Shown piece after piece: positions 1-64,000 of a stretch of 64,000 bases of DNA. Location: contig NZ_JAAITU010000002.1 in the NCBI RefSeq assembly GCF_013304385.1, positions 62,001 to 126,000 of the forward strand, given 5' to 3'. The translations under genes and the position numbers were made by a program. Within the stretch, counting starts at the first letter, position 1. Every line of letters starts with the position of its first letter. Source of the DNA: Blautia glucerasea (lineage in GTDB: Bacteria; Bacillota; Clostridia; Lachnospirales; Lachnospiraceae). The notes under the pieces are model-generated. The model was not told where the DNA came from. It did no database searches and saw only the letters and a list, made by a program, of their open reading frames with translations.

Positions 1-819
1 AATCAGAAGCATAGCTCCAGGAAGCACAGGTGCACCATAAGTTACGATCCTGGCTCCTGTATCTTGGATCCCGCCTGGCGTACGGTCATCCGGATCTACG
101 CTCATCCCACCGCTACAAAGCACCATATCTGCTCCGTTTTTTATGAACTGAAGGATATCCTCTGTGATCTGAGTTTTATCATCTCCTGGCATAGTCTGGC
201 CTATAACTTCCATGGAGTATTCCTTTAATTTTTCTACCAGCACCGGTGTAAAGGTATCCTTTATCAACCCCTTTTTCACTTCACTTCCTGTAGTTACAAC
301 CCCTACTTTCATAGTTCTGTAAGGAAGAATAGAAAAAATCGGATCTGCTCCTGCCGCTTTACAGGCTTTGTCCATCTTTTCCTGTTGGATCACAAGAGGG
401 ATGATCCTGGTCCCTGCAATCTTGTCGCCTTTCTTCACAGGAAAATCTCCATGTCTTGATGCGATCATCATTTCCCCCTGGCTGTTTACTGCCAGAAGTG
501 CATCCCTTCGGATCTTCAGCACTCCGTCTATATCTGCGATCAGCTCGATCTTTCCCTCACTTACTTCCGTTCCGTGCATATGCTCTCCTGCACATATCTG
601 ATATAGGATCTTTGCAGCCTCATTTTCGTGAAGAATCCCTTCTTTTTTCTCCCAGACAAATAAATGCTCTTTTCCCACTGAAAGAAGAAGGGGAATATCC
701 TCTTCCCGGATCACATGGCCTTTTTTAAACAGAACTCCTTTTTTTTCATCTTTAATGATCTGCGTAATATCGTGACACAACACACTACCCACTGCATCCT
801 TGGTACAAATCTCTTTCAT
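1..819 (-). CDS. Molybdopterin-binding protein, MoeA/MoaB-like (partial, C-terminus off window)
   Basis: The reading frame starts at ATG 819, behind an AGGAGG about 7 nt upstream, and stays open to base 1 (273 codons), so the C-terminus is missing. The first ~170 residues read like the N-terminal part of MoeA-type proteins. A MoCF_biosynth-like fold follows from about residue 175 (MKVGVVTTGSEV) and carries the family signature SGGMSVDPDDRTPGG near the window edge. Proteins of this kind bind molybdopterin. Whether this one inserts metal or only senses the cofactor cannot be told here. It lies 14 nt downstream of the ABC exporter gene and is probably co-transcribed with it. No other cofactor genes are visible. 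Confidence 0.8.
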   Translation of the reverse strand, partial: MKEICTKDAVGSVLCHDITQIIKDEKKGVLFKKGHVIREEDIPLLLSVGKEHLFVWEKKEGILHENEAAKILYQICAGEHMHGTEVSEGKIELIADIDGVLKIRRDALLAVNSQGEMMIASRHGDFPVKKGDKIAGTRIIPLVIQQEKMDKACKAAGADPIFSILPYRTMKVGVVTTGSEVKKGLIKDTFTPVLVEKLKEYSMEVIGQTMPGDDKTQITEDILQFIKNGADMVLCSGGMSVDPDDRTPGGIQDTGARIVTYGAPVLPGAMLLI

Positions 820-833
820 ATGCCAAACCTCCT

Positions 834-2582
834 TTATAAACCGGCTCTGCAAAGTTTTGCATAAACACCGTTCTTTTCCATCAGTTCCTTATGGGTGCCT
901 TCTTCCGCGATCCCATCCTCAGTGAGCACAAGGATCCTTCTTGCATTCCGGATCGTTGACAGCCTGTGTGCAATCACAAATGTGGTCCTGTCTTTTGCCA
1001 GCCGTTCCAGCGAATCCTGTACTACCTTCTCACTTTCATTATCCAAAGCAGAAGTTGCTTCATCAAAAATAAGAATTGGCGGATTTTTCAGAAATGCCCT
1101 GGCAATTGATAGTCTTTGCTTTTGCCCCCCGGAAAGCTTCACTCCTCTCTGCCCTATGTCTGTATAATAATTATTGTCCATTTCCATAATAAAATCATGT
1201 GCATTGGCAGCCTTAGCAGCACGGATCACTTCTTCATCTGACGCATCTGGTCTTCCATAACGGATATTATCCAGGACTGTTCCTGCAAAAAGATAAACAT
1301 CCTGCTGTACAATACCAATATTATTTCTCAGATCTTTCAGGCGGATGTTGCGGATATCCTTTCCATCCAGGTAAATAGCACCACCTGAAACATCATAAAA
1401 TCTGGGGATCAGACTGCACAAAGTGGTTTTCCCTGCTCCAGAAGAACCCACTAATGCTACATACTCTCCTGGCTTCACTTCCAAGTTCACGTGAGAAAGA
1501 ACACTCTCCTTATGATCCTCATAGTGAAAGGATACATCCTCAAACCTTATATCCCCTTTCGCATGTTCAAGGGGCTGTGCATCCGGTGTGTCTTCGATAT
1601 CCGGAGCAATGGACATCATTTCAAGGAAACGGTCATATCCACTGTATCCATTCTGGAATTGTTCTGTAAAATTCACAAGCTTTGTAACCGGCTCCGTAAA
1701 ATTATTGATATAAAGCAGGAAGGTAACAAGGTCTGCTGCCAAAATGCTTCCTCCTGCCAAAAACATAGATCCGGAAACCAGTGCTACAACTGTGATCAAA
1801 GTAGTAAATGCATCCATTCCGGCATGATATCCTGCCATATAACGATATGATACACTTTTTGCCTCTACAAATCTTTCATTTCCTTTTTTGAATTTCTCAA
1901 TCTCCCGTTTCTCATTTCCAAAAGACTTTACCACCCTGATCCCTGCCAGGCTGTCTTCGATCTGGCTGTTAATATCCCCAATACGTACACGGTTTTCTTT
2001 AAAAGCGGTTTTCATTTTACGGTTATATATAAGAGCATAAATAAGCATTACCAAAACAACCAGGAAACAAAGAAGTGCCATTTTCCAGTTCACATTCATC
2101 AAAATGATCAATGCGCCAAACAATTTGATCACGGAAATAATAATATCCTCCGGTCCATGATGCAGCAGCTCACTGATATCAAAAAGATCGCTGGTGATTC
2201 TTGAAAGAAGATGGCCTACTTTCTGATTATCATAAAATGCAAAGGAAAGCTTCTGATAGTGACTGAAGATCTCATTACGCATATCATGTTCTATATAAGC
2301 TCCCATCATATGACCATAATAGGTGATAAAATATCTGCTTCCCAGCTGCACAAGAATTAGAGCCAGCATACCAATGCCAATATATAAGATGGTCTTCTGT
2401 GCCTGTGCAATCGACATAGAACCTATGGAGGTCATAATGTACCTTACCAGCAAAGGGATTACAAGCGTTACGGCTGCGCCCAGGATCGCAAAAAACAAAT
2501 CGGCAAAAAACAGGCCTTTATAAGGCTTATAATATGCTGCAAGCAATTTTAATTTGTGGTCTTTTCCTTTACCCTTGTTCAT
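834..2582 (-). CDS. ABC exporter, fused permease and ATP-binding protein (MsbA/LmrA type)
   Basis: At 582 residues this is the usual half-exporter length. The N-terminal ~320 residues form a type-I exporter membrane domain with about six hydrophobic segments. The ATPase domain follows with Walker A GSSGAGKT, signature LSGGQKQR, Walker B ILIFDEATSALD and the H-loop IAHRLST. It should work as a homodimer, or as a heterodimer with a partner not seen here; the substrate cannot be deduced. ATG 2582 follows GAGGAAATGAATT. A strong promoter lies just upstream, and the molybdopterin-binding gene follows after 14 nt. Confidence 0.9.
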   Translation of the reverse strand: MNKGKGKDHKLKLLAAYYKPYKGLFFADLFFAILGAAVTLVIPLLVRYIMTSIGSMSIAQAQKTILYIGIGMLALILVQLGSRYFITYYGHMMGAYIEHDMRNEIFSHYQKLSFAFYDNQKVGHLLSRITSDLFDISELLHHGPEDIIISVIKLFGALIILMNVNWKMALLCFLVVLVMLIYALIYNRKMKTAFKENRVRIGDINSQIEDSLAGIRVVKSFGNEKREIEKFKKGNERFVEAKSVSYRYMAGYHAGMDAFTTLITVVALVSGSMFLAGGSILAADLVTFLLYINNFTEPVTKLVNFTEQFQNGYSGYDRFLEMMSIAPDIEDTPDAQPLEHAKGDIRFEDVSFHYEDHKESVLSHVNLEVKPGEYVALVGSSGAGKTTLCSLIPRFYDVSGGAIYLDGKDIRNIRLKDLRNNIGIVQQDVYLFAGTVLDNIRYGRPDASDEEVIRAAKAANAHDFIMEMDNNYYTDIGQRGVKLSGGQKQRLSIARAFLKNPPILIFDEATSALDNESEKVVQDSLERLAKDRTTFVIAHRLSTIRNARRILVLTEDGIAEEGTHKELMEKNGVYAKLCRAGL

Positions 2583-2616
2583 AATTCATTTCCTCTTTCC
2601 GATTTTAGTACTCCCT

Positions 2617-2646
2617 ATTATAAGCCTATCTGCCTGTTTTTGTCAA
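2617..2646 (-). promoter_or_regulatory. Sigma-A-type promoter of the ABC exporter
   Basis: On the minus strand, -35 TTGACA (2641-2646) and -10 TATAAT (2617-2622) are separated by 18 nt, about 35 nt upstream of the ABC exporter start. Both hexamers are perfect consensus. Confidence 0.8.
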
Positions 2647-2728
2647 AATCAGCCCTTCCTTTTTCCAAAGACTTTTTAACCAGCATTTGCCCTTCACAAC
2701 TGTGAATGTAGTGGACAATTACGAATAT

Positions 2729-3937
2729 TTAATGAAATACAAGTTTTCGCACAAGTTTTCCAAGGCTCCAAATCCATGTAGACCTGGGTACGCTTTGATC
2801 ATACAAGATGTTTACACTGCCAATCTGTTCTTTACCAGCATAATATTCCATTTTTCCTGCCAGCTTTCCTCTTTTTACCGGAGCTGTTACCTGTTCCGGA
2901 AGGGAAAGCTTTCGTGTCACTTCTCCAATGTTTTTTCCATCTGTTCCGATCCAGACAAGTGTTTTCTCATATTTCAGAGCCACATATTCTTCTTTTCCAT
3001 TTCGCACCTTTAACCTGGGAAGTTTCATAGGATGATCATCTATGTACCGACTGCACTTTGAAAACCCGTAATTAAATAAAGCAGCTCCATCCCTGAAACG
3101 CACCTTATAATCCGGTGCTCCCATCACAACAGCGATCAAGGTGATGTCATTTTTCTGGGCAACAGCAGAAACGCAGTACTTTGCCTTTCCAGTGCTTCCT
3201 GTTTTCAGCCCTGTACAGCCCTCATAGCTTCGCAGCAGCTTATTGGTATTTGTTAATGTAAACTCTTTGGAGCCCTGCTTTGTTACGTGCAGGATATTTT
3301 CCATCCATATAGAAGAGTATGTGAGAATTTTAGGATACCTGGTGATCAGTTCTCTGCTCATAATGGCAACATCCTTAGCCGTAGTATAATGATTCTCTGA
3401 ATCGGTCAGTCCACAGCAATCTTCAAAATGAGTATCCTGCATTCCCAGCTGCTCTGCCCGCTGATTCATTCTTTTTACAAACTCCTGCTCACTTCCTGCA
3501 ATATGCTCTGCCATTGCCACGCTTGCATCATTCCCGGAGGCAATTACAATGCATTTGATCATTGTTTCCACATCCTGGGTCTCTCCTTCTTCCAGGAACA
3601 CCTGGGAGCCGCCCATGGATTTGGCATATGCACTGGTAGTCACTGTGTCTGTAAGTTTCAGATTCCCATCTGCCAGACTGTCAAAGATCAGCAGAAGAGT
3701 CATGATCTTTGTAATGCTGGCAGGGCTTCTTTTCTCTTCCTCGCTTTTTTTATACAGCACTGTTCCTGTATCTGCCTCTATCAGGATCCCTGCCGGAGCC
3801 TGGATCAGTATATCTTCCTGTACACCATCAGCCTCCTTGTTTTCCTCACCGTAGGCTGTAAGCACTCCATTTCCACAAACCATCAGAATTATGGTCAGAA
3901 ATAATGCCAGGACTCTTTTCCATTTTCTTTGATTCAA
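2729..3937 (-). CDS. dacF: D-alanyl-D-alanine carboxypeptidase, DacF/PBP5 family
   Basis: This is a low-molecular-weight penicillin-binding protein that trims the terminal D-Ala from peptidoglycan stem peptides outside the cytoplasmic membrane. A signal peptide (hydrophobic core near residues 8-25, ending near AYG) is followed by the S11 serine peptidase domain. SPASITK, with the catalytic Ser and Lys, lies near residue 72, SGN near 134 and KTGSTG near 245. A PBP5 C-terminal beta domain occupies about residues 290-385. The translation begins at TTG 3937, because the nearby ATG in another frame meets a stop at once; GGGGGA upstream is the likely ribosome binding site. The terminator of the large surface protein lies just upstream, so it probably has its own promoter. 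Confidence 0.92.
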   Translation of the reverse strand: MNQRKWKRVLALFLTIILMVCGNGVLTAYGEENKEADGVQEDILIQAPAGILIEADTGTVLYKKSEEEKRSPASITKIMTLLLIFDSLADGNLKLTDTVTTSAYAKSMGGSQVFLEEGETQDVETMIKCIVIASGNDASVAMAEHIAGSEQEFVKRMNQRAEQLGMQDTHFEDCCGLTDSENHYTTAKDVAIMSRELITRYPKILTYSSIWMENILHVTKQGSKEFTLTNTNKLLRSYEGCTGLKTGSTGKAKYCVSAVAQKNDITLIAVVMGAPDYKVRFRDGAALFNYGFSKCSRYIDDHPMKLPRLKVRNGKEEYVALKYEKTLVWIGTDGKNIGEVTRKLSLPEQVTAPVKRGKLAGKMEYYAGKEQIGSVNILYDQSVPRSTWIWSLGKLVRKLVFH

Positions 3938-4006
3938 ATCATCTTCCCCCTGTATTCCCTTTACTCTATTGTAAAAAAGAACAGGGCTTTTTATGCCTTG
4001 ATATTG

Positions 4007-4050
4007 AAAAAGGACGGAGGAATCACCATTTTTCCAGTGATTTCTCCGCC
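4007..4050 (-). terminator. Intrinsic terminator downstream of the surface-protein gene
   Basis: On the minus strand a long imperfect stem (GGCGGAGAAATCACT pairing with GGTGATTCCTCCGTCC) is followed by TTTTT (4007-4011). It ends transcription from the large surface-protein gene before dacF. Confidence 0.7.
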
Positions 4051-4056
4051 CATTTG

Positions 4057-4198
4057 CTTTACTTCAAGAATGCTCGGCATTCTTGCTGCGAGGTGCGCGT
4101 CATGCAATTGCATGACATACTTCTCCTGCGCACCTCTGCAATCCTGCCGGAGGCTATATCAGCTGGGGGATTGACTCCCAGCTGATATACTTTACTTC
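4057..4198. repeat. Palindromic three-hairpin element flanked by 9-bp direct repeats
   Basis: CTTTACTTC occurs at both ends (4057-4065 and 4190-4198). Between the copies are three hairpins: a 9-bp stem at 4065-4085 with loop TCG; a 9-bp stem GAGGTGCGC/GCGCACCTC at 4090-4136 enclosing the 18-bp perfect palindrome at 4099-4116; and a 13-bp perfect stem (TATATCAGCTGGG) at 4155-4189. It sits in the 3' untranslated region of the surface-protein gene, before its terminator. The flanking repeats resemble a target-site duplication, which would make it a small non-autonomous element; a structured 3' RNA is the alternative. Confidence 0.6.
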
Positions 4199-4216
4199 TT
4201 GCTCTGCCTATCCGTT

Positions 4217-7200
4217 TCATTTATTTATTTTTCTTTTTTGCAGCTTCCAGCCTGTTGCAAGAATCGCAGCAGTTGCCATCAGCAGCAGACACTGCCATAA
4301 TGCCATATCACTGGTATCCCCTGTTTTTGGAGAAGAAGTTCCTGTGCTGCTGCCGCCTGAGGATCCACCATAACCGCCGCCTCTATATGAGCTTCCACCT
4401 TGTCCAGGAGCCGGTGTATCCGTTGGCTCTTTTTCTTCGGAAACAGGTGTAGCTGTTGGTGTCTTTTCCGGCTTTGGAGTCACTGTCTGAGCCGGAGTTG
4501 TTACCTGAGGTGCAGGCTCTGGTGTAGCAGAGATCTGCGGTGTTTCCGTAATGTCCGGTGTTGGCTGCGGCTTGTCTGTAGGCCTTGGTTTCTCAGTCGG
4601 AACAGGCGTAGCCGTTGGTGCCACATACTGGTTAATGATCTCTGTATTTGCCGTGGAGGATACCTTATCTGTAGCGTTTCCCTCGCCTGATAAGCCATCT
4701 GAGGACTTCCAGCTTACTGAACACCCTTCCGGATTCTTTTCAGTCACAGAGTAACTCATGCACTCCTGAGGAACGCAGAAATTAATGGTCTGCTTGTCCC
4801 TCAATGAAAAACTGTATGTACCTTCCTCTGTCTGAATACTGGTCTTTGTTCCATCTGTAACCTGGTACAGGCTTCCTTTATATGGATCCCCATTTGCCTC
4901 AAACAGTTCCAGCACCATATCAAATTTCTGATCTGTTTCTTTACCTTTTACTGTTTTGGTAACAGAGAATTCCTTAAATACAGGAAGGTTAAATTTGATC
5001 GCACAGTCTGACAGGGTGCCGCCTCTTTCCAGGTAATAGAATGCAAAGGTATGCTTTGTCCCTGCTGCCCACTCTGAATCGTCAAATGCCCCAATCGCCT
5101 TTGGATATCCTGCGAAAATATCAGACAGGGAACCGGTCTGTACATCACCGGTCACACTGCTGGTAACAGTATAGATTCCCTTTGTAAAATTAATACTTCC
5201 GGAAACTGCCTCATGGATACCACCCATATCAAGCACAAGCTGTCCGTCAATGAAAAGCCATGCATCATCATCCCCGCTGAAGGAGAATACCAGGTCTTTC
5301 CTGTCATTAACAGTTCCCTGTGCATCTGTAACTGCAACAGTTCCATTTTCCGGGATCAGGAAATCCTTTTCCATGCTCATTCCAAAATGATAATCCACGG
5401 TTTTCATCTGATCCAGCAGATAGATCCCTTCCGTGCCTTTATCTGCTGTTCCCCATACGCCTTCATCCTGAAAACTGTTAAATGGCAGGAAACCAGCTCC
5501 TTTATTGCCCCATCCGTCAATACCAAGAGCCTTGTCATACTGGTAGATCTTATTTGTGCCAGCATCATAGCCTGCATGGTTCAGACTGCTTTGATAACTG
5601 TATTCATTGGAAGCCGGATCATATACAAAATCAAATCCAACATTTGAGTAAACTGTTTTTGTACCCCCATTTACCGGAGTTGCCACCTGAGTCTGGTCAA
5701 ACAGTGAAAACGGTGTGGTGTAATTAAGCACCGGAAGCCCATCCTCTCCCAGCTGATTCTTCACAATCCCCGGGAAAACTGTATTGTAAAAAGAATTCAC
5801 AGGTGTATTTTTTACATTTACCGGATCGTACCGGAACCTGTACTGTGCACTCTGCTTTGCCAATTCAAAGCCATCCCAGTTTCCGAAATCATAATCAAAC
5901 AATGTAACAGGCAAAGATCTTACATCTGTCAGTCTGGAAGCTGTATCGCTTTCACCGGAAGCTGTATTCTTAGGTGAAGTTGCCAATACCAGATGGGTAG
6001 CCGGATTACTCTGATTCGGCCACTGGAAAACTGTGCCTTTATAGGTCTGTCTGCCGGACAACTGTACATCTGCAGGTAGCTGGCATTTCTCCGTGATTAT
6101 ATCAAATTCTTTACTGTTATTCAAAGACACAGTATATGAAAAATCACACAGACGATGCTGAGGCAGGATCACAATGGCTTCATTATCTTTCAAATGAGCG
6201 TGTACTGTATAACCATAGTCAGCATCCAGATCCCCTGATTCCCAATAACCCCAGCCTTTGCCAGGAACTCCCAGGTTGATCCAGTCGCCATAGTCATGTT
6301 TATTATCAGCCTTATGCCATACTCCATTTTCGTCCTTCTGATACAGCCAGGCCCAGAAATACATACGGCCAAGGGATGGTTCGCCTCCGGTTCCCAGTTC
6401 TGACATATCCAGACGAACATTGATCTCTGCCATCTCATCAGAGGTTCCGCCTACATTTTTATTCTGGATCACAAGACCTTCATCAGGAAGGCCGTTTTCA
6501 CTTAAATCTGTGCAGTAAAGGTATGATGATCCCCAATCAGTTGCCTGAAGCACATGATTTCTTTCTTTCTGATCCCTAAGATCAAGAGTTCCTGAAATGC
6601 CATAAGGAGTACGGCTTGTACTGTATGTAACAGGCTCTGTGCTCTCCCAGTTCTGATCCTTCCATCTTTTTATAGATCCAAGATAATAATAACTGTATGC
6701 ATAACCGGAATCCCAATCCATTTTATATTTCCAGAACCGGTATTTTACCGTACCATTCTGAGGATACAGGATTTTACCACTGCTGTCTGTTTTTTCAAAT
6801 GGTCCATCAGATTTCTGAAACTCCCGATAAGATGCAACATCGTAATAATCCGATGGAAACGATTTGTTTTTTAAAGCAGCCGATGGAAGGATTGGTCTTA
6901 TAACCGCCACGATAGAAGGATCTGTTTCTTCATTAACCTTCTTGATCCTGTCCCCTGATTTTTTCGCCCGATATACAGTTACTGTATCAGAATAAGGAGT
7001 ATAAATCCCATCCTCTCCCTTTTTATAATACTCTTTTATATAATAATCATATTCTCCTGATCCAGGCTGATCTGAAGAAAGCAGCAATTCCTCTTCTCTA
7101 ACCCCAGGCAGGACAATGATCCCATAATTAGGAAGTCCGTTTTCTCCGATCCCGCACTTATCCTCCCTCGTATCTTCCTTTACAGACAATTCTGCTTTCT

Positions 7201-10030
7201 GAAGACTCAGCCCATCATCACTGACTGACTTGATGCCATAAAAAGCCTGGCCTTCCTTCTGGATCTGTGTATCATCCTGCCCTGTAAGCATAAGGTTCTC
7301 TTCATTTCCAGACAATTCTACATTATAATCAAAATTAAAATATCTGATCTTCTGACTGCTTCCATACTGTGCACTCGAAAGAACCGGGGCACCCACTCCA
7401 TGATATCCGTTAGAATAAACATTTCTTCTATCATAGCTTGAGTTTTCTTTTACAACATAACTTCCCGTATACTCCGGGCTGTAAGGCAGGATACAGATAA
7501 TATCTCCTTTTTGAAGATCCAAATCTGAAAGATCAAAACCGGTTTTCTTTTCAGAGAAAACATTCAGAATCTGATATTCTTTCTCTTCATAGATTCCCTC
7601 ATCTCCCAGCCTGTATTGTGCTGCCAGCATCCTGGTTCCGCCCCTGCCGGTGATCTGGTATCGCCATTCATACGTATCAGAACCCCTGTACTGTTCATTT
7701 GTACTGTATCCCATCCCGGCTTCGCCATTTTTGTATGCTTCAGGCACTGAGATATTTACCTTCAACAGTCCGTCCAAACCGGTGTCCGGAATATCGCCCA
7801 CCTCTAATCGAAGTCCGATATTTGGAAGACCATCTGCCCCATACTCCAAAACAGTACCATCTGTCTGCTCTTCTACGGAAACCATAAGATCTGCCCCTGC
7901 AGTACCTTTATGATCTGCCGGATCATGTCCATAGGTCAGCCAGCTTCCTTTTACCATGTCTTCACTGTAATATGGGGTACTTTCTCCGTCCAGGGATGTT
8001 ACTCCTGTTATCTTCCAATCCTGAGTACTGTTCAGGAATACCTGATACTGAAAACAGTAATTACGGCTGCATTTCTTTAAATAATCTGCTAGCTTATTGG
8101 AAGAATATCTAAATTCAACAGGCACTGTACAATCCAAAGGAATTACTGCCACTACTTCATCAGGCTCCGGATCTACATAAAAACAATGAACATAATCGGA
8201 AGTATCTGTATATATTTCTATTGCATCAGTAGTATAAGATCCATGTTCGCCTGGTCTCTTATATTCTTCTTCCAGTTCATACTTTCCGGTTTCCTGATTC
8301 AGTTTATAATAAATACACACAGCTCGAAGTGCAGAGTTCTGGTAATTATTTGGCTGATTGTTATGATTTTTGTCCCAGCAGGGATTCACCCTTATAAAAT
8401 ACCCTGGATATCTTTCAACTCCATCGTATCCGGTAACTGTTCCGGTATTTGGATCGCCACGTACAAGAAGCGCATAGTTAGGCAGCCCATTCTCTTTATA
8501 TGTAGGAAGCGAAGCTTCTTCTGCTTGAATACCAAGTATTGGTGATTCTTCCAGTTCATTATCTGAGGACAGTACAGCGGTCCACTTTTCTCCTGACTGT
8601 TTCCACACATTCCCTTCTGTCAGTTCTTTATACTCTATAGACAGTTCCTCTTCCTGAACCTGAGGTTTTATCCATACCTGATAATTATAGAGAGCTGAAA
8701 CCGGCGCATACACAACATAAGCGTCACCAGGTCTTAATGTTCTTTTATCTCCACAGTATGTACCATTACTTCCCAAAGAAATAGAAGACCTGCTGTTCTC
8801 TATTTCTTTCCAGTTCCCCTGTTCATTTTTCTCATATAATGCGCCTTTCAAACCACAAGAACGTACCTGCGATGATTTATCGAATATTTTACAGTCCCCA
8901 TTATTGTCAACAAATTCAGTTTTCCCTGTAAGTTCTGCTTCCGCCTTAATTGTCACATCCTTTTCACCGGTATTTGTAATCATTACGCTTCCATCTGGAA
9001 GTCCGCTTTCTTTATAAGAAACCGCCTTACGTGATTGAATATTCTGAATTTGTGTAACAACACGTAAAACAGAACCGGTTAATCTCACAGAATCTTCAGG
9101 CGCAGAATAATTTGTCTCCCAAGTGTCTGGCATCGTTGGCATGGGGCTGCCATTGCCTGCATCTGATACTTGTTTCTTTTTATAAAAAACCGTATTATCA
9201 GTTACCGAATAATTCATATTATCTATCCATTTGGCTTTATATTTTATAAGTATGCTTGCAGGAATATATTTCTTCGGATAGACGTGGTAATAAAATGGCA
9301 TTATTATCATACGATACTTGCTGTATTTATCTGCATCTCCATATTGTTCCAGTTGCTTCAAAAGTCTGATTGTACTCTGACTAATTTCTTTTGCAACTAA
9401 AAATTCATACTTCTTTTCTATATCATTCCAGCCATATAAAAGATACCCATGATTTTCTTGATACCATGTGCCATTGTAATACATAGAAGACATATATCTA
9501 TAGCTTTCATCTAAGAAAATGTCATTGTATGTTTCACCCAATGTCATACCTGTTGTATCAATATCATAAATAATCCCGCACTCCGGGTTATTCACATCAA
9601 TTATATCCTCTATCCCATCTACAGGCTGATTGGAGGTTTCAAGCAGGTCCGGATCATCCAGAAATTCCTCTGCTTCTGTATATTCCTGTTCATCCTGGTC
9701 TGTGCTCTGTTCCTCCTGAGGCACATCCGTGATTTCCTGTACGTCCTCAGGTGCATCTTCTGCCTCCTGAATCTGGCTGGAAAGATCAGCTTCTTCAGGC
9801 TCATTTATGTCTTCAGGTCCTTCTTCATCAGATATATCAATTTCTTCAGGTTCTTCTGCCGGTGATGGATCCGCTTCCTCTGATCCTTTCTGGTTCTGTT
9901 CTTCTCCATCAGAAAATTCAGATCCATATGCCATGCTTTCTGTCAAAAAGCCTGCTGCATTTCCGCCCACTGCCATGGAGATGCAAAGCCCTAAGGCTAT
10001 CATTTTGTTCCATAATTTTCTTCTCAACAT
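4217..10030 (-). CDS. Large sortase-type surface protein with GLP repeat modules and a fibro-slime domain
   Basis: Residue numbers below count from the upstream ATG at 10045. I place the start at ATG 10030 (1937 residues), because GGAGG lies 5 nt before it and the upstream ATG has no ribosome binding site. A signal peptide is followed by an acidic Glu/Asp-rich linker (to about 150). Next come modules opening with a GLP signature near residues 348, 520, 740, 971, 1187 and 1436, several closing on a VAVIP-like strand. A fibro-slime/PA14-like domain (about 1535-1685, with FSFSGDDDAWLFIDG) is followed by a pilin-B-like beta domain (about 1690-1805) and a Pro/Thr-rich wall spanner. The tail is SPKTG, one hydrophobic segment and KLQKRKINK. 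This is the layout of a sortase-anchored adhesin. No sortase gene is in the window, and the ligand is unknown. Confidence 0.85.
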   Translation of the reverse strand: MLRRKLWNKMIALGLCISMAVGGNAAGFLTESMAYGSEFSDGEEQNQKGSEEADPSPAEEPEEIDISDEEGPEDINEPEEADLSSQIQEAEDAPEDVQEITDVPQEEQSTDQDEQEYTEAEEFLDDPDLLETSNQPVDGIEDIIDVNNPECGIIYDIDTTGMTLGETYNDIFLDESYRYMSSMYYNGTWYQENHGYLLYGWNDIEKKYEFLVAKEISQSTIRLLKQLEQYGDADKYSKYRMIIMPFYYHVYPKKYIPASILIKYKAKWIDNMNYSVTDNTVFYKKKQVSDAGNGSPMPTMPDTWETNYSAPEDSVRLTGSVLRVVTQIQNIQSRKAVSYKESGLPDGSVMITNTGEKDVTIKAEAELTGKTEFVDNNGDCKIFDKSSQVRSCGLKGALYEKNEQGNWKEIENSRSSISLGSNGTYCGDKRTLRPGDAYVVYAPVSALYNYQVWIKPQVQEEELSIEYKELTEGNVWKQSGEKWTAVLSSDNELEESPILGIQAEEASLPTYKENGLPNYALLVRGDPNTGTVTGYDGVERYPGYFIRVNPCWDKNHNNQPNNYQNSALRAVCIYYKLNQETGKYELEEEYKRPGEHGSYTTDAIEIYTDTSDYVHCFYVDPEPDEVVAVIPLDCTVPVEFRYSSNKLADYLKKCSRNYCFQYQVFLNSTQDWKITGVTSLDGESTPYYSEDMVKGSWLTYGHDPADHKGTAGADLMVSVEEQTDGTVLEYGADGLPNIGLRLEVGDIPDTGLDGLLKVNISVPEAYKNGEAGMGYSTNEQYRGSDTYEWRYQITGRGGTRMLAAQYRLGDEGIYEEKEYQILNVFSEKKTGFDLSDLDLQKGDIICILPYSPEYTGSYVVKENSSYDRRNVYSNGYHGVGAPVLSSAQYGSSQKIRYFNFDYNVELSGNEENLMLTGQDDTQIQKEGQAFYGIKSVSDDGLSLQKAELSVKEDTREDKCGIGENGLPNYGIIVLPGVREEELLLSSDQPGSGEYDYYIKEYYKKGEDGIYTPYSDTVTVYRAKKSGDRIKKVNEETDPSIVAVIRPILPSAALKNKSFPSDYYDVASYREFQKSDGPFEKTDSSGKILYPQNGTVKYRFWKYKMDWDSGYAYSYYYLGSIKRWKDQNWESTEPVTYSTSRTPYGISGTLDLRDQKERNHVLQATDWGSSYLYCTDLSENGLPDEGLVIQNKNVGGTSDEMAEINVRLDMSELGTGGEPSLGRMYFWAWLYQKDENGVWHKADNKHDYGDWINLGVPGKGWGYWESGDLDADYGYTVHAHLKDNEAIVILPQHRLCDFSYTVSLNNSKEFDIITEKCQLPADVQLSGRQTYKGTVFQWPNQSNPATHLVLATSPKNTASGESDTASRLTDVRSLPVTLFDYDFGNWDGFELAKQSAQYRFRYDPVNVKNTPVNSFYNTVFPGIVKNQLGEDGLPVLNYTTPFSLFDQTQVATPVNGGTKTVYSNVGFDFVYDPASNEYSYQSSLNHAGYDAGTNKIYQYDKALGIDGWGNKGAGFLPFNSFQDEGVWGTADKGTEGIYLLDQMKTVDYHFGMSMEKDFLIPENGTVAVTDAQGTVNDRKDLVFSFSGDDDAWLFIDGQLVLDMGGIHEAVSGSINFTKGIYTVTSSVTGDVQTGSLSDIFAGYPKAIGAFDDSEWAAGTKHTFAFYYLERGGTLSDCAIKFNLPVFKEFSVTKTVKGKETDQKFDMVLELFEANGDPYKGSLYQVTDGTKTSIQTEEGTYSFSLRDKQTINFCVPQECMSYSVTEKNPEGCSVSWKSSDGLSGEGNATDKVSSTANTEIINQYVAPTATPVPTEKPRPTDKPQPTPDITETPQISATPEPAPQVTTPAQTVTPKPEKTPTATPVSEEKEPTDTPAPGQGGSSYRGGGYGGSSGGSSTGTSSPKTGDTSDMALWQCLLLMATAAILATGWKLQKRKINK

Positions 10031-10182
10031 GTTTGCCTCCCTCATTGTGTGCCTTATAAAAATCCTGCAATTGCACTATAAACGATATTATACTTTTCTT
10101 CCTTTATCTGCTCTATATAACTTTTCATGGATTCATAACAATTTTCACATTCCTTATTTAGATTTGGCATCATTTATTGCAC

Positions 10183-10239
10183 AAAAAATCCCTGTAGATC
10201 CTTATTGGCAAATCTTACCAACAGGAATCCACAGGGATT
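10183..10239 (-). terminator. Intrinsic terminator of the cardiolipin synthase gene
   Basis: On the minus strand AATCCCTGTGGAT pairs with ATCTACAGGGATT, followed by a T-run (10183-10188). The rest of the gap (10031-10182) holds the 5' region of the surface-protein gene. A TATAAT-like -10 is present there but without a convincing -35. Confidence 0.75.
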
Positions 10240-10250
10240 TCATTCGCATA

Positions 10251-11852
10251 TTACAACATGGGTGCAAAAAGCCTTAAGATATTCTGCATGATCCGCACAA
10301 AAATATTTCGGTTTTTGCAAAATTCCAAAGTCACAGGTGAACAATAATGCAATGTCTCCACAAAATCCTCTTTAATATCCATAACTACCTTATTACGGCA
10401 GATCCATACTCCATCTTCAAAATGAAGATACAGGCTGCGGTAATCCAGGTTGATGGTACCCACAACTCCCAGTTCATCATCACACACAAAGGACTTGGCG
10501 TGAAGAAAGCCTGGCTGGTACTCATAAATCTTCACCCCTGCCTCCAGCAGCTGCTTATAGTAGGACTGTGTCAGCAGGAAAACCATCTTCTTATCTGGGA
10601 TACCCGGTGTCATAATCCTTACATCAATACCACTTTTGGCAGCAAGACAAAGAGCAGTCATCATCTCATTATCAATGATCAGATAGGGAGTGCAGATGTA
10701 TACATAACGTTTGGCTCTGTTAATGATATTCAGATATACATTCTCACCAACCGTCTCTCCATCCAGCGGCGTATCACAGAACGGTTGAATAAAGCCGTCA
10801 CTTTCAAACTGATCCTTGTGCCATGTATGAGGCAGGTAATGGTCAAATTCGGCATAATCTCTGGATCTTGTCACTACCTTCCACATATGAAGGAACATGG
10901 CCGTCATATTCCAGACAGCCTCGCCTTTCAGCATAACTGCAGTGTCCTTCCAATGTCCGAACCTTTCCTTCTGGTTAATATACTCATCGGCAAGATTAAT
11001 CCCGCCTGTAAATCCCACATATCCGTCAATGATACAGAATTTTCTGTGGTCACGATTATTCAGAATAATATTCAAAATGGGGCGGAAGGTATTGAATACC
11101 TCACACTTGATCCCTTTTTCACGGAGCTGAAGATAATATTTGTGAGGAAGCGTTGTAAGGCAGCCCATATCATCATAGATCAGCCGTACATCTACCCCTT
11201 CCTTAACCTTTTTCTCCAGGATATCCAGAATGGTCCGCCACATTACTCCATCATGGATAATAAAGTATTCAATAAAAATATAGTGCTTTGCCTGATTCAG
11301 TTCTTTGATAAGTACAGGAAACATATCGTCACCCACCTGAAAATACTCAGCTGTAGTATTCTCATGTACCGGATATCCGGAAGAACGAAAAATGTAATCC
11401 GATTGTATACAGGCTGAACGATCTGCCACCTCCAGCTTCTTTCTGGTTTCTGAATCATCCTTCAAATAATCGCTGGTCTGTACAAGCATTTCATTAAACT
11501 GCATCTGCATGGTCCTGGCGATCCTGGACTGTCCAAATACAAGATAAAGTACCAGCCCGAAAATAGGTAGACTAAGAATCAGCATTGCCCAGGCCAGCTT
11601 GTAAGAAGGATTGATCTCTCTATTCACGATCCACAGCACAACAAGAATGCTTAAAATGGTAAGCCCTACTGAAATATATCTGGAATAGCTGGCAGCTTTT
11701 AAGAACAGAAGCAGGAGCCACCCCAGCTGTACAGCCATGGCAAGCACCACATAAAACAATCGATTAAAAATAAGTTTTGCAATTTTCTTCAGTATGATCA
11801 TAATCTCCTGTCCTTTCCCTGCCAGCTTTCCAACTGTTTCCCTATCATACAT
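10251..11852 (-). CDS. cls: Cardiolipin synthase, phospholipase-D superfamily
   Basis: It joins two phosphatidylglycerol molecules into cardiolipin at the membrane. Two or three N-terminal membrane segments (the PLDc_N region, about residues 25-110) precede two HKD motifs: HRKFCIIDG near residue 268 and HAKSFVCDDE near 449. GGIN and GTIN follow them, as is usual in the family. As called it has 533 residues. A second possible start is the ATG at 11801, with AGGAG just before it (3-nt gap), giving 516 residues; the first 17 residues are therefore uncertain. It is alone between two terminators, with a tandem 15-nt repeat just upstream. Confidence 0.92.
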   Translation of the reverse strand: MYDRETVGKLAGKGQEIMIILKKIAKLIFNRLFYVVLAMAVQLGWLLLLFLKAASYSRYISVGLTILSILVVLWIVNREINPSYKLAWAMLILSLPIFGLVLYLVFGQSRIARTMQMQFNEMLVQTSDYLKDDSETRKKLEVADRSACIQSDYIFRSSGYPVHENTTAEYFQVGDDMFPVLIKELNQAKHYIFIEYFIIHDGVMWRTILDILEKKVKEGVDVRLIYDDMGCLTTLPHKYYLQLREKGIKCEVFNTFRPILNIILNNRDHRKFCIIDGYVGFTGGINLADEYINQKERFGHWKDTAVMLKGEAVWNMTAMFLHMWKVVTRSRDYAEFDHYLPHTWHKDQFESDGFIQPFCDTPLDGETVGENVYLNIINRAKRYVYICTPYLIIDNEMMTALCLAAKSGIDVRIMTPGIPDKKMVFLLTQSYYKQLLEAGVKIYEYQPGFLHAKSFVCDDELGVVGTINLDYRSLYLHFEDGVWICRNKVVMDIKEDFVETLHYCSPVTLEFCKNRNIFVRIMQNILRLFAPML

Positions 11853-11870
11853 AGTGATGCCACCGTCAGA

Positions 11871-11901
11871 AAGTATATCCGTTTAAAAGTATATCCGTTT
11901 A
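11871..11901. repeat. Two tandem copies of a 15-nt sequence upstream of cls
   Basis: AAGTATATCCGTTTA occurs at 11871-11885 and again at 11887-11901, 16 nt apart, between the cls start and the rpsU terminator. On the coding strand each copy contains TATACT. It could be an operator or overlapping -10 elements, or simply a small duplication. Confidence 0.6.
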
Positions 11902-11904
11902 GAT

Positions 11905-11934
11905 AAAAATCCCTGACCGTATCAGTCAGGGATT
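11905..11934 (-). terminator. Intrinsic terminator of rpsU
   Basis: On the minus strand AATCCCTGAC-loop-GTCAGGGATT is followed by a T-run (11905-11909), just after the rpsU stop codon. Confidence 0.85.
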
Positions 11935-11946
11935 TCTTGCGCACAA

Positions 11947-12123
11947 TTAATTATATTTACGTTTTCTTGCGGCTTCAGATTTTTTCTTACGACGAACGCT
12001 TGGCTTCTCGTAATGCTCTCTCTTACGGATTTCCTGCTGGATACCCGCTTTCGCACAACTTCTCTTAAATCTGCGAAGAGCGCTATCTAAAGTCTCGTTC
12101 TCTTTGACGATTACGTTTGACAT
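11947..12123 (-). CDS. rpsU: 30S ribosomal protein S21
   Basis: The 58-residue protein begins [19 protein letters not shown] and ends in the Lys/Arg-rich tail typical of S21, a small late-assembling protein of the 30S platform. The start is ATG 12123, with GGAGG/AGGTG-like ribosome binding sequence upstream. The longer frame that runs back to 12234 overlaps the promoter and gives no family-like sequence. It is a monocistronic gene with its own consensus promoter and terminator. Confidence 0.95.
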
Positions 12124-12201
12124 AGACCCACACCTAACCTCCCTCCAGTTGTAGATTGTGCTGAAATACAACTGTATGGGTATTTTTCTTGCACGAACAT
12201 T

Positions 12202-12231
12202 ATTATATATCATACCCTGCTGGTTCGTCAA
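12202..12231 (-). promoter_or_regulatory. Promoter of rpsU
   Basis: On the minus strand, -35 TTGACG (12226-12231) and -10 TATAAT (12202-12207) have an 18-nt spacer, about 80 nt upstream of the rpsU start. This leaves a leader of roughly 70 nt. Confidence 0.8.
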
Positions 12232-12303
12232 CAACTTTTGGCTTTTTTTGCAAAATCTTTTTGCATATTCCTGCCGGGTCTGAATCTTTTTCCAAAAGAC
12301 GGA

Positions 12304-14943
12304 TTATTTCAGCTGTCCTTCCAGAATACCAGCAGCTGCTGCAATAGCCTCATCTGCTTTTTCAGGATTACGTCCGCCGGCCTGGGCCATATTCGGACGT
12401 CCGCCACCGCCGCCGCCAACAATAGCAGCCACAGCTTTTACAAGATTACCTGCATGTGCTCCTGCCTTCTGGGCAGCATCTGTAACCATGGCAAGTACAT
12501 TTACCTTACCATCATTCACTGCAGCAAGGACAACTACGCCTTCGCCCAGTTTTTCCTTCAGCTGATCGCCCAGGTCACGAAGTCCGTTCATATCAACGCC
12601 CTCTACCTTTGCAGCAAGAAGACGAATGCCCTTCACTTCCACAACCTGATCCATAACGTCCCCAAGTGCTCCCTGTGCCAGCTTACTCTTAAGGGATTCG
12701 TTCTCGGAAGATACTGCCTTTAATTCACTTTGCAGATGCTGGATCTTCTCCACTACCTGAGATGGATTTGCCTTTAATGCTTTGGCAGCTTCCTGAAGCA
12801 TTTCTTCCTGTTTCTTGTAATATTCGATAACACCTTTGCCTGTAAGAGCCTCAATACGGCGTACACCAGCTGCAATACCTGCTTCGGAAACAATCTTGAA
12901 CAGCATGATCTCCCCTGTATTTGCTACATGGGTACCACCGCAAAGTTCCTTGGAGAAATCTCCCATGGAAACCACACGTACCTTCTGGGCATATTTCTCT
13001 CCGAACAATGCCATAGCTCCAGATTTCTTTGCTTCCTCGATGTCCATCACATTTATATTAACAGGAAGGGATGCCTGGATCTTTTCATTTACAAGATCCT
13101 CTACCTTTGACAGCTCTTCACTGGTCATTGCCTGGAAATGAGCAAAGTCAAAACGCAGTCTGTCTGGTGTTACAAGGGAACCCTTCTGCTCCACATATGC
13201 ACCAAGTACAACCTTTAACGCCTTCTGAAGCAGATGAGTAGCACTGTGGTTCTTCTCTGTATCTTTTCTTGCCTGGCTGTCCACGATCAAAGAAACGGTC
13301 TCGCCCTCTGTGATCATGCCAGACTCCATATAACCAACATGGCCAAACTTGCCGCCGCGAAGCTTAATGGTATCTTCTACAACAAATCTGCCATTTGCAG
13401 TCTGGATCACACCAGTATCGCCAACCTGACCGCCCATAGTTGCATAAAATGGTGTCTGCTCTACAAATACAGTACCCTTCTGCCCTTCCATAAGGGAAGA
13501 TACTACTTCTGTCTCTGTAGTAAGAACGGTCACCTTGGAATCAAAAGTCAGATGATCATAGCCTACAAACTCAGTAGTAACAGAGGTATCGATCTGGTCA
13601 TATACTGTAGCATCTGCGCCCATGTAGTTTGATACTTCATGGGCATCATGGGCTTTTTTCCTCTGCTCATCCATAGCAGCCTTAAAGCCATCCTCGTCTA
13701 CCTGGTATCCCTTTTCCTCCAGGATCTCTTTTGTAAGATCAAGAGGGAATCCATAAGTATCATACAGCTTGAATGCATTGGCACCGGAAAGTGTCTTCTC
13801 CCCTGCCTGGTTCATATCCTCTTCCATGTCGCCAAGGATACGCAGACCCTGGTCAATGGTCTTATTGAACTGATTCTCTTCATTGGTAAGTACCCTGAAG
13901 ATGAAATCCTTCTTTTCTTCCAGCTCCGGATATCCGTCCTTGGAACCATTGATCACTTCCTCACTAAGCTTGGAAAGGAATGCTCCCTCAATACCAAGAA
14001 GGCGTCCATGACGGGCTGCACGGCGGATCAGACGGCGAAGTACATAGCCTCTTCCTTCATTGGTAGGCATAATACCATCAGAGATCATAAATGTAGCAGA
14101 ACGGATATGGTCTGTGATCAGACGGATAGAAACATCATACTCATGCTTCACGCCGTACTCTTTGCCTGAAATCTTGCTTACAAGATTACGCAGGGAGCAG
14201 ATGGTATCCACATCAAAAATGGAATCCACATCCTGTACAACTACAGCCAGACGCTCAAGCCCCATACCTGTATCAATATTCTTCTGTTTCAGTTCTGTAT
14301 AATTGCCGTTTCCGTCATTCTCAAACTGTGTAAAAACATCGTTCCAGACTTCCATATAGCGGTCACAGTCACAGCCAACTGTACAGCCTGGCTTACCGCA
14401 GCCATACTTCTCACCACGGTCATAATAAATCTCTGAACATGGACCGCAAGGACCTGCTCCATGCTCCCAGAAGTTGTCTTCTTTGCCAAATTTGAAAATA
14501 CGCTCTGCCGGGATGCCGATCTCTTTATTCCAGATCTGGAAAGCTTCATCATCATCCACATATACAGAAGGGTACAGCCTGTCCGGATCCAGTCCTACTA
14601 CCTTTGTAAGGAACTCCCAGGACCAGTTCAGTGCCTCTCTCTTAAAATAATCGCCAAAGGAAAAATTGCCAAGCATCTCAAAAAATGTACCATGACGGGC
14701 AGTCTTTCCTACATTCTCAATATCACCTGTACGAATACACTTCTGACAGGTACTTACCCTTGTGCGAGGCGGCTTCTCAGCTCCTGTAAAGTATGGTTTT
14801 AAAGGTGTCATACCTGCATTGATCAGAAGAACACTTTTGTCTCCCTGAGGAACCAGGGGAAAGCTTTTCATTACAAGGTGTCCCTTGCTTTCCATGAAAT
14901 CCAGAAACATCTTTCGAAGTTCGTTCACTCCGTATTTCTTCAT
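12304..14943 (-). CDS. alaS: Alanyl-tRNA synthetase
   Basis: It charges tRNA-Ala and clears mischarged Ser- and Gly-tRNA. The 879-residue length is normal. The class II catalytic domain opens with MKKYGVNELRKMFLDFMESKGH and contains the RGYVLRRLIRRAARHGR stretch. The editing domain shows its zinc ligands in NHSATH (near residue 563) and CGGTH (near 666). A glycine-rich tail (IVGGGGGGRP) ends the C-Ala domain. ATG 14943 follows GTAGGAGGAAATAGAA. The tyrS stop is 86 nt upstream, with no T-rich terminator but a GC-rich hairpin in the gap, so some read-through from tyrS is possible. No T-box was seen for alaS itself. Confidence 0.97.
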   Translation of the reverse strand: MKKYGVNELRKMFLDFMESKGHLVMKSFPLVPQGDKSVLLINAGMTPLKPYFTGAEKPPRTRVSTCQKCIRTGDIENVGKTARHGTFFEMLGNFSFGDYFKREALNWSWEFLTKVVGLDPDRLYPSVYVDDDEAFQIWNKEIGIPAERIFKFGKEDNFWEHGAGPCGPCSEIYYDRGEKYGCGKPGCTVGCDCDRYMEVWNDVFTQFENDGNGNYTELKQKNIDTGMGLERLAVVVQDVDSIFDVDTICSLRNLVSKISGKEYGVKHEYDVSIRLITDHIRSATFMISDGIMPTNEGRGYVLRRLIRRAARHGRLLGIEGAFLSKLSEEVINGSKDGYPELEEKKDFIFRVLTNEENQFNKTIDQGLRILGDMEEDMNQAGEKTLSGANAFKLYDTYGFPLDLTKEILEEKGYQVDEDGFKAAMDEQRKKAHDAHEVSNYMGADATVYDQIDTSVTTEFVGYDHLTFDSKVTVLTTETEVVSSLMEGQKGTVFVEQTPFYATMGGQVGDTGVIQTANGRFVVEDTIKLRGGKFGHVGYMESGMITEGETVSLIVDSQARKDTEKNHSATHLLQKALKVVLGAYVEQKGSLVTPDRLRFDFAHFQAMTSEELSKVEDLVNEKIQASLPVNINVMDIEEAKKSGAMALFGEKYAQKVRVVSMGDFSKELCGGTHVANTGEIMLFKIVSEAGIAAGVRRIEALTGKGVIEYYKKQEEMLQEAAKALKANPSQVVEKIQHLQSELKAVSSENESLKSKLAQGALGDVMDQVVEVKGIRLLAAKVEGVDMNGLRDLGDQLKEKLGEGVVVLAAVNDGKVNVLAMVTDAAQKAGAHAGNLVKAVAAIVGGGGGGRPNMAQAGGRNPEKADEAIAAAAGILEGQLK

Positions 14944-15029
14944 TTCTATTTCCTCCTACATCGTTCAGAATGTCCACAGCCGCTTGTTTGCAGCTGCGGA
15001 AGCACTGTTTTTTATCTTAACATATCTTA

Positions 15030-16259
15030 TTATTTTAAGCAAACTCTATTGAATTTTTTCTTTCCACGCTTCAGGATCACACCTTCACCCTGGAAGTCTT
15101 CTTTTTTCATGGCATGTCGGATGTCTGTATTCTTCTCTCCGTCAATGGAAACCCCGCCCTGCTCAATGGCTCTTCTGCCTTCAGAACGGGTAGGAACAAG
15201 ACTTGTCTTTACAAGAAGCGTGATCAGATCAATGGTTCCATCCTCTGCAAAATCACTGTCCTCAAGCTCTGTGCATGGCATATGGGCTGTATCTGCACTG
15301 CCGCCGAACAGTGCCTGTGCACCGGCCTGGGCCTTCTTTGCCTCTTCTTCTCCGTGAACAAGTTCTGTCAGCTGATATGCCAGGATATCTTTGGCTTTGT
15401 TCAGCTGGCTTCCTTCCCATTTCTCCATCTCCTGGATCTCCTCCAAAGGAAGGAAGGTAAGAAGCTTCATGCATTTGATCACATCTGCATCATCTACATT
15501 ACGCCAGTACTGGTAGAAATCAAATGGAGAGGTTTTATTAGGATCCAGCCATACAGCTCCGGACTGGGTTTTGCCCATCTTCTTGCCCTCTGAATTAAGC
15601 AGAAGAGTGATGGTCATTGCATAAGCATCTTTGCCCAGCTTTCTGCGGATCAGCTCTGTACCGCCCAGCATGTTGCTCCACTGGTCATCGCCGCCGAACT
15701 GCATATTGCAGCCGTATTTCTGGAACAGCATGTAGAAGTCATAGCTCTGCATGATCATGTAGTTAAATTCAAGGAAGCTTAAGCCTCTTTCCATACGCTG
15801 CTTGTAACACTCAGCTGTCAGCATTCTGTTGACTGAAAAATGAGGGCCAACCTCTCTTAAAAGCTCTACGTAATTCAGGTTCATCAGCCAGTCTGCATTA
15901 TTCACCATCATAGCCTTGCCATCTGAAAAATCAATAAAGCGTTCCATCTGCTTCTTGAAACAGTCAATGTTATGCTGAATGGTTTCCTTAGTCATCATTT
16001 GACGCATATCTGTTCTGCCGGAAGGATCTCCGATCATACCTGTACCGCCGCCTAACAGTGCGATAGGACGGTTGCCTGCCATCTGAAGACGTTTCATCAG
16101 GCAAAGTGCCATAAAGTGTCCTACATGAAGACTGTCTGCTGTGGGGTCAAAGCCAATATAAAATGTAGCCTTACCATTATTTACCAATTCCTTGATCTCG
16201 TCCTCGTCTGTCACCTGCGCGATCAGACCTCTCGCTTTCAGTTCTTCCCAAACTGTCAT
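15030..16259 (-). CDS. tyrS: Tyrosyl-tRNA synthetase
   Basis: This class I synthetase has 409 residues. The HIGH-type motif is LHVGH near residue 47. The second signature is KMGKTQ near residue 229, the form in which Gly replaces the middle Ser of KMSKS, as is common in bacterial TyrRS of this branch. An S4-like RNA-binding domain forms the C-terminal ~80 residues ([23 protein letters not shown]). The start at 16259 is preceded by AGGAGGAAAG. Expression should respond to uncharged tRNA-Tyr through the T-box leader immediately upstream. Confidence 0.96.
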
Positions 16260-16269
16260 CTTTCTTTCC

Positions 16270-16573
16270 TCCTGTTAATAAAAAAATCCCGGCTCCTTGT
16301 CCTTTTAGGACGAGAACCGGGATCCCGTGATACCACCTAAATTTGCTGAGAACTCACATTCTCTGCCTCCGCAAGTGACTGGCTCTTATAGCAAATCACT
16401 TCAGCCTTGTAACGGACGCCACACCGCCGCAGCCTACTAAGACAGATCATCTGTTGGGTGCGGAACTCCGGGAGGTATTCACATAATTTCCACCTGCGCC
16501 TCTCACCCTCCGGCTGCTCTCTGTAGGCTTATCCTTATGCTACTCTTTCCCATCCAAGTCTTTTTCTGATATA
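16270..16573 (-). promoter_or_regulatory. T-box riboswitch, tRNA-Tyr responsive, upstream of tyrS
   Basis: The T-box core AGGTGGTATCACG is at 16326-16338 (minus strand). It runs straight into a terminator whose GC-rich arms (CCCGGTTCTCGTCC and GGACAAGGAGCCGGG) precede a run of seven T. Upstream, a specifier loop reading GAATAC puts TAC, a Tyr codon, at 16475-16477, which matches the downstream gene. Uncharged tRNA-Tyr should stabilise the antiterminator. The 5' edge follows from the promoter at 16580-16608. Confidence 0.93.
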
Positions 16574-16579
16574 TTTGCA

Positions 16580-16608
16580 AGTATACAAAGATGCCCCCAA
16601 AAAGTCAA
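16580..16608 (-). promoter_or_regulatory. Promoter of the tyrS T-box transcript
   Basis: On the minus strand, TTGACT (16603-16608), a 17-nt spacer and TATACT (16580-16585) lie just before the T-box leader. Confidence 0.8.
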
Positions 16609-16692
16609 GGCTTTTCCAGGGTGCTTTTACAACTTAATGCAATGCAGTCACCGTTTTAAAAGAAATCTGCACCATACCAAAATTATAAAAAA

Positions 16693-18396
16693 TCAGTTTA
16701 TTGTTCTCCATACACCGGTTCTTTCAAAATTCTCTGCCACCATTCCTGCTGCTTTTACGATCTTCGGATCGTATCCCAGCATATCCAGAAGACGTATCGC
16801 ATTTCTGGTGGTTGCCCTTCCTTTTCTCAGGATATAATCAAACACCACTTCATGCTCACGTACCTCTTCCTGAAAATGGTAATTCTCATAAACACCATTC
16901 AGGATATAAGAAAGCTCAATATCATGAGTGGCTGCAAAAGGCAGGATCCATTTTTTGTCAAGAGCATTCAGGATCTGAGAGGATGCAGCTATTCTTTCAA
17001 TCGTATTGGTTCCTCGAAGGACCTCATCAATGATGCACAATAGAGGAACTTCTTTTTTACCTTCATCCAGAATCCTTTTCAGGGATTTGATCTCTACAAT
17101 AAAATAACTTTCGCCGCCGGACAAATCATCCCTAAGAGCCATGGAAGTCATAACCTTCAAAAAAGGAGCCTTGTAACAGCTGCAGGTACAGGTAAGTAAG
17201 GTCTGCGCCAGAATACTGTTTAAAGCCACATTTTTAAGGAATGTAGACTTTCCGGAAGCATTGGAGCCTGTCACAAGTGTGCCGCCCTTAGCCTGGATAC
17301 TGTTGGCAACTGCTTCTGTAAGAAGGGGATGATACAGATCAGCCGCTTCCAGGGAAACAGGCTGTGCTGTAGTATAAGGCAGAAATTCCGGCCTGCACCA
17401 GTAAGACAGCATTTCACGAAAGGATGCTATAGAAATAGCAGCATCCAGTTCCCCGATGCATTGGATCATCTGCAGGATCTGCCCGGTCTTTCCCTGAACC
17501 TGATCCAGCAGGCTGTTATATACAAGAATATCTACATGGGTCAGCATACGCACATAGTCCATCACTACCTGAAGGCCATCCCCAGCCCCATTACTGCCAG
17601 TGATAAAAACAGATCTTTTCCGAATTTTGTGAAAGACCTTCCTGCCCTCCCTGATACCATCCATCTGCTCCTTGATTTCCGGCCAATCCACTGGTTCCAA
17701 TTCATCTGCAGCTGAAAGCATACGTATCAGCTGAGAAAAACAGATAAGGTAGGCTTCGATCAGCTTCCTGTCCCTGCCGACATAATACACCACCACATTG
17801 GTGATCATGATGATCAGCAAAAAGAAAAATCCATAAACCGGCGAAAAAGGAAGGAGCACCAGACTGGCCAGAAGGACCAGAAGAAGGACCGCATGAATCC
17901 CTGTATGCACTCTCGGCGCATCCTTTAAGGCCAGTACTGTATCCGAGAGAGAGCCTGCGCCATTTTTGCTGATTTTGGCCAAAGACTGTAAAAGCCTTTC
18001 TCTTTTTTGCTGGGAAGCAGCAAAAAACTGAATCAGATCTTCTCTTTTATCTGCTTCTTCTTTTGAAAACACTGGAAGCCTCATCATGGAATAAAGCACA
18101 TCCTCTCCTGGTGAGGAAATGGTCTGATTCACCATCATATACATACTGTCCAGATCCAGGTCATTCCAGGTAATGTCATCAATATAAAATCTATCTTCTT
18201 TTATCCGTTTGTAGTAATGAGAGATCTTATCCAGATCCCCTGGCTCATATCTACGCTGCGACGGCTTTCCGTACGCGTTTCTGATCTTTTGAAGAAGCTG
18301 TTTTTGGTTTTTCCTGTTTTCATGCAGCATCCATATGACAAACAGCAGGATAAATCCTGCTGCCATCAAAATCGCTGTAAGGTATGAATGATTCAT
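16693..18396 (-). CDS. Membrane-anchored MutS-like ATPase
   Basis: This 567-residue protein carries a MutS domain V ATPase at its C-terminus: Walker A TGSNASGKST near residue 375 and Walker B LLCIIDEVLRGTN near 453, followed by the ATHD switch. It has no mismatch-recognition domain. It has one N-terminal membrane segment (about residues 7-23) and a hydrophobic pair around residues 170-210 (LLLVLLASLVLLPFSPVYGF and the following stretch). Canonical MutS is soluble and ~850-900 residues, so a direct mismatch-repair role is doubtful. The start is ATG 18396, 11 nt after the cell-wall hydrolase stop, with AAGGAGG overlapping that stop. The two genes therefore form an operon. Confidence 0.85.
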   Translation of the reverse strand: MNHSYLTAILMAAGFILLFVIWMLHENRKNQKQLLQKIRNAYGKPSQRRYEPGDLDKISHYYKRIKEDRFYIDDITWNDLDLDSMYMMVNQTISSPGEDVLYSMMRLPVFSKEEADKREDLIQFFAASQQKRERLLQSLAKISKNGAGSLSDTVLALKDAPRVHTGIHAVLLLVLLASLVLLPFSPVYGFFFLLIIMITNVVVYYVGRDRKLIEAYLICFSQLIRMLSAADELEPVDWPEIKEQMDGIREGRKVFHKIRKRSVFITGSNGAGDGLQVVMDYVRMLTHVDILVYNSLLDQVQGKTGQILQMIQCIGELDAAISIASFREMLSYWCRPEFLPYTTAQPVSLEAADLYHPLLTEAVANSIQAKGGTLVTGSNASGKSTFLKNVALNSILAQTLLTCTCSCYKAPFLKVMTSMALRDDLSGGESYFIVEIKSLKRILDEGKKEVPLLCIIDEVLRGTNTIERIAASSQILNALDKKWILPFAATHDIELSYILNGVYENYHFQEEVREHEVVFDYILRKGRATTRNAIRLLDMLGYDPKIVKAAGMVAENFERTGVWRTIN

Positions 18397-18407
18397 CCCA
18401 GCCTCCT

Positions 18408-19790
18408 TTATACCCAGTCAACAAAAAACATATGATCCTTATATTGACAGGATTTCACTTTACTGAAATTAAGGGGCTGTTTCCAGTATGCACTGATCGT
18501 CATAAAATACATGTAATTGAAGTCTTTTGTATCAATGCCTTTCAGCGTCCTCTTAGTCCCATTTGTCACATATTCATTAAAAATCTTCATCGCTTCACTG
18601 GCTGCCTGATAAGCAAGCTCCCTGTTATCAAACTGCCCATTCAGACGTTTCAAAAGTACTCCATTTGTCACAACTGAATACTGTGGGAATGTGGTGCCAT
18701 GGTACAGCACATAACGTACACTGGATGGAAACTCCCTGTCTGCCTTAATGGTGCGGTTCAGCACGGTAAGTACTACAGCTTCCATACCTACCAGCCCCTG
18801 ATTGCCAGCCTCAGACTCACAGAAAGCTGCCAACAGATCCAGATCAGACTTTTCTCCGTTAGCAACACCCGGATGGCTTAAGTATTCCTTCATTACTGTA
18901 TAATTTCTGGCATTTTTCTCATCATAGACAATCATGGTCTTATCATTGGCAACCACATTTGGAGCAGCAACCTGAGAAGCAACGCCGCTGGAACTGAACT
19001 TATAAGATATACCGTCGATCACTGCTGTTGTATTGGTATACATAACCCCTTTGGAATTAAAATAATATGTTTTGCCATTTAATGTAAGCCAACCGGTCTG
19101 TGCACGTCCATCCGTTGGATTAAAATAATATTTCTTCTTTGAAATGGTGTAAAAGCCCTTCTGGTAACGGAAGCCTGTTGATTTTACAAAATAGTAATAT
19201 GCTCCATCTACCTTCTGAAGACCGGTATACATAAAACCGCTCTTTGGGCTGAAATACCGGGCATGCTGTTTGGAATTCACTACCCAGCCTGTAGCCATAC
19301 GGCCGGAACCGGAAAAGTACCGCTTCCTGCCGGAAACAGTTACCCATCCCTTCAGCATGGCACCTGTGTTCTTTTTAAAATAATACCGGTATCCATTGGC
19401 ATCTTTCATCCATCCAGTAACCATACGTCCGTTTGCAGGGGAAAAATAACGTGTGATCCCAGACTTGTCCTTTACAAAGCCGGTGGCCATGATCCCTTTG
19501 CCCATGGAAAAGTACCGTACTCTCCGGCCCTTACTGTCTAACTGCCAGCCCTTTACCTGTACCCCTGTTTTCTTATTGAAATAATATTTCTTTCCGTTCA
19601 GGTTCAGCCAGCCTTTATGCTTCTTGCCGCTGTCATCTATGTAGTATGTTTTCCCTTTTACTGTACGAAATCCCTTGGCAGCAGCCTTTACTTCCCCTGC
19701 TCCCATTTGTAATGTGAGTACTGCAGCAAATACCGCTAACAGCACCAGTAAAAAATGATTCCTGGAAGATTTTTTTGCTTTTTCACTCAT
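18408..19790 (-). CDS. Secreted cell-wall hydrolase with choline-binding-like repeats and SleB-type domain
   Basis: A signal peptide (hydrophobic core around FLLVLLAVFAAVLTL) leads into about ten 20-residue repeats of the aromatic GW..YYF type, which bind cell-wall polymers. The C-terminal ~160 residues resemble the SleB/Hydrolase_2 lytic domain (DLLAAFCESEAGNQGLVGME, then VVLTVLNR), with the Glu expected for glycan-strand cleavage. The start is ATG 19790 (460 residues), after ACGGAGAGACGG; the in-frame TTG 21 nt upstream lacks a ribosome binding site. A perfect consensus promoter lies upstream, and the membrane MutS-like gene is co-transcribed downstream. It is more likely a vegetative wall-remodelling enzyme than a spore-germination one, because of the repeats. 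Confidence 0.82.
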   Translation of the reverse strand: MSEKAKKSSRNHFLLVLLAVFAAVLTLQMGAGEVKAAAKGFRTVKGKTYYIDDSGKKHKGWLNLNGKKYYFNKKTGVQVKGWQLDSKGRRVRYFSMGKGIMATGFVKDKSGITRYFSPANGRMVTGWMKDANGYRYYFKKNTGAMLKGWVTVSGRKRYFSGSGRMATGWVVNSKQHARYFSPKSGFMYTGLQKVDGAYYYFVKSTGFRYQKGFYTISKKKYYFNPTDGRAQTGWLTLNGKTYYFNSKGVMYTNTTAVIDGISYKFSSSGVASQVAAPNVVANDKTMIVYDEKNARNYTVMKEYLSHPGVANGEKSDLDLLAAFCESEAGNQGLVGMEAVVLTVLNRTIKADREFPSSVRYVLYHGTTFPQYSVVTNGVLLKRLNGQFDNRELAYQAASEAMKIFNEYVTNGTKRTLKGIDTKDFNYMYFMTISAYWKQPLNFSKVKSCQYKDHMFFVDWV

Positions 19791-19859
19791 ATCCGTCTCT
19801 CCGTTTGTCAAATTATGTCGATTTCATTTCAAAGATTACAAAGTTGTTAAATTTCTTTC

Positions 19860-19888
19860 ATTATATCCTAATATAATAAATCTGTCAA
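19860..19888 (-). promoter_or_regulatory. Consensus promoter of the hydrolase / MutS-like operon
   Basis: On the minus strand, TTGACA (19883-19888), exactly 17 nt, then TATAAT (19860-19865), about 70 nt upstream of the ATG at 19790. Confidence 0.85.
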
Positions 19889-19989
19889 TTCATTGTAATT
19901 ATGTTGCTGTGCACAGGTGTAATTATGATTCACACAAATCTTGTCCTGTTCATAAGATGAAGTGTAAACAATTTCTGGAGGATTTTAAC

Positions 19990-20316
19990 ATGAGTGATTT
20001 AGCAGCTACCAACTGTGGATGTTCTGAGGAAAGATCCGGATGCGGATGTGGATGTGACAACGGATGCGGATGCAACAACAACGGATGCGGATGTGGCAAC
20101 AATGGATGCGGATGCGGCAACAATGGATGCCTGGGCTTCAACAACCTGAACAACGGAAACTGTAATTGCATACTCTGGCTCATCATCATACTTTGCCTTA
20201 GCGGATGCAATGGTTATGGAAACAACTGCAATGGATGCGGCAGTAATGACTGCAGCTGGCTGATCATTGTACTTTTGCTCCTGTCAGGCTATGGCGGATG
20301 CGGATGTGGATGCTGA
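19990..20316 (+). CDS. Small Cys/Gly/Asn-rich protein with two hydrophobic segments
   Basis: The start is ATG 19990, with GGAGG 8 nt upstream; the frame continues back to 19909 but the ribosome binding site decides. The protein has 108 residues, of which I count 22 Cys. The first ~55 residues are repeats of the form GCGC-NNN. Two hydrophobic segments follow (ILWLIIILCLSG and WLIIVLLLLSGYGG), and the end is GCGCGC. Similar proteins in clostridia are labelled chorion-class high-cysteine proteins, a name based only on composition. Dense CxC pairs suggest metal binding or disulfide cross-linking at a membrane or envelope; the function is unknown. A strong terminator follows. Confidence 0.8.
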   Translation: MSDLAATNCGCSEERSGCGCGCDNGCGCNNNGCGCGNNGCGCGNNGCLGFNNLNNGNCNCILWLIIILCLSGCNGYGNNCNGCGSNDCSWLIIVLLLLSGYGGCGCGC

Positions 20317-20330
20317 TCATTCCTGTCCTT

Positions 20331-20353
20331 GGGGCGCTTAATGCGCCCCTTTT
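20331..20353 (+). terminator. Intrinsic terminator of the Cys-rich gene
   Basis: GGGGCGC-TTAAT-GCGCCCC followed by TTTT. The stop codon of the small gene on the opposite strand (TTA at 20338-20340 on the plus strand) lies in the loop. Confidence 0.85.
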
Positions 20354-20484
20354 GTCTGCCGGTTTCTCTCTTTTTCCCGTTCCTCCTGATCCTTTCTTTT
20401 TTGTTCCACACATTCCAGATCTATTTCATAAAAGGCAGTTCCATCAAAAATAATTCGCTGCCTGCCATTCTCTTTCTTTTCCAT
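20338..20484 (-). CDS. Small charged protein, 48 residues, uncharacterised
   Basis: Reading the minus strand from ATG 20484 gives 48 codons, starting MEKKENGRQRIIFDGTAFYE. A GAT-CTG-GAA-TGT stretch (DLEC) and a Lys/Arg/Glu-rich helical tail follow. AGGAG lies 6 nt before the ATG, which is good evidence that it is translated. The RIIFDGTAFYEID core, then a charged coil, looks like a conserved small protein rather than random sequence, but I cannot name a family. Its stop codon is inside the terminator loop of the convergent Cys-rich gene, so the two genes meet tail to tail. Confidence 0.7.
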   Translation of the reverse strand: MEKKENGRQRIIFDGTAFYEIDLECVEQKRKDQEEREKERNRQTKGAH

Positions 20485-20613
20485 ATCGATCTCCTGCTTT
20501 CATTCTTTCTATCAGTTTATGTCACAGGCCGCTGTCCTGTCATATTTTAATAATAAAATCATAAATTAGTAAAGATCACGGGGCAGATCTGCCCCTATTT
20601 AAGGAGGTTTTAA

Positions 20614-20886
20614 ATGGATCAAAACTGGAAAGACAACCCTAAACTGTCACAATTAGACCGTGGGAAATTAGATATGCTTTCCCAACTGGCCATGCAGGGA
20701 GCAGGGAAAAGCCCTTCCCAGATGCTGCCTTACATCATGAGTGCAGCTGCCCGGGGAAAGCAGGCAGGTATGAATTTTTCAGATAATGAGATTGATACCA
20801 TCATACAGGTACTAAAAATTGGAAAAAGCCCGGAAGAAATCCGGAAACTGGATCAGGTAATACAACTTATGAAAATGATAAAATGA
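20614..20886 (+). CDS. Small helical protein, 90 residues, uncharacterised
   Basis: ATG 20614 is preceded by AAGGAGG at 7 nt. The 90-residue product (start MDQNWKDNPKLSQLDRGKL) has no signal peptide or membrane segment and is predicted largely helical, with amphipathic stretches QLDRGKLDMLSQLAMQG, PSQMLPYIMSAAARGKQAG and NEIDTIIQVLKIGKSPEEI. Two GKSP turns separate the helices. This resembles small conserved clostridial proteins of unknown role. It follows the Cys-rich gene on the same strand, but with a terminator and ~260 nt between them, so it is probably separate. Confidence 0.75.
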   Translation: MDQNWKDNPKLSQLDRGKLDMLSQLAMQGAGKSPSQMLPYIMSAAARGKQAGMNFSDNEIDTIIQVLKIGKSPEEIRKLDQVIQLMKMIK

Positions 20887-20890
20887 ATAT

Positions 20891-20928
20891 AAAAACAGCC
20901 ATGAACCAATTCCTGATGTTCATGGCTG
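20891..20928 (-). terminator. Terminator of the yicC-cinA operon
   Basis: On the minus strand an 11-bp perfect stem CAGCCATGAAC/GTTCATGGCTG is followed by TTTTT (20891-20895), just after the cinA stop. On the plus strand it also follows the 90-residue gene, but without a good T-run. Confidence 0.8.
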
Positions 20929-20935
20929 AATCATT

Positions 20936-22204
20936 TTACTCAGATTTTGAAATACCTTCCATCATGCATTCACGTAAAAAAGCAAGAGCATGTGCAGTTG
21001 CCTGCTGTCGGATCTTGGTGCGGTTCCCTGTGAAATGGAACTCCCGTGTAACAACCTTGCCATTATAACAACAGCCCATAAATACAGTGCCCACAGGTGT
21101 TTCCTTTGTGCCTCCGTCAGGGCCTGCCAGCCCTGTAATAGAAAGGCAGATGTCAGCCTCTGCCGCATTACATCCTCCCTTTGCCATTTCCTTTGCGCAT
21201 TTGGCTGAAACAGCACCTTCCAGCTTCAGTGTGGCTTTCTTTACGCCAAGGCATTTTCTCTTGGCACGATTACTGTATGTGACAAAACCATGGGTAAATA
21301 CCTGGGATGCACCTGGCACATTCACGATCCTGGCTGCAATCTCTCCACCTGTGCAGGACTCAGCCAATGCAAGTGTGAGCTGCTGGTCACGAAGCATATC
21401 TACCACCGCTTCTTCCAGTGTTTTCTCTGCCTCAGTTGCAAATATATTCCTACCAAACCTGCGTTTCAGTTCCCTTACCACAGGCTTGATCAGCTTTTTG
21501 CCTTCCTTCTCGTCAGACGCCTTTGCAGTGATCCGCAAATGTACTTCACCTATTTTTGCATAAGGTGCAATGGTAGGATTGGTCTGTGCCTGGATCATAT
21601 CCTGAATATCCTCTGCCACCTGGCTCTCGCCAATCCCGCAGATCTTCACTACCTGGGAGTAAATGATTTCCGGCTGTTTTTTGCGGAGATAAGGATAAAC
21701 CTCCTCTGTAAACATAGGCTTTAATTCTACCGGAGGTCCGGGAAGCAAAATGGCAATCTTACCATCCTTCTCAAGGATCAGCCCCGGAGCTGTCCCATTG
21801 TGATTATCCAGTACAAGTGCCCCCTCTGGAATGAGTGCCTGCTTATAGTTATTCGATGTGATGCGGCGCTGGGAATTATTTTTCTTATATTCTTTCATAT
21901 AGCGCTCGATGCGCTCCCTGGAATGTGCATCCTCAACAAGAGGCATCCCCATCACTTCAGCTGTTACCTCTTTGGTAAGGTCATCCTCTGTAGGTCCAAG
22001 ACCACCGGTAAGGATCACAACATCAGACCGGTCCAGTGCCGTACGGATCACTGCCTTCATCCGTTCTTCATTGTCTCCTACCACACTCTGATAATATACA
22101 GTCAGACCAAGGTTTGCACATTCCACTGCCAGATATGCACTGTTGGTATTCACAATATTACCAAGCAATATCTCGGTTCCTACCGTTACAATCTCTGCAA
22201 TCAT
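20936..22204 (-). CDS. cinA: CinA-family protein
   Basis: It has 422 residues and two domains. An N-terminal MoCF-like domain (about 1-170) opens with MIAEIVTVGTEILLGNIVNT and carries TGGLGPTEDDLT. A C-terminal CinA domain (about 255-415) has LALAESCTGGEIAARI and ends in the SITGLAGPDGGT and PVGTVFMG stretch. The C-terminal domain is a nicotinamide mononucleotide deamidase in characterised members, and the N-terminal one an ADP-ribose pyrophosphatase, so pyridine-nucleotide salvage is the likely role. It is the last gene of the yicC operon, 20 nt after pgsA, and is followed by a terminator. Confidence 0.93.
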   Translation of the reverse strand: MIAEIVTVGTEILLGNIVNTNSAYLAVECANLGLTVYYQSVVGDNEERMKAVIRTALDRSDVVILTGGLGPTEDDLTKEVTAEVMGMPLVEDAHSRERIERYMKEYKKNNSQRRITSNNYKQALIPEGALVLDNHNGTAPGLILEKDGKIAILLPGPPVELKPMFTEEVYPYLRKKQPEIIYSQVVKICGIGESQVAEDIQDMIQAQTNPTIAPYAKIGEVHLRITAKASDEKEGKKLIKPVVRELKRRFGRNIFATEAEKTLEEAVVDMLRDQQLTLALAESCTGGEIAARIVNVPGASQVFTHGFVTYSNRAKRKCLGVKKATLKLEGAVSAKCAKEMAKGGCNAAEADICLSITGLAGPDGGTKETPVGTVFMGCCYNGKVVTREFHFTGNRTKIRQQATAHALAFLRECMMEGISKSE

Positions 22205-22224
22205 ATTTTTTCCTTTCGCAGTTA

Positions 22225-22764
22225 TTATTCCTGCATGGATAATACGTTCTTATTCTCCATAATGTAAGTCAACAGTGAGATAATCGTCAATGCCAGTGAT
22301 ATCCATACAAAACCACGGGCAAGAATGTGAAAGATGCCATCAAAGTTCAGGATCAGCAAAATGATCATGATCATCTGAGCGGTTGTCTTGAATTTGCCCC
22401 AATAATTGGCTGCGATCACTACTCCGTTCTCAGCTGCGATCAGGCGGAACCCACTGATAATAAATTCTCTGGCGATGATGATGATCACAATCCAGGCCTC
22501 CAGACGGTTCAATTCCACCATACAGATCAGGGAAGAGCATACCAGAAGCTTATCAGCCAGAGGATCCATAAACTTTCCAAAATTCGTAACAAGATTATTC
22601 TTTCTTGCAAGATGACCGTCCATCCAGTCCGTAATGCTGGCTCCTACAAAAATAACAAGACAGATATAGCGGTTCGCAGCACCTCCCCAGCCTGTAAGGC
22701 TGAACAGGACAAAAAACGGCACCATGATCATTCTTGCAACCGTAAGTTTATTCGGTATATTCAT
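22225..22764 (-). CDS. pgsA: CDP-diacylglycerol--glycerol-3-phosphate 3-phosphatidyltransferase
   Basis: It makes phosphatidylglycerophosphate, the first committed step to phosphatidylglycerol. The 179-residue membrane protein has the CDP-alcohol phosphatidyltransferase signature DGxxARx8GxxxDxxxD, visible as DGHLARKNNLVTNFGKFMDP (about residues 48-67), and four or more membrane segments. Its ATG overlaps the end of rimO by 17 nt, with AGGAG 9 nt upstream inside rimO, so translation is coupled. Confidence 0.94.
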   Translation of the reverse strand: MNIPNKLTVARMIMVPFFVLFSLTGWGGAANRYICLVIFVGASITDWMDGHLARKNNLVTNFGKFMDPLADKLLVCSSLICMVELNRLEAWIVIIIIAREFIISGFRLIAAENGVVIAANYWGKFKTTAQMIMIILLILNFDGIFHILARGFVWISLALTIISLLTYIMENKNVLSMQE

Positions 22765-24085
22765 CTTCCAATTCTCCTATCAAGTCATATTCCAATGCAC
22801 CGGTGATCCGTACATTCACAAAATCTCCTGTTACCAGAAGCTCTCCTGTCTGCACAAAAATATAGCCATCTACCTTTGGCGCATCTCCATAAGTCCTGCC
22901 TATATAAGCACTTTCTCCTGAAATCTGACCTTCGATCATCACAGATACTACCTGCCCGACCCTCTGCTGGCCCTTTTCCAGGGATATTTCCTGCTGAAGC
23001 TCCATCAGCTGATCTTTTCTTTCTTCCTTTAATTCTTCGGGGATCTGTCCCTCCATGGAAGCAGCTGGTGTATCTTCTTCCTGAGAGTAAGTGAAAACTC
23101 CCAGACGGTCAAATTCCATCTGATCCACAAAATCCATCAGTTCCTGATGGTCTTCTTCTGTTTCTCCCGGAAATCCGGTGATCAGCGTAGTGCGAAGGAT
23201 AATATCAGGAATCTCACTGCGAAGCTTCTCTATGATCTCCACCAATTCTGCTTTTGTTGTCCTGCGGCCCATTCTTTTCAGAACAGGATCGCTGGCATGC
23301 TGGATTGGAAGATCTAGATAATTACATATCTTTTCTTCTTCCTTCATTACCTGGATCAACTCATCATAAATCTCTTCCGGATAGCAATACAGAATACGTA
23401 TCCATCTGATTCCCTGAATCTTACAAAGCTCTTTCAGAAGGATATGAAGAGATTTCTTACCATAAAGATCTTTGCCATATACTGTAGTCTCCTGGGCTAC
23501 AAGAATCAGTTCCTTCACACCCTGTTCTGCCATATCCATAGCCTGCTTAAGAAGGCGTTCCATAGGAACACTACGGTACCTGCCACGCAATTTGGGGATA
23601 ATGCAGTAAGTGCAGTGCTTATCACAGCCTTCTGCAATCTTCAGATATCCATAATGACCACCTGTAGTAAGCACACGCCTGCCCAGATCTTCCGGCAGAT
23701 AGTCAATGTCTTTAAATTCCTGGAAATGTTTTCCGGCTTTTGCGGCTTCCATTGCCTTCAGGATCTCCCCATAAGAAGTAGTACCAAGAACGGCGTCTAC
23801 CTCTGGAATCTCCTGAATAATTTCTTCTTTATAGCGCTGTGCCATACATCCTGTAACGATCAAAACTTTACAGGAACCGGCTTTCTTATATTCTGCCATT
23901 TCAAGGATCGTATTCACACTTTCCTCTTTGGCGTCTCCGATAAAGCAGCAGGTATTTACAATAATAGCATCTGCCATTGTCTCATCGTCAACAATCTCAT
24001 GACCATTCCTGGTAAGAAGCCCCAGCATTTCTTCTGAGTCCACCAGATTCTTGTCACATCCCAGGGAAACAAATAATAATTTCAT
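22748..24085 (-). CDS. rimO: Ribosomal protein S12 methylthiotransferase RimO
   Basis: This radical-SAM enzyme adds a methylthio group to the conserved Asp of ribosomal protein S12. The start is ATG 24085 (445 residues), giving the family N-terminus MKLLFVSLGCDKNLVDSEEM. The longer frame back to 24193 overlaps rpoZ and is Lys/Arg/Gln-rich noise. The UPF0004 domain supplies cluster Cys ligands. The radical-SAM motif CDKHCTYCIIPKLRGRYRS lies near residue 150, and a TRAM-like domain ends the protein. SLGCDKN and RGRYRS favour RimO over MiaB. It begins 4 nt after rpoZ. Confidence 0.93.
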   Translation of the reverse strand: MKLLFVSLGCDKNLVDSEEMLGLLTRNGHEIVDDETMADAIIVNTCCFIGDAKEESVNTILEMAEYKKAGSCKVLIVTGCMAQRYKEEIIQEIPEVDAVLGTTSYGEILKAMEAAKAGKHFQEFKDIDYLPEDLGRRVLTTGGHYGYLKIAEGCDKHCTYCIIPKLRGRYRSVPMERLLKQAMDMAEQGVKELILVAQETTVYGKDLYGKKSLHILLKELCKIQGIRWIRILYCYPEEIYDELIQVMKEEEKICNYLDLPIQHASDPVLKRMGRRTTKAELVEIIEKLRSEIPDIILRTTLITGFPGETEEDHQELMDFVDQMEFDRLGVFTYSQEEDTPAASMEGQIPEELKEERKDQLMELQQEISLEKGQQRVGQVVSVMIEGQISGESAYIGRTYGDAPKVDGYIFVQTGELLVTGDFVNVRITGALEYDLIGELEDEYTE

Positions 24086-24089
24086 ATAA

Positions 24090-24428
24090 TCATGCCTCTT
24101 CTGACAAAGACTCCTCTGCAGAAGCAGTATTCTCCTCTTTTGATGTCTCTGTTGCTGTCTCTTCTGCTGCAGCTGCTTCTTCCTCATCCTCATGCTTGCC
24201 AGGAAGGATCTTTACTTTTCCTTTGTAAAGTTCATCAATAGCAATGGCCAGAGGTTTCTTTCCGGCTGCTCCTTCTACAAGTGGTTTGGATCCGGCGATC
24301 AGCTGGCGTGCACGCTTACTGGTAGCAAGTACCAGAGAATAACGGCTGTTCAGAACCATGCTCTCGTCGTCGTCTTCGTTATTTGTATTGATTGCCTCGA
24401 TTAATTCTGAATAAGATGGATGAATCAT
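24090..24428 (-). CDS. rpoZ: RNA polymerase omega subunit with acidic C-terminal tail
   Basis: The omega subunit helps fold and assemble the beta' subunit. ATG 24428, with AGGAG upstream, gives 112 residues: MIHPSYSELIEAINTNNEDD, then SRYSLVLATSKRARQLIAG, the conserved omega core, and KKPLAIAIDELYKGKVKI. The last ~33 residues are an Ala/Glu/Thr/Ser-rich acidic tail beyond the usual core. The context gmk-rpoZ-rimO is typical of Firmicutes. A 7-bp GC-rich hairpin lies at 24474-24498, in the 138-nt gap between gmk and rpoZ, without a T-run. Confidence 0.93.
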   Translation of the reverse strand: MIHPSYSELIEAINTNNEDDDESMVLNSRYSLVLATSKRARQLIAGSKPLVEGAAGKKPLAIAIDELYKGKVKILPGKHEDEEEAAAAEETATETSKEENTASAEESLSEEA

Positions 24429-24566
24429 ATCTATCCTGCTCCTTTTTATAATTTTATATTGTAAAGTCATTCTCCTGTCCTGACATAGTCCGGACAGGTT
24501 CAAACCTTTCACACCTGTAATACGTAAATGTCTGTGATCTTATCTTATCTTATCATATTGCACTTT

Positions 24567-25187
24567 TCAGCCCAGCTGACTGGCCTCCTTACGAAGTTCC
24601 TGGATAAAACCAAGATTCCGGCTGATCCGGCTGTGTTCGCTTTGGATGATCCTGTGAAGCTCATCCACACAGATTTCCAACTCATCATTTAAAAGAAGAT
24701 AATCATATTCCTCCACACCCTGGGATTCTTCTGCTGCCCTGTGAAGACGGCTCTCGATCACCTGAGGTGTTTCTGTACCTCTGCCAACAAGACGGTTTTT
24801 CAGCTCTGCCATAGATGGAGGTGCAATAAAGATCAGCAATGCTTCCGGATTCTTTGCTTTGATTTTGCGGGCTCCCTGAATCTCGATCTCAAGGATTACA
24901 TCCTTACCTGCATTTAGCTGTTCTTCTACATAGGCACGGGGCGTCCCGTAATAATTCTTTACATACTGGGCATATTCAATGAGGGCATCCTTTTGGATCA
25001 GCTCCTCAAATTCTTCCCTTGTACGGAAGAAATATTCTTTTCCATCTTGCTCTCCCGGTCTGGGGGACCTGGTGGTAACAGAAACAGACAATGCATAATT
25101 GTCATATTTTTCCATCAGACGTTTCATTACAGTGCCTTTTCCAGCACCAGAAAATCCAGATACTACAACAAGTATCCCTTTACTCAT
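24567..25187 (-). CDS. gmk: Guanylate kinase
   Basis: It converts GMP to GDP with ATP. The start is ATG 25187 (206 residues), giving MSKGILVVVSGFSGAGKGTV with the P-loop; the longer frame back to 25277 lies inside remA. The GMP-binding stretch SVSVTTRSPRPGEQDGKEYF and the lid motif RLVGRGTE are clear. The start overlaps the remA stop by 8 nt, with GGGGAG just upstream, so the genes are translationally coupled. Confidence 0.95.
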   Translation of the reverse strand: MSKGILVVVSGFSGAGKGTVMKRLMEKYDNYALSVSVTTRSPRPGEQDGKEYFFRTREEFEELIQKDALIEYAQYVKNYYGTPRAYVEEQLNAGKDVILEIEIQGARKIKAKNPEALLIFIAPPSMAELKNRLVGRGTETPQVIESRLHRAAEESQGVEEYDYLLLNDELEICVDELHRIIQSEHSRISRNLGFIQELRKEASQLG

Positions 25188-25452
25188 GGTTCTCTCCCCT
25201 GCTTTCATATTCATATACTTCTGCAAATCTTCTGGCAATGGTATCTGGCTGTAATGCCGACAATACAAGGTAATCATCCGATGTGATGATCACTGCTTTT
25301 GTCTTTCGTCCCTGTGTGGCATCGATCAGTGAACGGGTGCCTTTGATACTTTGCACCATCCGCTTCACAGGTGCTGCATCCGGGCTTACAACTGCAACAA
25401 TCTTCTGGGAATTTACCACATTACCAAAACCAATATTAATTAATTTTGCCAT
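25180..25452 (-). CDS. remA: RemA-family regulator (DUF370)
   Basis: The 90-residue protein begins MAKLINIGFGNVVNSQKIVA and contains SPDAAPVKRM and RKTKAVIITSDDYLVLSALQ, the signature of RemA. In Bacillus subtilis RemA activates extracellular-matrix operons and osmoprotection genes by DNA binding. Here it sits, as usual, between yicC and gmk. The first 90 nt of a longer gmk frame overlap it, but its ribosome binding site and coding pattern show that remA owns this region. Confidence 0.93.
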   Translation of the reverse strand: MAKLINIGFGNVVNSQKIVAVVSPDAAPVKRMVQSIKGTRSLIDATQGRKTKAVIITSDDYLVLSALQPDTIARRFAEVYEYESRGENHE

Positions 25453-25472
25453 AAAACAAATCTCCAGGTTCT

Positions 25473-26351
25473 TTACTCAATGTTCTGAATCTGCTCACGG
25501 ATCTTTTCGATCTCTGTTTTCAAATCAATGGCAATATCTGATATCACAAGATCACTGGACTTGGAAAGAATGGTATTGGCTTCCCGGTTCATCTCCTGTG
25601 CCATAAAATCCAGCTTACGTCCAATACCTTCGGACTCCTCCAGCATTTTCCTCATCCCGGCAATATGGCTGTGAAGCCGTACTGTCTCTTCATCATTACA
25701 GATCTTATCAGAAAACATCACAACCTCAGCTGCGATCCTGGCATCATCAAACTGGGTATCTGCCAGAAGTTCATGAACCTTAGCCTCCAGTTTCTCTTTG
25801 TAAGCATCTACTACAAGGGGAGAGCGCTGCTCTACTATCGTCACCTTCTCATCCAGCCCCTGCAGCTTCAAAACCAGATCATTCTTCAGGTGCTCGCCTT
25901 CACGTTCCCTGGCTGCAACAAACTTCTCACATGCCTCCATAAGAGGCTGTTCAAGACAGTTCCATAACTCCTCTTCATCCAGTGACTGCTCCTCCATAGT
26001 AAAAACATCCGGATATCTGGAAAGTGCAGACACCTTCATGTCGTAGTCCAGACCAAAATCCTGTGCCATTTCTTTCAGATAGCCAAGATATTCCGCTGCC
26101 AGTTCTCTGTTATACTTCAGTGATCCCTGGCTCAAGGTATAATCTTCATAGGAAATAAATACATCTACCTTGCCTCTCTGAATATATTTCTTCAGAAGAT
26201 TTCGCACAGTACTCTCCAGAAAGCTAAGCTTTCTGGGCATCTTTATACTCAGGTCAAGATATCTGTGGTTTACAGATTTTAACTCAACTGTTATTTTTCT
26301 TTCTTTCGTGATAACTTCGGCTCGTCCGAAGCCAGTCATGCTTTTTATCAT
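25473..26351 (-). CDS. yicC: YicC-family endoribonuclease
   Basis: The 292-residue protein begins MIKSMTGFGRAE and ends in the conserved KSSDLVISDIAIDLKTEIEKIREQIQNIE region, with DFMAQEMNREANTI before it. YicC/YloC proteins are endoribonucleases linked to small-RNA turnover. It is the first gene of a seven-gene operon (yicC-remA-gmk-rpoZ-rimO-pgsA-cinA), driven by the consensus promoter at 26386-26414. Confidence 0.93.
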   Translation of the reverse strand: MIKSMTGFGRAEVITKERKITVELKSVNHRYLDLSIKMPRKLSFLESTVRNLLKKYIQRGKVDVFISYEDYTLSQGSLKYNRELAAEYLGYLKEMAQDFGLDYDMKVSALSRYPDVFTMEEQSLDEEELWNCLEQPLMEACEKFVAAREREGEHLKNDLVLKLQGLDEKVTIVEQRSPLVVDAYKEKLEAKVHELLADTQFDDARIAAEVVMFSDKICNDEETVRLHSHIAGMRKMLEESEGIGRKLDFMAQEMNREANTILSKSSDLVISDIAIDLKTEIEKIREQIQNIE

Positions 26352-26385
26352 TGTCTTTCTTTTCTTCCTCCGAACATATAGATTT

Positions 26386-26414
26386 ATTATAATTCATTCA
26401 ATAACCCTAGTCAA
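26386..26414 (-). promoter_or_regulatory. Promoter of the yicC operon
   Basis: On the minus strand, TTGACT (26409-26414), 17 nt, TATAAT (26386-26391), about 35 nt before the yicC ATG. Confidence 0.82.
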
Positions 26415-26436
26415 ACCCTTTTTTTACGTGTATACT

Positions 26437-26564
26437 AAAGTAAGTGCACAAACAAAGCATTAAGGCTGTTGGAAGCTTGCTTCCATAAAGACTTAAGGAT
26501 TTGTTTGTATATGCGACGCAGTCGCGACCGAGCAAATCTCTGATTTGCGAGGTACACTTACTTT
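26437..26564. repeat. Palindromic multi-hairpin element between yicC and rqcH
   Basis: The outer arms AAAGTAAGTG (26437-26446) and CACTTACTTT (26555-26564) enclose three inner hairpins. These are an 8-bp stem CAAACAAA/TTTGTTTG (26449-26456 with 26500-26507) holding a small GGAAG-CTTG-CTTCC hairpin; GCGAC-GCA-GTCGC (26513-26525); and GCAAATC-TCT-GATTTGC (26532-26548). The whole folds like a cloverleaf. A weak plus-strand -10 TATACT (26431-26436) just before it would put the element in the rqcH leader. Confidence 0.6.
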
Positions 26565-26602
26565 TGTTTTTGATTTTATTCCCTCTGAAAGGAGTTTTTC
26601 AT

Positions 26603-28348
26603 ATGGCATTTGACGGCATCACCATTGCAGCAATGGTAAAAGAACTGAACACCAGCCTGAAAGGCGGCAGGATCAACAAAATCGCCCAGCCTGAAAGCGA
26701 CGAGCTGCTGATCACAGTCAGAGGCCAGGATGGCCAGAAGCGGCTGCTGCTCTCCGCTTCCCCATCCCTGCCTCTGCTTTACTTTACATCTAAGAACCGT
26801 ATCAGCCCCCTTACTGCTCCCAATTTCTGCATGCTTTTACGGAAGCATATCGGCAGTGCGCGGATCACAGATATTACACAGCCTGGCATGGAACGTGTAG
26901 TACAGTTCCACCTGGAACATTTAAATGAATTAGGAGATGTATGCCATAAAATACTGATCATGGAGCTTATGGGCAAACACAGCAACCTGATCTTCTGCGA
27001 TGACAAGGGTATGATCCTGGACAGCATCAAACATGTTTCTTCCAATATGAGTTCTGTCCGCGAAGTCCTTCCAGGCCGTGAATACTTTATTCCCAAAACC
27101 CAGAACAAGCTGGATCCGCTTACCATCACAGAAGAAGAATTTATAGCCGGCATCTGCCCAAAGCCACTTCCGGCGGCCAAAGCCATTTATTCATCCCTTA
27201 CAGGGATCAGTCCTGTTATGGCTCAGGAAGTCTGCTTCCGTGCATCTATTGACGGAAATGATTCCATGCAGTCTCTTAATGAAGCTGCACGCACTCATCT
27301 TTACCATACCTTTGCAAGGATCATGGATCAGGTAAAAGAAGGCAGTTTTACCCCTAATATTATTTTCCGGGGGGATGAACCTGTGGAATACGGAGTGCTG
27401 GATTTCCAGCAATATGGGCCGGAATACCATAGCGTATCCTTTGACAGCGTTTCCCAGATGCTGGAAACCTACTATGCCTCCAGGGATCTGATCACAAGGA
27501 TCCGTCAAAAATCTGCTGATCTTCGCAGGATCGTCCAGACAGCCTTGGAACGCAACCGCAAAAAGCTGATGCTTCAGCAAAAACAGATGAAGGATACTGA
27601 GAAAAAAGACAAATACAAGATATATGGTGAATTGATCAACACCTATGGTTATGGTCTGGAAGAAGGTGTAAAATCATTTAAAGCTTTGAATTACTATACC
27701 AATGAGGAAATTACCATTCCTTTGGATCCTCAACTTACCCCTCAGGAAAATTCCAAAAAGTATTTTGACCGGTACCAGAAGCTGAAACGCACCCAGGAGG
27801 CACTTGAAGAACAGATCAAGGAAACCACGGAAGAGATACAGCATCTGGAATCTATTTCCAATGCATTAGATATTGCCCGCGAGGAAAGTGATCTATCCCA
27901 GATCAAAGAGGAACTGACAGAATTTGGTTATATCAAAAAGCATTATACCTCCAAAAAAGGTGCCAAAATGCAGACAAAATCCAAACCTTTCCATTACATA
28001 TCCAGTGACGGGTATGACATCTATGTGGGAAAGAACAATTATCAGAATGATGAACTGACTTTCAAATTCGCATCCGGAAACGACTGGTGGTTCCATGCAA
28101 AGAAAATGCCAGGTTCCCACGTAGTAGTCAAAACAAAGGATGGTACTCTTCCGGACCGCACCTTTGAAGAAGCCGGCAGTCTGGCCGCCTATTATTCTCA
28201 GGGCCGTACTGCCCCTAAAGTAGAAATCGATTACCTGCAAAAGAAAAATGTAAAAAAACCAGCTGGCGCAAAGCCAGGATTTGTGGTATATTACACCAAC
28301 TATTCTCTGATGGCTGTTCCGGATATTTCTTCTTTTTCCGAAGCATAA
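26603..28348 (+). CDS. rqcH: RqcH / NFACT-family ribosome quality-control factor
   Basis: In Bacillus subtilis RqcH binds obstructed 50S subunits and directs addition of C-terminal Ala tails; older databases call it fibronectin-binding protein. The start is ATG 26603 (581 residues) after AAAGGAG. The NFACT-N domain opens MAFDGITIAAMVKELN. A long coiled coil spans about residues 290-440, and the NFACT-R domain shows WFHAKKMPGSHVVVKT with TFEEAGSLAAYYSQG. The 34 residues that a longer frame would add are encoded within and after the palindromic element and are not homologous. Confidence 0.93.
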   Translation: MAFDGITIAAMVKELNTSLKGGRINKIAQPESDELLITVRGQDGQKRLLLSASPSLPLLYFTSKNRISPLTAPNFCMLLRKHIGSARITDITQPGMERVVQFHLEHLNELGDVCHKILIMELMGKHSNLIFCDDKGMILDSIKHVSSNMSSVREVLPGREYFIPKTQNKLDPLTITEEEFIAGICPKPLPAAKAIYSSLTGISPVMAQEVCFRASIDGNDSMQSLNEAARTHLYHTFARIMDQVKEGSFTPNIIFRGDEPVEYGVLDFQQYGPEYHSVSFDSVSQMLETYYASRDLITRIRQKSADLRRIVQTALERNRKKLMLQQKQMKDTEKKDKYKIYGELINTYGYGLEEGVKSFKALNYYTNEEITIPLDPQLTPQENSKKYFDRYQKLKRTQEALEEQIKETTEEIQHLESISNALDIAREESDLSQIKEELTEFGYIKKHYTSKKGAKMQTKSKPFHYISSDGYDIYVGKNNYQNDELTFKFASGNDWWFHAKKMPGSHVVVKTKDGTLPDRTFEEAGSLAAYYSQGRTAPKVEIDYLQKKNVKKPAGAKPGFVVYYTNYSLMAVPDISSFSEA

Positions 28349-28396
28349 TTCTTTTAGAACAAGCACATTGGTTCAAATACAAAGGAGTTTCATTTT

Positions 28397-29953
28397 ATGA
28401 GTATACTAAACGTAGAACATTTGACCCATGGTTTTGGAGACAGAGCCATCTTTCATGATGTGTCCTTCCGCCTTTTAAAAGGGGAGCACATTGGCCTTGT
28501 AGGTGCTAACGGCGAGGGCAAATCTACTTTTTTCAATATTGTTACAGGAAAACTGATGCCTGATGAAGGTAAGATAGAATGGTCCAAAAATGTACGGATC
28601 GGTTATCTGGACCAGCACTCTGTACTTTTGGCAGGAATGACCATTGAAGATGTATTAAAATCTGCATTTTCCTGGCTTTTCCAGATGGAAGAACGAATGA
28701 ACAGTATCTGTGATCAGCTAGGGGATGCGTCTCCGGAAGAAATGGAAAATCTGATGGAAGAGCTTGGTACTATCCAGGATACCCTGACTCTTCATGATTT
28801 TTACGTAATAGATGCAAAGGTTGAGGAAGTTGCCCGGGCACTGGGGCTTCTGGAGCTTGGCCTTGACCGGGATGTAACGGATCTTAGCGGTGGTCAGCGT
28901 ACAAAGGTTCTGCTTGCCAAGCTTCTTCTGGAAAAGCCGGATATCCTGCTTCTTGACGAGCCTACCAACTATCTGGATGTAGAGCATATTGCCTGGCTGA
29001 AGCGCTACCTTCAGGATTATGAAAATGCTTTTATCCTGATTTCCCATGACATTCCTTTCCTGAATGATGTGATCAATCTGGTTTATCATATGGAAAATCA
29101 GGAGCTGAACCGTTATGTTGGAGATTATACCCATTTCCAGGAAGTATATGAAGTAAAAAAAGCCCAGCTGGAAGCTGCTTACCGAAAACAGCAGCAGGAA
29201 ATCAGCGAGCTTAAGGATTTTGTTGCCAGAAATAAAGCAAGAGTGGCCACCAGAAATATGGCCATGTCCAGGCAGAAAAAGTTAGATAAAATGGATCTTA
29301 TCCAGCTTGCCGCAGAGAAACCCAAGCCGGAATTTCACTTTAAAGCAGGGCGCACACCAGGTAAATATATTTTTGAAACTAAAGACCTTGTGATCGGATA
29401 CGACGAGCCCTTATCCAAGCCCCTTACCATTTCTATGGAAAGAGGGCATAAAATCGCTCTTACCGGTGCGAACGGAATCGGTAAAACTACACTTTTAAAA
29501 AGCATCCTGGGTCTGATCCCGCCCCTTTCCGGTTCCTGCGAATTAGGGGACAACCTGCAGATCGGATACTTTGAACAGGAAGTAAAGGGCGACAATAAGA
29601 CTACCTGCATTGATGAGATCTGGGCAGAATTCCCATCCTATACCCAGTATGAAGTGCGTTCTGCACTGGCCAAATGCGGACTTACCACCAAACACATTGA
29701 AAGCCAGGTTCGTGTACTCAGTGGTGGAGAACAGGCAAAAGTCCGCCTGTGCAAGCTTGTCAATAAAGAAACCAATGTGCTGCTTCTTGACGAGCCTACC
29801 AATCATCTGGATGTGGACGCAAAAGAGGCCCTGAAACAGAGCCTTCTTGAATATCGGGGAAGTATCCTGCTTATCTGTCATGAACCGGAATTCTACCAGG
29901 ATATTGTTTCTCAGGTATGGGACTGCAGCAAGTGGACCACAAAGATCTTGTGA
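28397..29953 (+). CDS. ABC-F family ATPase
   Basis: The 518-residue protein has two nucleotide-binding domains and no membrane segment. Domain 1 has GANGEGKST, LSGGQRTK and ILLLDEPTNYLD; domain 2 has GANGIGKTT, LSGGEQAK and LLLDEPTNHLD. A charged linker (about 230-310, KKAQLEAAYRKQQQEISELK) joins them, the P-site tRNA-interaction motif of ABC-F proteins. Members act on the ribosome as translation factors, and some give antibiotic resistance by target protection. The sequence fits a YbiT-like housekeeping type, but a resistance role cannot be excluded. It starts 48 nt after rqcH, with AAAGGAG at the ATG, and probably shares its transcript. Confidence 0.9.
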   Translation: MSILNVEHLTHGFGDRAIFHDVSFRLLKGEHIGLVGANGEGKSTFFNIVTGKLMPDEGKIEWSKNVRIGYLDQHSVLLAGMTIEDVLKSAFSWLFQMEERMNSICDQLGDASPEEMENLMEELGTIQDTLTLHDFYVIDAKVEEVARALGLLELGLDRDVTDLSGGQRTKVLLAKLLLEKPDILLLDEPTNYLDVEHIAWLKRYLQDYENAFILISHDIPFLNDVINLVYHMENQELNRYVGDYTHFQEVYEVKKAQLEAAYRKQQQEISELKDFVARNKARVATRNMAMSRQKKLDKMDLIQLAAEKPKPEFHFKAGRTPGKYIFETKDLVIGYDEPLSKPLTISMERGHKIALTGANGIGKTTLLKSILGLIPPLSGSCELGDNLQIGYFEQEVKGDNKTTCIDEIWAEFPSYTQYEVRSALAKCGLTTKHIESQVRVLSGGEQAKVRLCKLVNKETNVLLLDEPTNHLDVDAKEALKQSLLEYRGSILLICHEPEFYQDIVSQVWDCSKWTTKIL

Positions 29954-30009
29954 TCCGCTCCTGTGTATCTGCTGCATCCTTAATATTTCTTATACACTTC
30001 ATAACGATT

Positions 30010-30035
30010 AATGCCGGGATTATTTTCCCGGCATT
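30010..30035. terminator. Bidirectional terminator between the ABC-F gene and livF
   Basis: AATGCCGGG-ATTATTTT-CCCGGCATT, a 9-bp perfect stem, lies between convergent genes. The plus-strand T-run is weak (TT C TT). Confidence 0.65.
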
Positions 30036-30047
30036 CTTATCGTAACA

Positions 30048-30764
30048 TTATTTTCTTGCTTTTCCAAGATAAGCAGCCTTTACGGAATCATTCTCAGACA
30101 GTTCCTTACCGGTTCCTGACAACGTGATCCGTCCTGTTTCCATAACATACCCATGATGTGCTGCATTTAATGCCATGTTCGCATTCTGCTCCACCAAAAG
30201 GATTGTCTTACCCTGACGGTTGATCTCACGGATAATATCAAACACTCCACGTACAACAATAGGCGCCAGTCCAAGGGAAGGCTCATCCATCATGATCACA
30301 TCCGGGCGGCTCATCAATGCCCTTGCAATAGCAAGCATCTGCTGCTCTCCTCCGGAAAGAGTACCTGCCAGCTGCCAGCTTCTTTCTTTCAGTCTTGGGA
30401 ACAGGTCATAACACCAGCGGATATCTTCATCCAGGCTATCCTTTCTTAGGTAAGCTCCAACCTTCAGGTTCTCAAGCACCGTCAAGTCGGCAAAAACCCT
30501 TCTTCCTTCCGGCACAAGGGTAATCCCCTGGGATACAATACTTTCCGGTGTTTTTCCGGCGATTTCCTTTCCATTAAGAAGAACACTGCCAAGGGTAGGT
30601 TTCACAAGACCTACAATGGAACGAAGTGTAGAGCTTTTCCCTGCACCGTTGGCTCCGATCAGTGTAACTACTTCACCTTTCGGAACTACAAAGCTGATAT
30701 CTTTTACTGCCTGGATGCCTCCATAGGAAACACACAGTCCTTTTACTTCCAGTACATTACTCAT
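30048..30764 (-). CDS. livF: Branched-chain amino-acid ABC transporter, ATPase LivF
   Basis: It is the second ATPase of the Leu/Ile/Val importer. The start is ATG 30764 (238 residues) after GGGAGG; it overlaps the livG stop by 8 nt. Motifs are GANGAGKSS, LSGGEQQML and VIMMDEPSLGLAP, the last being diagnostic for LivF. Confidence 0.94.
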   Translation of the reverse strand: MSNVLEVKGLCVSYGGIQAVKDISFVVPKGEVVTLIGANGAGKSSTLRSIVGLVKPTLGSVLLNGKEIAGKTPESIVSQGITLVPEGRRVFADLTVLENLKVGAYLRKDSLDEDIRWCYDLFPRLKERSWQLAGTLSGGEQQMLAIARALMSRPDVIMMDEPSLGLAPIVVRGVFDIIREINRQGKTILLVEQNANMALNAAHHGYVMETGRITLSGTGKELSENDSVKAAYLGKARK

Positions 30765-31599
30765 CTGCTGCACCTCCCAGGTAAGCATCAATTACCCGCT
30801 GATTATTCTGAATCTCTTCCGGAACACCTTCAGCAATAGGCTTTCCAAAATCAAGCACATAAATTCTGTCGGAAATCTCCATAACCAGATCCATGTGATG
30901 CTCGATCATAAAAATAGTAAGTCCAAAATTATCACGGATTTCTCCAATAAAAGCCGTCAATTCATCGGTTTCCTGTGGGTTCATACCTGCTGCAGGCTCA
31001 TCCAGAAGAAGCAGGCTTGGATTAGTGGCCAGCGCCCTGGCAATTTCCAGTCTTCTCTGTTTTCCATAGGGAAGAGAGGTAGCCATCTCATTCCTCTCAT
31101 CTTTTAAACCTACAATTTCCAACAGATGAGTTGCATCCTCCCGCATCTTTTGCTCTTCTTTTCCGTTCAGGTGGAAAGTGGCAGTAAAAAGATTACTGGT
31201 TCTTCTCAAATGTTTTGCAATGAGAATGTTCTCAAATACTGTCTGGCTTTTAAAAAGGCGGATGTTCTGGAAGGTCCTTGCAATTCCAAGCTGTGTGATC
31301 TTATCCGGGGTAGGTGCAAGCACATGAGTATATTTGCCTGCATTCTGTCCCTGGTATAATTTCTTCATTTTACCCTGTGGATGATTTTCAATGATCTTCT
31401 TTCCATTAAAATATACAGCCCCATTGGTTGGTGCGTAAACACCGGTGATCACATTAAAAGCCGTTGTTTTCCCTGCACCATTAGGACCGATCAGGGAAAC
31501 GATCTCACCTTTATCTACAACAATATTCATATTATCAACTGCAACCACACCGCCAAACTGCATCGTTGCATTTTCTACTTTCAGCACATGTTCACTCAT
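30757..31599 (-). CDS. livG: Branched-chain amino-acid ABC transporter, ATPase LivG
   Basis: At 280 residues it is slightly long for the family. Walker A is GPNGAGKTT. Walker B is LLLLDEPAAGMNP with the LivG-specific continuation QETDEL. The C-terminal tail NNQRVIDAYLGG is also typical. A ~25-residue insert around residues 70-95 (KMKKLYQGQNAGKYTHVLAP) accounts for the extra length. It overlaps livM by 4 nt and livF by 8 nt. Confidence 0.94.
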   Translation of the reverse strand: MSEHVLKVENATMQFGGVVAVDNMNIVVDKGEIVSLIGPNGAGKTTAFNVITGVYAPTNGAVYFNGKKIIENHPQGKMKKLYQGQNAGKYTHVLAPTPDKITQLGIARTFQNIRLFKSQTVFENILIAKHLRRTSNLFTATFHLNGKEEQKMREDATHLLEIVGLKDERNEMATSLPYGKQRRLEIARALATNPSLLLLDEPAAGMNPQETDELTAFIGEIRDNFGLTIFMIEHHMDLVMEISDRIYVLDFGKPIAEGVPEEIQNNQRVIDAYLGGAADE

Positions 31600-32669
31600 T
31601 GGAGTTTCCTCCCTTTTTCCTTATTGGATTTTCGCACAAAAAAGTTCCGGATCCCTGCCACTGAAAACTCTTTTGTTCCCATGATACCCTGTCGGAAGAA
31701 TAGTACAATGATCATAATGATAATAGAAAATACAACCTTTCGGAAACCAGACCGAAGAAGGGGTACATGGAAATCCCCGATATAAGTATCATTATCCAAA
31801 AATCTAAGGATCCACTCAGAGCAGGTAATAAACAGGAAGGAACTGATACAGCTTCCTGTCACAGAGCCAATACCTCCGATTACAACGATCAGCAGGATCT
31901 CATAAGTCATTGCAGACTTGAACATGGAAGCCTGGATGGTTGTCTGGTACATAGCAAGAAGGGCACCTGAGATCCCTGCAAAAAAGGAACTGACTGTAAA
32001 AGCGATCCTTTTATGATGGGCCAGATTGATTCCCATAGCCTCTGCTGCTATCTCATCATCACGAATGGCCTTAAATGCTCTTCCGTAAGTAGAATTGATC
32101 AGCATCACGATCACAGCAATACAGATCCCTGATACAATAAACGGGAACAGCACACTTTTGAACGTAGGATAGCTTCTCAAAAGGTTGGAACCATTGGTAA
32201 GTGGTCCCAGCTTATCCCACTGGAACACTGCGCGGATGATCTCGGCAAAACCAAGTGTGGCAATTGCCAGATAATCACTTTTCAGACGAAGTACAGGAAG
32301 ACCGATCAGGTATGCAAAAATAGCAGCTACCACACCGGCAGCCAGGATGCCTATAGCCACAGGAACTGCAAACTGTACGATGCCGCCATCAAAATACTGG
32401 TAAACGCTTTCTCTTTGTTCTGTCGGAATGGTAAGGATCCCGTATGTATATGCACCCAGAAGCATGAAGCCTGCCTGCCCAAGGGAAAACAGACCTGTAA
32501 AACCGTTTAACAGGTTCATGGAAACAGCAACCAGTGCGTAAATAGCACCTTTTTTAAGGACTGTAAAAATCATGTCTGTAGGATTCATCAGCTGTTCCAT
32601 AATGTATAAAATCACAAGAAGTCCTGCAATCAGGGCAACATTTATGATCGTTTCTTTTTTCTTTGTCAT
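31596..32669 (-). CDS. livM: Branched-chain amino-acid ABC transporter, permease LivM
   Basis: The 357-residue permease has about nine hydrophobic segments. It contains the LivM signature GFTGLFSLGQAGFMLLGAYT and GIGSVTGSCISSFLF near the end. The loop AIRDDEIAAEAMGIN contacts the ATPases in this family. It starts 15 nt after livH. Confidence 0.94.
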   Translation of the reverse strand: MTKKKETIINVALIAGLLVILYIMEQLMNPTDMIFTVLKKGAIYALVAVSMNLLNGFTGLFSLGQAGFMLLGAYTYGILTIPTEQRESVYQYFDGGIVQFAVPVAIGILAAGVVAAIFAYLIGLPVLRLKSDYLAIATLGFAEIIRAVFQWDKLGPLTNGSNLLRSYPTFKSVLFPFIVSGICIAVIVMLINSTYGRAFKAIRDDEIAAEAMGINLAHHKRIAFTVSSFFAGISGALLAMYQTTIQASMFKSAMTYEILLIVVIGGIGSVTGSCISSFLFITCSEWILRFLDNDTYIGDFHVPLLRSGFRKVVFSIIIMIIVLFFRQGIMGTKEFSVAGIRNFFVRKSNKEKGRKLQ

Positions 32670-32684
32670 AATATCCCCTCCTTT

Positions 32685-33569
32685 TCAGACTTTATCTGTG
32701 ACTTTCTCACCAAACAAACCTGTTGGCTTGGCAATCAGAATAACGATCAGCAGTGCAAAGGTAAATGCATCCGAAAAGGTGGTCATACCCATTCCTTTAA
32801 TGATATTCTCGCAGATACCAATGATAAAAGCTCCGATCACGGCTCCCGGGATAGAGCCAATCCCACCAAATACAGCGGCAACAAAGGCCTTCAGCCCAGG
32901 CATAGCACCAGATGTAGGAACAACTCCTGTATAATTAGAAAAATACAGAAGACTGGCAACTGCTGCAAGAAATGATCCAATAATAAAAGTCATGCTGATC
33001 ACGGAATTAATCTTAATTCCCATAAGCTGGGAGGTTTCAAAATCCTTGGATGCTGCACGCATTGCCATACCGATCTTTGTTTTCTTGATTAGAAATACCA
33101 GTGCAAAAACAAGAACAATGGTAAGGATCGGTGTGATCACAGTAACTCTTTTTGTAACAGATCCGAAAATCTCAATCGTGTCACTGATCCACGGAATTGC
33201 CGGATACTGCTGTGCCAAGCCTCCTGTAATATAAAGGGCCAGGTTCTGGAGAAGATAAGAAACTCCGATAGCAGAAATCATGATCGACATCCTGGGCGCC
33301 TGGCGAAGAGGTTTGTAAGCAACACGTTCAATAAGAAAACCAATAATAACAGTGGCTACGATCATAATGGGGATCGATATGTAAATAGGCAGTGAAGCTG
33401 ATAAGTAAACCATGATCAGACCTGCTACCATAAAAATATCACCATGTGCAAAGTTGATCAGACGCAGAATACCATAAACCATTGTATATCCAATGGCAAT
33501 CAGGGCATACTGTCCGCCTACAGAAATACCTGCCAGAAAATATGGCAGATTCTGATTGAACCATTCCAT
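32685..33569 (-). CDS. livH: Branched-chain amino-acid ABC transporter, permease LivH
   Basis: The 294-residue permease has about eight membrane segments. Family stretches are GYTMVYGILRLINFAHGDI and AVFGGIGSIPGAVIGAFIIG, with the ATPase-contact loop RAASKDFETSQLMGI. The ATG is preceded by AAAGGAGGATTCCTCT. A strong hairpin without T-run (33610-33648) separates it from livJ. Confidence 0.94.
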   Translation of the reverse strand: MEWFNQNLPYFLAGISVGGQYALIAIGYTMVYGILRLINFAHGDIFMVAGLIMVYLSASLPIYISIPIMIVATVIIGFLIERVAYKPLRQAPRMSIMISAIGVSYLLQNLALYITGGLAQQYPAIPWISDTIEIFGSVTKRVTVITPILTIVLVFALVFLIKKTKIGMAMRAASKDFETSQLMGIKINSVISMTFIIGSFLAAVASLLYFSNYTGVVPTSGAMPGLKAFVAAVFGGIGSIPGAVIGAFIIGICENIIKGMGMTTFSDAFTFALLIVILIAKPTGLFGEKVTDKV

Positions 33570-33609
33570 AGAGGAATCCTCCTTTTTCGTTACAGTATTT
33601 TTCCATTTA

Positions 33610-33648
33610 GCACAGGAAAGGCGGGAACTTGTACCCCGCCTCCTGTGC
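33610..33648 (-). other. Intergenic hairpin between livJ and livH
   Basis: GCACAGG-A-GGCGGG pairs with CCCGCC-TTT-CCTGTGC around a 10-nt loop. No T-run follows, so it is unlikely to be a full terminator. In binding-protein operons such a hairpin commonly protects the upstream binding-protein mRNA from 3' decay, so that livJ is made in excess over livHMGF. Confidence 0.65.
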
Positions 33649-33675
33649 TATCAAATTCATCAAGTCCTGAAGTTA

Positions 33676-34851
33676 TTATTCTACACCCTGCTCACCAACA
33701 AAGTCCCATGCTCCAGTCTCAGTGTTAGCAGTTTTTACATATGCGGTATCTCTCTGCGCATCTCCGTTTTCAGAATCAAACTGTACATTTCCACATACAC
33801 CTTCATAAGTCACATCCCACAGTGCCTCATTTACTTTAGCCGGATCAGCGGAGCCTGCAGCCTTCAGTGCTTCCAGTGCCACGTAATATGCATCATAACC
33901 CATTGCAGATACAGCTGCGATCGTATCATCACCACCGTTGTTTGCCAGGTTCTTGGAATCAGAATTGATAAATTCTTTCATGCCATTATCAAAATCTTCG
34001 TTACCGCCCTCCTGATAGAAGGTTGTTACATATACCTGTACATCCTTGCCTTCTGCAGCTTTCAGGATAACATTAGAATCCCAGGTATCACCTGCAAGAA
34101 GAGGAAGATCCAGTCCCTGTGCTGCTGCCTGCTCAATGATCAGTGCTGCTGCCTCTGTAGAGGTAGGTGCAAAGAATACGTCTGCGCCTGCATTCTTAGC
34201 AGATGTGATATAAGATGTGAAATCACTATTTCCATCTGGGAAGGTTTCCTCAACGACTTCACCGCCAAGATCTTCAAAAGCTTTTGTAAAGTAATGTCCA
34301 AGCCCTGCGGAATAATCATCTCCCAACTTCGTAAGAACATATGCTTTCTTTGCCTCAAATTTGTCTTTTGCAAAGTTAGCAAGAACAGTGCCCTGGAATG
34401 GATCCAGGAAACAGATACGGAAATAATGAGTATTTCCCTGAGTTACCTGTGGATTGGTGCAGGTAACTCCCAATGCAGGAACACCGCCATCTTTGAAAAT
34501 ATCAGATGCTGCAATGGATACGCCTGAACCATAAGATCCAAGAACGATGGATACTCCGTCACTTACCAGGGTGGAAGCTGCGGAAGGACCTTTATCTGTA
34601 GAGGATTCATTGTCAACAATATCAAGTTCCACATTATATTCTTTGCCGTCGATCTCAACGGTAGGTGTTTCACTGTTGGCATACTGGATACCAAGTGTTT
34701 CCTGCTTGCCACCTGCTCCATTGTCTCCGGATGCCGGCTCATAAACACCGATCTTTACTGTGTCTGCTGCAAATGCAGGTACGGCTGCGCTAAATACAGT
34801 TGCTGCAGCTACTACAGCTGTCATCATTACGGATACTATTTTTTTCTTCAT
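33676..34851 (-). CDS. livJ: Branched-chain amino-acid ABC transporter, substrate-binding protein
   Basis: The 391-residue protein has a type-I periplasmic-binding fold (VKIGVYEPASGDNGAGGKQE, then YANSETPTVEIDG). It is the receptor for Leu/Ile/Val, though related ligands are possible. The N-terminus MKKKIVSVMMTAVVAAATVF ends at AFA-AD, a signal-peptidase I site with no lipobox Cys, which is unusual for a Gram-positive importer. The start follows AAAAGGAGGAGAATGAATT. It is the first gene of livJHMGF and has its own strong promoter. Confidence 0.92.
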   Translation of the reverse strand: MKKKIVSVMMTAVVAAATVFSAAVPAFAADTVKIGVYEPASGDNGAGGKQETLGIQYANSETPTVEIDGKEYNVELDIVDNESSTDKGPSAASTLVSDGVSIVLGSYGSGVSIAASDIFKDGGVPALGVTCTNPQVTQGNTHYFRICFLDPFQGTVLANFAKDKFEAKKAYVLTKLGDDYSAGLGHYFTKAFEDLGGEVVEETFPDGNSDFTSYITSAKNAGADVFFAPTSTEAAALIIEQAAAQGLDLPLLAGDTWDSNVILKAAEGKDVQVYVTTFYQEGGNEDFDNGMKEFINSDSKNLANNGGDDTIAAVSAMGYDAYYVALEALKAAGSADPAKVNEALWDVTYEGVCGNVQFDSENGDAQRDTAYVKTANTETGAWDFVGEQGVE

Positions 34852-34920
34852 AATTCATTCTCCTCCTTTTTTGTCCCTATAGCAAAGACGTTTGTCTTTA
34901 CTTCTCGTACATTTTCTGAA

Positions 34921-34949
34921 ATTATACCACGCTTTTATGCTTTAATCAA
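34921..34949 (-). promoter_or_regulatory. Promoter of the liv operon
   Basis: On the minus strand, TTGATT (34944-34949), 17 nt, TATAAT (34921-34926), about 70 nt before livJ. A small AAGAC-GTCTT hairpin lies in the leader. Confidence 0.8.
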
Positions 34950-35041
34950 GTAAAACTTTATCAGCATGGCATATTTTTTTAAATGTAATATAATCGCATT
35001 CAAGTGATGCCCATACAGATCATTCATACCTTCTGAATACG

Positions 35042-35074
35042 AAAAAAGGCGCAGGAGAGATCTCTCCGGCGCCT
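35042..35074 (-). terminator. Intrinsic terminator downstream of leuS
   Basis: On the minus strand a GC-rich stem (GGCGCCGGAGAGA with TCTCCTGCGCC) is followed by TTTTTT (35042-35047). Confidence 0.88.
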
Positions 35075-35174
35075 TTGCCTTTTGATGTATTATACAGCCT
35101 GCGTTTTTAAAATGCAAGTATTTTTTTTTCTATTGATTGCAATTTACATATTGCATTTTTTCACAGCAGTAATT

Positions 35175-37592
35175 TTATTTCATTACAAAATTGATGATCT
35201 TCTTGGGAACGTAGATTTCCTTGATCACATTACCTGTAAGCTTGCCTTCCAGTGCTTCACGGCCTTTTGCCAGTGCATCCTCCTTGGAGCTGTCTGCAGA
35301 AATACTGATAACAACACGGGTCTTTCCATTGATCTGAACCGGTACCTCTACCTCGTCATCTTTCATTGCTTCCTCATCATGCTCCGGCCACTGTGCATGG
35401 AAAACAGAATCCTCATGTCCAAGCTTTTCCCAGATTTCTTCGGCCACATGGGGCACAAAAGGAGCCAGAAGGATGGTCATTGTTTCAATCGTCTCTTTAT
35501 CCACTGCTCCATCAGCATTCTTGGACAGTTCGATCAGCTTGTTGTTATACTCCATGAATTTGGAAATAACTGTATTCAGGCTGAAGCTTTCCAGACGCTG
35601 CGTGATGTCATAAACCAGTTTATGGCGTACTTTTATCATCTCTTTGGTTGCAGGAACATCTTTCTCAATACTGTCAAGGGCAAGATTCCAGAATCTCTTC
35701 AGGAATTTGGATACACCATCAATACCTCTGTCATCCCACTCAGCATCCAGTTCCGGCGGTCCTACGAACAGCTCATACATTCTCAGAGAATCACAGCCAT
35801 AATCTCTTACAAGATCATCCGGCGATACAACATTACCCTTAGATTTACTCATCTTGATCCCATTCTTGCCAGTGATCATACCCTGGTTGAACAGTTTCTT
35901 AAATGGCTCATCAAAGTCAATTGCCCCGATATCATACAGGAACTTGGTGTAGAATCTGGAATACAAAAGGTGAAGGACTGCATGCTCCACACCACCGATA
36001 TACATATCAACTGGCAGGTACTTGTCTGCCTTTTCTTTGGATACCAGCTCTTTATCATTCTTATTATCTACATAACGAAGGAAATACCAGGAAGAACCGG
36101 CCCACTGCGGCATGGTATTTGTTTCTCTCTTTGCAGGTGCGCCGCAGCATGGGCAAGTAGTATTTACCCACTCGTCAATTGCAGCCAGTGGAGACTCTCC
36201 TGTGCCAGTAGGCTGATAGCTTTCTACCTCCGGCAGGCGCAGGGGCAGCTGATCTTCCGGAACCGGCACTGCTCCGCACTTCGGGCAATGAACGATAGGG
36301 ATCGGCTCACCCCAGTAACGCTGACGGGAGAATACCCAGTCACGCAGCTTATAATTCACAGTCTTACGGCCAAAGCCTTTCTTCTCGATCATCTCCGGAG
36401 CTTCTTTTTTCAGTACAGAAGACTCCATGCCATTCCAGTCACCGGAATTGATCATTGTGCCTACCGCATCTGTGTAGGCTTCTGTCATATTTTCGATCTC
36501 TTTACCGTCTTTTGCAATAACCTGGACAATAGGCAGACCGAACTTCTTAGCAAACTCAAAATCACGGTCATCATGGGCAGGTACACACATAATGGCACCT
36601 GTACCATAATCTGCAAGTACATAATCAGACAACCAGATGGGTACCTTCTTCCCATTTAACGGATTGATGGCATAGCTTCCTGTAAATACGCCAGTCTTCT
36701 CTTTGTCCTGCATACGGTCAACATTGGATCTCATGGAAGAATCAAAGATATACTTCTCCACTGCCTCTCTTGTCTCATCCGTTGCAAGGGATTTGGCAAG
36801 GGCGTGTTCAGGTGCAAGAACCATAAATGTAGCGCCATGAAGAGTATCCGGTCTTGTTGTATAAACAGTGATCTTCTCATCTCTTCCATCGATGGGGAAT
36901 TCCACCTCTGCGCCATAAGACTTGCCGATCCAGTCTGTCTGCATCTTCTTAACCTTTTCCGGCCAGTCAAGCTTATCCAGGTCATTTAACAGACGGTCCG
37001 CATATTTGGTGATCCGCAGCATCCACTGACGAAGATTCTTCTTGGTAACAGGAGCACCACATCTTTCACAGCAGCCATTTACTACCTCTTCATTTGCAAG
37101 TCCTGTCTTACAGGAAGGGCACCAGTTAATTGGGAATTCCTTCTCATAAGCAAGGCCTTTCTTAAACATCTGGACAAAGATCCACTGAGTCCATTTGTAG
37201 AAATTAGGATCTGTGGTATTTACTTCCATATCCCAATCGTAAATTGCTGCGATATCATTGATCTGACGCTTAATGTTCTTAACATTGGAAGCTGTGGAAA
37301 TTGCCGGATGAACCCCCATCTTGATCGCATAGTTCTCAGCCGGAAGACCAAATGCATCCCATCCCATAGGATGGATCAGATAATATCCCTGGAGCATTTT
37401 GTAACGGCTCCATACATCAGAAATAACATATCCTCTCCAATGGCCTACATGAAGACCATTTCCGGATGGATATGGAAACATATCCAGACAATAGTATTTG
37501 GGCTTTTTGCCATCGTTCACATTAATGGGCTTTTCTTCCCATTTGGTGCGCCATTTAGCTTCAATGGCTCTGTGATTATAAGGTGCAGCCAT
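35175..37592 (-). CDS. leuS: Leucyl-tRNA synthetase
   Basis: This class I synthetase has 805 residues, normal for bacteria. The HIGH motif is GNGLHVGH near residue 47 and the KMSKS motif is KMSKSKGNVV near 577. Three Cys pairs (CPSC/CERC, CPKC and CPCC) mark zinc-binding segments. The CP1 editing domain contains TTRPDTLHGATFMVLAPEH. ATG 37592 follows CAGGAGGAATAAATT. It has its own promoter, no T-box was found, and it is followed by a strong terminator. Confidence 0.97.
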   Translation of the reverse strand: MAAPYNHRAIEAKWRTKWEEKPINVNDGKKPKYYCLDMFPYPSGNGLHVGHWRGYVISDVWSRYKMLQGYYLIHPMGWDAFGLPAENYAIKMGVHPAISTASNVKNIKRQINDIAAIYDWDMEVNTTDPNFYKWTQWIFVQMFKKGLAYEKEFPINWCPSCKTGLANEEVVNGCCERCGAPVTKKNLRQWMLRITKYADRLLNDLDKLDWPEKVKKMQTDWIGKSYGAEVEFPIDGRDEKITVYTTRPDTLHGATFMVLAPEHALAKSLATDETREAVEKYIFDSSMRSNVDRMQDKEKTGVFTGSYAINPLNGKKVPIWLSDYVLADYGTGAIMCVPAHDDRDFEFAKKFGLPIVQVIAKDGKEIENMTEAYTDAVGTMINSGDWNGMESSVLKKEAPEMIEKKGFGRKTVNYKLRDWVFSRQRYWGEPIPIVHCPKCGAVPVPEDQLPLRLPEVESYQPTGTGESPLAAIDEWVNTTCPCCGAPAKRETNTMPQWAGSSWYFLRYVDNKNDKELVSKEKADKYLPVDMYIGGVEHAVLHLLYSRFYTKFLYDIGAIDFDEPFKKLFNQGMITGKNGIKMSKSKGNVVSPDDLVRDYGCDSLRMYELFVGPPELDAEWDDRGIDGVSKFLKRFWNLALDSIEKDVPATKEMIKVRHKLVYDITQRLESFSLNTVISKFMEYNNKLIELSKNADGAVDKETIETMTILLAPFVPHVAEEIWEKLGHEDSVFHAQWPEHDEEAMKDDEVEVPVQINGKTRVVISISADSSKEDALAKGREALEGKLTGNVIKEIYVPKKIINFVMK

Positions 37593-37648
37593 AATTTATT
37601 CCTCCTGAATCATTTAAACTAATAGAAAAACTTATAAAACTAGATTTT

Positions 37649-37676
37649 AGTCTATCATATGAAACAACAATGTCAA
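37649..37676 (-). promoter_or_regulatory. Promoter of leuS
   Basis: On the minus strand, TTGACA (37671-37676), 16 nt, TAGACT (37649-37654), about 55 nt before the leuS ATG. Confidence 0.65.
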
Positions 37677-37723
37677 GTAAAATTCCCCTGACTGCTGTTC
37701 TTTTGTGTATGCAATCTGCGGAA

Positions 37724-39379
37724 TCAGCGGTTATTGATTGCTGTAACAAGGGCATCAATGGATGCATGGATAATATCCGGATCCACACCTGCACCCCATG
37801 CCATGGTTCCATCCGGCTTCTTGATTCCCACATAGGCAATTGCCTTGGAGCTTGAACTTTTTTCCAATGCATGCTCCTGATATACTTCCAGAGAATACTT
37901 CAGTTCGTATGCTTTCTTTAATGCATTGCTGACAGCATCCAGACGTCCGTTACCAATTGCTTCTGTGATAATCGTCTTTCCTTTGAAGGTTGATGTAACT
38001 CTGGTGGAAATTCCATTTTCTGTCTGCTGGAAATGAACCTCATGAATACTATATGGCTCAACTACATTTTCATAGGTTCTCTTAAACAGTCCGAAGATTT
38101 CATCCGGATGGAGCTCTTTATGCAGATGGTCGGATACAGCTTTGGCTGTATAACCCATAGCCTCACGCATTTTCGGTGGAAGATTCAGACCGTACTTGGT
38201 TTCCAGGATATAACCTACGCCGCCTTTTCCGGACTGGCTGTTAATACGGATAACATCTGCATCATAATTACGTCCCACATCTGTAGGATCAATAGGCAGA
38301 TAAGGCACTGTCCAATGGTTAGGATCTTTTTCCTCGATCCAGTGCATTCCTTTTGCAATGGCATCCTGATGGGATCCGGAGAATGCAGCAAATACAAGTG
38401 CTCCGCTGTATGGGCTTCTTTCATTGATGTGCATTCCTGTACATGCCTCATAGACCTCACATACGTGTGGCATGTCAGAGAAATCAAGCCCCGGATCCAC
38501 ACCCTGGGAATACATATTCATGGCCAATGTAACAATATCCACGTTACCGGTACGCTCTCCATTTCCAAAAAGAGTACCCTCGATTCTGTCTGCCCCTGCC
38601 AGAATACCCATCTCTGTATCCGCCACACCACAGCCTCTGTCATTATGAGGATGAAGGGATACTATCACATTATCTCTGTACTTCATATGTTTACACATAT
38701 ACTCTACCTGACTTGCATATACATGAGGCATTGCCAGTTCTACTGTTACAGGCAGATTGATAATGCATTTATTATCTGGTGTAGGCTGCCATACATCCAG
38801 AACTGCATTGCAGACTTCAAGGGCATATTCCGGCTCTGTGCCGGTAAAGCTTTCCGGGCTGTACTCAAACTGGAAATTGCCTTCTGTTTCATCAGCAAGT
38901 TCTTTTAACAGTCTGGCACCATCTACAGCAATTTTCAGTACCTCTTCTTTTGACTTTTTAAATACCTGTTCCCTCTGTGCAACAGATGTGGAATTGTAAA
39001 CATGTACAATGGCCTTTGGTGCACCTTTCACTGCTTCAAAGGTCTTTCGGATAATATGCTCTCTTGCCTGTGTCAGTACCTGGATGGTTACATCTTCAGG
39101 AATCAGATTCTGATCGATCAGTGTGCGCAGGAAAGTATATTCTGTTTCAGATGCAGCAGGAAATCCTACTTCGATCTCTTTAAAACCAATCTGTACAAGC
39201 AACTTGAAAAACTCCACCTTCTGATCAAGACTCATAGGGATCACCAGCGCCTGGTTGCCATCACGAAGATCTACAGAACACCATGCAGGAGCCTTATCAA
39301 CATACTCCTTTTTCGTCCAATCCAGACATACTTCCGGTGGCATATAATACTGTTTCTGATATTTACCTGGGTTCATCAT
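37724..39379 (-). CDS. leuA: 2-isopropylmalate synthase, LeuA2 type
   Basis: It condenses acetyl-CoA with 2-ketoisovalerate, the first step of leucine synthesis. The start is ATG 39379 (551 residues; a second ATG follows at 39376), with GGAGG 10 nt upstream. The 24 extra residues of the longer frame are encoded by the T-box terminator and are not protein. The catalytic TIM barrel has WCSVDLRDGNQAL and SLHPHNDRGCGVADTEMG. The C-terminal regulatory domain (about 420-551) is where leucine would bind. The ~550-residue length and QYYMPPEVCLDW opening match the second LeuA clade of clostridia and actinobacteria. Confidence 0.95.
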   Translation of the reverse strand: MMNPGKYQKQYYMPPEVCLDWTKKEYVDKAPAWCSVDLRDGNQALVIPMSLDQKVEFFKLLVQIGFKEIEVGFPAASETEYTFLRTLIDQNLIPEDVTIQVLTQAREHIIRKTFEAVKGAPKAIVHVYNSTSVAQREQVFKKSKEEVLKIAVDGARLLKELADETEGNFQFEYSPESFTGTEPEYALEVCNAVLDVWQPTPDNKCIINLPVTVELAMPHVYASQVEYMCKHMKYRDNVIVSLHPHNDRGCGVADTEMGILAGADRIEGTLFGNGERTGNVDIVTLAMNMYSQGVDPGLDFSDMPHVCEVYEACTGMHINERSPYSGALVFAAFSGSHQDAIAKGMHWIEEKDPNHWTVPYLPIDPTDVGRNYDADVIRINSQSGKGGVGYILETKYGLNLPPKMREAMGYTAKAVSDHLHKELHPDEIFGLFKRTYENVVEPYSIHEVHFQQTENGISTRVTSTFKGKTIITEAIGNGRLDAVSNALKKAYELKYSLEVYQEHALEKSSSSKAIAYVGIKKPDGTMAWGAGVDPDIIHASIDALVTAINNR

Positions 39380-39427
39380 CTTATTATTTCCTCCATTTCT
39401 TTTTCTCTTTGTCATTATTAATGAAAC

Positions 39428-39735
39428 AAAAAAATCTTCCATCTTCTGCATTTCTGCAAGAGACGAAAGATCTGATCATCTACGCGGTACCACTCTTATT
39501 TCATGAATAAAATTCATACACTCACTGGATACGGAACGAAAATTCATCCTTATATCCATTCCATGTAACGGTGGATACCGTCTGCTCCTACTCTCCATAA
39601 CACTCTGATATGTATAATAAATGTCAGGCTTTGGGATCAGCTGCTCCGAGGCGAGTTCCATAAATTCCATCCGCTGCTTTCCACCAGCCAGCAGCTCTCT
39701 GTGCTTCGGTTCCTTATGTACTATTCCTCATCTGT
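39428..39735 (-). promoter_or_regulatory. T-box riboswitch, tRNA-Leu responsive, upstream of leuA
   Basis: The T-box core AGAGTGGTACCGCG is at 39483-39496 (minus strand). It is followed by a terminator whose arms (ATCTTTCGTCTCTTGCA with TGCAGAAGATGGAAGAT) run into seven T (39428-39434). In stem I the sequence GGAACTCGCC places CTC, a Leu codon, at 39653-39655, matching leuA. The 5' edge is approximate. Confidence 0.92.
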
Positions 39736-39797
39736 GCATTTAAACTATGAAATTATGATCAAGAGTCAAAATATCTCTAACTCTTGAAGTCTTTATC

Positions 39798-39826
39798 ACT
39801 ATACACCAGAAAAGTGTAAAAATCAA
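39798..39826 (-). promoter_or_regulatory. Promoter of the leuA T-box transcript
   Basis: On the minus strand, TTGATT (39821-39826), 17 nt, TATAGT (39798-39803), about 60 nt upstream of the T-box. Confidence 0.78.
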
Positions 39827-39912
39827 GCATTTTATTTTTTTATAGATAGATGATACATTGTTTCGTATTTTTATTGTATAGTGCTATATTTTTTATGTGT
39901 AGACCCATCCCA

Positions 39913-41088
39913 TTATTTGCCGGAAAAAGGCTGAAGATGCTGAGGGAGCACCACTTCAAAAATCGTTCCGCCTGACGGATTGTCTTTAACCGTAATGCTT
40001 CCATCATGAGCACGCACGATTTCATGTACCAGTGCAAGGCCAAGCCCTACACCACCCAGTTCACGGCTTCTGGATTTGTCTACGCGGAAAAATGGTTCGA
40101 ACACCCGCTCCTTAAGTTCCCTGGGAATACCACTTCCTGTATCCTCTACCGAAAGATAAACGTTTTTGTCTTTTTGATAAGAGGTGACTGTAACCTGACC
40201 TCCTGAATGGTTATATTTTATTGCATTCTCAACCAGATTATATACCACCCTGTAAATCAGAATATCACTTCCCTGCATATTTGCATTCCTGCAATTTCCA
40301 ATAAGCCGAATATTCTTTTCTATTGCAAGCGGTTCCAGATCTGCGATCACTTCTTCAACAAGTGCATCCACCATGATAATATCATCACGTTCCACACTCT
40401 GAAGCTCACTCATATCCAAAAGGGTCTTGATCATTTTACTTAGTTTTTCATTCTGTTCCATGACCATAGTGATTGTCTGTTCTGTACATTCATCATTATG
40501 TTTATGCTGAGTGGAATGATATAAATCCAGCTGTACCTGCATCAATGATAAAGGTGTGCGAAGCTCATGAGCTGCATTGGCAGTAAATTGTCTCTGCACA
40601 TCAAATGCTTCTGAAAGGCGTTCCAGCATCTTGTTATACGACACACTGATCTGGTTTAACTCCTTAACCTCATTTTCTTCCAGCCTGGAGTCTGACAGAT
40701 TTTGTGCCTGCACTTCTTCCATTTTATCTGCAATTTTTCTTAGTGGTTTTAATGCATGTCCAACTATAAAATATGTAACAACACCGCCAAGAAGTGCCAG
40801 CAGCGTTGAAAACATCAGACTGCTTTTCTTGTAATCAGCTTTGTTATTGTATACCTGAATAGAAAAATCATCAGCAAAATCATTCCATTTATCATCAGGA
40901 ATATTAATATATATTTCATCTGGTTCCTTACCATTACCCTGCTCGCTTTTAGCATCAACTGTATCCTGCAGCAAATCAATATAATATACACCATTCTTAT
41001 AAACAAACAGGGTGAGACATCCGCATATAATTGCAATAAACAGCGTAGTGAGGATCGTAATCCTCCACTGAAGTGACATTTTTCTCAT
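39913..41088 (-). CDS. Sensor histidine kinase
   Basis: The 391-residue membrane kinase has one segment at about 10-28 and a second at about 87-107, enclosing a short ~55-residue extracytoplasmic loop. A HAMP-like linker (HALKPLRKIADKMEEVQAQN) follows. HisKA has AAHELRTPLS with the phosphoacceptor His near residue 174. The ATPase core has NLVENAIKYNHSGG, DTGSGIP and GVGLGLALV. The ATG overlaps the regulator stop by 4 nt. The loop has no obvious sensor fold and no Cys, so the stimulus is unknown. It faces the redox module across the divergent promoter region. Confidence 0.9.
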   Translation of the reverse strand: MRKMSLQWRITILTTLFIAIICGCLTLFVYKNGVYYIDLLQDTVDAKSEQGNGKEPDEIYINIPDDKWNDFADDFSIQVYNNKADYKKSSLMFSTLLALLGGVVTYFIVGHALKPLRKIADKMEEVQAQNLSDSRLEENEVKELNQISVSYNKMLERLSEAFDVQRQFTANAAHELRTPLSLMQVQLDLYHSTQHKHNDECTEQTITMVMEQNEKLSKMIKTLLDMSELQSVERDDIIMVDALVEEVIADLEPLAIEKNIRLIGNCRNANMQGSDILIYRVVYNLVENAIKYNHSGGQVTVTSYQKDKNVYLSVEDTGSGIPRELKERVFEPFFRVDKSRSRELGGVGLGLALVHEIVRAHDGSITVKDNPSGGTIFEVVLPQHLQPFSGK

Positions 41089-41765
41089 CGCTCTGATTCC
41101 TCTCGTATCTTATAGCCTTCACCTACCTTGTTCAGGATCGGATCATAACCAAGCACTGCCTTAAGCTTTTTTCTAAGAGAAGACATGTGCACCCGGATAG
41201 ACCCGCTAAAGCTGTCCACAGACGCATCCCATACATGTTCCATAAGTTCTTCCTGACTGATCGGCCGGCCCTGATTAAGAAGCAGATATTCCAAAATCCC
41301 ATTTTCTTTTCTGGTTAAATGTACTTTTTCTTCTTTTACATAAGCCTCACGCTTCCTGGTATCAAACCGTATATCTCCTGCTTTCAGGCAAATATCTCTT
41401 TGTACAAATCTGCGCCGTGTAAGACTTCTGATACGTGCTTCAAGCTCCTGCAGATGAAAAGGCTTTTCCATATAATCATTGGCCCCTGCATCCAGCCCTT
41501 CCACCTTATCTGCGATCTGGCTCCTTGCAGACAATATAAGAACCTTTGTATCCTCATTTTTCTTTCTGAGTTCTTTTAAAATATCCATGCCATCCATACC
41601 GGGAAGATTCAGATCCAAAACGATCAGATCATAATTCTCTGCCAGAATATAATCAAGCGCCTCTTCCCCATCGTAACAGGTATCCACCTCATATCCTGCA
41701 TCATATAAACTTTTTGCAACAGTGTCGCATAATTTTTTCTCGTCTTCAACAATTAATAATCTCAA
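41085..41765 (-). CDS. OmpR/PhoB-family response regulator
   Basis: I place the start at TTG 41765, with AGGTGG 5 nt upstream. This gives 226 residues beginning MRLLIVEDEKKLCDTVAKSL; the 31 codons of a longer frame would overlap the promoter and are not homologous. The receiver domain has Glu7/Asp8, phosphoacceptor Asp51 (LDLNLPG) and the LSARSQ and KPF motifs. The winged-helix output domain ends HMSSLRKKLKAVLGYDPI and VGEGYKI. It should bind direct repeats near its targets. The kinase gene overlaps its end, and the redox module is divergent. Confidence 0.9.
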   Translation of the reverse strand: MRLLIVEDEKKLCDTVAKSLYDAGYEVDTCYDGEEALDYILAENYDLIVLDLNLPGMDGMDILKELRKKNEDTKVLILSARSQIADKVEGLDAGANDYMEKPFHLQELEARIRSLTRRRFVQRDICLKAGDIRFDTRKREAYVKEEKVHLTRKENGILEYLLLNQGRPISQEELMEHVWDASVDSFSGSIRVHMSSLRKKLKAVLGYDPILNKVGEGYKIREESER

Positions 41766-41804
41766 ATTTTCCACCTGCTTCTTAACAGAAATTTTACAAC
41801 AGTT

Positions 41805-41833
41805 ATTGTATAATACAAACATCAGCTGGTCAA
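41805..41833 (-). promoter_or_regulatory. Promoter of the two-component operon
   Basis: On the minus strand, TTGACC (41828-41833), 17 nt, TACAAT (41805-41810), about 40 nt before the regulator TTG start. Confidence 0.75.
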
Positions 41834-41880
41834 TATATGCAGGAAATGAAAATAGCAACGATTATGCAAGAAAAGAAAAG

Positions 41881-41898
41881 TATGGCATATATGCCATA
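41881..41898. promoter_or_regulatory. 18-bp perfect palindrome, possible operator
   Basis: TATGGCATATATGCCATA is perfectly self-complementary. It lies between the divergent two-component promoter and the CXXC-peptide gene, 48 nt before that gene's start. No T-run follows. It is a plausible site for a dimeric regulator; an OmpR-type regulator would more usually use direct repeats. Confidence 0.5.
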
Positions 41899-41945
41899 AA
41901 TTAAAAAAGTATCATGTCTGCCAAAACGAAAGGAGTAATAAGATT

Positions 41946-42086
41946 TTGAAGTGTAAAAAAATGTCTCAACTTGTTTTACTTATTACAGGCATAGCTATGA
42001 TTAGCTATGGTGCGATCAGAGGCGAAGCCGCCACCGTACTGGGAAAAGCAATAAAATTATGTTTGGAGTGTGTTGGAATTGGATAA
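41946..42086 (+). CDS. Small CXXC-motif membrane peptide (CD1871A-like)
   Basis: The frame from TTG 41946 gives 46 residues: MKCKKMSQLVLLITGIAMIS, then a YGAIRGEAATVLGKAIK stretch, and CLECVGIG at the end (CxxC at residues 39 and 42). AGGAG lies 10 nt before the TTG; ATG 41961 is an alternative start. One membrane segment (residues 8-23) followed by R-G-E and a terminal CLECxGIG fits the small clostridial family that I recall as CD1871A. It overlaps the polyferredoxin gene by 17 nt, so the two are coupled. The CxxC is a candidate thiol relay or cluster ligand. It is below the length at which ORF callers usually report genes. Confidence 0.75.
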   Translation: MKCKKMSQLVLLITGIAMISYGAIRGEAATVLGKAIKLCLECVGIG

Positions 42087-42978
42087 AAAAACGAATTTAC
42101 GATCAAAGAAAATTGCACAGATCCGTGGGTGGATACAGGCAGCGGCCACACTTCTTACCAACATTCACATTCCCAATGTGTTCAAGGGTCAAATATATCA
42201 AGGCAAGGCGAAAACTGTATGCGTTCCAGGATTAAACTGCTATTCCTGTCCTGCTGCCACAGGTGCATGCCCAATTGGTGCATTTCAGGCAGTGGTTGGC
42301 TCATCCAAGTTTAAATTCTCATATTACATAACCGGTTTTTTTATTTTGCTTGGTGTGCTGCTGGGGCGATTTATCTGTGGATTTTTGTGTCCGTTTGGAT
42401 GGTTTCAGGATTTACTTCATAAAATCCCCGGAAAGAAATTATCCACAGCCAGGCTGAAGCCTTTAAGATACCTGAAATATATCATTCTTATTGTTTTCGT
42501 CATACTTCTGCCAATGCTTGTAACGAACTCGATAGGAATGGGAGATCCATTCTTCTGCAAATATATTTGTCCGCAAGGTGTGCTGGAAGGTGCAATACCA
42601 TTGTCATTGGGAAATGCAGCTATACGTTCTGCATTGGGAAATTTATTTACATTCAAGTGTCTTATTTTGATTACCGTAGTTATTTTAAGCATCCTGTTTT
42701 ACAGGCCTTTCTGCAAATGGATATGTCCTCTTGGTGCAGTTTATTCACTGTTTAATAAGGTATCCCTTCTTGGCATTCAGGTGGAAAGCAGCAAATGCGT
42801 GGGATGTAACAAATGTGCAAAAGCATGTAAAATGGACGTGGATGTACGCAAAACACCAAACCATATGGAATGTATCCGGTGCGGAGCCTGCATAAAGGCC
42901 TGTCCCACAGATGCGATCCATTACCAGTTTATGGGGAAAACATGTCCCAAAAAGGACAGCTGCAATAGCCAGCAATAA
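42070..42978 (+). CDS. NapH-like polyferredoxin membrane protein (4Fe-4S binding)
   Basis: The 302-residue protein has about five membrane segments and several Cys clusters. An N-terminal group has Cys51, 57, 60 and 67 (CVPGLNCYSCP, ACP). Membrane-edge pairs CGFLCP (~103), CKYICP (~163) and CKWICP (~215) follow. Two ferredoxin motifs, CVGCNKCAKAC (~243) and CIRCGACIKACP (~268), close it. The repeated CxxxCP pattern is that of NapH/CcoG/RdxA-type electron carriers. GTG 42070 is the called start; TTG 42073 or 42079 are possible, all within the coding region of the CXXC peptide. No quinone- or nitrate-linked genes are nearby, so its partner is probably the thioredoxin-like lipoprotein downstream. 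Confidence 0.88.
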   Translation: MLELDKKTNLRSKKIAQIRGWIQAAATLLTNIHIPNVFKGQIYQGKAKTVCVPGLNCYSCPAATGACPIGAFQAVVGSSKFKFSYYITGFFILLGVLLGRFICGFLCPFGWFQDLLHKIPGKKLSTARLKPLRYLKYIILIVFVILLPMLVTNSIGMGDPFFCKYICPQGVLEGAIPLSLGNAAIRSALGNLFTFKCLILITVVILSILFYRPFCKWICPLGAVYSLFNKVSLLGIQVESSKCVGCNKCAKACKMDVDVRKTPNHMECIRCGACIKACPTDAIHYQFMGKTCPKKDSCNSQQ

Positions 42979-43055
42979 GAAACAGTTACCTGATTAATAC
43001 ATTAATACAGTTATCCAATTAATCTTATTATAATTATTTAAAGGAGTTTATTATC

Positions 43056-44099
43056 ATGAAAGCAAAAAAAGTACTTATCACACTCTTAGCACTTGGCACC
43101 GCATTATCATTTACCGCATGTAACGGAGGAACTACGGAAAAGGAAACTGCAAAAACCGAATCCGCTAAAACTGAATCTTCCAAAACTGAAACCACTAATA
43201 CAGAAACCACGGAAGCAGATAAAACAGAAACTGTAAAAGCAGACACAGAAAATACTGAAACAGAAAATACAGGATCAGATACCGCCCAAATTACTTATGA
43301 AGAGACTGACACTGATCCATCTGACAATACTTCAGATTCAGAGCTTGACAATTTGTATCAGCAGGAAAACCAGCTTTTTGCAGACCACAAAGATGCATGG
43401 GACAAAGCTTTTGGTCTGATGAGTAAAAGCTCTGCCGATTCAAGTGGAAATTACGCAGATTTTCTTTCTGATACAGTTGAATCAAACAAGGATTCTTTTA
43501 CAGATGAGCAGTATCAAACCCTTACAGATGATATTGAAACCATACGAAAAATTGAAGAACAGATTGCAGAACTTGAAAAGAAAAATGCAGAAACAGACAC
43601 TTCAGAAACAAAAACTGCGTCAGATGATTCCTCTCCTTTTAATAACTTTTCCGGAAAAGATTTCGATGGAAATTCAGTTGATGAAAGTCTGTTTTCCAAG
43701 AATGCAGTAACAGTTGTTAATTTCTGGTTTACCGGGTGCAAACCTTGCGTAGCTGAATTATCCAAGCTTAACGAATTAAATGATGCCATCAAATCCATGG
43801 GGGGAGAAGTAGTAGGCATCAACACAGAGACTTTTGATGGGAATGAAGATGCGATCAAAGAAGCAGCTTCGATTCTTGAAAGTCAGGGTGCAAAATACCG
43901 CAATCTTTCCATAGACTCTGATTCTGATGCAGGAAAATACGCCTCAAATATTATGGCATTTCCCACAACAATTTTAGTAGATCGAAATGGGAATATTGTA
44001 GGAGATCCTATGCTGGGCGGAATTGACAACCAGGACAATTACGATGCTCTGATGAAACAGATTCAATCTGTAATTGATGCTGATAGCACAGAGAAATAA
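43056..44099 (+). CDS. Thioredoxin-fold (TlpA/ResA-like) lipoprotein
   Basis: The 347-residue protein begins with a lipoprotein signal ending FTAC, with Cys22 as the lipidation site. A Thr/Glu/Lys/Ser-rich tether runs to about residue 85, then a helical stretch with DEQYQTLTDDIETIRKIEEQ. The C-terminal ~150 residues form an AhpC/TlpA thioredoxin domain: VVNFWFTGCKPC has the active-site Cys228 and Cys231, and FPTTILVD is the cis-Pro region. It acts outside the membrane, and the tether lets it reach through the wall. It follows the polyferredoxin gene after 77 nt, with AAAGGAG at the ATG. A thiol-disulfide reductase receiving electrons from the membrane protein is the likely role. Confidence 0.88.
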   Translation: MKAKKVLITLLALGTALSFTACNGGTTEKETAKTESAKTESSKTETTNTETTEADKTETVKADTENTETENTGSDTAQITYEETDTDPSDNTSDSELDNLYQQENQLFADHKDAWDKAFGLMSKSSADSSGNYADFLSDTVESNKDSFTDEQYQTLTDDIETIRKIEEQIAELEKKNAETDTSETKTASDDSSPFNNFSGKDFDGNSVDESLFSKNAVTVVNFWFTGCKPCVAELSKLNELNDAIKSMGGEVVGINTETFDGNEDAIKEAASILESQGAKYRNLSIDSDSDAGKYASNIMAFPTTILVDRNGNIVGDPMLGGIDNQDNYDALMKQIQSVIDADSTEK

Positions 44100-44112
44100 A
44101 TTTCACAAAAAC

Positions 44113-44162
44113 GTTTACAGTCTGAAAGCCACCCACGAACGGGTGGCTTTCAGACTGTAAAC
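44113..44162. terminator. 22-bp perfect inverted repeat after the lipoprotein gene
   Basis: Two 22-nt arms (44113-44134 and 44141-44162) pair perfectly around ACGAAC. The core is GAAAGCCACCC/GGGTGGCTTTC. It begins 14 nt after the stop codon. No T-run follows on the plus strand, although part of the 3' arm contains TTT, so termination is likely but not certain. Confidence 0.65.
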
Positions 44163-44306
44163 AAACTTGAATTGCAAAACGGAAATCATTGAAAACACTG
44201 AAAAATCGTAAATACAATAGACTGGAGCAATGAGGTAATCAAAGGCAATCAAAAAGAGTTCAGTGCAGACGCTCCAAACTCTTGATTTTACTGAATTTAA
44301 TTTTAA

Positions 44307-44380
44307 TCGGGGCAACAGGATTTGAACCTGCGACCTCACGGCCCCCAGCCGTGCGCGCTACCAAGCTACGCCATACCCCG
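44307..44380 (-). tRNA. tRNA-Pro (anticodon GGG)
   Basis: The 74-nt cloverleaf includes the discriminator A and has no encoded CCA. The acceptor CGGGGTA pairs with TGCCCCG, and the D-arm contains TTGGTAGCGC. The anticodon stem CACGG/CCGTG encloses loop CTGGGGG, whose positions 34-36 are GGG (reads CCC and CCU). The T-arm has GGTTCAAATCC. Confidence 0.95.
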
Positions 44381-44532
44381 CAACAGAAAATATTATATCA
44401 GCATTCACCTGAAAAAGCAACTATTTTTTTACTTTTATGTATTTTCTTATGAACCTCTCTGTATTTTCTCTCTGTATTTTCTTATTTGACAAAGCTCATA
44501 ATATTCTTTACATTTATCAAAAACAAAGAAAA

Positions 44533-44643
44533 TCCTGAGAGAACGGATGCAGAATGACTGAAGCAGGATTATTGCAATTGCAGTTTATTGCAAATGCAGA
44601 TCCTGTACTTTGCCAGATCTATTCTGCTTACGTACTCTCAGGA
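44533..44643. repeat. 111-nt imperfect long hairpin downstream of leuD
   Basis: Nested arms pair from the outside in: TCCTGAGAG/CTCTCAGGA, ACG/CGT, GCAGAAT/ATTCTGC, CAGGAT/ATCCTG, then TGCAATTGCA with TGCAAATGCA (9 of 10) around loop GTTTAT. On the minus strand the last arm is followed by TTTTCTTTG, so it may end leuCD transcription. The rest of the 294-nt gap between the tRNA and leuD shows no gene. Confidence 0.55.
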
Positions 44644-44674
44644 TGTATAAGTATGATGAAAAGTTAGCTGAATC

Positions 44675-45166
44675 TTATGCCTTCTTGCTGTTAATATAGT
44701 TTACAAGGCCTTCTGCTTTGATGATCTTCTGCATGAACTCCGGGAAAGCCTGCCCTTTAAACTCTGTACCTTTTGTGCGGTTGTAGATCATACCGGAATC
44801 AAAATCAACCTCTACCTGATCTCCATCCTCAATCCCCTTGCTCGCTTCCGGACATTCAATGATCGGAAGTCCGATATTGATGGCATTTCTGTAAAAAATA
44901 CGTGCAAAGGTCTCAGCGATCACACAGCTTACTCCTGCTGCCTTAATAGCGATAGGTGCATGCTCACGGGAAGAACCGCAGCCAAAGTTCTTATCTGCTA
45001 CGATAATATCTCCCTTTTTCACCCTTTTCACAAATGTATTATCAATATCTTCCATGCAGTGGGTAGCCAGTTCTGCCGGATCTGAAGAATTCAGATAACG
45101 TGCAGGAATGATTACATCTGTATCTACATTATCTCCATATTTAAAAACAGTTCCTTTTGCCTGCAT
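44675..45166 (-). CDS. leuD: 3-isopropylmalate dehydratase small subunit
   Basis: The 163-residue protein is the swivel domain of isopropylmalate isomerase, the second leucine step. [19 protein letters not shown] and the [10 protein letters not shown] motif are clear. Its short length and YINSKKA end match the type-2 form found in clostridia and archaea. It starts 13 nt after leuC. Confidence 0.95.
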
Positions 45167-45179
45167 CTTTTATTCCTCC

Positions 45180-46454
45180 TTATAATCCCAGTTCTTCCGG
45201 TGCAGAAATCTTACCTGTAACAGCACTGGCTGCTGCTACAGCCGGGCTTGCCAGATATACCTCTGAATCCACATGACCCATACGGCCTACAAAGTTACGG
45301 TTGGTAGTGGAAATACATCTCTCTCCTGCTGCCAGGATACCCATGTAACCGCCAAGGCAAGGTCCGCAGGTAGGTGTACTTACAACTGCACCTGCTTCAA
45401 TAAAGATCTTCAAAAGGCCTTCATCCATAGCCTGAAGATAAATGGCCTGAGTTGCCGGGATCACGATGCAGCGCACGCCCTTTTTTACTTTACGTCCTTT
45501 CAGGATCTGAGCTGCCACACGCAGATCATCAATACGGCCGTTTGTACAGGAACCGATCACAGACTGATCGATCACAACAGGCTCTGTGATCTGTGAAATA
45601 GTCTTCGTATTCTCCGGAAGATGCGGGAATGCAATGGTAGGCTCCAGTTCACCAAGATCGATGGTATACTCAGCTTCATAAACTGCATCCTCATCTGCCT
45701 CATAAATCTTATACGTTCTTACGGAATGCTCCTTCATGTACTGCTTGGTCAGCTCATCTACAGGGAAGATACCGTTCTTTCCTCCTGCCTCGATCGCCAT
45801 ATTTGCAATTGTAAAACGATCATCCATGGAAAGGTTCTTAATCCCCTCACCGGTAAACTCCATAGACTTGTAAAGTGCTCCGTCCACACCGATCATGCCG
45901 ATGATATGTAAGATCACATCTTTTCCGCTGACCCATTTCTTTGGTTTGCCCACAATATTAAATTTAATAGCTGCCGGAACTTTAAACCATGCTTTTCCGG
46001 TAGCCATACCAGCTGCCATATCCGTACTTCCCACACCAGTAGAAAATGCACCCAGTGCACCGTAGGTACAAGTATGTGAATCCGCACCGATCACTACGTC
46101 ACCTGCAACCGTAAGACCTTTCTCAGGAAGCAGCGCATGCTCAATTCCCATCTGTCCCACATCAAAATAATTGGTGATATCATGACGACAGGCAAACTCT
46201 CTGACACATTTGCAGTGTTCTGCAGATTTGATATCTTTGTTTGGGATAAAATGATCCATTACCAGTGCAATCTTATCTTTATTAAAAACTGTATCAACAG
46301 TCATTTTGTCCATCTCATGAATAGCCACTGGTGAAGTAATATCATTTCCCAGCACCAGATCCAGATCTGCTTCAATCAGCTGTCCTGCTTCCACATGATC
46401 CAGTCCTGCATGAGCTGCCAAAATTTTCTGTGTCATTGTCATTCCCATTCTCAT
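45180..46454 (-). CDS. leuC: 3-isopropylmalate dehydratase large subunit
   Basis: This aconitase-family 4Fe-4S protein has 424 residues, of the shorter type-2 form. Cluster ligands lie in SCTNGR and in [30 protein letters not shown] is diagnostic. Three in-frame ATG codons (46454, 46448, 46442) compete. AGGAGG is only 3 nt before the first and 9 nt before the second, so the true start is probably 46448. It is divergent from a LysR gene that likely controls it. leuB is not in the window. Confidence 0.95.
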
Positions 46455-46518
46455 ATTCCTCCTGTAACATTTCTGTGCAGCTGTCCACTTTCTCCCGGCT
46501 GCTCGACTTGAATTTATA

Positions 46519-46551
46519 TTGGTATTCTATCACAGCTTCTGCTATAATGAA
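46519..46551. promoter_or_regulatory. Overlapping divergent promoters for leuCD and the LysR gene
   Basis: Plus strand: TTGGTA (46519-46524), 18 nt, TATAAT (46543-46548). Minus strand: TTCATT (46546-46551), 16 nt, TAGAAT (46524-46529). The hexamers overlap, so one bound regulator could affect both. A 15-nt interrupted palindrome, ATAAATATTATTTAT (46575-46589), just before the LysR start has the spacing of a LysR box. Confidence 0.55.
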
Positions 46552-46602
46552 AATACATATTTATCATACTTGCTATAAATATTATTTATGGAAGGAGCTT
46601 TT

Positions 46603-47475
46603 ATGCAGGAAAATCTTTCACTATACCACATTTTTTATGCTACCGGCCGTACCGGAAATATTTCACAGGCAGCCAGGGAATTGTACATCAGCCAGCCAGC
46701 CATCAGCCATGCCATCAAAAAGCTGGAACAGAATCTGGATACCGTTCTTTTCAAACGTAATTCAAGAGGAGTGGAACTGACTGCAGACGGACAACTTCTT
46801 TACGAAAAAGTAAAAGAAGCTTTCTCTTTACTTGGAGAAGGAGAAGAATCCATCCTTCATAATCATTCCAGAGAGATCCCAAGGCTGCGGCTTGGAGCCA
46901 GCTCCACCTTGTGTAAATACGTACTTATGTCCTATCTTCAAAACTACATCTCTGTGAACCCTCAGGTACGTATTAATATTTCCTGTCAGTCCACTTATCA
47001 GACTCTGAAACTTCTGGATGACAACAAGATCGATCTTGGACTGATCGGCAGACCCCATAAGCTTACCGGTTATCATTTCCGTCCACTGCTTGGTATCCAG
47101 GACACCTTTGTGGCAACCAGACAATATCTGAAAAACCAGCAGCAACTTTTCCCTTCTGAACCTTTGATCCATACGGCAACGTTTATGATGCTGGATGAAG
47201 ATAATATCACCCGCCAGTCAGTAAATTCCCTTTTAAAAGAAAACCGTATAGAATTAAGCCATATTCTGGAGGTAACATCTATGGATCTTCTGATCCAATT
47301 TGCAAAGATCGGGCTTGGGATTGCCTGTGTAATCCGGGAATTTGTAGAAGATGACCTGGCAGGCGGTGCTCTTGTGGAAGTACCTATGGGCTTTGTCTTT
47401 CCAGTACGGCAGATAGGATTTGTATGCAGAAAAAAAGAAGAAGAACTGCCTCTCCTTAGACAGTTCTTCCGGTAA
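46603..47475 (+). CDS. LysR-family transcriptional regulator
   Basis: The start is ATG 46603 (290 residues) with AGGAG 5 nt upstream; the earlier ATG at 46588 lies before that ribosome binding site. The winged helix-turn-helix reads GNISQAARELYISQPAISHA. The effector domain (about 90-285) opens LRLGASSTLCKYVLMSYL. Its position, divergent from leuCD, suggests control of leucine synthesis, perhaps sensing an intermediate such as isopropylmalate; that is inference. A weak hairpin ACAGGTAAAACCTGT lies after the stop. Confidence 0.9.
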   Translation: MQENLSLYHIFYATGRTGNISQAARELYISQPAISHAIKKLEQNLDTVLFKRNSRGVELTADGQLLYEKVKEAFSLLGEGEESILHNHSREIPRLRLGASSTLCKYVLMSYLQNYISVNPQVRINISCQSTYQTLKLLDDNKIDLGLIGRPHKLTGYHFRPLLGIQDTFVATRQYLKNQQQLFPSEPLIHTATFMMLDEDNITRQSVNSLLKENRIELSHILEVTSMDLLIQFAKIGLGIACVIREFVEDDLAGGALVEVPMGFVFPVRQIGFVCRKKEEELPLLRQFFR

Positions 47476-47516
47476 TTGAAATATAAGACAGGTAAAACCT
47501 GTTTTGTAAATAACGA

Positions 47517-48548
<1,032 letters not shown>

Positions 48549-48638
48549 CTACTGTTTGTCTATATATTGTTAAGAGTATGCCCAATACCCTGGGATACAG
48601 ACATCTCCTAGCGAACTGCTTCTGTGGGCTTTCTCTGT

Positions 48639-49136
48639 TTAGAAGTAGCAAACTCCTCCGCTGCCTCTGGAAAGTCCTGTCACACCGGCTCTTGCCAGCT
48701 CCAGTATCTCATAGTCTCCCATAAGATCGATAAAGGCCTCCAGCTTACTCTTGCTTCCTGTCATTTCAACGACCAGAGAATCTCTGCTAACATCAACAAT
48801 GCTTGCCCTGAAAATATTGGCCACTGAAATGATCCCATCACGCTGCTCCGGCTTCGCTGCAACTTTTACCAGCACTGTCTCACGAACAACGCTCTGCTGT
48901 GGATCCAGAACTTTAATATCCCTTACATCCACAAGCTTGGAAAGCTGATTCGTAATCTGACCCAGAATGGCATCATCACCACTGCATACTACTGTAATGC
49001 GTGTAAAATTCTCATCTGCTGTCACTCCTGCAGTAATGCTGTCTATATTATAGCCGCGGCGGCTGAACAGACCGGCGATCCGGCTCAGCACACCGGAAGT
49101 GTTGTCTACCAGCAAAGATAAAATTCTTTTCTGCAA
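48639..49136 (-). CDS. ilvN: Acetolactate synthase small (regulatory) subunit
   Basis: The 165-residue protein has an N-terminal ACT domain (ILSLLVDNTSGVLSRIAGLF, then RRGYNIDSIT) that binds valine for feedback control, and a C-terminal domain with FRASIVDVSRDSLVVEMTG. The start is TTG 49136, preceded by GAGGGAG. The catalytic subunit gene ilvB is not adjacent; it must lie elsewhere. ilvC follows. Confidence 0.93.
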   Translation of the reverse strand: MQKRILSLLVDNTSGVLSRIAGLFSRRGYNIDSITAGVTADENFTRITVVCSGDDAILGQITNQLSKLVDVRDIKVLDPQQSVVRETVLVKVAAKPEQRDGIISVANIFRASIVDVSRDSLVVEMTGSKSKLEAFIDLMGDYEILELARAGVTGLSRGSGGVCYF

Positions 49137-49180
49137 AATCGACTCCCTCCCGCCACCTATAGGCTTTTTACTTTTTTATC

Positions 49181-49208
49181 ATTATAGCAACAAAATTCTG
49201 TTTGTCAA
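49181..49208 (-). promoter_or_regulatory. Promoter of ilvN-ilvC
   Basis: On the minus strand, TTGACA (49203-49208), 16 nt, TATAAT (49181-49186), ~45 nt before ilvN. No T-box is visible between them. Confidence 0.8.
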
Positions 49209-49267
49209 TGCGAAATACCACTTTATTGCATTAATTCATTAAAAATTTTTAATTCCTGGCTCAAAAG

Positions 49268-50326
49268 TCAAATCAGGTACTTATCTCTAAGCTCTTCCAC
49301 CGCTCTTGGAGTAAGATACAAGCCTCTTCTAAGGAAACGTTCCACAGTACCGTATTCCTGGCGGATGATCTGAAATACACGATCAATATAGGATTCCTTT
49401 ACTCTGAAAAAAATGCTCATATTCTCGGCAACCCTGGGGCTGTCCATGCCCATTGCTTCCAAATATAAAAGCATATACTGAAGCTCTGCTTCCAGATAGG
49501 CATTGGAACGCATGAAATCTTCTCTTATAGTGTCCTCCGGAATATCAAGGGCACAAAGCAAAAGAGCCGTGGCCACTCCTGCCCTGCCCGTGCCGTCCCA
49601 GCTGTGCCAGAGCACTGCTCCTTCTTTATGACGGATCAATACATCTAAAAATCTGGCATACTGATTCACAGAGTAACGGTCACGGATCAGATTCTCATAC
49701 ATCTGATCCATGTACTTTTCACCGTCTCCTTGGTAGGTCAAAAGCCGATTACAAACCCTGCCTTCTCCAAACAGCCCCAGATTCTCTTCATCCAAAATGG
49801 GAATGTGGTAATATTCCACACCTCGCAGGATCACATCCGGTTTTTCCTTTCGCTCAGTATTGGAGCGGAAATCCACCACGGTTTTTACCCGATACTCTTC
49901 TGTAAGCAGCTGCTTATCAGCCTGTGAAGCATGATACAGTTCTCCGCTGCGCAGAAGCTTTCTTGGCAGGATATGCCGGCCATCCCTGGCAGTCAATGCC
50001 CCCAGATCCCTGGTATTGGGAAGGGACTGCAACGGAAGCCTGCCACCTCTTGGAAAGCCAACTGCCATCTCCGGGTTCAGAGCTTTCAGAAGGCGGAGAC
50101 ATTCCTGTACCTCTTTCTCTGTCATGTCAAACATATAACGTTTTTTACGCTTGGTAACAACAACCAGATAGTTGGAAATGATCTGTTTCACACTTCCTCC
50201 GGGGGAATCGTCTCCCTCCCGACGCATATAAGCCCACACAATGTCCTTACAGGGAAGGCTGTTCAGCATCATGTGGCGGCTGTATGCCAGATAACCATCT
50301 TCTATACGTATCTTACCGTATCTCAT
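49268..50326 (-). CDS. Tyrosine-phosphatase-like protein with catalytic Cys replaced by Ser
   Basis: The start is ATG 50326 (352 residues); the longer frame begins at a GTG with no ribosome binding site. The first ~95 residues are strand-rich and end in a helix (TEKEVQECLRLLKALNP), suggesting a PH-like domain. A Y_phosphatase3 / IphP-like domain follows: LPNTRDLGALTARDGRHILP, LLRSGELYHAS and VVDFRSNTERKEKPD. The P-loop, normally HCxxGxxR, reads HSWDGTGRAG. Ser242 (codon AGC, 49601-49603) stands where the nucleophilic Cys should be, while His, Gly and Arg248 remain. It is therefore predicted to bind but not hydrolyse phosphotyrosine or phosphoinositide substrates. Confidence 0.8.
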   Translation of the reverse strand: MRYGKIRIEDGYLAYSRHMMLNSLPCKDIVWAYMRREGDDSPGGSVKQIISNYLVVVTKRKKRYMFDMTEKEVQECLRLLKALNPEMAVGFPRGGRLPLQSLPNTRDLGALTARDGRHILPRKLLRSGELYHASQADKQLLTEEYRVKTVVDFRSNTERKEKPDVILRGVEYYHIPILDEENLGLFGEGRVCNRLLTYQGDGEKYMDQMYENLIRDRYSVNQYARFLDVLIRHKEGAVLWHSWDGTGRAGVATALLLCALDIPEDTIREDFMRSNAYLEAELQYMLLYLEAMGMDSPRVAENMSIFFRVKESYIDRVFQIIRQEYGTVERFLRRGLYLTPRAVEELRDKYLI

Positions 50327-50383
50327 ATATACAATCTTCCTCCATTTTGCTATACTCCGAAAGAATAACACATTCCGGAAAAT

Positions 50384-50411
50384 TTGACAATTCCCACTGT
50401 AAGGCTATAAT
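50384..50411 (+). promoter_or_regulatory. Promoter of the AEC transporter gene
   Basis: TTGACA (50384-50389), 16 nt, TATAAT (50406-50411), ~43 nt before the ATG at 50455. Confidence 0.82.
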
Positions 50412-50454
50412 AAAACCACCACACATCTTACTACAGAAAGGAACAAATACTAAA

Positions 50455-51399
50455 ATGGAAAATCTGATCTTTTGTCTTAATGCAACGATTCCTATCTTTC
50501 TTACTTTAATGTTGGGACTTTTTTTCAGAAAAGCCGGACTTTTTGATGAGTCTTTTGTAAGCAAAATGAACAAATTTGTTTTTAAAGCGGCCCTTCCTGC
50601 TCTTCTTTTCCAGGACATTGCAGATATGGACATCTACAGCGTATGGGACGGCAAGATGGTGCTTTTCTGTTTTTTTGCCACACTGATCAGCATCCTGATC
50701 TCAATAGGCTTTTCCTTTCTATTAAAACCCAGGGATATTCAGGGGGAATTTGTCCAGGCATCCTATCGGAGCAGTGCTGCTGTGCTTGGTATTGCCATTA
50801 TCCAGAATATGTATGGAGATGCAGGAATGGCTCCCCTTATGATCGTTGCCAGCGTACCTCTTTATAACATTATGGCAGTCACTGTACTGTGTCTGTTCCG
50901 TCCTGGCAATTCAGGAATTTCCATGCCAGTGATCAAACGCACTCTGAAAGGGATTGCCACCAATCCCATAATCCTTGGGATCGTTGCCGGCTCCATCTGG
51001 TCCCTGCTCCGCCTTCCCATGCCTAAAATTCTCTCTACTACCGTTGGAAATCTGGCCAAAACTGCCACACCTCTGGGACTGATGGCAATGGGCGGCGCAC
51101 TTGAATTCAGAAAAGCATTTTCCAGGATCCGTGCAGTACTTGCCTGCACATTTTTGAAGCTGGTTGGATATACAGCACTTTTCCTGCCGGCAGCCATGCA
51201 TTTCGGTTTTACTAAAGACAAACTGGCGGCCATTCTGATCATGCTTGGATCTGCAACTACTATTAGCTGTTATATTATGGCGAAAAATACGGATTATGAA
51301 GGTTCCTTTACCTCAGGTGTAGTTATGCTTACCACCTTGCTAAGTTCCTTTACCCTTACCGGCTGGCTGTTCCTGTGCCGTTCCCTGGGTATGCTTTAA
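50455..51399 (+). CDS. AEC-family (auxin efflux carrier-like) transporter
   Basis: The start is ATG 50455 (314 residues), downstream of the promoter; codons before it are 5' leader. There are about ten hydrophobic segments in two halves, beginning LIFCLNATIPIFLTLMLGLF, and the family stretches GLFFRKAGLFDES and NKFVFKAALPALLF. The second half has NPIILGIVAGSIWSLLRLPM and TATPLGLMAMGGALE. Family members move organic acids such as malate or small hydrophobic compounds; the substrate is not deducible. Confidence 0.9.
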   Translation: MENLIFCLNATIPIFLTLMLGLFFRKAGLFDESFVSKMNKFVFKAALPALLFQDIADMDIYSVWDGKMVLFCFFATLISILISIGFSFLLKPRDIQGEFVQASYRSSAAVLGIAIIQNMYGDAGMAPLMIVASVPLYNIMAVTVLCLFRPGNSGISMPVIKRTLKGIATNPIILGIVAGSIWSLLRLPMPKILSTTVGNLAKTATPLGLMAMGGALEFRKAFSRIRAVLACTFLKLVGYTALFLPAAMHFGFTKDKLAAILIMLGSATTISCYIMAKNTDYEGSFTSGVVMLTTLLSSFTLTGWLFLCRSLGML

Positions 51400-51417
51400 G
51401 TCTTTCCCGAATGCCTG

Positions 51418-52584
51418 TTATGCATATTTTCTTATAATCTCATAAAGGGTCTGCACACTAGGAAGAAGGATCCTTTCATCGATCTGAAACTTCGGATGAT
51501 GAAATGGATGCTCCTCTCCGGGAACTGCTGCAAGAAAAACGCAGAATAGTCCCTTTGTCTGTTGATAATACCGATATGCATTATCTCCTGTAAGAAAAAG
51601 TTCATCTTCTCCCTCCAGCAGAAAATGGGATCCGAATATTGTTCTTCCTGTGTCTGCTGCTATGGCAGTAAAAGTAGGGTCATTGGCAAAGGGCAGCACC
51701 GGATCTTTTGGGAAGCTTAAACATACCTGTGCCCCGGTTACTTCTTCCACCTTATGGAAGGCCTGCTCCAGGGCCTTTTTTAATTGTTCAAAATCCTCTC
51801 TATAGCAGGCTCTGATATTTCCCACCAGCTTCACCTGATCTGAAATAATATTAGGATATTCCCCGCCATGTATGGTGCCGATCCCGGCAACATGAGGTCC
51901 TTTTCCCACATAATCGCGGCTGATCTCATGAACCTTCTGGACGACAAGACCAGCTGCATAAATACTGTCAATCCCTTTTTCCGCCTGACACCAGTGACTG
52001 GACTTTCCTTTTATCAGAATTTCCATTTTGCCGATCATAGCGGAGGCCTGCCCTTTGTGGACTGCCATACCAAGGGGCTGGTCACAGGCATAATGGAACA
52101 TTAAAAATCCGTCAGCTTTCCTGCCCTTATCCTTGTCAAGAGCTCCCCCATCCAGCATCCGTACCGTACCCTCTCCAATCTCTTCTGCCGGCTCAAACAA
52201 AAAGCGGACAGCCACAGGAAAATCCTTTTCCCTGGAAAGGATCTTTGCCAGAATCAAAGCCACTGCCAGTATCCCATCATGACCACAGGCGTGCATGCAG
52301 CCTTCATTCCTGGATGCATAGTCCAGACCTGTACACTCCTGCACAGGAAGTGCATCCATTTCTGCCCGCAGAACCACCATTTTTTCTCTGTTTTTCATAC
52401 AGGGATGCTCTGCGATCAAACCTGTAGGCGGCACATGCCTGACCTGATACCCCAGTTCTTCCAGATATTTCTGTATAAATGCAGAAGTTTGGAACTCCTG
52501 CAAAGCAAGCTCCGGATACTGATGGAAGTGCCGCCGAAGACGGATCACTTCCTCCTCATATTGTGAAAACTCTGTTTTTTTCAA
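51418..52584 (-). CDS. M20-family amidohydrolase (N-acyl amino acid / hippurate hydrolase type)
   Basis: The 388-residue enzyme has the dinuclear metal site of the M20D group: HACGHDG, EPAEEIGEG and a C-terminal HHPKFQIDE. RHFHQYPELALQEFQTS is the usual N-terminal signature. It releases an amino acid from an acyl or peptidyl conjugate in the cytoplasm. It overlaps the M18 peptidase gene by 4 nt, so the pair forms a small peptide-degradation operon. Confidence 0.92.
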   Translation of the reverse strand: MKKTEFSQYEEEVIRLRRHFHQYPELALQEFQTSAFIQKYLEELGYQVRHVPPTGLIAEHPCMKNREKMVVLRAEMDALPVQECTGLDYASRNEGCMHACGHDGILAVALILAKILSREKDFPVAVRFLFEPAEEIGEGTVRMLDGGALDKDKGRKADGFLMFHYACDQPLGMAVHKGQASAMIGKMEILIKGKSSHWCQAEKGIDSIYAAGLVVQKVHEISRDYVGKGPHVAGIGTIHGGEYPNIISDQVKLVGNIRACYREDFEQLKKALEQAFHKVEEVTGAQVCLSFPKDPVLPFANDPTFTAIAADTGRTIFGSHFLLEGEDELFLTGDNAYRYYQQTKGLFCVFLAAVPGEEHPFHHPKFQIDERILLPSVQTLYEIIRKYA

Positions 52585-53849
52585 CTGAAAAACTCCTCCG
52601 CTGCCTGGATCAGATAAGTAGTATCTTTCACCCCTGCTGTCTCAAAGCAGGAATGCATGGCAAGCTGCGGCAGCCCGATATCTACCGTATTGAGTGCTGC
52701 TTGATTATTGGAAATATTGCCTAATGTGGAACCTCCTGCAATATCAGAACGATTCACAAAGATCTGATAAGGCACCTGTGCCTGCTGGCAAAGATTCTTA
52801 AACACAGCGCCTGTAAGACCATCTGTGCAGTATTTCTGGTTTGCATTATATTTCACCACAATACCTCCATTGATCACTGGACGATTCACAGGATCTGCTT
52901 TTTCAGCATAATTTGGATGAAGCGCATGGGCATTATCAGCAGAGATCATAAAGCTTCCAGCCATTGCAGCCAAATATTCTTCATAGCTTTTTCCAAGGCC
53001 CAGATAAATGCGAAGGAGACAATCCTTCAAAAAGGTAGAAGCTGCCCCCTGCTTGGTACTGCTGCCAACTTCCTCATTGTCCAGCACACAGTGGACACAG
53101 ATGGAATTTTCTTTTTTGCCCTTCAGAAAGCCCTCCAGGGAGGCAAAAGCACACTGCAGATCATCCAGCCTTGGAGCGGAAACAAATTCCTCTTCAGATC
53201 CCCAGATACTGCCCTCAGTTCTTGGGTATAGAAACAGATCATGACCAAGAATGTCTTTTTCTTTTACACCTGCTGCCTGCGCGATCCGCTTCATAAAGCT
53301 GCCCTTTGCATCTCCAAGTCCGTATAAGGGCAAAAGATCCTTCTGTGCATTATATTTGTATCCATTATTGGCTTCTCTGTTCATATGTATGGCAAGACTG
53401 GGAATCAAAGCCATATCCTCATTCATATCCACCAGGATCTGCCGGATCTCCCCCTTTTCCCTGGCGATCACACGTCCTGCCACAGAAAGAGGCCTGTCAA
53501 ACCAGGGTGCCATCAGCATTCCTCCATAGGGTTCCACATTCAGGTGCACATACATTCCTTCTACATTTATCTCCGGATTCTCTTTGATTTTTAATGCAGG
53601 AGAATCACTGTGGCTTGCCAGTATGTGAAAATGGTCTGCCCCTTCTTCCGGTATGGAAAAAGCAGCCAGTGCGGAATGATTCCTTGTTGTAAAATATCTG
53701 CCTCCCGGATGGATGTCCCAGCATTCCTTTTCAGACAATTCTGTAAAGCCCTTTTTCAAAAGGCGTTTCTTCATCTGTTCCACTGCCTGAAATGCAGAAG
53801 GGCTTTTCTTTATAAATTCAAGTAACTTTTCAGCATTTTTTCTGTACAT
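52581..53849 (-). CDS. M18-family aminopeptidase
   Basis: The start is ATG 53849 (422 residues), 9 nt after AGGAG; an in-frame TTG 6 nt earlier is too close to it. Zinc-ligand motifs are ASHSDSPALKIK, DNEEVGSST and SADNAHALHPNY, with PRLDDLQCAFAS between. Members are large cytosolic complexes that remove N-terminal acidic or neutral residues. It is first in the operon with the M20 enzyme and has its own promoter. Confidence 0.92.
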   Translation of the reverse strand: MYRKNAEKLLEFIKKSPSAFQAVEQMKKRLLKKGFTELSEKECWDIHPGGRYFTTRNHSALAAFSIPEEGADHFHILASHSDSPALKIKENPEINVEGMYVHLNVEPYGGMLMAPWFDRPLSVAGRVIAREKGEIRQILVDMNEDMALIPSLAIHMNREANNGYKYNAQKDLLPLYGLGDAKGSFMKRIAQAAGVKEKDILGHDLFLYPRTEGSIWGSEEEFVSAPRLDDLQCAFASLEGFLKGKKENSICVHCVLDNEEVGSSTKQGAASTFLKDCLLRIYLGLGKSYEEYLAAMAGSFMISADNAHALHPNYAEKADPVNRPVINGGIVVKYNANQKYCTDGLTGAVFKNLCQQAQVPYQIFVNRSDIAGGSTLGNISNNQAALNTVDIGLPQLAMHSCFETAGVKDTTYLIQAAEEFFS

Positions 53850-53881
53850 ATCCAAAATCTCCTCATCCGTATGATATCCTG

Positions 53882-53910
53882 ATTATACGCTACATTCCAT
53901 TTGGCTGCAA
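53882..53910 (-). promoter_or_regulatory. Promoter of the M18-M20 peptidase operon
   Basis: On the minus strand, TTGCAG (53905-53910), 17 nt, TATAAT (53882-53887), ~35 nt upstream of the start. Confidence 0.72.
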
Positions 53911-53945
53911 CCGGAAGGATACAGCACTTAATGTGCCTATTACAT

Positions 53946-53980
53946 AAAAAAGCTGCTGTACCTCCTGAGTACAACAGCCT
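53946..53980 (-). terminator. Intrinsic terminator after the cupin gene
   Basis: On the minus strand AGGCTGTTGTAC pairs with GGTACAGCAGCT, followed by TTTTTT. It closes the transcript that ends with dapL and the cupin gene. Confidence 0.88.
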
Positions 53981-53985
53981 GTCCG

Positions 53986-54312
53986 TCAGTCTTTTATGAT
54001 CAGTGCCATAAAAACAAGATCTGTATTACCTGTATTTGATAATCCGTGACCTTTGCCTGATGAAGTATAGGTAATATCCCCGGCACTCACCGGACGATAT
54101 GCACCATTATCATTATACTCTCCCTGACCTGCAAGAATATAATAGGTCTCACTTTCCCCATGATGCTCATGATAACCAAGCGAGCATCCCGGCTCCAGTG
54201 TTACTTCTGCATACAGACCGCATTTCCCTGCAAGATATGGTTCTTCCAGGATCTCCTTAATGATCACATGGCCATTTCCTTCGCACATATGCTCAATACG
54301 GCTTACCTTCAT
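53986..54312 (-). CDS. Cupin-domain protein
   Basis: The 108-residue single-domain cupin has motif 1 as [20 protein letters not shown], giving His-His-Glu metal ligands, and motif 2 around [12 protein letters not shown]. Small cupins of this kind bind a metal and may act as isomerases, dioxygenases or sensors. Its start overlaps the dapL stop by 4 nt, so its function may relate to lysine/diaminopimelate metabolism, but nothing in the sequence proves that. Confidence 0.88.
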
Positions 54313-55532
54313 AATGAAACCTCCTTTTCAATTCTGCTGATCGCCTCCAGCGTATTCTCATAGGTACCAAACGCAGTAAGCCGAAAATATCCTTCGCCCT
54401 GAGCACCAAAGCCGGAACCAGGAGTTCCTACTACATTTGCTTTTTCCAGCAGATAATCAAAAAACTCCCAGGATGTCATTTTCCCTGGTGTTTTCAGCCA
54501 GATATACGGAGCGTTCACACCACCTGAAACGGAAAAGCCAGCATTTGCAAGAGATTCCCGGATCGTTTTAGCATTCCTCATATAATAGCCTACCTGCTCC
54601 TTTAACTGTGCCTTGCCTTCCGTAGAATATACAGCTTCCCCTGCACGCTGTACGATGTAAGGAGCACCATTAAACTTAGTGCCATGACGTCTTGCCCACA
54701 GTTCATGAAGTGCCACACCATCACGGACCAGTTCCTTTGGAATTACGGTAAAGCCAAGCCGCACACCTGTAAAACCTGCATTCTTGGAAAAGCTGCGAAG
54801 CTCGATAGCACAGGTTCTTGCACCTTCACACTCATAAATAGTATGTGGTACATTCTCTTCAGAAATATATGCTTCATAGGCTGCATCATAAATGATCACG
54901 CAGCCGTTTTTGTTGGCATAATCCACCCATTGCTGAAGTCCCTCTTTTGTAATGGCACCACCTGTGGGGTTATTAGGGAAACAAAGATAGATTAGATCCG
55001 GCACTTCTTCCGGCAACTCCGGCAGGAAGCCATTCTCTTCCCTGCAGGGCATGTAGATCACCCCGTCAAAATTCTCACGCTGTGTATTGTAAAAACCTGT
55101 ACGTCCTGCCATAACATTAGTATCCACGTACACCGGATAAACCGGGTCGCAGACTGCCACCTTATTATCCAGTCCGAAAATCTCCTGGATATTTCCTGAG
55201 TCACTTTTGGCTCCATCGGAAACAAAAATCTCATCAGCACAGATCTGACACCCTCTATCCTGATAATCGTTTTTTGCAATGGCATTCCTCAGAAAATCAT
55301 AGCCAAGATCCGGTGCATAGCCGCGAAAAGTCTCTGCATGAGCCATCTCCTCCACAGCCTTATGAAGGGAATCGATAATCGCCGGTGCCAAAGGCTGGGT
55401 CACATCTCCAATCCCAAGACTTATGATTCTTGCATCTGTATGCTCTGCCTGATATGCTTTTACTTTCTTACCGATGGTTGAAAAAAGATAACTGCCCGGT
55501 AATTTAAGATAATTGTGATTTACTGTTACCAT
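54309..55532 (-). CDS. dapL: LL-diaminopimelate aminotransferase
   Basis: It converts tetrahydrodipicolinate straight to LL-diaminopimelate, bypassing the acylated intermediates in lysine and peptidoglycan precursor synthesis. The 407-residue fold-type I PLP enzyme has [12 protein letters not shown]-like and [15 protein letters not shown] motifs, the latter with the PLP Lys. Its opening, [18 protein letters not shown], is characteristic of DapL. The ATG follows GGCAGGAGATATTT. It lies 58 nt after gatB. Confidence 0.95.
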
Positions 55533-55590
55533 AAATATCTCCTGCCTGCCAGAAGCCTGCTGCTATATGGCATCCTGGCTTGTTTTAATT

Positions 55591-57030
55591 TTATTTTCGT
55601 TTGCTGATCTCATCAGCAAGAGCCTCCCGAACACCTGCCGGATTTGCTTTTCCCTTTAATTCTTTCATGATCAGTCCTACAAAGTAGCCCATAACCTTAT
55701 CCTTACCTTCAAGAAGCTGGGCAAGAGGTTCCGGATTCTCATCCAGGATCCTGGTCACAGTACTTTTAAGCAGGCCTGTATCTTCAACAATTTTCAGACC
55801 TTTCTCTTCAATGTATACCACAGGATCAATATCCTGGTCAAACACTTTTTCAAATACCCTTTTTGCATTCTGGGCACTAACCTGTTTTTTCTCTACCATA
55901 TCCAGCAGATCTGCAAGATGCTTTGCACCAAAATGTACCTTTTCCGGCTCCATTCCCTTTTCTTTTACAAGACGAAGCACCTCACCCATAAACCAGTTTG
56001 CTGTTTTTTTCGGATTCCCGGACAGCGTGGCTGTTTCTTCAAACAAATCCGCAAGATGCCTGGATTCTGTAAGGATTTCCGCATCATAAGCCGGAAGCCC
56101 GTATTCCTTTTGATAACGCTGCTGCTTTTCTTCACGGAATTCCGGAAGCTGTGCCTTCGTATCCTGGATCCACTGGTCTGAAATATGAATGGGTGGAAGA
56201 TCCGGATCTGGAAAATACCGATAATCCTTTGCATCTTCCTTAGAACGCATAGCATGGGAAGATTCTTTGTTATCATCCCATCTTCTTGTTTCCTGCACTA
56301 CAGGTCTTCCCATTTCAAGAAGCTCGATCTGGCGCTCCCGTTCCCCTTCAATCGCTCTTGCAATTGCTTTAAAAGAGTTCAGGTTCTTCATCTCTGTTCT
56401 TGTTCCAAATGTGTCTGAACCCACCTGGCGGATAGAAAGGTTTACATCTGCACGCATAGATCCTTCCTGCAGCTTACAATCAGAAACGCCCAGGTACTGC
56501 ATAGTGCAGCGCAGCTTTTCCAGGTATGCGATCACTTCTTCTGCGCTCCTCATATCCGGCTCAGAAACAATCTCGATCAGAGGCACACCACTTCGGTTGT
56601 AATCTACAAGAGAACAGTCTTCCCATTCATCATGGATCAGTTTTCCTGCGTCCTCTTCCATGTGCATTTCATGAATACGGATTTTCTTTTTGCCTGCAGA
56701 AGTCTGGATCTCTACCCAGCCGTCATGACAGATTGGCAGATACAGCTGGGAAATCTGATAGTTCTGAGGGTTATCCGGATAGAAATAATTCTTTCTGTCA
56801 AATTTGCAATACTGGTTAATGCTGCAATTCGTTGCAAGCCCGGCTTTTAATGCAAATTCAACTACTTTTTTATTCAATACAGGAAGAGAGCCTGGCATAC
56901 CGGTACATACCGGACAAGTGTGTGTATTTGGTGCTCCTCCAAATGCGGTAGAACAACCGCAGAATATTTTTGTTCTGGTAGCAAGCTCTACATGAACCTC
57001 CAAACCGATCACTGTTTCATACTGTTTCAT
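55591..57030 (-). CDS. gatB: Asp/Glu-tRNA amidotransferase subunit B
   Basis: The 479-residue kinase/recognition subunit of GatCAB phosphorylates the mischarged Asp or Glu on tRNA before amidation. It shows YETVIGLEVHVELATRTKIF, RKNYFYPDNPQNYQISQ and FNSFKAIARAIEGERERQ-like stretches, and the tRNA-binding GatB/YqeY tail. Its ATG overlaps the gatA stop by 4 nt. Confidence 0.97.
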   Translation of the reverse strand: MKQYETVIGLEVHVELATRTKIFCGCSTAFGGAPNTHTCPVCTGMPGSLPVLNKKVVEFALKAGLATNCSINQYCKFDRKNYFYPDNPQNYQISQLYLPICHDGWVEIQTSAGKKKIRIHEMHMEEDAGKLIHDEWEDCSLVDYNRSGVPLIEIVSEPDMRSAEEVIAYLEKLRCTMQYLGVSDCKLQEGSMRADVNLSIRQVGSDTFGTRTEMKNLNSFKAIARAIEGERERQIELLEMGRPVVQETRRWDDNKESSHAMRSKEDAKDYRYFPDPDLPPIHISDQWIQDTKAQLPEFREEKQQRYQKEYGLPAYDAEILTESRHLADLFEETATLSGNPKKTANWFMGEVLRLVKEKGMEPEKVHFGAKHLADLLDMVEKKQVSAQNAKRVFEKVFDQDIDPVVYIEEKGLKIVEDTGLLKSTVTRILDENPEPLAQLLEGKDKVMGYFVGLIMKELKGKANPAGVREALADEISKRK

Positions 57031-58499
57031 GCTCTGGCACCTCCTTCTTCCGGAGTTCCAAAATCTCCTCTTGCCTGCTCATATGCATGTGCTGCGCGCA
57101 GGATCTTCTTCTCCATAAAGCAGTCACCGATCATCTGTACGCCGATAGGCAGCCCTGTATGGTCCTTGCCGCAAGGAACGGAAATCCCAGGCAATCCGCA
57201 CAGATTGACTGCAACTGTATAAATATCTCCCAGATACATAGCCAGCGGATCCTTCAGGCTTTCTCCGATCTTTGGTGCTGTATAAGGTGCTGCCGGGGCA
57301 AGAAGTACATCATATTTTTCAAATGCCTGGTTAAATTCCTGCATGATCAAAGCTTTTGTACGCAAAGCCTTCAGATAATATGCATCGTAATATCCGGAGC
57401 TAAGTACAAAGGAGCCAAGCATAATACGTCTTTTTACTTCTTCTCCAAAGCCTTCTGTTCTGGAACGCTTGTACATATCATGAAGACCTTCATATTCTTT
57501 TGCCCTGTATCCATATTTCACCCCATCAAAGCGCTCCAGGTTGGAGCTGGCTTCTGCACTGGCAATGATATAATAAGCAGGGATCATATATTCCATTGTT
57601 TTTACTGAGAAAAACTCAACGATTGCCCCAAGCTCTGTAAGTGTTTTCAGCACTTCCATAAAAGCAGCCTTTACTTCCGGATCGATTCCCTCTGCCAGAT
57701 ATTCTTTGGGAACACCAAATTTCATACCTGTGATCTTTCCATTTAAAGCTTCCATAAAATTAAGATCTTCTCTTTTTTGGGATGTACTGTCCTTAGGATC
57801 GTGACCTGCGATCACCTGAAGAAGTGCTGCACAGTCTGCTACATCCTTTCCTACAGGTCCGATCTGATCCAGGGAAGATGCGTAAGCGATCAGTCCATAT
57901 CTTGAAACTGTACCATAGGTCGGTTTCAGGCCTGTTACTCCGCAAAAAGAGCTGGGCTGACGGATCGAACCACCGGTATCTGAGCCCAATGCCATGTACG
58001 CTTCTCCTGCTGCTACCGCTGCACAGGAGCCGCCAGAAGAACCACCGGGTACATGCTCCAGATTCCATGGGTTTCTTGTGATTCCGTAAGCAGATGTTTC
58101 TGTGGTACTTCCCATAGCAAACTCATCCATATTTGTTTTTCCGATAATGATCATCCCTGCCTTTTCCAGCCGATCGATCACCTCTGCCTGGTACTGAGGC
58201 TCAAAGCCTTCAAGAATCTTTGAAGCACAGGTAGCAGGCTTGCCCTGTACACAGATATTATCTTTTACTGCAATAGGCACACCTGCAAGCGGGCCTGTAT
58301 AAGTGCCGTCTGCAATTCCTTTTTCTACCTGTTTTGCTCTCGTATATGCTTCTTTTTTATATAAATCCAGATACGCATGTACTCTGTCTTCTTTTTTCTC
58401 GATCTGGTCAAACACAGTCTTTACACCATCAACCACACTGATCTGATGCTGTTTGATCTTTTCCGCCAGAGCCAGCGCTGTCATTTTTTCCAAATCCAT
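57027..58499 (-). CDS. gatA: Asp/Glu-tRNA amidotransferase subunit A
   Basis: The 490-residue amidase subunit frees ammonia from glutamine. The Ser-cisSer-Lys triad is visible in AVKDNIC (Lys), SDTGGSIRQPSSF (cis-Ser) and PGGSSGGSCAAVA (nucleophilic Ser region). It starts 11 nt after gatC, with GATAGGAGAGAAAACC. Confidence 0.97.
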   Translation of the reverse strand: MDLEKMTALALAEKIKQHQISVVDGVKTVFDQIEKKEDRVHAYLDLYKKEAYTRAKQVEKGIADGTYTGPLAGVPIAVKDNICVQGKPATCASKILEGFEPQYQAEVIDRLEKAGMIIIGKTNMDEFAMGSTTETSAYGITRNPWNLEHVPGGSSGGSCAAVAAGEAYMALGSDTGGSIRQPSSFCGVTGLKPTYGTVSRYGLIAYASSLDQIGPVGKDVADCAALLQVIAGHDPKDSTSQKREDLNFMEALNGKITGMKFGVPKEYLAEGIDPEVKAAFMEVLKTLTELGAIVEFFSVKTMEYMIPAYYIIASAEASSNLERFDGVKYGYRAKEYEGLHDMYKRSRTEGFGEEVKRRIMLGSFVLSSGYYDAYYLKALRTKALIMQEFNQAFEKYDVLLAPAAPYTAPKIGESLKDPLAMYLGDIYTVAVNLCGLPGISVPCGKDHTGLPIGVQMIGDCFMEKKILRAAHAYEQARGDFGTPEEGGARA

Positions 58500-58510
58500 G
58501 GTTTTCTCTC

Positions 58511-58804
58511 CTATCCTATGGTCTTGGGCACCTGATATTGTCCATCCTTTGCTTTTGGTGCATTCTTCAGCATTGCCACGCTTTCATCTCCATTTGTCAC
58601 CACATCCTCACGGAATACATTAGCATTCCCGAAAATATGAGACAGTGGTACCACACCAGATGTATCCAGTTCATCCAGCTTTTCAACATAATCCAGCATT
58701 TTCTGCATATCAGCCTTAGCCTTTTCTCTTTCTTGTCCGGAAAGGGACAGCTTTGCCAGAATGCATACATTTTCCATTGTTTCATCATCTATGATCTTTG
58801 CCAT
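58511..58804 (-). CDS. gatC: Asp/Glu-tRNA amidotransferase subunit C
   Basis: The start is ATG 58804 (97 residues) after GAGGAG. MAKIIDDETMENVCILAKLS is the family N-terminus, and the small subunit ends with a PKTIG tail. Earlier codons of the longer frame belong to the end of aspS. It clamps GatA to GatB. Confidence 0.95.
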   Translation of the reverse strand: MAKIIDDETMENVCILAKLSLSGQEREKAKADMQKMLDYVEKLDELDTSGVVPLSHIFGNANVFREDVVTNGDESVAMLKNAPKAKDGQYQVPKTIG

Positions 58805-58818
58805 TTTTCCATCTCCTC

Positions 58819-60150
58819 TTATGGCTCCAGCCTGTTCATATCTCTTGGGAACAGGCATGTTTCACGTACATTATCCTCTCCCAGCAGCTGCATGGTAAGA
58901 CGTTCCAGACCGATTCCCAATCCACCATGTGGCGGCATTCCATGTTTGAAGGTATCCAGATACTCCTCCATTCCTTCGGTTTCCATACCTCGTGCGGCTA
59001 ACTTGTCACACAGTGCCTGGTAATCATGGATACGCTGCCCTCCTGAGGTGATCTCCAGGCCATGGAACAGAAGATCAAAGCTTAAGGTATACCTGGTATC
59101 TTCCGGATCATCCATAGCATAGAAAGGACGTTTTTTAGAAGGATAATGGGTTACAAATACAAAATCCGCATCATATTCTTCTTTAAAGTAACGGCCGATC
59201 AAGGCTTCTTCTTCAGGCTCCAGGTCAAATGGATTACGGATCTGACGTTTGTACTTTTCGGACACCAGTTGTTTTGCTTCATCAAAACGTATCTGTGGAA
59301 TCCTGGCCACATCCGGAAGCTGAACCTTCAGCATTTCCAGTTCCTTAGCATAATCCTTTTTCAGAAGCTCCATAGCATACTGAAGATATCCTGTCTCCAT
59401 GGCCATGATCTCCTGAAAACAGTCAATATATCCCATTTCAAAATCAAGGCTTGTATATTCATTCAGGTGACGTTTGGTATTATGCTTTTCTGCACGGAAC
59501 ACAGGCCCCGTTTCAAACACACGGTCAAATACGCCAACCATCATCTGTTTGTAAAACTGCGGGCTTTGTGCAAGAACAGCAGGCTTATGGAAATAACTGA
59601 GTTTGAACATATTTGCACCGCCTTCAGCTCCTCTAGAACCGATCTTTGGTGTGTGTATCTCTGTAAATCCCTGTTCATAAAGATAATCTCGAAAAGCCCT
59701 TGTAAGACCTTCCTGGATCCTGAATTTTGCCCTTTCCTGAAGGTTACGAAGAGAAATGGAACGGAAGTTCAGCTTTGCTTCCAGAGAAGTATTCAGCTTC
59801 CATTTGTCAATTGCCAGAGGAAGAGGTTCTGCCGGTGATGACAATACTTCCAGATTTGAGATCAGAAGCTCTCTGCCCTGTGGTGCACGCTCCTCCTGGC
59901 TGACAGTTCCTGTCACTCTTACGGTCATGGCTTCTTTCAGATCACGGACAGAAACATTTGCTTTTCCCTCTTCCAGCACCGTCTGAAAAAGCCCTTCTTT
60001 TTTTCTTAAGATTACGAATGCAATTTCACCCATATTTCGGATACTGTGAATCGCACCTGCCACACAAGCCTGCTGATTCAGGATGTGGTCACTTAAAAGT
60101 TCTTCAAAGCTGCATTCTTTCTTTTCCCATTTACCATCCAAAAATTTCAT
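58819..60150 (-). CDS. aspS: Archaeal-type (non-discriminating) aspartyl-tRNA synthetase
   Basis: The start is ATG 60150 (443 residues), 8 nt after GGAGG. This is a compact class IIb synthetase without the large insertion of standard bacterial AspRS. It has the OB-fold anticodon domain (about 15-110), motif 2 (FRAEKHNTKRHLNEYTSLDF) and motif 3 (GGLGIGLERLTMQLLG). That is the archaeal / AspS2 form, which charges both tRNA-Asp and tRNA-Asn. GatCAB genes lie directly downstream, so Asp-tRNA-Asn can be converted to Asn-tRNA-Asn. An AsnRS assignment is the alternative, but the operon makes AspRS likelier. Confidence 0.88.
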   Translation of the reverse strand: MKFLDGKWEKKECSFEELLSDHILNQQACVAGAIHSIRNMGEIAFVILRKKEGLFQTVLEEGKANVSVRDLKEAMTVRVTGTVSQEERAPQGRELLISNLEVLSSPAEPLPLAIDKWKLNTSLEAKLNFRSISLRNLQERAKFRIQEGLTRAFRDYLYEQGFTEIHTPKIGSRGAEGGANMFKLSYFHKPAVLAQSPQFYKQMMVGVFDRVFETGPVFRAEKHNTKRHLNEYTSLDFEMGYIDCFQEIMAMETGYLQYAMELLKKDYAKELEMLKVQLPDVARIPQIRFDEAKQLVSEKYKRQIRNPFDLEPEEEALIGRYFKEEYDADFVFVTHYPSKKRPFYAMDDPEDTRYTLSFDLLFHGLEITSGGQRIHDYQALCDKLAARGMETEGMEEYLDTFKHGMPPHGGLGIGLERLTMQLLGEDNVRETCLFPRDMNRLEP

Positions 60151-60207
60151 TTCCTCATCCTCCATATTCACAGTGAATTGCTGCCTTTTCAGGCATTTTC
60201 TTAAACT

Positions 60208-60762
60208 TTATACTTCATCATATAAGAGCATTAGCACCATCTGTGCTGTTTCTACCATATTAGTACCGGAATCCATACTGCATTTCTGTATATAACGGTA
60301 TGCATCCTCTTCATTCAGATGATTTCGCTCCATTAATAAAAATTTTGCATTAGATATATAATTCTGTTCTTTCCAGCTACGGGGCTTTGGCCGTTTCTTG
60401 TCTTTTTTCCATCGTCTTTCCAGCTGTGAAAGTACCATATCAACTGTATTTACCAGATCACTGGCTTTCATAGGCATTTCCACAGATAAGACGGAAGATG
60501 GCGCCTCTTTGATCACTCTGGCTGATGCAAGCAGCAACAGCTGAAAATAGGAAGGCAGATATTCCAATATATCCCGGTAATACATATCCGGCAAATGGTA
60601 GCCACAGATTAGGACTCCCCCATCTAGTTCAGACATGCTTGCCAAAGCACCTGCACCTGTGCTGCACACTGAAGCCACAGAAAAACCATACCGGATCAGG
60701 ATCGCCCGTATTTTTTTCGCATCTTCGATCTTAGGCAGCGCAATTACAATGCTGCTATTCAT
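60208..60762 (-). CDS. ANTAR-domain RNA-binding response regulator
   Basis: I choose ATG 60762 (184 residues, MNSSIVIALPKIEDAKKIRA); an in-frame TTG at 60798 is possible. The receiver-like N-terminal domain (about 1-115) has GYHLPD at the usual phosphorylation-site position. The C-terminal helices (about 130-184) read NAKFLLMERNHLNEEDAYRY and IQKCSMDSGTNMVETAQMV, the ANTAR pattern. ANTAR proteins bind paired RNA hairpins and prevent termination. It lies 75 nt downstream of glnA, whose leader holds a terminator. Confidence 0.88.
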   Translation of the reverse strand: MNSSIVIALPKIEDAKKIRAILIRYGFSVASVCSTGAGALASMSELDGGVLICGYHLPDMYYRDILEYLPSYFQLLLLASARVIKEAPSSVLSVEMPMKASDLVNTVDMVLSQLERRWKKDKKRPKPRSWKEQNYISNAKFLLMERNHLNEEDAYRYIQKCSMDSGTNMVETAQMVLMLLYDEV

Positions 60763-60836
60763 ACGTACCCGCCACTCTCTTTCGTCTTTGTTATACAAAC
60801 CTTCACGCTGGTATTTCGTATTCCTGCTTCATATTC

Positions 60837-62159
60837 TTAAATACGATACAGATATTCTTCAATCTCCCATTGTGTCACCTGTCTTGTATAACGAAGCCAT
60901 TCTTTCTTCTTTGCAGCGGTATATTCCTCACAAAATTCCTTGCCAAGAATCTCTTTCATCCACTGGCTGTTCTCAAATTCTTCTACAGCTTCACGAAGAT
61001 TCTCCGGAAGATTTCCTATATTCATTGCTTTTTGATCAGATTCAGACATGGAACGATTGGAAGACTTTGTAGGATAGGTCTTCTTTTCAATTCCATCCAG
61101 TCCTGCAGCCAGACAGCAGGCAAATACAAGATATGGATTGGCTGCCGCATCCGGGCTTCTCAACTCTATCCCTGTATGTTCTCCTCTGGCACCTGGAATC
61201 CTGATCAGGGAATTCTGATTGTTTGTAGTCCAGGTAAGCTCTGTAGGTGCCTCATATCCTGGCACCAGACGCTTATAAGAATTCACCACTGGATTGGTGA
61301 TCACAGCCATTTCCCTGCTGTGAGCCAAAAGGCCGCCAACAAAGTAATACGCATCCTCACTTAACTCCTGTGGATTCTCCGGATCTACAAAAATATTTCT
61401 GCCCTCTTTAAATAAAGAAAACCGAATATGCATGCCGGATCCGTTAGCATCCACTTTAGGTTTTGGCATAAAGGTAGCATGAAGCCCATGACGCTTTGCA
61501 ATGGTCCGCACTGCCATTTTAAAGGTCATAATGTGGTCAGCCATTTTACGGATCTCATCACATCTGAAGTCGATCTCATGCTGTGCCGGTGCAGTCTCAT
61601 GATGGGAGGATTCGATCTCCATGCCCATATCCTCCAGATTCAGCACCATATCTCTTCTTGCATTCTCTCCCAGATCCACAGGACTGATATCCAGATAACC
61701 TGCCTTCTCATGAGTCAGTGTGGTAGGTACTCCATTATCGTCTGTATGGAACAGGAAAAATTCACATTCCGGGTCAATATAGCAGGTATAGCCCTTCTGC
61801 TCTGCCATTGCAGCTGTTCTTTCTAATATATATCTGGAGCTGCGTTCATTTGGCTTTCCGTCCGGTGTATAAATATCGCACAACAGTCTGGCAACCTTTC
61901 CCTGCTGGGGGCGCCATGGGAGGATAGTAAAGGTGTCAAGATCCGGATAAAGATACATATCCGGTTCTTTTTCTCCTGCGATCCCTGCAATAAAAGATCC
62001 ATCTACCACGCATTCATTATTTAATGCCCTTGGAAGCTCTCTTGCGGTTATGGCTATATTTTTCAATGTTCCAAACATATCCGTAAACTGCAATCGGATA
62101 AACTCTACATCTTCATCCTCCGCCATCTGTAAAACTTCTTCTCGTGTATAATTCCCCAT
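60837..62159 (-). CDS. glnA: Glutamine synthetase, type I
   Basis: The start is ATG 62159 (440 residues), 8 nt after GGAG; the codons before it lie in the leader terminator. The catalytic signatures are VDGSFIAGIAGEKEPDMYLY, FMPKPKVDANGSGMHIRFSL, NPVVNSYKRLVPGYEAPT and RIPGARG. The ~440-residue length, without the adenylylation-site region of longer enzymes, fits the GSI-alpha type of Firmicutes, which is controlled by feedback and transcription. Consensus promoter, leader terminator and ANTAR gene surround it. Confidence 0.96.
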   Translation of the reverse strand: MGNYTREEVLQMAEDEDVEFIRLQFTDMFGTLKNIAITARELPRALNNECVVDGSFIAGIAGEKEPDMYLYPDLDTFTILPWRPQQGKVARLLCDIYTPDGKPNERSSRYILERTAAMAEQKGYTCYIDPECEFFLFHTDDNGVPTTLTHEKAGYLDISPVDLGENARRDMVLNLEDMGMEIESSHHETAPAQHEIDFRCDEIRKMADHIMTFKMAVRTIAKRHGLHATFMPKPKVDANGSGMHIRFSLFKEGRNIFVDPENPQELSEDAYYFVGGLLAHSREMAVITNPVVNSYKRLVPGYEAPTELTWTTNNQNSLIRIPGARGEHTGIELRSPDAAANPYLVFACCLAAGLDGIEKKTYPTKSSNRSMSESDQKAMNIGNLPENLREAVEEFENSQWMKEILGKEFCEEYTAAKKKEWLRYTRQVTQWEIEEYLYRI

Positions 62160-62179
62160 CTCATTCTCTCCTTTATAAT

Positions 62180-62222
62180 AAAAAAGAGCATACTTCATAC
62201 AACATCTGTATGAAGAACGCCC
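62180..62222 (-). terminator. Leader terminator upstream of glnA
   Basis: On the minus strand a 9-bp perfect stem CTTCATACA-GATGT-TGTATGAAG is extended by outer pairs (GGGC with GCTC) and followed by TTTTTT (62180-62185). It lies between the glnA promoter and the ribosome binding site. A small hairpin GTTCA-ACA-TGAAC sits at the 5' end of the transcript (around 62228-62240). Confidence 0.75.
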
Positions 62223-62237
62223 TTGTTCATGTTGAAC

Positions 62238-62266
62238 ATTATAGCAACGGCATTATTTGTTGTCAA
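62238..62266 (-). promoter_or_regulatory. Consensus promoter of glnA
   Basis: On the minus strand, TTGACA (62261-62266), exactly 17 nt, TATAAT (62238-62243). The transcript should begin near 62231, leaving a ~70-nt leader. Confidence 0.88.
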
Positions 62267-62286
62267 CTCCTTTATCACTGTGAATC

Positions 62287-62331
62287 AAAAAAAATACAGC
62301 CACAAAAGCCTTAAAAAGCTTTGCAGCTGTA
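62287..62331 (-). terminator. Intrinsic terminator of gltD
   Basis: On the minus strand ACAGCTGCAAAGC pairs imperfectly with GCTTTTGTGGCTGT, followed by eight T (62287-62294). Confidence 0.82.
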
Positions 62332-62373
62332 TCATTATGCCTGCAACTGTGATGGTGCCGGACAGTTACAAGT

Positions 62374-63858
62374 TTACAGATATGAATATCCCATCAGAGA
62401 TTCATCCACTGCTTTGGCAGCTTCTCTGCCTTCACGGATCGCCCAAACCACCAAAGACTGGCCTCTATGCATGTCTCCTGCTGTAAACACACGCTCCACA
62501 CTTGTTTCATATCCATTCGGTTTTGTTTCCACATTGGTACGTCCGTTTACTGCTACCTTAAATGCATCTGTCACATATTTCTGGCTTCCAAGGAAACCGG
62601 CTGCGATCAGTACCAGTTCTGCCGGGATCACTTCTTCTGTTCCTTCTACAGGTACCATCATCATGCGGCCAGTTTTAGGATCTTTCTCACTTTTCAGCTT
62701 AACGATCTTTGCCTGGCATACATTTCCGTTTTTATCAGCAATAAATTCCTTTACTGTTGTCTGATAAACCCTTGGATCATGACCGAATACAGCAATGGCC
62801 TCTTCCTGACCGTAATCTGTTTTCAGCACTCTTGGCCACTGTGGCCATGGATTATTCGGCGTCCTGTGTACAGGCGGCATTGGCATCATTTCCAGCTGGG
62901 TAACGGATTTTGCTCCCAGACGGATGGAAGTACCTACACAGTCATTTCCGGTATCTCCGCCTCCGATCACAAGCACATGTTTTCCCTTCGCTTCCTCATA
63001 AGGTGCTTTCTGAAAATCAGAATCCAAAAGTGTTTTTGTAACCTTAGAAAGGAAATCTACTGCAAAATAAATACCTTTTGCTTCTCTTCCAGGAACCTTG
63101 ATATCCCTTGGATTGGATGCACCACAGGCAAGAATCACACGGTCATACTGTTTCAGCAGCTCTGCAGGTGTAATGTCCACACCAACATTGACTCCTGTTA
63201 TGAACTTAACTCCCTCTTCTTCCATTAAGTGGATCCTGCGGTCGATCACAGATTTATCCAGCTTCATATTCGGAATTCCATAGCGGAGCAGCCCGCCGAT
63301 CCGGTCGTTTCTTTCATATACAGTTACCTGATGGCCTCTACGGTTCAACTGCTGTGCTGCGGCAAGTCCGGAAGGGCCACTGCCAACTACTGCAATGGAC
63401 TTGCCTGTACGCACCTTTGGAATCTGAGGCTTTACCCAGCCATTTGCATAAGCCGTCTCAATAATGGCACGTTCATTTTCCTTGGTAGATACAGGCTCTC
63501 CGTTAATATTACAGGTACATGCAGCCTCGCACAGTGCAGGGCACACCCTTGATGTAAATTCCGGGAAGGAATGGGTCTTGCTCAGTCTTAAGAATGCCTG
63601 TTTCCAATTGCCTGTATATACCAGATCATTTGTTTCCGGTACAAGGTTATGCAGCGGACAGCCGGAAGCCATTCCTCCAAGCATCATGCCCGACTGGCAG
63701 AAGGGAACTCCGCATGCCATACAGCGTGCCCCCTGAAGTTTTTGTTTTTCTTTATTTAACGGAATACGAAATTCCTTAAAATCAGCAATTCTTACTTTCG
63801 GCGGCAGAACCTTTGCCGTCTCTCTGTCGTAATCTAAAAATCCAGTTGGTTTTCCCAC
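62374..63858 (-). CDS. gltD: Glutamate synthase small subunit (NADPH)
   Basis: The 494-residue flavoprotein passes electrons from NADPH to the GltB subunit. N-terminal cluster ligands are in CMACGVPFCQSG and CPALCEAACTC. The FAD site is VGSGPSGLAAAQQLNRRGH, and the NADPH site is VIGGGDTGNDCVGTSIR. The start is GTG 63858, with GGAGG 8 nt upstream inside the end of gltB. Confidence 0.96.
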   Translation of the reverse strand: MGKPTGFLDYDRETAKVLPPKVRIADFKEFRIPLNKEKQKLQGARCMACGVPFCQSGMMLGGMASGCPLHNLVPETNDLVYTGNWKQAFLRLSKTHSFPEFTSRVCPALCEAACTCNINGEPVSTKENERAIIETAYANGWVKPQIPKVRTGKSIAVVGSGPSGLAAAQQLNRRGHQVTVYERNDRIGGLLRYGIPNMKLDKSVIDRRIHLMEEEGVKFITGVNVGVDITPAELLKQYDRVILACGASNPRDIKVPGREAKGIYFAVDFLSKVTKTLLDSDFQKAPYEEAKGKHVLVIGGGDTGNDCVGTSIRLGAKSVTQLEMMPMPPVHRTPNNPWPQWPRVLKTDYGQEEAIAVFGHDPRVYQTTVKEFIADKNGNVCQAKIVKLKSEKDPKTGRMMMVPVEGTEEVIPAELVLIAAGFLGSQKYVTDAFKVAVNGRTNVETKPNGYETSVERVFTAGDMHRGQSLVVWAIREGREAAKAVDESLMGYSYL

Positions 63859-63860
63859 GG

Positions 63861-64000
63861 TTATGCCCTCCTAATACTTTCATAAAACGCTTCCATCTGT
63901 GCCTGTTCGCTGTTCAATCCTTTTTCTTCCAGCTTTGCACTTAAAGTCACCATATGTTTATACTCATTTGGAATCAGCTTTTTGAAATGAGGAAGATATT
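63861..64000 (-). CDS. gltB: Glutamate synthase large subunit (C-terminal end only)
   Basis: The last 45 codons of an open frame enter from the right edge and stop at TAA (63861-63863), 2 nt before gltD. The tail reads YLPHFKKLIPNEYKHMVTLS and then a charged helix ending FYESIRRA, like the end of clostridial GltB. The assignment rests mainly on the position before gltD. Confidence 0.75.
   Translation of the reverse strand, partial: YLPHFKKLIPNEYKHMVTLSAKLEEKGLNSEQAQMEAFYESIRRA

Follow-up and report, generated by a model that had tools for sequence, protein, structure and literature searches.

The locus analysed here probably encodes a transmembrane system that carries reducing power from cytosolic ferredoxin to a surface thioredoxin, performing the role of CcdA/DsbD by means of unrelated components, a reading of the sequence to which we assign a probability of roughly 70%. 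Thioredoxins outside the cytoplasm have to be supplied with reductant, for which CcdA and DsbD are the textbook routes. The CcdA/DsbD-like function that we infer here is drawn from the linkage of the genes, the topology of gene fusions, the selenocysteine form of the thioredoxin and a neighbouring gene for MsrAB.

A three-gene redox module beside a two-component system

In the window, that is, the whole 64,000-nt stretch of Blautia glucerasea DNA that was analysed, the module consists of three genes on the forward strand. The first (41946..42086), with a TTG start and AAAGGAG at 41929, encodes a 46-aa CxxC peptide of the CD1871A family (NF040920). Its open frame overlaps by 17 nt that of a NapH-like membrane polyferredoxin of 302 aa (42070..42978), recognized by family matches and invariant cysteines, and a gene for a TlpA/ResA-like thioredoxin lipoprotein of 347 aa follows (43056..44099), with a lipobox Cys22 and the motif C228-KP-C231. 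The initial annotation had reported these three genes, and they proved real and correctly placed. The first is, as described there, a one-pass peptide, with one hydrophobic segment and CLECVGIG at its end; the overlapping second gene does encode a predicted multi-cluster Fe-S membrane protein, with PF12801 and Fer4 above cut-off; and the third encodes a tethered TlpA-like lipoprotein with CKPC at 228-231 and AhpC-TSA and Redoxin above cut-off.

The initial annotation left out a divergent response regulator/histidine kinase pair at 39913-41858. The OmpR-type response regulator (41085..41858, minus strand) diverges from the module, and its partner histidine kinase (39913..41088, minus strand) was likewise recognized by family matches. 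The domain match of the regulator starts at TTG 41765, which is its likely start codon. No cysteine pair was seen by eye in the sensor segment of the kinase. The divergent intergenic region holds the motif TTAACAnnnnnTTTA at 41782..41796, recorded without a strand. After tlpA there is a strong inverted repeat of 20 pairs (44114..44161), a possible terminator, for which a scan located a T-run on the minus-strand side. The unit of kinase, regulator and three-gene module is flanked by leuA on one side and by tRNA-Pro, leuD and leuC on the other.

Conserved linkage of the three genes

The peptide was present in 40 of the 299 genomes of the phylum that were sampled, and in 21 of the 37 genomes of the window's genus. 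At all 39 peptide-found loci outside the window's own genome, a NapH-like gene lay on the same strand, at most 0.3 kb from the peptide in 37 of them and at 0.7 kb (L066) and 2.1 kb (L052) in the other two; an adjacent thioredoxin was found at 31. Loci were also found through the NapH-like protein; of 228 confirmed in named genomes, the best 80 were examined, and all 80 had the peptide and 79 had all three genes. These counts come from simple ORF calling, with neighbours outside the module taken at 90 aa or more. Co-occurrence of the three genes in other genomes, the check that had been proposed for the idea, is borne out by this conserved NapH-peptide linkage (39/39 and 80/80). Together the three genes form a module that is conserved and has spread horizontally.

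A profile of the NapH-like proteins (A1), run against the 299 genomes, gave 46 matches of at least 285 bits, with the next at 121 bits, and 44 of these 46 subfamily loci have the peptide, four of them below the NF040920 threshold. The two exceptions lie in two genomes of a single genus, each as a second NapH copy without the peptide, in near-identical surroundings; alongside one of them (L154) are FMN_bind, ApbE and molybdopterin-fold genes (Pfam). In a midpoint-rooted tree, which includes 8 of the 80 NapH-found loci and leaves out L059, truncated at a contig end, the peptide-less rows form a long branch among peptide-bearing rows. In the one case found, the peptide is thus missing where a flavinylated-type carrier appears to take over the exit. 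Eight extra loci, mostly picked for odd open frames, comprised seven with the module and one, with a weak peptide match, without it; no module surrounds the weak match in G341 (E 5.5e-4; locus L218).

Regulation and horizontal spread

The divergent two-component pair is found at 73 of the 81 loci of the window's clade (80 loci and the window). TTAACAnnnnnTTTA lies upstream at 73 of the 81 clade loci, against 0.3% of shuffled sequences, these loci being related and not independent, and it is a possible site for the response regulator. A perfect palindrome at 41881-41898 was rejected as an operator because the top-scoring inverted repeats at the 80 remaining loci did not include it.

Eleven pairs of loci were compared. 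In five of them, from differently named genera (L102/L106, L102/L109, L102/L128, L073/L074 and L092/L093), a kinase-regulator-module block of 4.045-4.058 kb is shared at 97-99% identity, with mosaic flanks in which more shared pieces lie close by; the remaining pairs share either a longer block, of up to 11.7 kb, or one of lower identity (82-94%). Plasmid and viral spread were considered and rejected, with one NapH match among plasmids (E 1e-20, 49% identity), on an 809 kb replicon, and none in viral contigs. The family name CD1871A presumably refers to a gene in the Clostridioides difficile transposon CTn5. The gene number CD1871 falls within the range CD1845-CD1878a that this transposon spans, according to the part of the source available (PMC3158075).

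Cysteine sets of the NapH-like protein

The NapH-like protein matches PF12801 Fer4_5 with 78.1 bits (cut-off 22), and Fer4 also lies above its cut-off. With PF12801, inner CxxxCP motifs and a C-terminal Fer4, it belongs to the NapH-like superfamily. It scores 66.8 bits for TIGR02163 (NapH/MauN; cut-off 213) and 55 bits for NF007013 (quinol dehydrogenase NapH; cut-off 234) and is a member of neither.

Sixteen cysteines are invariant in 47 aligned rows; in 120 rows, eight of the same 16 are found throughout and the other eight in 119, the exception being a row truncated at a contig end. Hydropathy and charge separate an outer set (57, 60, 67 and 167) from an inner set (103, 107, 215 and 219), the other eight lying in a cytosolic 2[4Fe-4S] ferredoxin domain; loop 104-137 holds most of the K+R, and the first helix lies below the hydropathy threshold. 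Sixteen invariant cysteines are sufficient for four [4Fe-4S] clusters, and the clusters themselves are predicted from these residues. An AlphaFold2 model of the protein (38 close homologues) had a mean pLDDT of 49 and was set aside.

Sixteen other NapH-like proteins, picked from matches outside the subfamily and including one from the window's own genome, all retain the inner four cysteines and the eight of the ferredoxin domain. By comparison with these, the module protein has added outer cysteines, since C57, C60 and C167 are each found in none of the 16, while C67 is found in nine. The outer cysteine set accompanies the peptide-carrying NapH subfamily. Two further cysteines, C51 (106 of 120 rows) and C163 (115 of 120), are variable.

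Thioredoxin lipoprotein, probable selenocysteine forms and fusions

The lipoprotein scores 46.2 bits for Redoxin and 47.5 bits for AhpC-TSA (Pfam), above the cut-offs, and the fold, CKPC at 228-231 and an export signal with lipobox Cys22 together make it a TlpA/ResA-type thioredoxin. It is not a member of the ResA family NF002854 (50 bits, cut-off 170); among its nearest relatives by sequence with solved structures are ResA, TlpA and other members of the thioredoxin family. The lipobox pattern is found in 19 of the 31 adjacent thioredoxins, and the remainder mostly have an N-terminal hydrophobic stretch, as judged by eye.

At the 39 peptide-found loci, the adjacent thioredoxin is Cys-type in 19, carries an in-frame TGA at the first active-site Cys in 12 and is absent in 8. 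The TGA probably encodes selenocysteine. SelB was above cut-off in 11 of the 12 TGA-type genomes versus 14 of the 28 others (Fisher p = 0.015), and a hairpin, GCTGCAGTTGCAGC, begins 23 nt away from the T of this codon, identical in nine of the 12 loci. In two further TGA loci a single change turns a stem pair into G-U and so preserves the stem, giving 11/12 in total; the hairpin is absent after the TGA in L039. Leu codons inside the hairpin are nearly fixed, and the next Leu codons outside it are variable. The Sec/Cys label changes at least twice on the tree; several of the Sec loci are near relatives, so the 12 are not 12 independent cases. Selenocysteine at the first active-site position suggests that the thioredoxin is a reductase. 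Sec forms of TlpA-like families are catalogued in the available part of a 2026 selenoprotein review (PMC13188914).

Four genomes belonging to the window's genus have NapH, the ferredoxin domain, an extra TM helix, an acidic linker and the thioredoxin fused in one open frame, with basic residues preceding the extra TM helix. The CxxC peptide is a separate gene in all four, its open frame overlapping that of the fusion. This layout places the ferredoxin inside and the thioredoxin outside, and, together with the charge bias, it backs the topology predicted for the module.

The CxxC peptide

The peptide is a member of NF040920 (CD1871A family CXXC motif-containing protein; 67.3 bits, cut-off 32) and has no match in Pfam. 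The NCBIfam entry gives a name and no function, and no paper under that name was found in the open-licence literature searched. That a named NCBI family exists means that annotation does not wholly overlook the peptide, which tempers the earlier remark that gene callers easily miss it. Hydrophobic residues 6-24 are followed by a second helix ending in C39-LE-C42-VGIG, and an AlphaFold2 model has helices at 2-25 and 27-43 with the CxxC ending the second (pLDDT 82, pTM 0.39). The net charge is +2.2 on the N side versus +0.5 on the C side with K+R counts about equal, a modest orientation bias. C..C.G is found at or near the C terminus in all 120 peptides compared.

From its sequence, the peptide CxxC is likely a redox step between the outer cluster and the thioredoxin. 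Alternatively, the peptide could be structural, its CxxC ligating or shielding a NapH cluster without dithiol-disulfide cycling while NapH reduces the thioredoxin directly. The peptide CxxC occurs in the Sec form in none of the 120 peptides and its partner thioredoxin is Sec-type at 12 of 31 loci, which would suit such a role, as would the retention of the peptide with NapH at 8 of the 39 loci without an adjacent thioredoxin and the variability of C51 and C163, which bears on the outer-face ligand count. However, the four invariant outer cysteines of NapH are already enough for one [4Fe-4S] cluster, and the peptide is missing where a flavinylated-type protein replaces the thioredoxin (one genus). 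We consider a structural peptide unlikely, though it deserves to be kept in mind, and prefer a peptide that cycles between dithiol and disulfide.

CcdA in genomes with the module

None of the three module proteins matches PF02683 (CcdA/DsbD), and none is therefore a member of that family. One PF02683 gene does lie on a different contig of the window's own genome, so the earlier statement that CcdA/DsbD is absent is right for the module and not for the genome. The neighbours of this ccdA are shikimate-kinase-like and Rrf2-like genes (by eye), with no thioredoxin in the 3.6 kb around it.

PF02683 was matched in 15 of the 40 peptide genomes (one match weak) versus 194 of the 259 others (p = 9e-6, pooled). 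Stratified by family, over the 14 families found to contain both kinds of genome and with a table compiled by hand, the association has an odds ratio of 0.88 (z -0.26). Because the pooled signal vanishes within families, we rejected this anticorrelation as a sign that the module has replaced CcdA. The lack of a PF02683 match in 25 of the 40 peptide genomes indicates that the module does not need CcdA; a ccdA homologue present in every case, which had been named as telling against the relay, is not what these genomes have.

It could still be that the genome's CcdA reduces the thioredoxin while NapH and the peptide serve another acceptor, the linkage being due to regulation or transfer. The PF02683 gene of this genome and the 15 peptide genomes with a match are in keeping with this, but the 25 genomes without one, the fusion of NapH to thioredoxin in four genomes and the lack of a thioredoxin in the 3.6 kb around the genome's own ccdA make it improbable. 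Among 39 CcdA loci, six thioredoxins encoded beside CcdA cluster with two of the module's, with weak support (84/77), in a comparison biased by the use of the module's own profile to find the CcdA-adjacent proteins. A CcdA/NapH partner swap for one thioredoxin lineage was set aside, as the support is weak and these thioredoxins may have a single origin.

CcdA/DsbD systems and the module have in common the proposed job, to take reductant across the membrane to an outside thioredoxin. Their gene company is also similar, with a two-component system, a thioredoxin and MsrAB, the last in part of one clade for the module. They differ in that the transmembrane part of the module is an Fe-S protein with a 46-aa peptide, and in the donor, likely ferredoxin in the module and cytosolic thioredoxin for CcdA/DsbD.

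Candidate clients

A full-length gene for an MsrAB lipoprotein lies 3' of tlpA on the same strand at six loci (L101, L104, L106, L109, L120 and L135), with PF01625 and PF01641 confirmed by Pfam in L135. The gene after tlpA is truncated by the contig end in L140 and present as remnants in L099, L128 and L139, and in L123 it lies 3.8 kb away on the opposite strand. These neighbours belong to part of the window's wider clade and represent few evolutionary events; no MsrAB gene was found at the 39 peptide-found loci. The window's own genome has no match to MsrA or MsrB, and an MsrA match was found in three of the 37 genomes of its genus, two of them partial. MsrAB was therefore rejected as a client in the window's organism. 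Methionine-sulfoxide repair, one of the roles suggested by the initial annotation, thus fits one clade, where the MsrAB lipoprotein gene is adjacent, and not this organism.

The available text on Fusobacterium nucleatum gives the gene order ccdA-trx-msrAB-modRS (PMC9239216), and that on Streptococcus gordonii describes CcdA1/2-SdbB-Sgo_1177-MsrAB, in which two thioredoxin lipoproteins and two CcdA proteins keep MsrAB active (PMC7034828). By analogy, the cassette looks like the system of these two species with CcdA exchanged.

Proposed electron route

The module would be a two-component-linked, horizontally spread system in which an extracytoplasmic thioredoxin is reduced by low-potential cytosolic carriers, most likely ferredoxin. 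Electrons would enter the NapH-like protein through its cytosolic 2[4Fe-4S] domain, move on to an inner-face cluster (Cys 103, 107, 215 and 219) and then to an outer-face cluster (Cys 57, 60, 67 and 167). There, single electrons would be turned into dithiol chemistry on the C-terminal CxxC of the peptide, much as in ferredoxin:thioredoxin reductase. The peptide would in turn reduce the TlpA-like lipoprotein at its CxxC (or UxxC) motif, and the lipoprotein would serve surface clients, among them the MsrAB lipoprotein in one clade. Of the relay put forward initially, from cytosolic electrons through Fe-S clusters and the peptide CxxC to the external thioredoxin, the overall course is supported by the linkage, by the finding that CcdA is not always present and by the sidedness of the fusions; the peptide step remains a likely one, read from its motif.

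The outward direction and ferredoxin as the donor are likewise predictions from sequence. TlpA/ResA-type proteins are reductases, and the thioredoxin selenocysteine and the MsrAB neighbour both indicate reduction outside, so that an inward flow, with the lipoprotein and peptide accepting outside electrons and NapH passing them to cytosolic acceptors, is very improbable. Such a flow would recall the available part of PMC8238504, where such proteins are suggested to hand electrons on to reductases or to take them from oxidases, NapH-like proteins linked to an alcohol oxidase being a possible case.

Relation to known systems

The ferredoxin:thioredoxin reductase of plastids and cyanobacteria is a soluble enzyme in which a [4Fe-4S] cluster beside a disulfide turns single electrons into dithiols. 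The chemistry proposed for the module is alike, whereas the enzyme is soluble and unrelated by Pfam and NCBIfam matches; the NapH-like protein had no match to its catalytic subunit in Pfam or among the best 25 of 37 NCBIfam matches. NapH/MauN (TIGR02163) and the NapH-like systems with FMN proteins described in the available part of PMC8238504 share with the module the PF12801 core, the inner CxxxCP motifs and the C-terminal 2[4Fe-4S] domain. As far as that text goes, they differ in the partner, which in the module is a thioredoxin with a CxxC peptide and not an FMN-binding protein or a quinol dehydrogenase. No FMN_bind domain was found in the five window proteins scanned, and the module is thus not a flavinylated NapH-like system.

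A preprint of November 2025 (PMC12637426) describes, in the part available, a three-gene 4Fe-4S/TlpA/CxxC operon of gut Clostridia, previously uncharacterised, as a predictor of side effects under immunotherapy; the roles its authors suggest are redox homeostasis and the reduction of extracellular or surface targets. By its description, this operon is the three genes of the module. That part of the preprint holds no electron route, conserved-cysteine analysis, Sec form, fusion, MsrAB partner or CcdA comparison. The accessible portion of PMC10880999, on the Trx systems of Clostridia including a ferredoxin-dependent TrxB, does not mention the module, and no paper with the proposed mechanism was found among the titles and abstract openings of open-licence papers.

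With somewhat better than even odds, the four-cluster Fe-S wire and the free CxxC micro-protein constitute a previously undescribed class of membrane-spanning ferredoxin:thioredoxin reductase, one that may replace CcdA/DsbD in many anaerobes, feed surface thioredoxins of the Cys and Sec types and sometimes a surface methionine-sulfoxide reductase, and travel as a regulated cassette of ~4 kb.

For the 25 of 40 sampled module genomes that have no PF02683 match, the module would be a concrete answer to how surface thioredoxins are powered, joining ferredoxin, a main low-potential carrier of anaerobes, directly to thiol chemistry at the cell surface. If true, this would explain both a peptide family that has a name and no function and an operon tied to immunotherapy side effects.

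Genomic setting of the cassette

The cassette comprising the genes for the CxxC peptide, the NapH-like Fe-S membrane protein and the thioredoxin lipoprotein, together with the divergent two-component pair, occupies positions 39913–44161 and is flanked by leuA (37724–39451) and by a tRNA-Pro gene (44307–44380) along with leuD/leuC. It appears to be an island within branched-chain amino-acid genes. By eye, the region upstream of the peptide (41815–41930) carries some 80–100 bp that are additional with respect to near relatives. This extra stretch follows a TATAAT box that is conserved, precedes the start of the peptide and contains a perfect palindrome at 41881–41898. In the lipoprotein, residues 90–180 or so, lying between the lipid anchor and the thioredoxin domain, seem on visual comparison to be common to relatives and have no Pfam match.

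Variation of the module in other genomes

Among the loci fetched from other genomes, NapH is fused to thioredoxin in L213, L214, L215 and L217. The CxxC peptide of L213–L215 has an additional, membrane-like N-terminal part of about 100–200 aa, which gave no Pfam matches in the two loci scanned (L213 and L214). In one clade (L056, L058, L062, L064 and L066), where the peptide ends in CLSCIGIQ, peptide and NapH are present and no thioredoxin was found nearby. Locus L116 (1137–1499) contains a tandem duplication inside the peptide gene, the first copy lacking the CxxC.

Twelve thioredoxins adjoining the module (L039, L041–L043, L046, L047 and L049–L054) are probably of the selenocysteine (UxxC) type. 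Ordinary ORF calling breaks all of them at the TGA, and a bSECIS-like hairpin was detected at 11 of the 12 loci, being identical in nine.

A second, peptide-less copy of the NapH subfamily was observed in L154 and L155. Its neighbours in L154 include FMN_bind, ApbE and NusG_II, as well as three proteins of molybdopterin-oxidoreductase fold, one of them below its cut-off. Given these surroundings, the peptide-less copy may represent a flavin version of the same proposed Fe-S electron route across the membrane.
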